Shown here: positions 1-25,245 of the stretch, one piece after another
Layout of the letters: the number at the start of each line of letters is the position of its first letter
Position numbering within the stretch: position 1 is the stretch's first letter
Translations under genes and position numbers: made by a program
From: a virus
Reading direction: 5' to 3' (one strand)
Length of the DNA stretch: 25,245 bases
IMG/VR virus record: IMGVR_UViG_3300008262_000858
Location: 1-25,245 of that record
The notes under the pieces: model-generated
Seen by the model: the letters and a program-made list of their open reading frames with translations, nothing else
Database searches by the model: none
Told to the model about the DNA's origin: nothing

Positions 1-105
1 ACGAAGACCTTCAAGAAGACCGGTTCTTTCCCACTTCGATACAAGAGCTTTTGCTGCATTTCTTTGCACGAAGTCATTTGTTTGTAATAAATTTGAAATA
101 CTCAT
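1..105 (-). CDS. Major capsid protein, N-terminal fragment (T4 gp23-like)
   Basis: Only the first 35 codons are present; the gene runs off the low-coordinate edge of the window. The visible N-terminus contains LVSKWERTGLLEGL, which resembles the T4-type gp23 start, where a short helical segment with a K-W pair precedes LLEG. The start at 105 is supported by a good Shine-Dalgarno sequence (AAAGGA at 115-120, nine bases upstream). It lies 24 bp downstream of the gp22-like scaffold gene, which is the 22-to-23 order of T4-type head cassettes. The product would be the main hexameric shell protein, processed by the prohead protease encoded at 2505-3134. The call rests on context plus the short N-terminus, because the diagnostic body of the protein is outside the window. 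Confidence 0.8.
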   Translation of the reverse strand, partial: MSISNLLQTNDFVQRNAAKALVSKWERTGLLEGLR

Positions 106-114
106 TTTTTTGTT

Positions 115-120
115 TCCTTT
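115..120 (-). promoter_or_regulatory. Shine-Dalgarno site of the capsid gene
   Basis: The coding strand reads AAAGGA nine bases before the ATG at 105. It is among the clearest ribosome-binding sites in the window and fixes the start of the capsid gene. In a Bacteroidota-infecting phage a strong site here is notable, because these hosts usually do not rely on Shine-Dalgarno pairing. Confidence 0.7.
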
Positions 121-129
121 GTTTTAATG

Positions 130-1047
130 TTATAGCAATCCTGCTAATTTTTTCCATCTGTTAGCCAATTCAAATCCTTCGTTAAGAATTGGAGCAGATT
201 TAGGAGCCGTTGTGTGTGTTGCTTTAGATGCATAAGACTCTTTTACTACTCGCTTCTTAGTTTCAGGACGTTTGAATGATTCAGCCAACGTGCTAAATAC
301 TAATTTTACTTCTCTTGTGTTTCCTGCACGATCAAAATTTTCAATCACTTTCATTTTCTGACCTTCAGTTAACTCAAAATTGCGGAACAATTTGTTTGTG
401 TAAAGAAGTTTTGCATTCAGAAGATTTACTTCGTTGATGATGTTGTTTAGTTTTTTAACTGTGCGATAAGCTTCTTCTAACTCTTCTTTAGCTTCTGCTA
501 ACTCATCATGAACTTTAGCAGTTCCATCTTCATCCTCTGCAGAAACATCACCTTCTGTTTTGTAATTTTCTTCACGAAGAATTGCTTCAATGATTTCATC
601 GATATCTTCTTCCAGAGTGTCATCATCGTGTGAATATTTACCTTCTGGCATTTCTTCTGCTGGCATTTCATCATCTGGCATTTCATCAGAAATTGCATCT
701 TCATGTAAATCTTCTTCTAATTCACGAATAATGGATTCTAGATCTAGATCTCTTTCATCATGTCCGTAGCCTTCATTGTACTCGTCAGACATTTCTTCAT
801 CAGACATTTCTGCATCCATTGCTGGTTCTTGTTCTGCCGGTACTTCTTCTTCTTCTGCACCAACCATTCCTTCAAGATCCCATTCACCGTCGTTGTCGAA
901 ATCTAATCCGACATTAACTTGTTCTGGTGATCCTGTCATTGCTTCATCACCCATTTCCGCATCCATGTCCATTTCTGCATCCATTGGTTCTGCTGCATCT
1001 ACATCTTCATCGCCTTCTAATTCCATACGTAGTTTTTCACCTAACAT
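130..1047 (-). CDS. Prohead core scaffold protein (T4 gp22-like)
   Basis: The 305-residue product is very acidic in its first half, with repeated D/E-A/P-E-M clusters around residues 20-45, 75-90 and 120-135. It then has a helical, coiled-coil-like part and a C-terminal block containing LLNAKLLYTNKLF and REVKLVFSTLAESF. That C-terminal block resembles the gp22-like scaffolds of marine T4-type phages, as I remember them. It sits directly upstream of the capsid gene, as gene 22 does in T4. Scaffolds of this kind fill the prohead and are degraded by the gp21-type protease before DNA packaging. The ATG at 1047 is the first standard start, but it has no Shine-Dalgarno sequence, and the frame stays open and protein-like for another 41 codons upstream (see 1048-1170). 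The true start is therefore uncertain. Confidence 0.75.
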   Translation of the reverse strand: MLGEKLRMELEGDEDVDAAEPMDAEMDMDAEMGDEAMTGSPEQVNVGLDFDNDGEWDLEGMVGAEEEEVPAEQEPAMDAEMSDEEMSDEYNEGYGHDERDLDLESIIRELEEDLHEDAISDEMPDDEMPAEEMPEGKYSHDDDTLEEDIDEIIEAILREENYKTEGDVSAEDEDGTAKVHDELAEAKEELEEAYRTVKKLNNIINEVNLLNAKLLYTNKLFRNFELTEGQKMKVIENFDRAGNTREVKLVFSTLAESFKRPETKKRVVKESYASKATHTTAPKSAPILNEGFELANRWKKLAGLL

Positions 1048-1170
1048 ACTTTGAATTCTTGGGGCGAAAGCTTCTTGTAGAGCGATCTTTGCGTTTGCTA
1101 ATGCAGTTTCTTTAACAGCATTTGCATCGGCGATTGCTTGTTTTAGTAAATTTTTGTTTTGGAAATAAGA
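1048..1170 (-). other. In-frame, protein-like 5' extension of the scaffold gene without a standard start codon
   Basis: Reading upstream from the ATG at 1047 in the same frame gives 41 sense codons back to a TAA at 1171-1173. The translation includes LLKQAIADANAVKETALA and then KIALQEAFAPRIQSML, an alanine-rich amphipathic helix that looks like a genuine N-terminus rather than random translation. There is no ATG, GTG or TTG in this stretch; the only near-start codons are ATC at 1132-1134, ATC at 1084-1086 and ATT at 1054-1056. It could be translated from a non-standard start, reflect an assembly or sequence error, or be a decayed N-terminus. Confidence 0.55.
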
Positions 1171-1185
1171 TTATTGAGAATCTTA
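1166..1185 (-). repeat. Short inverted repeat in the scaffold leader
   Basis: The arms TAAGATT and AATCTTA (7 bp) flank a 6-base loop. The hairpin sits at the 5' edge of the protein-like extension and contains the in-frame TAA that closes it. It is AT-rich and has no following U-run on the coding strand, so it is not a terminator. It may be a leader structure or RNA-processing site. Confidence 0.4.
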
Positions 1186-1207
1186 ATAGAAATTTTTAAA
1201 TCAATAG

Positions 1208-1236
1208 ACGCTATATAAGAAATTAAAAAATAGCGT
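1208..1236 (-). repeat. Inverted repeat in the scaffold/capsid leader
   Basis: The arms ACGCTAT and ATAGCGT are perfect 7-bp complements separated by 15 AT-rich bases. The repeat lies between the candidate promoter at 1237-1255 and the start of the scaffold frame, so it would be at the 5' end of the scaffold-capsid transcript. A 5' stem of this kind could stabilise an abundant late mRNA; it could also be an operator. There is no direct evidence for either. Confidence 0.4.
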
Positions 1237-1255
1237 ATTCTTTTATATATATGTG
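1237..1255 (-). promoter_or_regulatory. Candidate late promoter for scaffold-capsid unit
   Basis: The coding strand reads ATATATATAAAAGAAT, closely matching the intergenic motif found before other transcription units here (for example before 6545, 12777 and 15486). It lies about 20 bp downstream of the terminator at 1274-1304, where a new promoter is needed to express the scaffold and capsid genes. That placement is the best argument that the motif is a promoter. Confidence 0.45.
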
Positions 1256-1273
1256 CTAGTTTCAAAAACCAGT

Positions 1274-1304
1274 AAAAAAGCCCTAACTTTTTTAGCTAGG
1301 GCTT
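1274..1304 (-). terminator. Rho-independent terminator after bS21
   Basis: On the coding strand, arms GCCCTAGCT and AGTTAGGGC form a 9-bp stem (one G-U pair, extendable by A-T pairs) with an A5 loop, followed by a run of six T. It lies 20 bp after the bS21 stop codon. It should end the 4688-1325 transcription unit and isolate the scaffold-capsid unit from it. Confidence 0.85.
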
Positions 1305-1324
1305 CAATTCAATTCAAAATAACA

Positions 1325-1570
1325 TCATCTACCATACATATCTCGAATCATTTGCATATAAACTGCATTTGATTTTTCCGTTCTGCGTTGCACTGATGGT
1401 TTAATGTATTCTTTGCGATCTTTAACTGATTCTAATACTCCGGAAGATTTTACTTTGCGTTTCCATGTTTTAAGTGCGATTGCTAAATCTTCTCGAGATG
1501 TTCCAGGTACATGAACTCCTAATGCAGAACCCGGTAAAATCATTTGATGCTGTTTTTGTTTTTTACTCAT
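1325..1570 (-). CDS. rpsU: Phage-encoded 30S ribosomal protein bS21
   Basis: The 81-residue product has a roughly 25-residue N-terminal extension followed by a bS21 domain. The segment ALKTWKRKVKSSGVLESV aligns with the bacterial bS21 pattern AL-(K/R)-x-(F/Y/W)-K-R-x-x-x-x-x-G-V-L-x-x-(V/L), and YIKPSVQRR matches the KPS/T-x-x-(K/R)-R stretch. bS21 binds the 30S platform near the 16S rRNA 3' end and influences start-site choice. The C-terminal part AVYMQMIRD (Tyr71) looks like the Bacteroidota form, in which a C-terminal tyrosine helps bury the anti-Shine-Dalgarno tail; this comparison is from memory. Its ATG overlaps the upstream stop (ATGA), so the two genes are probably translationally coupled, and it is the last gene before a terminator. 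It is likely made late, with head proteins. Confidence 0.88.
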   Translation of the reverse strand: MSKKQKQHQMILPGSALGVHVPGTSREDLAIALKTWKRKVKSSGVLESVKDRKEYIKPSVQRRTEKSNAVYMQMIRDMYGR

Positions 1571-2100
1571 TGTAACTCGTTTTGATTAAATTTATTTGGT
1601 TTTGGGTTAATTGCTGGTGCTTGTTGTTGTGCTCGCACATTGAAACGAAAATGTTTAATTTCTGGCTTCTGTGCAATGTATCCTTGTATTCTTTGTGATT
1701 CTCGAGCCGGATCTTCTCCTAATCTAAAATAAAAGTATCCAACTTTTCCTGATTTAGATATTGTTCGTTTAACTACAGTAAATCCTTTTCGTTCAGCCCA
1801 TTCTTGAATTTCTGATGCTACCGACTGTGCTTCAGCAGGATCTCGAAGAACGTATTCTACGCCTCCGCGGTAATCGGTAATGTTGTTAACTAATTGAGCT
1901 TCTTCGATTTCTGATTCTTCTTCAATGTGAATTCTACCTTTTGTAGTTTTTATAATATGTTGAGCGGCTTTTACTTTGTTTTGATCCATCGCATCTTTTG
2001 GTGATAGAACAACATCTTTTGTCGGATCTGTCTTTCCGGTGGATGTAGATTGTTCTGTTAAACCAAAAAAGTCTCGATATAGTTTTTTAAGTTTATTCAT
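1567..2100 (-). CDS. Conserved head-cassette protein of unknown function
   Basis: I do not recognise the 177-residue family. The N-terminus (KKLYRDFFGLTEQ) is a short basic-amphipathic helix ending in L-T-E, which resembles the capsid-targeting peptides that T4-type prohead proteases cut after (L/I)-x-E; removal after residue 16 is a guess. Residues 80-150 look like a compact alpha/beta domain (EYVLRDPAEAQSVASEI, then GYFYFRLGEDPA), and the C-terminus is a Q/P/N-rich tail. The start at 2100 is supported by AAGG about nine bases upstream. It lies between the 2129-2503 gene and bS21, with a 4-bp overlap with the latter. A minor head or core protein is the likeliest role. Confidence 0.6.
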   Translation of the reverse strand: MNKLKKLYRDFFGLTEQSTSTGKTDPTKDVVLSPKDAMDQNKVKAAQHIIKTTKGRIHIEEESEIEEAQLVNNITDYRGGVEYVLRDPAEAQSVASEIQEWAERKGFTVVKRTISKSGKVGYFYFRLGEDPARESQRIQGYIAQKPEIKHFRFNVRAQQQAPAINPKPNKFNQNELQ

Positions 2101-2128
2101 TATTATACCTTATAATAAGTATTTTTTA

Positions 2129-2503
2129 TTACATATCAAAGTAACGATTCAACGTTTGACCAATATTTTCATATGCCATTGCCATTCGTTCTTGCAGCAT
2201 TTTCATCTCTTTGCATGAATCTTCAAATATTTTATAATCTTCTTGTAAACGTTTATTTGTTTGTCGATGTGATACTTGATCAAACCAATCTTGTTTTTCA
2301 GTCATGATTCGTTGTGCAGATTCCACAATATTTCGAACGCGTTCTGCCATTTGTTCTAAATCGCCTTTACCATATACAGATTCTCCTAATGCTGTGAAGT
2401 TTTTTATTTCCTGCATTACTGCTAATTTTTCTTCTTTAGATAACGGCTTTGGTTGATCATCCATCAACGTTTCGAGAATCATTTTTAAATTTGGTGTATT
2501 CAT
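2129..2503 (-). CDS. Small helical head-cassette protein
   Basis: The 124-residue product is almost entirely helical by eye, with charged heptad-like segments (KEEKLAVMQEIKNF, RRxNE-like turns, then KEMKMLQERMAMAYENIG) and a C-terminal LNRYFDM. Similar small proteins ending in a NRYYD-like motif sit beside the protease gene in marine T4-type phages, as I recall; their function is unknown. The frame is open back to 2554, but a start there would overlap the protease gene by 50 bp. The ATG at 2503 has AGGA (2510-2513) at good spacing and lies 1 bp after the protease stop, so I use 2503. A chaperone or core component is possible. Confidence 0.65.
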   Translation of the reverse strand: MNTPNLKMILETLMDDQPKPLSKEEKLAVMQEIKNFTALGESVYGKGDLEQMAERVRNIVESAQRIMTEKQDWFDQVSHRQTNKRLQEDYKIFEDSCKEMKMLQERMAMAYENIGQTLNRYFDM

Positions 2504-2504
2504 A

Positions 2505-3134
2505 TTATATCCTACATTTTCCATCTTCACAAAGTATTGATGTAATTGCATCATGTACTCGTGCGTATTTGTTTGGTTTTACATTGTTATTTACTGATTC
2601 ATTCATATGTGTTGGACGCATAAATGCTCCATGTGTTGAAGGATTAGATACAAAATCCCAACAAATCAATTCAAAGTCTTCTTGTACTTCTACTGCACTT
2701 TCATTGCGAAGTTCTTTAACTGATCCTAATCCGCGCGATGAAATACCTAATGTGATTCCCGCACGAAACAGTTCTTTAAGAATTTTACCGGATGGCGTAT
2801 CTAGTACTTGCACTGCGCCTTTTAAATCATCACCATCCCACCATATTTTAAGCACATTGTGAGACACATTGTTCAAGTTAACTACAGATGATTCCGGATG
2901 ATCTAATTCTCCTAATGCTCGGTGCTGATCGATATATTCTTTTTGATATCGCATACATTCACGTTGCAATATGTGTTTTGGATAAATTCTTCCATTCTGG
3001 TTTTTTGCTCCCGCCCTCTGTAAAACTCCTTGCACTACAAAACCACCAGGTATTCCATATGCGGCACCATTTGATTCTGTTAAAGAACCCATTGGCTTGA
3101 ATGGCATATATTCTACTATGAGTTGTTTTGACAT
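2505..3134 (-). CDS. Prohead maturation protease (T4 gp21-like)
   Basis: The 209-residue serine protease matches the gp21-type family. His79 lies in LGELDHPES and the putative nucleophile Ser132 or Ser133 in GISSRGLGS; these are the two conserved blocks of the fold. Downstream, FELICWDFVSNPSTHGAF fits the family's conserved C-terminal beta region. The protease acts inside the prohead, cutting the scaffold and trimming capsid and internal proteins, typically after (L/I)-x-E. The N-terminus contains GSLTES, a plausible self-processing site. The start at 3134 follows a strong AGGAG at 3141-3145. It lies in the head cassette directly upstream of a helical protein and the scaffold/capsid unit, matching the T4-like 20-21-22-23 order with insertions. 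Confidence 0.9.
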   Translation of the reverse strand: MSKQLIVEYMPFKPMGSLTESNGAAYGIPGGFVVQGVLQRAGAKNQNGRIYPKHILQRECMRYQKEYIDQHRALGELDHPESSVVNLNNVSHNVLKIWWDGDDLKGAVQVLDTPSGKILKELFRAGITLGISSRGLGSVKELRNESAVEVQEDFELICWDFVSNPSTHGAFMRPTHMNESVNNNVKPNKYARVHDAITSILCEDGKCRI

Positions 3135-3135
3135 G

Positions 3136-3843
3136 TTATTCTCCTAATGATCTTACTCGCTCTGAAATCTTTATTAATCGTTCTGATATTTTTGTTAATG
3201 CTTTTGAAGTGCTAGGTCCATATGCCGAACTTGTTACTCCGGATTCTGTCTTGAGTCTACTATTATAATTAACGAGTGTTTCAATTTCCTGCAGTTTTTT
3301 AGCAATTTCTTGTATTGTTTCTTTGACTCGTTTCTCAGGTGACTTTTTAGGATCTCCCGTTGCAAAGTCTCGATATCCTTCAATGAGTTGTTCATACTTA
3401 CGTTCCAACACATCTTCTACTCGCAAGGTTTTATGTTTCTTTGTTGAAGTTCCAGGAGTATCAGTTAAATTTTTAGATGGATATTCATATGATTTATGTT
3501 GCCAATCGTTTTCATCCATTGAAAATGGAAATTTATCCATGTATTCTTCTTCTTCTGATTCTGGACGCTGATACCGCTCATCTTTAGATGAATATTGTGG
3601 TGGGGTGTTTACTGATTCATTTGTTTGACCACCTGCCCAAGTAAATTTTTTCTTTTTGAATTTTTTTTCTGAAGTGAATGCTCCTGGTACATTGTATCCA
3701 GCAACTCCCCCGGTAGTACTTATTTCATCCAAATCTTCTGTTTCACAAACACACTCTTCCAATGTTTTATCACATGACCCACAATGATCTGCAGATTCTA
3801 GAACTAAAAACTTTTTTTCCATGTCTCGTAGAAATGAATTCAT
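3136..3843 (-). CDS. Head-cassette protein with N-terminal Cys cluster
   Basis: The family of this 235-residue product is not recognised. Residues 21-33 hold C-x2-C-x6-C-x-C (HCGSCDKTLEECVC), a likely zinc-binding knuckle. A long polar region follows, rich in K, E, S, P and Y (residues 60-135), probably disordered. The last 90 residues contain two helical segments (ERKYEQLIEGYRDF and KETIQEIAKKLQEIETLV) likely to form a coiled coil. The start at 3843 is supported by AAAGGAGG, and the ATG overlaps the upstream stop by 4 bp (ATGA), implying coupling. It occupies the slot of T4 genes 67/68 between portal and protease, so a prohead core or connector-associated role is plausible but unproven. Confidence 0.6.
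   Translation of the reverse strand: MNSFLRDMEKKFLVLESADHCGSCDKTLEECVCETEDLDEISTTGGVAGYNVPGAFTSEKKFKKKKFTWAGGQTNESVNTPPQYSSKDERYQRPESEEEEYMDKFPFSMDENDWQHKSYEYPSKNLTDTPGTSTKKHKTLRVEDVLERKYEQLIEGYRDFATGDPKKSPEKRVKETIQEIAKKLQEIETLVNYNSRLKTESGVTSSAYGPSTSKALTKISERLIKISERVRSLGE
3141..3145 (-). promoter_or_regulatory. Shine-Dalgarno site of the prohead protease
   Basis: AGGAG on the coding strand lies six bases before the ATG at 3134, within the last codons of the preceding gene. It settles the start of the protease gene. Confidence 0.65.
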
Positions 3844-4688
3844 CGAACCTCCTTTAATTCTTTAATCAAATCAAAATAACGTAGCAAAGATAATACATGC
3901 GATTCTTTAATGGTTTTCAGATTTTCTACGTTGCACAACATTTCGGAAAGTTTTTCCACTTTTATTTTAACAACAGCATCATCAATCGTTTTTGCTGCAT
4001 CAGCAAGTTGTTTTTTTATTTTTGGTATAATGGTCTGAACATATTCTCGAAGTGTTGCAGTGTCATTTACGTGAGTAATGTATTTGTTTAAAAGTTGTTT
4101 TTGTGATTCGTTCAATCCAGAATATTTTTCATTGAACTTGTCAATCATTAGTTTGTAAGTCAACAAACGAATTTCTTTTGGCTGTGATTCAAATGTTTCT
4201 AAAACTGCATCTTTCTTTGCAGCAACTCGTTCTGTTAATAGCCCGTGTTGAATAATCGCATTTTTACATTCCAACAGCTGTTTAGGATTATCCGTTTCAG
4301 CATGTTCAAATATCATGTTAATGGATGCTAAAACTTTGTAATTGCTTATGTGCATCTTAGATATGTTATCAAACACAAATTTTTCAGATATTTCTTTAAC
4401 CAGATTGTATTTTTGCCGTTTTAATGCTGTAGAATTCAGTTTTTCATGTGCTGACTTTACAGTGCGGATGTAATCTAATGCCTGTGCCTCACTGCGAAAT
4501 TGTTCTTTTAATAAAGCATTGTATAATTGCAATTCTTTTGAAAGTTCTGTGTTGCGTCCGAAGTATTTTTTAATGATATCTATAGTAACAGACTTATCTG
4601 ATGACAAGGTCTCTGAAGTTAATTTTCTAACTAACATTTCAAATAAAATACCCGTATTCTTGTATTTTGAATGTTTTAGTTTCTTCAT
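3840..4688 (-). CDS. Conserved T4-type phage protein of unknown function
   Basis: The 282-residue, largely helical, basic product starts with KYKNTGILFEMLVRKLTSE. I recall this N-terminal block as shared with hypothetical proteins next to the portal gene in cyanophages and pelagiphages; no function is established that I know of. No catalytic motif is visible. The gene is first in the unit 4688-1325 and is preceded by the intergenic motif at 4710-4722 but has no close Shine-Dalgarno sequence (AAGG lies about 17 bases upstream). Its position between portal and protease and its high helix content suggest a prohead core protein or assembly factor. A packaged internal protein is the alternative. 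Confidence 0.65.
   Translation of the reverse strand: MKKLKHSKYKNTGILFEMLVRKLTSETLSSDKSVTIDIIKKYFGRNTELSKELQLYNALLKEQFRSEAQALDYIRTVKSAHEKLNSTALKRQKYNLVKEISEKFVFDNISKMHISNYKVLASINMIFEHAETDNPKQLLECKNAIIQHGLLTERVAAKKDAVLETFESQPKEIRLLTYKLMIDKFNEKYSGLNESQKQLLNKYITHVNDTATLREYVQTIIPKIKKQLADAAKTIDDAVVKIKVEKLSEMLCNVENLKTIKESHVLSLLRYFDLIKELKEVR
3848..3855 (-). promoter_or_regulatory. Full-length Shine-Dalgarno site
   Basis: AAAGGAGG on the coding strand, four bases from the ATG at 3843, is the strongest ribosome-binding site in the window. It is built into the last codons of the upstream gene and nearly matches the full anti-Shine-Dalgarno complement. Confidence 0.7.
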
Positions 4689-4709
4689 GGGTTGTTCAAT
4701 GCCTTAAAT

Positions 4710-4722
4710 TTATAATAAATAT
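4710..4722 (-). promoter_or_regulatory. Intergenic promoter-like motif
   Basis: The coding strand reads ATATTTATTATAA, 9 bp after the portal stop codon and about 22 bp before the ATG at 4688. It is one of about nine copies of a shared intergenic motif and probably starts the head-cassette transcript. Confidence 0.4.
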
Positions 4723-4730
4723 GGTTAGAA

Positions 4731-6545
4731 TCATAAAATATTGTTTTCGTCCAACATAGTTCCTTTATCTGGATCTAGTTTATCAGCTGATTTCAATGTT
4801 TCGGTAATTATGCTTACTTTTTTATTAGTTCGCATACCTTTCACAATATTCTCAGTTCTGGATTTGAATCTAGGATCTGCTTGGAATGTAGTTTTCTGAT
4901 TTTCTACATCAAATGCCTGATTTATTTGTTTCGTTCCCATTGGATCCCAACCCATAGCATTTTTATGTTGACCGTACTTAATTCCCTCCGGCGGACGACC
5001 TCCTGCATCTTTTTCTTCGACATCTTTGCTAGACATATGCACTGTTGCTAAGTCATGCGGTGTACCATAAGATACTCCGGTTAATGCTGGATCATTGCCT
5101 TCTTGTTCAATTTGATTCTGACGGAATCGAAGCTTCAAGTCTTCAATAACATTGTTTCTTTCTTGCAACCACTGATCTTCTGACATATTAAATATGTATT
5201 CATAAATGTATCTGTCAGAAACTAATTTGCTGTCCTTCATTGCATTAGCCAATGTAATCTTTTCATTCATTAATGCAACTTTTTGTTGATCATAGATAAT
5301 GGATGGGGCAGTTAATTCTAATTCAAACCCAACTAAATCTTCACCTTCAAATCCTTGTGCATATAAATGTACTACAGCAATTTTTGCTAGTTCAGACACA
5401 GCAATTTTTTGTATTCGTTCTATGGTTCTAGCAAATCTTATATCCATAGAAGCTAATGTAGATTTACCTTCAACTCCTTCATCATAACCTAAAAATGGCT
5501 TTGGTATCTTTAAAGCTGCCATCATTTTGTGTTTGATGTATTCAATATCATCCATTCCGGTAAATGTCATGCCTGGCAGTGTGTCTATCTGAGTAGATGA
5601 TTGTCCTCCCCGTACCGGCAGATAATAATCTTCCAACATGTTGTTGATGTTGAAACGCAAATTGTAATTTCCAGTTTGAGGATCGATATGTGGAATCTTT
5701 TTCATTTTAGTCATGATTTGTTCCATGAAAGTATCTACCTCGTTAGGCGGAATATTTCCAATATCGATTTTAAAAATACGCTTTTCCGGAGCTCGCATAA
5801 TACGATGTATAAGCATCGCATCTTCCATCAACATTAATTTCTGAAATTCTTTACGAGCGCCCTCCAGCATGGATCTACCGTACGGTAAAAAGTTAGAATC
5901 TGACAACATTCGAAAATGTGCAATTTCATACACATCATATGTTAATTGTTCAGAAGCTACATTTTTAAATTTAATTTCATATTCACCAGTAGCTTCATTA
6001 TATTCTTCCCAACGTTCCATTTCATAACTTGAAAATGGACGAGCATTAATGATTCCAATTTCTTCAGCAATATCCAATTTTAAAAAGAAATCACCATACT
6101 TTGTCATGTTGCGAATCCATGACCACAAGTTGAATTCAATGTTCAGAATATCATAAAATAAATTGTAAAGTATTTTTTGCACTCTGGTGTTTTGTGCTCG
6201 TATTGTTAACACATCACCGAATTGATCAGCCAATGTAGATTCATCTGAATATATATCTAATGCTGAATTTATAATAGGATCTTTATCCATCATTTCGTAA
6301 TCTGCATACAACTGCATACGATTCTGATGCATATAATAATTGGAATCATATCCACCCATTCCACCAACTCGGTGTTTGTTGGATCCGTGGAGTCTAGTAT
6401 ACCGATCTGCTACTTTGCTTTGTGCTAAATTACCAACACCTTGAAGTCGATTGGTATCAACTATGCGTAATTGGTCTTTGCCATATGCACGAACAATTAC
6501 ATTGGTACTAAACAGGTTTTGTAAACGTTTTCTTAATGACGCCAT
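4731..6545 (-). CDS. Portal vertex protein (T4 gp20-like)
   Basis: The 604-residue product matches T4-type gp20 in length and in its central blocks. RIMRAPEKRIFKIDIGNIPP matches the gp20 pattern (IIRAPEKRVFYIDVGNLPP), followed by MEQIMTKMK, EDYYLPVRGG and IDTLPG. Twelve copies form the ring at the unique head vertex; it nucleates prohead assembly, docks terminase and conducts DNA. The N-terminal part has YADYEMMDKDPIINSALDIY, the usual gp20 helix. The C-terminal 100 residues are polar and glycine-rich, longer than the T4 tail. The start at 6545 is the first ATG after the promoter-like motif; no Shine-Dalgarno sequence is present, only A-rich sequence. It lies 47 bp after terminase, without the tail sheath and tube genes that separate them in T4. 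Confidence 0.93.
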   Translation of the reverse strand: MASLRKRLQNLFSTNVIVRAYGKDQLRIVDTNRLQGVGNLAQSKVADRYTRLHGSNKHRVGGMGGYDSNYYMHQNRMQLYADYEMMDKDPIINSALDIYSDESTLADQFGDVLTIRAQNTRVQKILYNLFYDILNIEFNLWSWIRNMTKYGDFFLKLDIAEEIGIINARPFSSYEMERWEEYNEATGEYEIKFKNVASEQLTYDVYEIAHFRMLSDSNFLPYGRSMLEGARKEFQKLMLMEDAMLIHRIMRAPEKRIFKIDIGNIPPNEVDTFMEQIMTKMKKIPHIDPQTGNYNLRFNINNMLEDYYLPVRGGQSSTQIDTLPGMTFTGMDDIEYIKHKMMAALKIPKPFLGYDEGVEGKSTLASMDIRFARTIERIQKIAVSELAKIAVVHLYAQGFEGEDLVGFELELTAPSIIYDQQKVALMNEKITLANAMKDSKLVSDRYIYEYIFNMSEDQWLQERNNVIEDLKLRFRQNQIEQEGNDPALTGVSYGTPHDLATVHMSSKDVEEKDAGGRPPEGIKYGQHKNAMGWDPMGTKQINQAFDVENQKTTFQADPRFKSRTENIVKGMRTNKKVSIITETLKSADKLDPDKGTMLDENNIL

Positions 6546-6553
6546 ATTTTCTT

Positions 6554-6567
6554 TTAATATAAATATA
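6554..6567 (-). promoter_or_regulatory. Intergenic promoter-like motif
   Basis: The coding strand reads TATATTTATATTAA followed by AAGAA, ending about 6 bp before the portal ATG. It is one of the best matches to the shared motif and lies in the 47-bp gap between terminase and portal. Confidence 0.45.
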
Positions 6568-6592
6568 ACTAATTACAGAACCATGGAGTTTT

Positions 6593-8173
6593 TTAGCGTA
6601 TCAGCCAAGTTAGATCTTCATCGCCATGGCCGTTATTCCATGACCAACCTGTATCTTGTTTAGATTGTCTGTTTGTGTATATTACTGGACTGGATTTTTG
6701 AAACTGTGAAAGTGCTCGTTTATTCAAATCAATTCCTTGTTGACGAAGTCTTAGAGCAGTGTCTCGTAGCCACAATGTGATTGCAAATGACATAACTAAG
6801 TCGTCGTTATATCCTTGTTGTGCCTGTGCTTTGCCATTTAGCCAAACAAATACCAATAGTTCTTGTATTAAACGTTTACTGCGAATTACTGGTGTTTTTT
6901 CTCGCATATACATTTCCAATGCCGAAATCATTAATGGTCGTGTACGTTGTGTTGTTGACACACCTGGTACCATCTGTGACTTATCTTTCATGTCATAACC
7001 CTTTTTGAGTTGCACATCAGGATCGACATAGCCATCATCTTTATATGTGTAATGCAGATTAGCATATCCTCTGTCTAATGCTGGTTGTATTGCAGCCCAA
7101 CCAATGTTTGCATTTTCAATAGCCAGCAATGCATTGTTCCATTCAGATGCAACAGTAACCAACATGTTACCAAATTCATTAGGTGGAACTTTGCCTTTAT
7201 ACTCAGCAACCTGTTTAACAGATTCAATATCAAACACTTGAAATGCGGAAAAGTCTGCAGAATCTCCTCGTGCAACGTCTGCTACTACTAAATAATCTCG
7301 AGCATAATCTGGATACTCCCATAACCAATATCCATGATCGAACCCCCTACGTTCTACTGGTTCTTCACATCGGGTTTCATATTCTAATAGCAAATTACCT
7401 TCAACAACCGTATGACCGGAACTAACAAAGTCACAGTCACATTCTTGTGCCGCTCCTCGTTCACCTAATAATTTTGTTTGATCATCACGCCATGATTGAT
7501 CTCGTTCCGGGTGCACGGTCCAATGCAATTTAATGGTATGGAACCCATTTAATTCTGATTCGGCTTCTGACCAAACCTGATGAAACCAGTTACCAACACC
7601 GTTAGGAGTAGATAACACAATAGCTCCACCACCTGTTGATAAGGTTGCTTGTGATGCTATCCATATTTCTTCAATGTTACGAATAAACGCAGCTTCGTCT
7701 ATAATAAGCAGTGATAATGCTTCTGAACGTGCTCCGGTGGTAGCTGATGATACTGCTTTTATTTGTGAACCATTTTTAAATTTAAGTGAAAGTTTGTTGT
7801 CTGCTTCAACCGTACCCTTCAGCCAGCTTGGTAAATTTTCATGCATCACTCGCACTTTAGTAACCAAGTTTTTTGCTACTTCTTGTGTGGTTGCAATAAC
7901 CAATACGTTAAAATCTTCTTTGAATAACATGCACCACAGAGCATATCCGGCTGCTAATGTGGATATACCTAACTGACGAGATTTCAATATTACATTGTAA
8001 CGATTGTCTCGCAATTCCGTTAATGAATCTTCCTGAAATGGATATAAATTAAATTTAATTTTACCTCGTTTAGGATGTTGGATATAGCAGTAGTTACGCA
8101 TAAAAAACACAGGATCTTTAGCACATAACATGTACTGTTGCTGTATTATTTGTTTTATGTTTGGCTGAGACAT
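6593..8173 (-). CDS. Large terminase subunit (T4 gp17-like)
   Basis: The 526-residue packaging motor has an N-terminal ATPase and a C-terminal nuclease. Walker A is KSRQLGIST (64-72), matching the T4-type SRQLGKTT variant with Lys replaced by Ile. Walker B is LLIIDE (155-160), and the coupling motif is STPNG (188-192). The RNase H-like nuclease shows Asp299 in VVADVARGD, Glu353 in LAIENANIG and Asp457/Asp458 in YNDDLVMS. It binds the portal, pumps DNA into the prohead using ATP and cuts the concatemer. T4 gp17 is longer (about 610 residues); the missing length is mainly at the N-terminus. It starts 2 bp after the preceding stop with no Shine-Dalgarno sequence, so translation is probably coupled. 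No small terminase is identified; the genes just upstream are candidates. Confidence 0.95.
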   Translation of the reverse strand: MSQPNIKQIIQQQYMLCAKDPVFFMRNYCYIQHPKRGKIKFNLYPFQEDSLTELRDNRYNVILKSRQLGISTLAAGYALWCMLFKEDFNVLVIATTQEVAKNLVTKVRVMHENLPSWLKGTVEADNKLSLKFKNGSQIKAVSSATTGARSEALSLLIIDEAAFIRNIEEIWIASQATLSTGGGAIVLSTPNGVGNWFHQVWSEAESELNGFHTIKLHWTVHPERDQSWRDDQTKLLGERGAAQECDCDFVSSGHTVVEGNLLLEYETRCEEPVERRGFDHGYWLWEYPDYARDYLVVADVARGDSADFSAFQVFDIESVKQVAEYKGKVPPNEFGNMLVTVASEWNNALLAIENANIGWAAIQPALDRGYANLHYTYKDDGYVDPDVQLKKGYDMKDKSQMVPGVSTTQRTRPLMISALEMYMREKTPVIRSKRLIQELLVFVWLNGKAQAQQGYNDDLVMSFAITLWLRDTALRLRQQGIDLNKRALSQFQKSSPVIYTNRQSKQDTGWSWNNGHGDEDLTWLIR

Positions 8174-8175
8174 GA

Positions 8176-8556
8176 CTATTTGAATATTTCTATAGCAATT
8201 TTAGTTGTTACAATCGACGTTAATATACCAGTACCAAACCATATTGCTTTATGATCATACCACTTTGGTTTAATGTATTTTTCCCGGTCAATGTATAAAT
8301 CAATATTCTTTTTAAGTAAAACCGTTTGTTGTTGTCTGTAATTTATTTCCACTGAATCTAAATGAATGATTCGTTTTAATCCGGAAATAACTTGTTCTTG
8401 TTCTCGAATTATTTGTTTGTTAATTTCATCTACTTCATACAATGAATCCAAGGTAAATGATATGTCTTGAATTTGTTCCGGAGTAAAACATGTGTCTGGC
8501 AATTCTTGTGAAATTGCTATTAACGGAAAAAATAATATTACTAACAACTGTTTCAT
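8176..8556 (-). CDS. Small exported membrane protein with coiled coil
   Basis: The 126-residue product begins with a signal-peptide-like stretch (KQLLVILFFPLIAISQE, cleavage near SQE, typical of Bacteroidota secreted proteins). A central helical, Q/E/I-rich region (residues 45-90) has coiled-coil character. There is one C-terminal transmembrane segment (AIWFGTGILTSIVTTKIAI) and a short basic end. It overlaps the upstream membrane gene by 4 bp (ATGA). A pair of small, coupled membrane proteins with coiled coils beside terminase resembles spanin or holin-accessory pairs, but there is no lipobox cysteine, so this is only a suggestion. It might instead be a superinfection or virion-associated membrane protein. 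Confidence 0.6.
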   Translation of the reverse strand: MKQLLVILFFPLIAISQELPDTCFTPEQIQDISFTLDSLYEVDEINKQIIREQEQVISGLKRIIHLDSVEINYRQQQTVLLKKNIDLYIDREKYIKPKWYDHKAIWFGTGILTSIVTTKIAIEIFK

Positions 8557-8903
8557 GGTGTTTGTTTTTTTGGTTTACGACCTCGTTTAGTTTTATTCAG
8601 AATGTTTTGTTTCGCAGCTGCTACATCTTTAACAACAGGATCTACTTCATCTAATTGTTGTTTTAAATCTTCTACACGATCTTCATGCTGTTTAACATCT
8701 TGCACAACATCTTCTCGTTGATCAGCAACAGCATCGATGTGTCCTTGAGCTCGATGTATGTTGTTGTCGTTATTGTCGATTTGGTTATCAATCTTATCTG
8801 CTTTCTTTTTGCTGAAGATTTTAGATATCCATGCAAATAAACCAAATCCTGTAGCGATTCCTACTAATATCCATATGAGTGTTTTTTTAATTTTCTGCAT
8901 CAT
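8553..8903 (-). CDS. Small membrane-anchored coiled-coil protein (spanin-like?)
   Basis: The 116-residue product has one N-terminal transmembrane helix (LIWILVGIATGFGLFAWI), then a basic stretch. A long charged helix (residues 38-95, with repeats such as DAVADQREDVVQDVKQHED) is followed by a Lys/Arg-rich tail (KTKRGRKPKKQTP). This topology, a membrane anchor with a coiled-coil extension, is that of inner-membrane spanins, but no homology is recognised. The start at 8903 follows AAGGAAACTG; a second ATG at 8900 is equally possible. It overlaps the upstream Cys/His gene by 17 bp and the next membrane gene by 4 bp, so the three are probably co-translated. Confidence 0.6.
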   Translation of the reverse strand: MMQKIKKTLIWILVGIATGFGLFAWISKIFSKKKADKIDNQIDNNDNNIHRAQGHIDAVADQREDVVQDVKQHEDRVEDLKQQLDEVDPVVKDVAAAKQNILNKTKRGRKPKKQTP

Positions 8904-9537
8904 CAGTTTCCTTGTTTAATTTTTTTAAAAAATTTTCTTTAAATTTATTGAATTGTGCTTGTATGGTTTCTTCAAATTCTTCTGGAGTCATTCTTGCAGT
9001 CCAATGTTCTTTTTCTCCATCTGAATTAGTAACAAATGTAGATGCTTGGGTGTATGCTTCTTTCAATAATGTTACATCTCGTTCTGCAGATGCTAACCAA
9101 GCTAATGCATTTTCACGAATTTTTTGCTGTTCATAATCTTCATACTTGCCTTGTTTTTTAAGATCATGTTCCATTTCAATCACACAATCAAAACACATTC
9201 CATGTATTTTTCTCATTTTTTGATCTAAATGATGTGCCCCTAAACAAGTGCAAGTGTCTTTACGACAATTTGGAAATGCCCGTAGTTCTTCGCGTACTGT
9301 TTGCAATACATCTGAACTTTTAGTTTTTTTGATACGGAATCCGTTGCGCTGTTCAATTATGTATGTAATACCAGACACTGCATCTGTTTCTTCCCATACA
9401 TCGCCAACTTCATGCCGTTCATTTTGTTTAGCTGCAGCATCAGCATCACTAAATCCTACTGATTTTTTGGTCTGAAACTTGTGAGTGCCATCAATCATCT
9501 GTTGAACGGCTTTAATGTTTTGTAACTTTTTAGACAT
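8887..9537 (-). CDS. Cys/His cluster protein upstream of terminase
   Basis: The 216-residue product has a Cys/His cluster in the middle. Cys91, Cys96 and Cys98 lie in CRKDTCTC, His102/His103 follow, and Cys115 and Cys118 lie in MCFDCVIEMEHDL; together they probably bind zinc. The first 60 residues are polar, with a short beta-like block (GITYIIEQRNGFRIKK). The last 90 are helical and charged. I recall similar Cys-rich proteins in marine T4-type phages but no known function. The position immediately before terminase in the same unit leaves open a DNA-binding packaging role such as a small-terminase analogue, but the fold shown does not match gp16. It starts 8 bp after the previous stop, with no clear Shine-Dalgarno sequence. 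Confidence 0.6.
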   Translation of the reverse strand: MSKKLQNIKAVQQMIDGTHKFQTKKSVGFSDADAAAKQNERHEVGDVWEETDAVSGITYIIEQRNGFRIKKTKSSDVLQTVREELRAFPNCRKDTCTCLGAHHLDQKMRKIHGMCFDCVIEMEHDLKKQGKYEDYEQQKIRENALAWLASAERDVTLLKEAYTQASTFVTNSDGEKEHWTARMTPEEFEETIQAQFNKFKENFLKKLNKETDDAEN

Positions 9538-9545
9538 ATAACTTT

Positions 9546-10430
9546 TTATTTTTGTGTAGGTAACGTGCTTAACTTTTTGATAGCAAACTGACGTAGCATT
9601 CGATACAATGTAGCTTGATCTGCAGGATCTGTTTCTTTCATGGACATTTTTAAAACTTTTGATATTGCTTTAATTTTTCCAATAGCACCTTCTTTTTCTA
9701 GTTCTGCCGCCATTCCTGTTATTACTCGATTTTCTAATTCTTCCGGAGTAGGCTGTAAATCAGCTCCGGGCTGTGCTGCAGCATCTGGAGTAGCTGGTGC
9801 TGGAGCTGCTGTAGCATCAGGAGCTGGTGCAGGTGATGGAGCAGGTGCTGGTGATGGAGCAGGTGCTGGAGCTGCCATATCGGTTGGCATTGCATCGGTA
9901 GCAGCAGCCGGGTCCATAGTCGGTTCTGCAGTTGGTTCAGCAGCTGCAGCATCAGTTGGTTCTTCGACAGGAGCGTCTGCTGGCTCTTCGGTTGGCTCAT
10001 CTGTTGGTTCAGTTTGTTCAGCTAAAACTTTCATGATGCGCTTACGTATATATTCTCTAACCAAACGCTCTTTTTGTTCACGCGTTAAGTTCTCTACTTT
10101 ATCTTTAATATTTTTTTCATTGTCCTTTTCGTCTTTTTCTTGACGTTTTTTGAAAACTTTGGCTGCATGTTTAGGATCATAGTCACCATCTTCTAAGTCC
10201 GTATATAAACGATCATCGGAATTGTATTTAACATCATACTTTCCATCGTCTACTACTTCCTTATCAGTTTTACGCAATACATTGCTTTGTTTTTCGCCAG
10301 TAGACTTAGGGTTTAATTTACCATCTTTATCATCATGTGTATAATCTTTAAGATCTTTACGTGGTTTTGGTTTTTGAGATTTTTCTAAATCTTTTGGTGC
10401 TTTGTACTTGCTTTTGTGTTTTTGAGCCAT
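9546..10430 (-). CDS. Virion-associated-like protein with long Pro/Ala/Glu-rich linker
   Basis: The 294-residue product has three zones. Residues 1-135 are highly charged and basic (AQKHKSKYKAPKDLEKSQKPK, then repeated KDE), ending in an amphipathic helix with VREYIRKRIMKVLAEQ. Residues 136-225 form a low-complexity linker of E/P/T then A/P repeats, including back-to-back APAPSP units. Residues 226-294 are a helical domain (GAIGKIKAISKVLKM). No family is recognised. The LAEQ at the helix end could be a prohead-protease site. The start at 10430 has AGGA nine bases upstream, and the gene opens the unit leading to terminase. The linker has higher GC than the surroundings, as expected from Pro/Ala codons. 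Confidence 0.6.
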   Translation of the reverse strand: MAQKHKSKYKAPKDLEKSQKPKPRKDLKDYTHDDKDGKLNPKSTGEKQSNVLRKTDKEVVDDGKYDVKYNSDDRLYTDLEDGDYDPKHAAKVFKKRQEKDEKDNEKNIKDKVENLTREQKERLVREYIRKRIMKVLAEQTEPTDEPTEEPADAPVEEPTDAAAAEPTAEPTMDPAAATDAMPTDMAAPAPAPSPAPAPSPAPAPDATAAPAPATPDAAAQPGADLQPTPEELENRVITGMAAELEKEGAIGKIKAISKVLKMSMKETDPADQATLYRMLRQFAIKKLSTLPTQK

Positions 10431-10444
10431 TACAGTTTTCCTAT

Positions 10445-10460
10445 TTTATAATAAATATCA
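10445..10460 (-). promoter_or_regulatory. Intergenic promoter-like motif
   Basis: The coding strand reads TGATATTTATTATAAA. The TGA is the stop of the ligase-like gene, and the motif is about 15 bp before the ATG at 10430. It resembles the copies at 4710-4722 and 24734-24749. Confidence 0.4.
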
Positions 10461-11702
10461 TCTAGAATATTTTAACACTCCTAAAATCTGATTAACGGGT
10501 GCAAATGCCCCGGTCATTTTATATGTGTTACCGCGATATGTGAATACTATGCCTTCTGCCGGGACAATTGAATCAAATCCTCCTAATCGTTCAATACGCT
10601 TTAATTCTAATTCTAATTTAGATAGAATTGCCGGATTTGGATTTGCTTGTAATTCTCGTATTAATTGAGCTAATTCCACGCGAATTTCTTGCACTGTTTT
10701 TGATGGATTTGCTGCCAAGAAATTTGTTGCATTCTGTAAAACCAATACTCCTAATCGCAGAAAGATGGATTCAAATGGTTCCAAGTTTTGTTTTCGAAAC
10801 TGTTTGAAATCTTTTTTATCAAATTCAGTGACCCATTCTGCAAACGGTGCGTTATCTATTTGTTTTTTCAATGCAGCAATGTTTGTAGATTTATCATCAA
10901 ATGCCCAACGATAAATTAATGGCGTTAATACAGCATCTGGTATTTCATATCCTAATTGTGTTGCCTTGGTTCGTATTACATCTGCCCACCAGGCTTTATG
11001 ATATTCACTAATTAAGTCTGTTTCTTTCAAATTGAACTTCTGTTGAAGCTGATCAATTTCATTGAAAAATGCGGCTTGTTGATCTTCAAAATCATAAACC
11101 CGTCCCATTTTAATTTGCTGTGGTGGAATAAATGAAAATGTTTTTTGCATATGAGCATTGGCATCCTGAATAACTGATTGCATCAATGCCCCACCTGTTA
11201 AATCGGTTTCTACAACGTTTCCTTTTTCATCATATTCAACTAAATTGTGAAATTGTAAATGAGCTTTATCATATGCAATAACATTTTTTGTTGATGGATA
11301 AATAATTTCCATGTTAGCAAATACTCGTCCATTTTTGAATATTTGTTGTAGTCGGTCTGCTGGTATTTTTCCTAATGCTTCCGTTAAATCTTCAGCACAT
11401 GCTCGATATGCATCAACTATTAATTTATAGCCCTGAGCTCCTTCAACACCATTTTTTTCTACGGATTCCTGATACTTTCTTTCAAAATCAGCAACTAATT
11501 GGGATGGTGTCATTGGATTGATTATGGTGCCTTTATTACGAGCAAATCCAGGCTGACCATCTTTCCATGTAACAAAAATGTTTTGGCCATCGGTTTTTTC
11601 TGTAACTGCAGATTCGATATCTAGTCGTCCTTCCAATGCCCTGGAAACGATTTCCCGTACATCATTAAAAGTTAATCCATGATCGTCCCAAGGATGCGCC
11701 AT
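10458..11702 (-). CDS. KxDG-type nucleotidyltransferase (RNA/DNA ligase-like), possibly the C-terminal half of a split protein
   Basis: The 414-residue product carries ligase/capping-superfamily signatures. Motif I is EKTDGQN with Lys36 as the presumed nucleotidylated lysine. A motif III-like block is VFANMEIIYP. Motif IV is EGIVF (383-387) and motif V is YKMTG with Lys395. Such enzymes adenylate a lysine and transfer AMP to a 5' nucleic acid end; the actual substrate is unknown. About 180 residues between motifs III and IV are an insertion relative to simple ligases. The frame is open upstream of the ATG through LTEGGAAGH, to a TAG at 11733-11735. That GGAxGHMxHPxD region resembles a motif I recall from longer phage nucleotidyltransferases, so the true protein may begin in the overlapping upstream gene. 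The overlap is 38 bp. Confidence 0.75.
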   Translation of the reverse strand: MAHPWDDHGLTFNDVREIVSRALEGRLDIESAVTEKTDGQNIFVTWKDGQPGFARNKGTIINPMTPSQLVADFERKYQESVEKNGVEGAQGYKLIVDAYRACAEDLTEALGKIPADRLQQIFKNGRVFANMEIIYPSTKNVIAYDKAHLQFHNLVEYDEKGNVVETDLTGGALMQSVIQDANAHMQKTFSFIPPQQIKMGRVYDFEDQQAAFFNEIDQLQQKFNLKETDLISEYHKAWWADVIRTKATQLGYEIPDAVLTPLIYRWAFDDKSTNIAALKKQIDNAPFAEWVTEFDKKDFKQFRKQNLEPFESIFLRLGVLVLQNATNFLAANPSKTVQEIRVELAQLIRELQANPNPAILSKLELELKRIERLGGFDSIVPAEGIVFTYRGNTYKMTGAFAPVNQILGVLKYSR

Positions 11703-12777
11703 ATGACCTGCAGCACCACCTTCTGTCAGATCCTACGCCAGTTGGTCGTTCTAAATTCAATTGTCTGGCAATTTTATCTCCGTATTCTGTTGCCAAGTCT
11801 TCAAAAAAGTCTTTTAGCTCATCCGTATAAATTGGAGCTTCATTACGAGGATCATTTAATCTATCAATAAAATGCGTAAACTTGCCTTGAAAATCTACAT
11901 CAATTCCATATTCTTTAAAAAATCCATCAACTGCAGATTCGATTGCTGATAATTCTTGTCTAGTAATGTAGTTTTCTGTTATAACGCCTTCTTGAAGTTT
12001 TGCCCCATACACTGTTTTATCAAAAATATCAAAATCATATACAAATGATTTTCCATCATGTTTGTTTAAAAATGATCTTAACTTTTTAATTTTTTCAGAA
12101 TGTCGTTGTTTTTCTCGTGGAAACATCATTGCTTCTAGCATATCATCTACATCTTCTTGCAGTTGCTTTGACCACCATTCCGTAGTAAATACCGCTTCTT
12201 GCATTCCCGTTAATAATTGCCATGCATTTTTTACTTTGGCTTCTGCATATTGTGGATATGATGCTCGAAACATTGCATAGTCCCGATTAGCAATTGCATT
12301 TCTAACGGTGGTTGCGGATATCGGAGTATTTTCTGCATACATCAATGGATCTACATTTAGTGACAATTCAACTGCATCGATACCGGCAGGTATTTTTCTT
12401 CCTTTTTTATCTCCAATGGTTGCATATTTATCCACATTTGGAACAAAGTCTTTGGCGCGAACATAATCATCTCCTTTGGTAGATGCAGCCATAGCATACT
12501 TTCCAACGGCATCTTCCGGCAACTCAAACAAATATTCATATGCTGCCATTATAGGAGAATTAAATGCTGTTGACTGTATTTCAATGTTTGGATTATCATT
12601 CAACAGATTAAACAGTTCTATAGTTTTTTCTCTGGTTATACCATCACGCTCTTTAGGACCAATCAAAAGTATTACTCGATCTACTTGTGCATCTTGTGCA
12701 TACCTATTAGCCAGATCTAAATGTGCTCCGGTTAATGGTTTAAACCCGCCTGGAAAAAGTACTGTTATGTTGTTCAT
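11665..12777 (-). CDS. HIGH-motif nucleotidyltransferase (adenylyl/cytidylyltransferase-like)
   Basis: The 370-residue product has the nucleotidylyltransferase signature GGFKPLTGAH (10-19; GxFxPxxxGH) and the second motif ISATTVR (153-159), as in NMN or pantetheine-phosphate adenylyltransferases. It would transfer a nucleotidyl group from NTP to a small phosphate acceptor; NAD synthesis or a specialised modification are both possible. Residues 205-350 form an extra helical region. The last 19 residues (from RRWCC to the stop) are rich in Arg, Cys and Trp, unlike the rest, and are read out of frame across the start of the ligase-like gene. A +1 step at about 11733 would instead continue into DLTEGGAAGHM of that gene. 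The start at 12777 follows the promoter-like motif with only AAAGAA upstream. Confidence 0.78.
   Translation of the reverse strand: MNNITVLFPGGFKPLTGAHLDLANRYAQDAQVDRVILLIGPKERDGITREKTIELFNLLNDNPNIEIQSTAFNSPIMAAYEYLFELPEDAVGKYAMAASTKGDDYVRAKDFVPNVDKYATIGDKKGRKIPAGIDAVELSLNVDPLMYAENTPISATTVRNAIANRDYAMFRASYPQYAEAKVKNAWQLLTGMQEAVFTTEWWSKQLQEDVDDMLEAMMFPREKQRHSEKIKKLRSFLNKHDGKSFVYDFDIFDKTVYGAKLQEGVITENYITRQELSAIESAVDGFFKEYGIDVDFQGKFTHFIDRLNDPRNEAPIYTDELKDFFEDLATEYGDKIARQLNLERPTGVGSDRRWCCRSYGASLGRSWINF
11706..11736 (-). other. Possible +1 frameshift junction between the nucleotidyltransferase and ligase-like frames
   Basis: Upstream frame: GTA GGA TCT GAC (V-G-S-D). The ligase frame is open from GAT at 11730-11732 (D-L-T-E-G-G-A-A-G-H-M) and closed just above by a TAG at 11733-11735. 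Skipping one base after GTA joins the two frames into one protein. The codons before the ligase ATG encode a conserved-looking motif, so they are probably translated. A natural frameshift, a recent mutation or an assembly error are alternatives. Confidence 0.5.
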
Positions 12778-12784
12778 TGAATTC

Positions 12785-12799
12785 TTTTTATATAAATAT
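12785..12799 (-). promoter_or_regulatory. Intergenic promoter-like motif
   Basis: The coding strand reads ATATTTATATAAAAA followed by GAAT, 11 bp after the stop of the appendage gene and about 8 bp before the ATG at 12777. It matches the motif at 6554-6567 and 22584-22600. Confidence 0.45.
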
Positions 12800-12810
12800 G
12801 ATTAGTTAAA

Positions 12811-15486
12811 TTATGATACCGGGCCACCTGATAATGGTGCTAATGATCCTCCTACAACTCTACTAGTTCTATACACAAAACTCTTTGCTTTAAATACATC
12901 AGTAGATACACCAGCTGTTGTTCGTCTAATAACATTATATACGCGAACATAATATCCTTGAAAATTTGTTATACCACCAACGAAATTTGTTTTACTACCT
13001 CCTTCGATGCTACCTGATGCTGCAGTATCAATTGTAGTAATCGTTGAGTTGACTAATGCTGATGGTGTACTCCACAAATCATAACCAGTAGTAGTACCAG
13101 TACTGGAAGTTATACTGGCAGATTGGATAAACCATTGACTTTGTATTGTACCATCAGTTGTTCCAGAATTATTTGTAAATTCATACATGAATGATACTTG
13201 CATACTGGTTTCACCTGGTAAAATAAACGTTTCAAATATTGATGCCGTTTGTGGAGATGATGTTAAATTACCAGTATATGAAAATTCATTTCTATCAAAA
13301 TATACAACTCGGCCGACATTTATTCCATCAACGTATTCTGAATTTGAATCGAATAGTACATTACCGCCGTTAACAGCAATAAATGCCGATGCAGTAACAT
13401 CGCCGTCTGCGGTTAAATAAAATCCACTCGATGAAATTTCTAAATTACCATTACTGCCAGATATATACTGTGAGTTAGGATCTCCAAAGAAAAATGTTTC
13501 AGTGTGCACATCTAATTCAGATGGATTCGTTGCATATCGAAAATAGTTATTAGCATCACCATATAATTCTAAACCAACACCGCTATATGGTACGCCTCCT
13601 TTAGTACCAGCTGATCCACTTAATGCAGACCCAGACCAAATTAAAAATCCTGGAAATCCTGTGGCAAATCCTTCATATCCTAACGATCTAATAAATCCTG
13701 TGTCTTTGTATCCAGAAATTGCTACACCTGATGACAATGAATCTGCAACATACAATGATCCGGTAAGCATTGAATAATCGCCATCAATGTAACGATTTCC
13801 ACCTTGCCAGTTTTTATTGTATGCATAACTTATTTGTTTGCTTTTTTCTCCATTAACATTGTAATATTCAGTTTTAAACGAAAGCTGGTTGTCTGATTTA
13901 TGTGTAGTTGGTACTAAAGTACGAATTCTAGTGTAATTAGGAGAATATCCAGCATCATTGTCAGTAGTAGTTCGTATATCAGCAACTTGCCATTCTCCTT
14001 GTTCTACAACTAAAAGTAAAACAGCTTGTCCGGTATTGTCTGCAGTAAAACTAAATACTCGATCATCGATTCTTTGATTATCCGTAGTAACTTCTATATC
14101 GCCAATACGTTTACCTAATCGAACCGGCAATTCTGTATTGAAATAATCGGTTGAATCGAAATTAAATGCACTTCCAGATAAATACAATGCTATTTTAGGA
14201 TTATCCGTTCCTAATCTAGTGCCCAATGCATCCAATGTTATTTTGTATTCAGATCCAGCAATGAATGTGCCTTGATATGTAGATTGAATTTGTGCTACAG
14301 AAACTGCATTCCTGGCACTGATGTTGGTTGCATTTTGTATGCGCATTGCACCATTAAGTGATGCGGTGGTATATGTTAATGTTGGCGCTGTCGTTTCTGT
14401 GAAACCTTGATAGGTATGTGCCTCCCAATATGTATTGATTATGCTTTGTGATGTGAATAATCCTATACTTCGATCTGGCTCGATAGATGATGTGCTAGTT
14501 ACAAATATTTCCGTTTCATCTAATTCTATATCATTTATCTGTTCCCATGTACCAACCGTACCTTTGTTGTTCATGAACACTTTAACTCTGGAAATATCTC
14601 CGGTTGCTGGATCTAAATTTTTAATTTCAATCAATGCAAATGACTGTGAATTTTCAGTTGCAGCATACTGTGGCGTTGCTTCATATGTTAATGAATATGC
14701 AGAATAATCAAATTCACGATATGTATGTGATGAAATGCTCTGGCTGCTAAGAACCGTATAATCTGCGTCTAACAATGCTAAGGTTGGACTTAATATCTTT
14801 TTAATAGTAGATTCATATACCGTTGTAGATGGAGTGTATTGGGGCGTAGGCGTAGGATTAGTAGGTGCGTTTACTGTAACTGTGCCAGTAGACATATCAT
14901 TAGTAAAAAATCCTCCGGTAATTTCTAATGCCGGCTGATTGTTATACATGAAATAACGTACCTGGCCTGCGGTATAAGTTGGGAACTGTACGGAACCAGA
15001 GTATATTCTATCTAATTGTACTCCTACTTGTTCTGTTACAATTAATTCTGGAGCAGTTTCGAAAATAATTTCTGATATGTTAGATACATTAGGATTAACT
15101 GGCACAGATCTGGACCATTTTACATTTGATCGTCCTTGCCATTCTCTCGGAACATTTACTGCTTCAGCTGTTAAAGTTATAGTGCAATCTCCCGGGGATG
15201 TTTCTTCATAAATGTATATTGCAATGACACGAGACTTATCTTCATCCACATAGTCTATAACTTCAGTGTAAATTGGATCACCATTATAATCCAGTGCTTC
15301 TATATTCAAATATCCACCAGTACGTAAGTTGGATGGATGTCCTCTTAGTTTGAATAAATTTTTACCGGCAGTGAGCCGTGTAGGAAATTCAGTAATTTGA
15401 AAATAATCAGGAGATGTTAATGAAGTATCCTCAAACCAAACCGGCGTAAACTGTAAACCTTTATAAACTGCCTCTTTGCGTTTCAT
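12811..15486 (-). CDS. Large tail-fibre/appendage structural protein
   Basis: The 891-residue product is rich in Thr, Ser, Gly, Tyr and Asn, has few charged clusters and is mostly beta by eye, as expected for a fibre or baseplate-appendage protein. The N-terminal 160 residues (LFKLRGHPSNLRTGGYLNIE, then DYNGDPIY and WSRSVPVNPN) look like an attachment domain that I recall in other aquatic T4-type phages. Around residues 675-710 is a fibre-type motif, FFFGDPNSQYISGSNG followed by LEISSSGFYLTADGDVTAS. The C-terminal 170 residues may form the trimer or receptor-binding end. It is a single-gene unit with its own promoter-like motif and inverted repeat upstream, and no Shine-Dalgarno sequence. Confidence 0.7.
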   Translation of the reverse strand: MKRKEAVYKGLQFTPVWFEDTSLTSPDYFQITEFPTRLTAGKNLFKLRGHPSNLRTGGYLNIEALDYNGDPIYTEVIDYVDEDKSRVIAIYIYEETSPGDCTITLTAEAVNVPREWQGRSNVKWSRSVPVNPNVSNISEIIFETAPELIVTEQVGVQLDRIYSGSVQFPTYTAGQVRYFMYNNQPALEITGGFFTNDMSTGTVTVNAPTNPTPTPQYTPSTTVYESTIKKILSPTLALLDADYTVLSSQSISSHTYREFDYSAYSLTYEATPQYAATENSQSFALIEIKNLDPATGDISRVKVFMNNKGTVGTWEQINDIELDETEIFVTSTSSIEPDRSIGLFTSQSIINTYWEAHTYQGFTETTAPTLTYTTASLNGAMRIQNATNISARNAVSVAQIQSTYQGTFIAGSEYKITLDALGTRLGTDNPKIALYLSGSAFNFDSTDYFNTELPVRLGKRIGDIEVTTDNQRIDDRVFSFTADNTGQAVLLLVVEQGEWQVADIRTTTDNDAGYSPNYTRIRTLVPTTHKSDNQLSFKTEYYNVNGEKSKQISYAYNKNWQGGNRYIDGDYSMLTGSLYVADSLSSGVAISGYKDTGFIRSLGYEGFATGFPGFLIWSGSALSGSAGTKGGVPYSGVGLELYGDANNYFRYATNPSELDVHTETFFFGDPNSQYISGSNGNLEISSSGFYLTADGDVTASAFIAVNGGNVLFDSNSEYVDGINVGRVVYFDRNEFSYTGNLTSSPQTASIFETFILPGETSMQVSFMYEFTNNSGTTDGTIQSQWFIQSASITSSTGTTTGYDLWSTPSALVNSTITTIDTAASGSIEGGSKTNFVGGITNFQGYYVRVYNVIRRTTAGVSTDVFKAKSFVYRTSRVVGGSLAPLSGGPVS

Positions 15487-15489
15487 TCA

Positions 15490-15517
15490 CTGATATTCTT
15501 TTAAATATAAATATCAG
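15490..15517 (-). promoter_or_regulatory. Promoter-like motif enclosed in a perfect inverted repeat
   Basis: The arms CTGATATT and AATATCAG (8 bp, perfect) enclose 12 bases that, with the left arm, hold the intergenic motif ATATTTATATTTAAAAG. The sequence begins at the stop of the Mre11-Rad50 gene and ends 3 bp before the ATG at 15486. It could be an operator overlapping a promoter, or an mRNA hairpin occluding the start; there is no T-run for a terminator. Confidence 0.5.
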
Positions 15518-18500
15518 GTATGGCAAATCTGGCTGTATCCGTTTATCTTGTTAACTTCAATTAAATTGTTCACCATATCTCGCATACTATCAACATGACT
15601 AATGATAATTGAAAAATCAAATTTAGTTCGGAAATATTCAAACAAATTAACTACTGCAGAAATATGTTCAGAGTCTAATGATCCCCAACCTTCATCGATC
15701 GCAATAAAATTAGGACGTGGTAATGCTGATACATTGATAAGTGCTATACGTATAGCCAATGATGAAATGAATCGCTCCATTCCAGAAGTTAATTCTAATG
15801 GCCAGAAATTATCTTCATCATAAATAATGTATCCGTTGATGTTTTTTCCATCAGTTTGCAACACCATGTTAAAATCCACAACCTGATTAAGCACATTGTT
15901 GATTTCTGTTTCTATTTTAGGAATTGCTTTTGAAATCAATTCATACGGAACGCCATCACGTTTAACTGATTCTAAATAATATTCATATGCTTTGTATTCA
16001 GTTTCTAACTGCTTGTATTTATCTAATTGATCAATAGCAACAGATTTGTTAGTTTTTGCTACTTCAATTTTACCATGCAGTGACCGTATAGTTTCTGTGA
16101 TAGTTTTTATCTGTTCGTTAATAGTTTCAATTTCAGTTTTACACTCTGAAATGCTTGAATCAATTTCATGATTATGCACTATTGCAGATTCATTTGCTCG
16201 GAATGATTCTTGTCGTTCCAAACATGTTTCTAGTTCCGATTCACGAGTTTGTAAATCATTTTCCAGAATCTGCAGTATCAATTCTTTGCGATCAATTAAA
16301 TTTTTAACATTGCTGATGTTTTGTTTCAGAGTGTTTAGTTCTGAAAACTGGGTTTCATATGTTTTTAAATTTTCAATATCTGTTTGAATTTGATCATATC
16401 GAATCATCATTTCATTTAGTATTGATCGATCTGTATCAATCGTATCTTGGGCTTCAAGTGCATCTTGTACGAATATGTTAGATGTACAGTATTTGCAGTT
16501 TGGATCATATTCATGAGATTCAAGATGTTGAATTTTTGTTTCTTTGGCATCGATTACTCCTCGTTGGTCTTTCATTCGATCTCGAATATCATCAAACTGT
16601 GTTCGAAGATCTTGTAACTCTGAAATTTTAGTTTGTAACTCTGTTAAATTGTAATTGTTTTTTACTTGAAATTTATAATCTGCAATGTCATCTGCATATC
16701 CGGTTATTTCAGATTCAGTAGCATCAATATCTTGTTGTAGTTGCTCAATGGTTTTTGTTAATGCCGTTTCATCTTCTCGAAGTTTGCTAATACCAGGCCC
16801 GGTATAAGTTGTAGGAAGTTTAGTTTCAATCAGTGCCAAAATTTTGTTTTGAAGTTCATTTCTTCGTTCTTGCAAAACATCTTCTTGTTGTTCTAAATCA
16901 ATTATGGTTTGTTGGTTGGTTGAAATGATTTCATCACTCTCTGTAATAATAATATCAAAATCTGTTTTTTTGTATGTTTTTAATTTACCAGCAGTTTCTT
17001 TGATTTCATCTGCAGCTAACTGATACAATTGTTCAAACACGGTAATGTCTAAAAACTGTGAAAGAAGATCTTTGCGTTCTCGTTGTGACTTTTCAATAAA
17101 ATTGTTGTTGTCTGCCTGCAATGAAAATGCTGTTAAAATAAAATCATCATATGTGCCTAAATAACGACGAATATTTTTGTTCGTGTCACTACGTTCTTCA
17201 CCATTTAAATTTTCGGAATCCGTGAAAAATTCTACATTAACTTTAACATGTCCGTTTTTTTGTTTGATGCCTTCTCGTATAATGGTGTATGTTACACCGT
17301 TCAATTCAAATTTAAATACTCCCCGGAACGAAGTTTTTTTGTTGTTTAATACTTCGGATGCTTTACCTGTTTTGCTGCACTTATCAAATATAGTGTATGT
17401 TATTGCATCTAACAAAGAAGATTTGCCTGAAGTATTTGCTGCAAATAACCCACATACATCTTGAAGTGATTCAAACATAACTTTGTTACCTTCGCCGTAA
17501 GAAAACATGTTTTCAAATTCAAAAGAAACCGGATGCCATGTTACGTGTCGCACGGATTCAATTGCTGGTAGTTTTGTGTTTATGGTGCGATTAATGTATC
17601 GAATTGCATCAGTTTCTTCCGGAGTTGCTTGTGGAAAATTCACTGAAATAAAATCAGTTATCAGTGTGTTTTGATATTCTACATCTCGCACATTACCAAT
17701 AGTAAATGATGCCGCGGCGCCAACATTAACAGCCGCAGTGTTTCTTTGAATGGTAATGTCTTGCACATCATACTTTTTGCGAATTGTAGCAATAAGTTTT
17801 TTCATGTCTGCTGCAGCAGTATCAGTAAACTTGATGCGGATCCTGGGTTTTTCTGGAATTCGGTGCGGAGCTTTTACTATTTTAGTTCCTTCAACTTCCA
17901 ATGTTACATATCCATAATCATTGTGTATAACTTCAAATTTTGCAGTGCGGTCTGGTAAGTCCCATACCAATATTCCGTGGTCTAATGCTTCTCCGTAATT
18001 TTGTTGAATAAGACTGCCTGGATATGCAATAGTACCGGCTTCATTTAAGAATTGTGCAGGTTTATGTATATCTCCTAACAACACAATGTCATGACCATCA
18101 AATAAATCTACACCTACATGTTCGTTTGATATCTGATAGCCGATATCTGTTTTTGCTGAATTAACCGCGCCATGATGCAATGCTACTTTGTATGCAGCAT
18201 CAAACTGATTGGCTCGTATGTATTCGGTTGGCGGAACATCAACTGCCATGTGATTAAACACAACGCCACCAATTTCAAACAATCCGTTTTCTTTTATGAA
18301 AATAATGTTAGGATTTTTAATCACATTGATAACTGGACTAATTGCATCGGTTCGATGCATGTTGTTTAGATTCATGTCATGATTTCCTAGTATCACTACG
18401 GTTGGTATCATGAATCCATCAAAAAATTCAACAAGCATATCAATTAGTTCCGGGGACATGTCCAATTTGCTATGCACAATATCACCAGTAACAACTGCAA

Positions 18501-18657
18501 TGCTGTATCCATCACAATGCTGTGCAATATGATTAAACATGTTTTCAAACACTTCACGATATTCTCGATGCCGTTTCAAAGTACGTATATGCACATCGGA
18601 AATATGAAATATCTTGTTGATGATTTCTTGACCAGTATCTATATGTTTTATATCCAT
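15514..18657 (-). CDS. Single-chain Mre11-Rad50 (SbcD-SbcC; T4 gp47-gp46 fusion)
   Basis: The 1047-residue product joins a nuclease and an SMC-like ATPase. Residues 1-370 are an Mre11/SbcD phosphoesterase: SDVH (Asp21, His23), GD (Asp59), GNHD (Asn92-Asp94), HH (161-162) and GDIH (Asp196, His198). From about 375 is a Rad50/SbcC ATPase: P-loop AANTSGKS (406-413), two coiled-coil arms of about 150 residues, zinc hook C-K-Y-C (721-724), signature LTSGMERF (956-963), Walker B FIAIDE (984-989) and H-loop His1021. The complex resects DNA ends for recombination-dependent replication. In T4 these are adjacent genes 47 and 46 in the same order. The P-loop lacks the usual first glycine. It overlaps the primase by 10 bp, with no Shine-Dalgarno sequence. 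Confidence 0.93.
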   Translation of the reverse strand: MDIKHIDTGQEIINKIFHISDVHIRTLKRHREYREVFENMFNHIAQHCDGYSIAVVTGDIVHSKLDMSPELIDMLVEFFDGFMIPTVVILGNHDMNLNNMHRTDAISPVINVIKNPNIIFIKENGLFEIGGVVFNHMAVDVPPTEYIRANQFDAAYKVALHHGAVNSAKTDIGYQISNEHVGVDLFDGHDIVLLGDIHKPAQFLNEAGTIAYPGSLIQQNYGEALDHGILVWDLPDRTAKFEVIHNDYGYVTLEVEGTKIVKAPHRIPEKPRIRIKFTDTAAADMKKLIATIRKKYDVQDITIQRNTAAVNVGAAASFTIGNVRDVEYQNTLITDFISVNFPQATPEETDAIRYINRTINTKLPAIESVRHVTWHPVSFEFENMFSYGEGNKVMFESLQDVCGLFAANTSGKSSLLDAITYTIFDKCSKTGKASEVLNNKKTSFRGVFKFELNGVTYTIIREGIKQKNGHVKVNVEFFTDSENLNGEERSDTNKNIRRYLGTYDDFILTAFSLQADNNNFIEKSQRERKDLLSQFLDITVFEQLYQLAADEIKETAGKLKTYKKTDFDIIITESDEIISTNQQTIIDLEQQEDVLQERRNELQNKILALIETKLPTTYTGPGISKLREDETALTKTIEQLQQDIDATESEITGYADDIADYKFQVKNNYNLTELQTKISELQDLRTQFDDIRDRMKDQRGVIDAKETKIQHLESHEYDPNCKYCTSNIFVQDALEAQDTIDTDRSILNEMMIRYDQIQTDIENLKTYETQFSELNTLKQNISNVKNLIDRKELILQILENDLQTRESELETCLERQESFRANESAIVHNHEIDSSISECKTEIETINEQIKTITETIRSLHGKIEVAKTNKSVAIDQLDKYKQLETEYKAYEYYLESVKRDGVPYELISKAIPKIETEINNVLNQVVDFNMVLQTDGKNINGYIIYDEDNFWPLELTSGMERFISSLAIRIALINVSALPRPNFIAIDEGWGSLDSEHISAVVNLFEYFRTKFDFSIIISHVDSMRDMVNNLIEVNKINGYSQICHT

Positions 18658-19592
18658 AACATATCCATTTTAAGTTGCATTAACCGTTCAAATGTTAATA
18701 CATCAGTATTTTCTAGTATTTCATTGATTTTTTCAAAACCTAGTTCCGAAGCATCTTCATGCTGCAATTCAACAAAATATACATTTAATCCTTCTGACAG
18801 AAATTTTTCGGCAATAGTGATTGCATTTTTCAATGCATCGGCATCTAAGCATATGTATATGTCTTTAACGCGTTCTTGTATGATTTTTTTCTGCAGATTG
18901 CTTTGTATGATTTTACCGAATAGTGGAACTGCATTGCGTTTAATTGCAATGGCATCAAACGCGCCTTCACACAATATTATCGGCTGTGACCAATTAATAA
19001 ACAAATCAAATCCGATAATGTCTTTTGATACTTTGGGATTCTTATGTTTCTGTGTGTCTGATTTGTAATATGCTCGAGATACAAAATAATTCAGTTGACC
19101 GGTGCAGTCATAACTAGGTATAATGATTTTACCCGAATATTCACCGGATTCACAGTATCCAATTCTGTATTTAAGAATGTCAAATATTGTGATTTTTCTT
19201 TGTTTTAGATAATGAATTGCATTGCGATAATCCGGTGTATTTTTTGGTATCCATAATGGCCGATAATCTGCCGGGAGTTGCAGTGTTTCATTTTTTATTT
19301 TAACATTGTCAGAAACACGATATTTACTGCTTTCAATGATACGATTTAGTTGTTCAAAACGCTCTTTCGGTAAATTTAATTGTTTGAACAATGTAGCAAT
19401 GCTACGGCCTTTCTTGTCAGATATCCAACAATGCCATGGATTTTCTCCGGCTGAATTAGTATCAATGTTGATTTCTAATTTTGGCTTGTAATGTGAAACG
19501 AATGGAGAGAAGAATGCTATGTTATCACCGGATGTAGGTTTACCTTTACCTAATACTGATTCCAGTAACTGTAATAACTTTACATTTTTCAT
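18648..19592 (-). CDS. DNA primase (T4 gp61/DnaG-like, Toprim)
   Basis: The 314-residue product has a Toprim core: Glu209 in LCEGAFDA and Asp250/Asp252 in CLDADAL, the metal-binding set of bacterial-type primases. The mid-region (YRIGYCESGEYSGKIIIPSYD, then FVSRAYY) matches the DnaG RNA-polymerase domain. The N-terminal 70 residues keep the zinc-ribbon fold pattern (FFSPFVSHYKPKLEI, WHCWISDKKGRSI), but only one of the expected cysteines remains, so zinc binding is probably lost. Primases make RNA primers for lagging-strand synthesis with the replicative helicase, which is not in this window. The length is close to T4 gp61 (342). It opens a unit with the Mre11-Rad50 fusion; its last codons overlap that start (ATG GAT ATG TTA TGG). 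Confidence 0.87.
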   Translation of the reverse strand: MKNVKLLQLLESVLGKGKPTSGDNIAFFSPFVSHYKPKLEINIDTNSAGENPWHCWISDKKGRSIATLFKQLNLPKERFEQLNRIIESSKYRVSDNVKIKNETLQLPADYRPLWIPKNTPDYRNAIHYLKQRKITIFDILKYRIGYCESGEYSGKIIIPSYDCTGQLNYFVSRAYYKSDTQKHKNPKVSKDIIGFDLFINWSQPIILCEGAFDAIAIKRNAVPLFGKIIQSNLQKKIIQERVKDIYICLDADALKNAITIAEKFLSEGLNVYFVELQHEDASELGFEKINEILENTDVLTFERLMQLKMDMLWI

Positions 19593-19594
19593 TT

Positions 19595-19613
19595 AATATT
19601 AATATAATAAATT
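19595..19613 (-). promoter_or_regulatory. Diverged intergenic promoter-like motif
   Basis: The coding strand reads AATTTATTATATTAATATT immediately before the primase ATG at 19592, in a 77-bp gap after the endonuclease gene. It is a weaker match to the shared motif. The rest of the gap (19614-19669) shows nothing recognisable. Confidence 0.3.
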
Positions 19614-19669
19614 AACTGTAATACTCCATTAATCCATATGAATGTATTAAAAATTTTTCACATTTCAAA

Positions 19670-20179
19670 TCAAAGTGAAAAGAATTTTTTAACATTAACA
19701 ATTTCTTCGCCGTCACGTAAACATTCTGCAAACCAATCTGCCGGTATTTCTTTTTTAGCTACATGCATGATGCCCAATTTATTTGCATACTTTTCATATG
19801 TAGTTGATGATCCTTTAGATATTTTTTGATTAGGAGATTGGAATACCATGCGAATATCTATTCCAGGATTTGATGCTAATACATGTTTCATTTTTAATCG
19901 ATCCGCACTAGTCCAACGACCTTTTGTTTCTACAAACATGTAACTTCCATCTTTTTTCTGAAATACAAAATCCGGTGTGTATTTAGCTCGTCGCTCCGGT
20001 ACTATGTAATTTAATGTTTCTGTTTCATATTTCAAAGGATATTCTGCAGTTTTAATTTGTTCGGCAACTACATGTTCTAATCCTGACTTATAACCATATT
20101 TTAAAGCAGCCGCTCTTTTTGAATTTCCTGAGCTATGATAGTGATTTTTTCGCATAACCAATTTCCGTTTACATGGCAT
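19670..20179 (-). CDS. T7 endonuclease I-like Holliday-junction resolvase
   Basis: The core aligns with T7 endonuclease I. In longest-frame numbering, KSGLE (Glu52) matches RSGLE (Glu20), YTPDF (Asp87) matches YTPDF (Asp55), and ETKGRW (Glu101, Lys103) matches ETKGLW (Glu65, Lys67). Downstream, DIRMVFQSPNQKISKGSSTTY and then GIMHVAKKEIPADWF parallel the T7 sequence closely. The enzyme resolves four-way junctions and trims branched replicative DNA before packaging. T4-type phages usually use endonuclease VII (gp49) for this job, so a T7-type enzyme here is a module swap. The frame opens at 20230, but that start overlaps the peptidase gene by 62 bp. ATGs at 20179 and 20155 are alternatives; no start has a good Shine-Dalgarno sequence, and I chose 20179 provisionally. 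Confidence 0.88.
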   Translation of the reverse strand: MPCKRKLVMRKNHYHSSGNSKRAAALKYGYKSGLEHVVAEQIKTAEYPLKYETETLNYIVPERRAKYTPDFVFQKKDGSYMFVETKGRWTSADRLKMKHVLASNPGIDIRMVFQSPNQKISKGSSTTYEKYANKLGIMHVAKKEIPADWFAECLRDGEEIVNVKKFFSL

Positions 20180-21239
20180 CCCATATGAACCATACTTTTT
20201 TTGTTTTCCATTTTTTTTCAGCTGAGTCATAAATATACAACGTCATTGGATATTTTCCTTGATGTCCTTGTTGTATAAGATTACCGATTCTTTCTATAAT
20301 GTATTTTATCATCTGTATGTTATGTTTATCTTGTTTAGATGCATTATTATATACAGATTCTGAATCTAAATTATAAGCTTTTAAACCTTTTGTTACTTGT
20401 TCATTATAGTATTCGTATGCGCCCTCTTCATCATCGCCCCAATCTAAAACTTTCCAAGTAAATTTTGCAAAATTCTTTTCAGCATCGCGAATCCAATTAT
20501 AATATTTTCTGAAAAATGATAAAACATCTGCATGCGTTTTTAATTGACGTTTTAATTCAAGTTGTTGCTGAAACTTTGGATTTTCTTTTCTTGAACCTAA
20601 ATCTGCAGTATTAATTTTTTCTTTTCCTTGTATATTACTAACATGTATATGATTGTAATGATTACCACCTTTATATGTTTGCCATAAATATGCACGTAAT
20701 CTGCTAGGTGATTCTCCGAATTTATATCCTAGTTTTTTTAATTGTTCTACAAAAATATTTCCTAATGTAGTAAATAATTTACTGTTTCCCCTATATGTAA
20801 TAAATTTACCATCTACCCGAAAAGCACTAATATCAACAGCTAATCCATACGCATGATTAGTGTTTACTAGTGAATGATCTTCTCGAGCATATGTAATTTG
20901 CACATCACCAATTTTTGCCATTTTAACTGCAGTCTCTAAATCATCTAGTAAATGTATACCGATTATGCCTTTATTAAAATCTCGTTTAGCACGATCACTA
21001 AAAATTAATTCTCCAACTTTATTAACTGGATTATCTAAACTAACATTAGACGGCATATCCTGTACAGGGGTTTCGGATCTTTTAACAGAAGGATCTGAAG
21101 GTTTTTCAATGCCAGGCTTATCCGGTGCTGGGACTTCCTGTCGAGGCACACTTGGCTTATCGGCAGATGACTTTGCCGGCAATTCTCCTTTACGAATTCG
21201 ATCTAATACCGAGTTTTGTTCTGTTAAATTATGTCTCAT
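20169..21239 (-). CDS. M15-type (D-Ala-D-Ala carboxypeptidase/endolysin-like) peptidase
   Basis: The product is 356 residues from the ATG at 21239 (a GTG at 21242 is also possible). The peptidase domain spans about residues 75-205: NTNHAYGLAVDIS supplies His-x6-Asp (His130, Asp137) and GNHYNHIHVS supplies the HxH (His198, His200). This is the zinc-ligand pattern of M15/VanY-type peptidases that cut peptidoglycan cross-links. The N-terminal 70 residues form a Pro/Ser/Lys-rich linker beginning HNLTEQNSVL, where LTE could be a prohead-protease site. The last 150 residues are helical and unrecognised. It may be the lysis enzyme or a virion-associated lysin for DNA entry; the extra C-terminal domain and the neighbouring virion-like genes favour the latter slightly. 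Confidence 0.75.
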   Translation of the reverse strand: MRHNLTEQNSVLDRIRKGELPAKSSADKPSVPRQEVPAPDKPGIEKPSDPSVKRSETPVQDMPSNVSLDNPVNKVGELIFSDRAKRDFNKGIIGIHLLDDLETAVKMAKIGDVQITYAREDHSLVNTNHAYGLAVDISAFRVDGKFITYRGNSKLFTTLGNIFVEQLKKLGYKFGESPSRLRAYLWQTYKGGNHYNHIHVSNIQGKEKINTADLGSRKENPKFQQQLELKRQLKTHADVLSFFRKYYNWIRDAEKNFAKFTWKVLDWGDDEEGAYEYYNEQVTKGLKAYNLDSESVYNNASKQDKHNIQMIKYIIERIGNLIQQGHQGKYPMTLYIYDSAEKKWKTKKVWFIWDAM

Positions 21240-21244
21240 CACAG

Positions 21245-22579
21245 TTACTGTATTTTATCAGTTTTATATTTAATTATGTTGTCACGTGTTTCTTTTGTAA
21301 TTTCTGTTCTAGCTCCAAGTTTAAATTTAGTAGTGTCATTTGGATCTAACACATCATCGCCATGTGTTATCACATTTAATAGCAATGTTGCAGTTCTCAT
21401 ATTTTCATCCCAAATACCATCCGGTTGGAAAGATGGAGATACAAAATATTGTAATGCAGTGTAATAATCTTGTGTTTCCGGAGTATTAAAACTATTAACC
21501 CAGTCTGGATTATTTTTAAGCATGTCACTAATATCTTGTTGAACTACGCGTATAATACCTTCATTAGAATCCCATTTAACAGATCCTACGGATACATCAG
21601 TGCCGGATTTTGGTGCCTGATATGAAAAACGTTTTTCTCCATCTGTACCTATATATGAAATAACATTTTGCAGTATTCCACGATACACATCACCATCATC
21701 ATATGTAATAACACCCTCGTAAGGTGCACCGTTTTTAAACTCCCCCTCGAATACACCCGGAATTTCAGTATCTCGGTCTACTACACCTATACGTCCACTC
21801 AATGCAACCATTTCGGTGTTACCAAATTCATCTAGTTGTATACGAGCAAAGCCTCGGAAAGATCCGTCATATTCCATTTCTGATGCTTTTGCGTCGGTAA
21901 CATCGATTGTATATGGTTCAAATGCAGTGTCAGATGAATCGTAGTCCTTATCTAGATACTGCAGATCTGGTATTAAAACACGTGAACCTTCTGGTTTAGG
22001 ATTAAGTTTTTCTTGTTGCAATGCTTTACGTAATCCAGAAAACCATTTATTTGCATTTACTGCTGTTATTATTATAATATTTTCATATCGATTTGTAGGT
22101 ACATCTTCTATAACTTCGGAATATGTTATGGGTTCTGTTTCATATAATTGTTTAGATAACATGTATAATTGATGATAATTACAAATCCAAACATTATATT
22201 TGAAAACTCGTTTACGTTTCGAAACATCTGGTCCTACTATGTACATGTATTGCGGAACATCATCTTTAAGTTTATCCCAAAAACTATCATTACCATAATA
22301 TGTTTTTTTAGATGTTTTATCAGTTTGATTTAATGCATCTATAATTTGTGGTTCAGTAACTAATGGACCTCCGAAAGTAGGTTTTCTAGTAGCTCGATTT
22401 ATAATAGTAAATGCAGACCATCCATCTAAAGATGCACCATGTTGTTGTGCAATCGTTTTAGCAGTATTATTTGCTGGTTTAATTACCGTAGTACGAGTGT
22501 ATGGAACATAATCTGGTAATTTTATTGTAGAAGATTTCTTAGACTCTTTTTGTTCTTTTATGTTGCGTTTATTATACAT
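21245..22579 (-). CDS. Unknown protein with a MORN-like motif
   Basis: I do not recognise the family of this 444-residue protein. After a Lys-rich N-terminus (residues 1-30), residues 45-60 (AQQHGASLDGWSAFTIINRAT) look like a short helix-turn segment. Residues about 270-300 contain FEGEFKNGAPYEGVITYDD and GDVYRGIL, two tandem units resembling MORN repeats (Y/F-E-G-x-F/W-x-N-G). The C-terminal 80 residues (FQPDGIWDENMRTATLLLN) resemble a peptidoglycan-binding-like helix pattern, which I cannot confirm. It starts at 22579 behind the promoter-like motif with no Shine-Dalgarno sequence. The stop is 5 bp from the peptidase ATG. A virion component or a partner of the M15 peptidase is plausible. Confidence 0.6.
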   Translation of the reverse strand: MYNKRNIKEQKESKKSSTIKLPDYVPYTRTTVIKPANNTAKTIAQQHGASLDGWSAFTIINRATRKPTFGGPLVTEPQIIDALNQTDKTSKKTYYGNDSFWDKLKDDVPQYMYIVGPDVSKRKRVFKYNVWICNYHQLYMLSKQLYETEPITYSEVIEDVPTNRYENIIIITAVNANKWFSGLRKALQQEKLNPKPEGSRVLIPDLQYLDKDYDSSDTAFEPYTIDVTDAKASEMEYDGSFRGFARIQLDEFGNTEMVALSGRIGVVDRDTEIPGVFEGEFKNGAPYEGVITYDDGDVYRGILQNVISYIGTDGEKRFSYQAPKSGTDVSVGSVKWDSNEGIIRVVQQDISDMLKNNPDWVNSFNTPETQDYYTALQYFVSPSFQPDGIWDENMRTATLLLNVITHGDDVLDPNDTTKFKLGARTEITKETRDNIIKYKTDKIQ

Positions 22580-22583
22580 ATCA

Positions 22584-22600
22584 TTTTTATATAAATATCA
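22584..22600 (-). promoter_or_regulatory. Intergenic promoter-like motif
   Basis: The coding strand reads TGATATTTATATAAAAA, 2 bp after the kinase-like stop and about 4 bp before the ATG at 22579. It is a strong match to the shared motif; a transcript starting just after it would be almost leaderless. Confidence 0.4.
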
Positions 22601-22601
22601 A

Positions 22602-23138
22602 TTACCAATCAACCATTACCATTTTTCCGTTCCATATCATGATATTGTCTGAACGGAAATCTAAATCTAATTCAAATTCTGGAATCTGAAGCTTTTCTAT
22701 ATCGGCACGCAAAGCATTTAAAAAATTATCAATTTCAACATCAATGTTATCCGTTTCATCAATAAAGTCAAATACCGATACTTCGCCTCCTTCACTACGA
22801 GCAAATGTTACGAAATCTTGCAAGAATAAATCAATTCTTTTTTTCAATCGAATTGGTAATTCCGATGCATTTGCCATGATATACATGTTTTTTCCATCTA
22901 CATAATATACTGGAATAAATGTTGTAAAATCATTGTATCGATTGACAATTTGTTCTGCTACTGCATATTCATCGCGTTCTTGTGTAATTTTAAAAACTTT
23001 ATCTTCGCCATCTATTTCATAAACACGACCATTATCACCAGCTCCTATTAACCGGAACTGTTTACGTTGTATTTTATCCAAGCAACGTTGTGTGTCTAAT
23101 TCTGAAAGTTCCCGCAATAAATGTTTTAACCGTATCAT
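22602..23138 (-). CDS. Minimal protein-kinase-like protein
   Basis: The 178-residue product has kinase-fold landmarks in order: Gly-rich loop IGAGDNGRVYEI (31-42), Lys50 in KVFKIT (VAIK position), hinge-like MYIMAN (85-90), catalytic loop LDFRSDNIM with Asp160 and Asn165 at the canonical spacing of five, and a DFG-like VDW with Asp177. The protein ends at Trp178, so the activation segment and nearly all of the C-lobe are absent. The N-terminus MIRLKHLLRELSEL resembles T4 capsid-targeting peptides that end at L-x-E, so it might be packaged and delivered with the DNA. The start has AGGA six bases upstream, 2 bp after the LamG gene stop. It may be an active small kinase or a degenerate binding fold; no substrate is known. 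Confidence 0.62.
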   Translation of the reverse strand: MIRLKHLLRELSELDTQRCLDKIQRKQFRLIGAGDNGRVYEIDGEDKVFKITQERDEYAVAEQIVNRYNDFTTFIPVYYVDGKNMYIMANASELPIRLKKRIDLFLQDFVTFARSEGGEVSVFDFIDETDNIDVEIDNFLNALRADIEKLQIPEFELDLDFRSDNIMIWNGKMVMVDW

Positions 23139-23140
23139 GT

Positions 23141-24712
23141 TTATCCTGGCAAAATATTTTTATCAATATCAATGCGAATTAAAAAATTCATGTCAACATC
23201 AGATCGCTTTCTAATCGGCTGTGCTAATTTACCAATAGCCAACAGTTGACCGGCATCATCATAAAGTCCAATCGTGGTTATGTATGGATCAAAAACACTA
23301 GAACTTACAAAGCTTTGATATGTAACATCATCATCAGCGGTAAGCGATGGATTCAGTGATAAATTAAAATCGCCAGCATCTAATTTTGCTAAAACACTTA
23401 ATTCATATGTAGTTAATGTGCTACGATAACTTGAAGTGTATGATGAATTCAAAATGTTATTGTATCGATAATCGGCACTAGATATTACTACAATTCCTTG
23501 CTTAGAAAATACATTTCCAACTACAGCCGTTTGTAACATGGTGCCACCTTCCGTACGATCTGCTAAATATCCCGTTTCAGTAACAGTTAATGCTTTATCA
23601 AAAACACGTATTTCATCTAAAACACCATTTAAATTCAAAGAACCAGTTCCATATCCACCAATATACACGGAATCGGTATTATCGAATCTACCGGATGCAG
23701 TAAACGGAGAATTATTGGCATTCACTAAAAATGTTGCTGATGCAGATGCTTCTAATACGCCATTAACATATAACTGCATCCAGCTACCACTTTTTTGACA
23801 TACTACATGATTAGATGCAGTAACATATGATGTAGATACAATGCTCCGTTTCAATGTGTTGTTGCTAGAAACTGTGAACACAACCTGATTGCTACCACTT
23901 AATTCAATTTTAAATGGAAATTTTGTGCTGATATTGTTATTGGATTTTGCTAGTATTAAATCATTTTCTGCACCTGGATTAGATGCTGAAATAAAAAATG
24001 CAACAGCATAATTCGTATCACGTGAATATTCTCCGGATACGGAAGTAGCAATATAGCCAGATCCAGAAAATTTTGCTGCTAATCCGACAGGTAAACCAGC
24101 GCCGGTACTGGTTGACACGCCTGGTACATATGTAACATTTTCAGATGTATATATGATTCTGGATTCATCAAAATATTCATTAAATCCTTCATACCACCGT
24201 ACGTTTGAAACAATTGAAGCAGTAGAAAATGCAGTGTCATACACATTACCATATCTATCGGCAGCCAATTGCAAACTAGACCCAGTGAATGTGAAAGATG
24301 CCGGTTTAATGCATTCTCCAACTTTTTTATTAGGAAATGATAAAATAGATGCCGTTTGATATAAATTCTTTTTCGTTCGATTTAAATCAGTAGGACCTAA
24401 TGTGTTGAATGGCTGATTCTTAAACTTATAAAATAATTGATCAACAGACCAATATGTAACAGACTGTAAACTTCCGTTTATATTTGCAGCATCATTATAT
24501 GTTAGTTCAGTTTCTAATGCCGGCAAAATGCTTTTATTTGTATAAATTCCAATTAACGGTAAACAGCTTGATGTAGCACTACCAGATATTATAGTCCAAA
24601 GTTTAAAACTTTGAAATGGCGTAATAGAAACATCCGATGTATCTACTTTTTTAAATACCGATGGATATATTCCTTGATATGAATCTATATTTTGTATTCT
24701 TGTTTCTGACAT
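23141..24712 (-). CDS. Virion appendage protein with LamG-like domain
   Basis: The 523-residue, Ser/Thr-rich, beta-dominated product has three regions. The N-terminal part is unrecognised. Residues about 195-385 form a LamG/concanavalin-type jelly roll (GLAAKFSGSGYIATS, DTNYAVAFFISA, WMQLYVNGVLEASASA and LNGVLDEIRVFDKAL), which probably binds carbohydrate. The C-terminal 130 residues contain GIVVISSADYRY, YELSVLAKLDAGDFNLSLNP and YITTIGLYDDAGQLLAIGKL. The C-terminal region is clearly related to the end of the protein encoded at 24776-25245. A receptor-binding or baseplate-attached decoration is likely. The ATG at 24712 has no Shine-Dalgarno sequence and sits 6 bp after the T-run of a hairpin (24719-24754). 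Confidence 0.7.
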   Translation of the reverse strand: MSETRIQNIDSYQGIYPSVFKKVDTSDVSITPFQSFKLWTIISGSATSSCLPLIGIYTNKSILPALETELTYNDAANINGSLQSVTYWSVDQLFYKFKNQPFNTLGPTDLNRTKKNLYQTASILSFPNKKVGECIKPASFTFTGSSLQLAADRYGNVYDTAFSTASIVSNVRWYEGFNEYFDESRIIYTSENVTYVPGVSTSTGAGLPVGLAAKFSGSGYIATSVSGEYSRDTNYAVAFFISASNPGAENDLILAKSNNNISTKFPFKIELSGSNQVVFTVSSNNTLKRSIVSTSYVTASNHVVCQKSGSWMQLYVNGVLEASASATFLVNANNSPFTASGRFDNTDSVYIGGYGTGSLNLNGVLDEIRVFDKALTVTETGYLADRTEGGTMLQTAVVGNVFSKQGIVVISSADYRYNNILNSSYTSSYRSTLTTYELSVLAKLDAGDFNLSLNPSLTADDDVTYQSFVSSSVFDPYITTIGLYDDAGQLLAIGKLAQPIRKRSDVDMNFLIRIDIDKNILPG

Positions 24713-24718
24713 TATAGT

Positions 24719-24754
24719 AAAAACCCTGCTACATTTATTATAAATATAACAGGG
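24719..24754 (-). terminator. Rho-independent terminator-like hairpin in a gene leader
   Basis: On the coding strand, CCCTGTTA and TAGCAGGG form an 8-bp stem (one G-U pair) around a 15-base loop, followed by TTTTT. It ends 6 bp before the ATG at 24712. It should terminate the upstream appendage transcript. Because its loop holds the promoter-like motif, DNA here may both end one unit and start the next. Confidence 0.7.
24734..24749 (-). promoter_or_regulatory. Promoter-like motif in the terminator loop
   Basis: The coding strand reads TTATATTTATAATAAA, matching the shared intergenic motif. It overlaps the left stem arm and loop of the hairpin at 24719-24754, about 22 bp before the ATG at 24712. 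Confidence 0.4.
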
Positions 24755-24775
24755 CTTAAATCAGTATGTAAATAC

Positions 24776-25245
24776 TTAGAAATCTAGTTTAACTCTGATC
24801 AGTGCTTCACGCTGGAATGATTTCAGCAACGGCTTACTTAATTTAGCAACTGCTAATAATTCTTGTTGATCATTATACAAACCAACTGTGGTAATGTATG
24901 TTTTTGGATCTCCTACAAATGTACTTTGAGCAATTTGACCAACCGATCCAGTAACATACGAAGCGTTATTGGAGAAATTGTATTCTGCATTTTTAACACG
25001 CACAAAGTAATGTGTGCTAGTAACTTTTTCTGAATTTCTTGCTAAGAAACTATATGGATCGGACGTTGCTGGATTCGTTTGTAATGCAGATCCGGAAATT
25101 GAATGATACAATGCAAAATGATTATTACCTTCCGAACTAGATCCGGTATTAGTTGCAAATCCTAACTGTTGATCTAACATTTTACCATCAAGAATTAATA
25201 TTCCATGATCTGGATATACTAATCCATAATAAACTGGCGCAGATG
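24776..25245 (-). CDS. Virion structural protein, C-terminal part (5' end outside window)
   Basis: The frame is open to the window edge; the ATG at 25180 is internal, because the codons above it read on as a protein (APVYYGLVYPDHGILILDG). The visible 156 residues are Ser/Thr/Asn-rich. They share an ordered set of motifs with the C-terminus of the next gene: GILIL or GIVVI, then VKNAEYNFSNNASY against AKLDAGDFNLSLNPS, then YITTVGLYNDQQELLAVAKL against YITTIGLYDDAGQLLAIGKL, and finally RVKLDF against RIDID. Such blocks occur in appendage or baseplate proteins of other large aquatic phages, as I recall. It ends 22 bp above the terminator, so it is the last gene of its unit. Confidence 0.7.
   Translation of the reverse strand, partial: SAPVYYGLVYPDHGILILDGKMLDQQLGFATNTGSSSEGNNHFALYHSISGSALQTNPATSDPYSFLARNSEKVTSTHYFVRVKNAEYNFSNNASYVTGSVGQIAQSTFVGDPKTYITTVGLYNDQQELLAVAKLSKPLLKSFQREALIRVKLDF

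Follow-up and report, generated by a model that had tools for sequence, protein, structure and literature searches.

The stretch of DNA analysed here, called the window, comprises 25,245 nucleotides of a viral record from IMG/VR (IMGVR_UViG_3300008262_000858, positions 1 to 25,245). On its minus strand, at 1325-1570, lies a gene of 81 amino acids that a sequence-only reading had taken for a homologue of ribosomal protein bS21. The Ribosomal_S21 profile (PF01165) matches this ORF with 46.5 bits, above the curated cut-off of 27, and a genome search with the same profile gives 46.3 bits. When aligned with Bacteroidota bS21 the protein falls inside the family, and the closest solved structure is the bS21 of F. 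johnsoniae (PDB 7jil_z, 32 bits). Since residues 22-78 pair with residues 5-61 of that chain, Tyr71 corresponds to F. johnsoniae Tyr54 and the N-terminal extension (MSKKQKQHQMILPGSAL...) is 17 residues long. The extension proposed earlier does exist, but its supposed length of about 25 residues was rejected on this alignment. Position 54 is aromatic in all 69 complete distinct proteins of the same form (41 Phe and 28 Tyr), and the ribosome-contacting core is conserved along with it. In Bacteroidia-type bS21, a Tyr at this position stacks on A1534. Judged from its sequence, the product is a true bS21 with a C-terminus of Bacteroidia type, which bears out the family assignment as well as the Bacteroidota-like C-terminus with Tyr71.

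The gene belongs to a T4-like head cluster, with the terminase large subunit (TerL), portal and protease all upstream on the same strand. Directly preceding it is a conserved gene of unknown function, g177 (1567-2100, minus strand, 177 amino acids), and two genes further upstream of g177 sits a T4 gp21-like prohead protease (2505-3134, minus strand; PF03420, Peptidase_S77, 111.7 bits) with the Shine-Dalgarno (SD) sequence attAGGAGaataacATG ahead of its start. The T4 gp20-like portal protein (4731-6545, minus strand; PF07230, 226 bits) and TerL (6593-8173, minus strand; PF03237, phrog_2) both have starts without an SD. Coupling of bS21 to the gene before it was seen in the window as a 4-nt ATGA overlap with g177. 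This exact overlap is limited to the window and its nearest kin, with the preceding gene ending further upstream in most relatives, and was therefore rejected as a conserved feature.

Downstream of bS21, a hairpin terminator at 1271-1312 (minus strand) has a 12-bp stem and a U tail, with -17.7 kcal/mol and a z-score of -4.6. A simple terminator scan missed it because part of the T-run pairs within the stem. A hairpin and T-run occur at this place in all 61 distinct relatives, in agreement with the strong terminator described earlier. The gene had also been read as the last of its head-gene unit. It does close the transcription unit, but the head region continues, since in relatives bS21 is followed by a gp22-like scaffold gene and then the MCP gene. 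In the window, this acidic scaffold gene (130-1147, minus strand) lacks both SD and start codon, whereas in relatives it starts with MAKSDLLK behind TTTAAGGAG. Compared with two close relatives (L001 and L002), 31 nt are missing at 1147/1148 and the compared stretch is otherwise identical; this is either a real deletion or an assembly error. Elsewhere in the window, a nucleotidyltransferase-like gene (10458-12777, minus strand) appears as two overlapping ORFs of 370 and 414 amino acids. It is a single 831-aa ORF in G207, a 169-kb relative, which suggests a frameshift or an assembly error. No Rfam families or tRNA were found within the window.

Relatives are numerous in IMG/VR: a first scan yielded 52 loci, and of 234 candidate stretches in a second the best 80 were retained. 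Two layouts were found. In the long form, which is that of the window, an extended bS21 lies co-directionally between g177 and the scaffold gene, in the order TerL-portal-g282-g235-protease-g141-g177-bS21-scaffold (L001-L039, to the extent that each contig covers it). In the other layout, a short bS21 points the other way from the protease, portal and TerL genes. In a wider set based on the protease, the bS21 occupying this slot has different basic extensions, which end in a PG....V(K/N)V hook. No bS21 is found in immuto, a cultured Flavobacterium phage, either at this slot or elsewhere in its genome.

The core of this finding is of a known kind, because Chen 2022 already reported bS21 beside the prohead protease in Bacteroidota phages, with an aromatic residue 54 and late transcription (PMC9723584). 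Their clades a-e, from lake Bacteroidetes phages, likewise have bS21 near protease, portal, TerL and MCP, and are freshwater myoviruses with an aromatic-54, Bacteroidia-type bS21 (PMC9723584). In the long form, too, a Bacteroidota phage has its bS21 close to the genes for prohead protease, portal and TerL. It differs in strand, being co-directional, whereas in those clades bS21 lies opposite the structural genes. Relatives with the layout of Chen 2022 (L041-L045, L048-L052 and G214) have a short bS21 without the extension and no SDs, and Bacteroidota promoters were present in both contigs tested (G214 and G225). A phage bS21 in a large myovirus, one that enters E. coli ribosomes, is also known from pelagiphage HTVC008M (Mizuno et al. 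2019, PMC6375957), although of alphaproteobacterial type and with no N-terminal extension mentioned in the text of that paper. A search of the main texts of PMC9723584 and PMC6375957 found no mention of the extension, the co-directional layout, an SD-less bS21 among SD-led neighbours or the SD usage of the lineage, and our full-text literature search found no paper on a phage bS21 with an N-terminal extension. From the sequences compared, the new elements are the 17-residue KKQKQHQ...PG extension, a gene order and strand unlike those of Chen's clades, and an SD-less bS21 start amid conserved SDs on head genes in an apparently SD-blind host.

The extension is encoded at 1520-1570 (minus strand), and its first nine codons are nearly invariant (M[SN]KKQKQHQ). 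Long-form proteins begin M[SN]KKQKQHQ..(I/V).PG, a motif (KKQKQHQ...PG) that is near-invariant in the lineage. In an alignment of 22 proteins, M1, K3, K4, K6, Q7, H8, Q9 and G14 do not vary, and the extension hardly changes whereas much of the bS21 core does. The codon AAG is scarce in it (2 of 192, versus 67 of 622 in the core), and this avoidance hints that selection on the mRNA may account for part of the conservation. An AF2 model of the extended protein (pLDDT 88.9) predicts a helix at residues 3-10; Foldseek matched mitochondrial bS21 weakly (E 0.5). Cellular bS21 with this extension was also sought: among M[SN]KKQKQ stretches in 84,980 species genomes, a scan limited to exact patterns, none was confirmed as a bS21 relative carrying it, and the possibility was set aside. 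The one bS21 relative confirmed from that scan is an ordinary Flavobacteriaceae rpsU without the extension.

A basic extension on a protein encoded inside a head cluster could suit an RNA-binding protein linked to the virion or its assembly, or a decoy for some other RNA, acting outside ribosomes; Chen et al. considered that bS21 might be packaged (PMC9723584). We regard a role outside ribosomes as improbable, given the conservation of position 54 and of the ribosome-contacting core, and given that a bS21 of phage origin has been found to enter ribosomes (PMC6375957).

In terms of initiation signals, none of 66 distinct long-form bS21 starts has an SD at dG <= -8, and their median of -0.9 is like that of shuffled sequence. 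At dG <= -6, the SD is present at 47 of 47 distinct protease starts and 43 of 44 scaffold starts, compared to 0/20 for TerL, 0/24 for portal, 0/45 for g282, 0/48 for g177 and 0/54 for bS21. The SD of g235 was set aside as a conserved signal, being found in only 65% and overlapping the coding end of the preceding gene. For the protease, we rejected the idea that the SD is a by-product of coding: the glycine codon involved is GGA or GGG at 92 of 92 places, while GGT and GGC make up 54% of Gly codons in these genomes, although the phages counted are related to one another.

This SD use extends across the genome. In 485 genes from five long-form contigs, an SD peak at -16 to -8 reaches 0.021-0.033 per nt over a background of about 0.001-0.005, and is absent in the short-bS21 contig G214 and in the bS21-less immuto. 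The SD-led genes include those for sheath, MCP (weak), scaffold, protease, GroES and ssDNA-binding protein, among others, and their orthologues in immuto and G214 have no SD. Contigs with extended bS21 are enriched in SDs by 3-23 fold, versus 0.2-0.6 fold in immuto and G232 (both bS21-less) and in G214 and G225 (both short bS21). Genomes served by a Bacteroidia-type bS21 would be expected to be SD-depleted, and the long-form phages are the opposite.

Cells give the reference for this expectation. Across 40 Bacteroidota genomes (L368-L407), those with an aromatic-54 bS21 have an SD in only 2 of 261 genes (0.8%, background 2.5%), versus 48 of 358 (13.4%, background 3.2%) in those with a non-aromatic position 54. 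The host rpsU of Flavobacteriaceae resembles the phage gene in its bS21 core and in the C-terminal aromatic that touches the 16S 3' tail. According to Jha 2021, as cited in McNutt et al. 2023 (PMC9976891), the host gene is autoregulated, carries an extended SD and has no N-terminal extension; the phage gene is SD-less. In our own count, 27 of the 29 best-matching Flavobacteriaceae rpsU genes reach dG <= -12, at about -17 kcal/mol; the extended SD of an autoregulated rpsU was found before none of the 66 phage genes. In many Flavobacteriaceae there is, besides the SD-led rpsU, a further bS21 paralogue (MLKIIVKDGENIERALKRYKRKHRN...) that lacks an SD (L190-L192, L195, L199, L202 and L203), so an SD-less bS21 is not unique to phage.

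The long-form phages thus combine SD-led genes with a bS21 of SD-blind type. Two readings follow: SDs are read by the host after all, or the anti-SD is freed by something in the infected cell, most obviously the extended bS21. The sequence-only reading had bS21 helping to hide the anti-SD; as a net effect this is doubtful, because the same phages carry conserved SDs ahead of head and tail genes, which would serve no purpose with the anti-SD hidden.

One explanation is that the extended bS21 switches SD-blind Bacteroidia ribosomes to SD reading by binding the platform while leaving the anti-SD free. The SD-led protease, scaffold, sheath, GroES and ssDNA-binding protein messages would then outcompete SD-less host mRNAs, and the bS21 gene itself, being SD-less (66/66), would still be translated by host ribosomes not yet modified. 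The SD peak and enrichment confined to extended-bS21 contigs in the comparisons above, the split between the two kinds of cells, and host markers pointing to aromatic-54 Bacteroidia would all fit. We nevertheless consider this switch unlikely. All 69 proteins retain the aromatic by which the 3' tail is anchored, suggesting that the tail is still bound. The SD-led genes are scattered genome-wide, so strictly late use was rejected. Exceptions run both ways, with SDs beside a short bS21 (G236, L310, L314 and L321) or where no bS21 was found (G233), and an extended bS21 without SDs (L293). On the protease tree there are 2 SD changes and 4 extension changes, with only 2 independent supported pairs and no significance; the correlation between extension and SD is confounded by descent, and was rejected as a case of independent evolution. 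Finally, cultured gut Bacteroides phages without bS21 (crAss001 first half, DAC15 and B124-14; L408, L413 and L414) show a 2-3 fold SD-like excess in part of their genomes. Five Flavobacteriia phages show no such excess.

The alternative, that the SDs reflect a host or host range already reading them with phage bS21 as a plain replacement that has nothing to do with SD use, depends on the host. We found no direct host link for the long-form phages. A T9SS type-B sorting domain is encoded in G207/G208 (57-65 bits in G207, a long-form contig), and such a domain occurs in 0 of 14 control genomes. The GroEL of G207 scores highest against aromatic-54 Bacteroidota, at a median of 760 versus 718 bits (p=1.8e-6). 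Together with the aromatic-54 bS21, these sequence markers make the host look like an SD-blind Bacteroidia, which counts against a host that reads SDs. On the other hand, the long-form contigs show no Bacteroidota promoter signal and two of them, G207 and G209, carry sigma70-like TTGACA promoters. The promoter search was rejected as a host test: the missing signal is not diagnostic, because immuto, a known Flavobacterium phage, lacks it too. An SD-reading host would also agree with the 13.4% of SD genes in non-aromatic-54 Bacteroidota, and with the SDs of short-bS21 and bS21-less relatives. We hold this alternative to be a real possibility, somewhat short of an even chance.

Microcystis phage Mel-JY01 (PP395634) bears on the same alternative. 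Its RpsU is likewise slotted between protease and scaffold, with a different extension and a non-aromatic position 54, and the phage has SDs along with Bacteroidota-type promoters (18 sense and 2 antisense, about 0.8 expected; L209, L323-L327). Because of these promoters, the phage may have been wrongly assigned to Microcystis and may instead infect a Bacteroidota present in the culture.

Two further promoter observations concern the long-form contigs. A repeated sigma70-like element, TTGACACGCATtG...TTATcTT (TTGACAC...TTATcTT), forms one cluster in G207 (L216:3569-7849) and in G209 (88209-91900), and in G207 it adjoins a phage gene for a sigma70-family factor (L216:3649-4389). In addition, the intergenic TATTTATA shows a strong strand bias upstream of genes, with 83 sense and 7 antisense copies against 10 expected (L211-L228 and L239-L245), and is a likely late promoter.

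The explanation we favour, with a probability of roughly 0.6, is replacement of the host bS21 by the extended phage protein, biasing ribosomes to phage messages. It is kept as the best explanation because descent confounds the correlation of extension and SD, because exceptions go both ways, and because of the SD excess in gut phages. A virulent T4-like phage of aquatic Bacteroidia would produce the extended bS21 alongside the proteins of its head; that phage bS21 is expressed late and replaces the host protein has been proposed before (PMC9723584, PMC6375957), and related phages transcribe bS21 with structural genes, late (PMC9723584). On the 30S platform the phage protein would stand in for host bS21, with its C-terminal part anchored to the 16S rRNA 3' tail by the conserved aromatic. 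Close to the mRNA exit, the basic extension, with its predicted helix and PG hook, may make a further contact not available to host bS21. Lacking an SD, the phage gene should be expressed free of the throttling that the host's SD-based bS21 autoregulation imposes. The gene, its family and context, the extension, the aromatic, the missing SD and the terminator are shown by the sequence; we infer that the protein is incorporated into ribosomes, when it is made in this lineage, where the extension lies and which way the bias runs. A phage bS21 does enter E. coli ribosomes, but those with the pelagiphage protein are nearly inactive (PMC6375957), which counts against replacement.

This lineage bears on the question of why phages carry bS21; no example is clearer than Bacteroidia for bS21 controlling whether ribosomes read SDs. 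Where a modified bS21 and SD-led genes meet in a host that seems SD-blind, one can test directly whether a single phage ribosomal protein changes the start-site code of its host. If the switch were true, it would be a virus-encoded translational switch built on one ribosomal protein, with SDs placed on high-demand genes and none on the bS21 gene. Even if the SDs have another cause, this lineage challenges the rule that Bacteroidia messages do without useful SDs.
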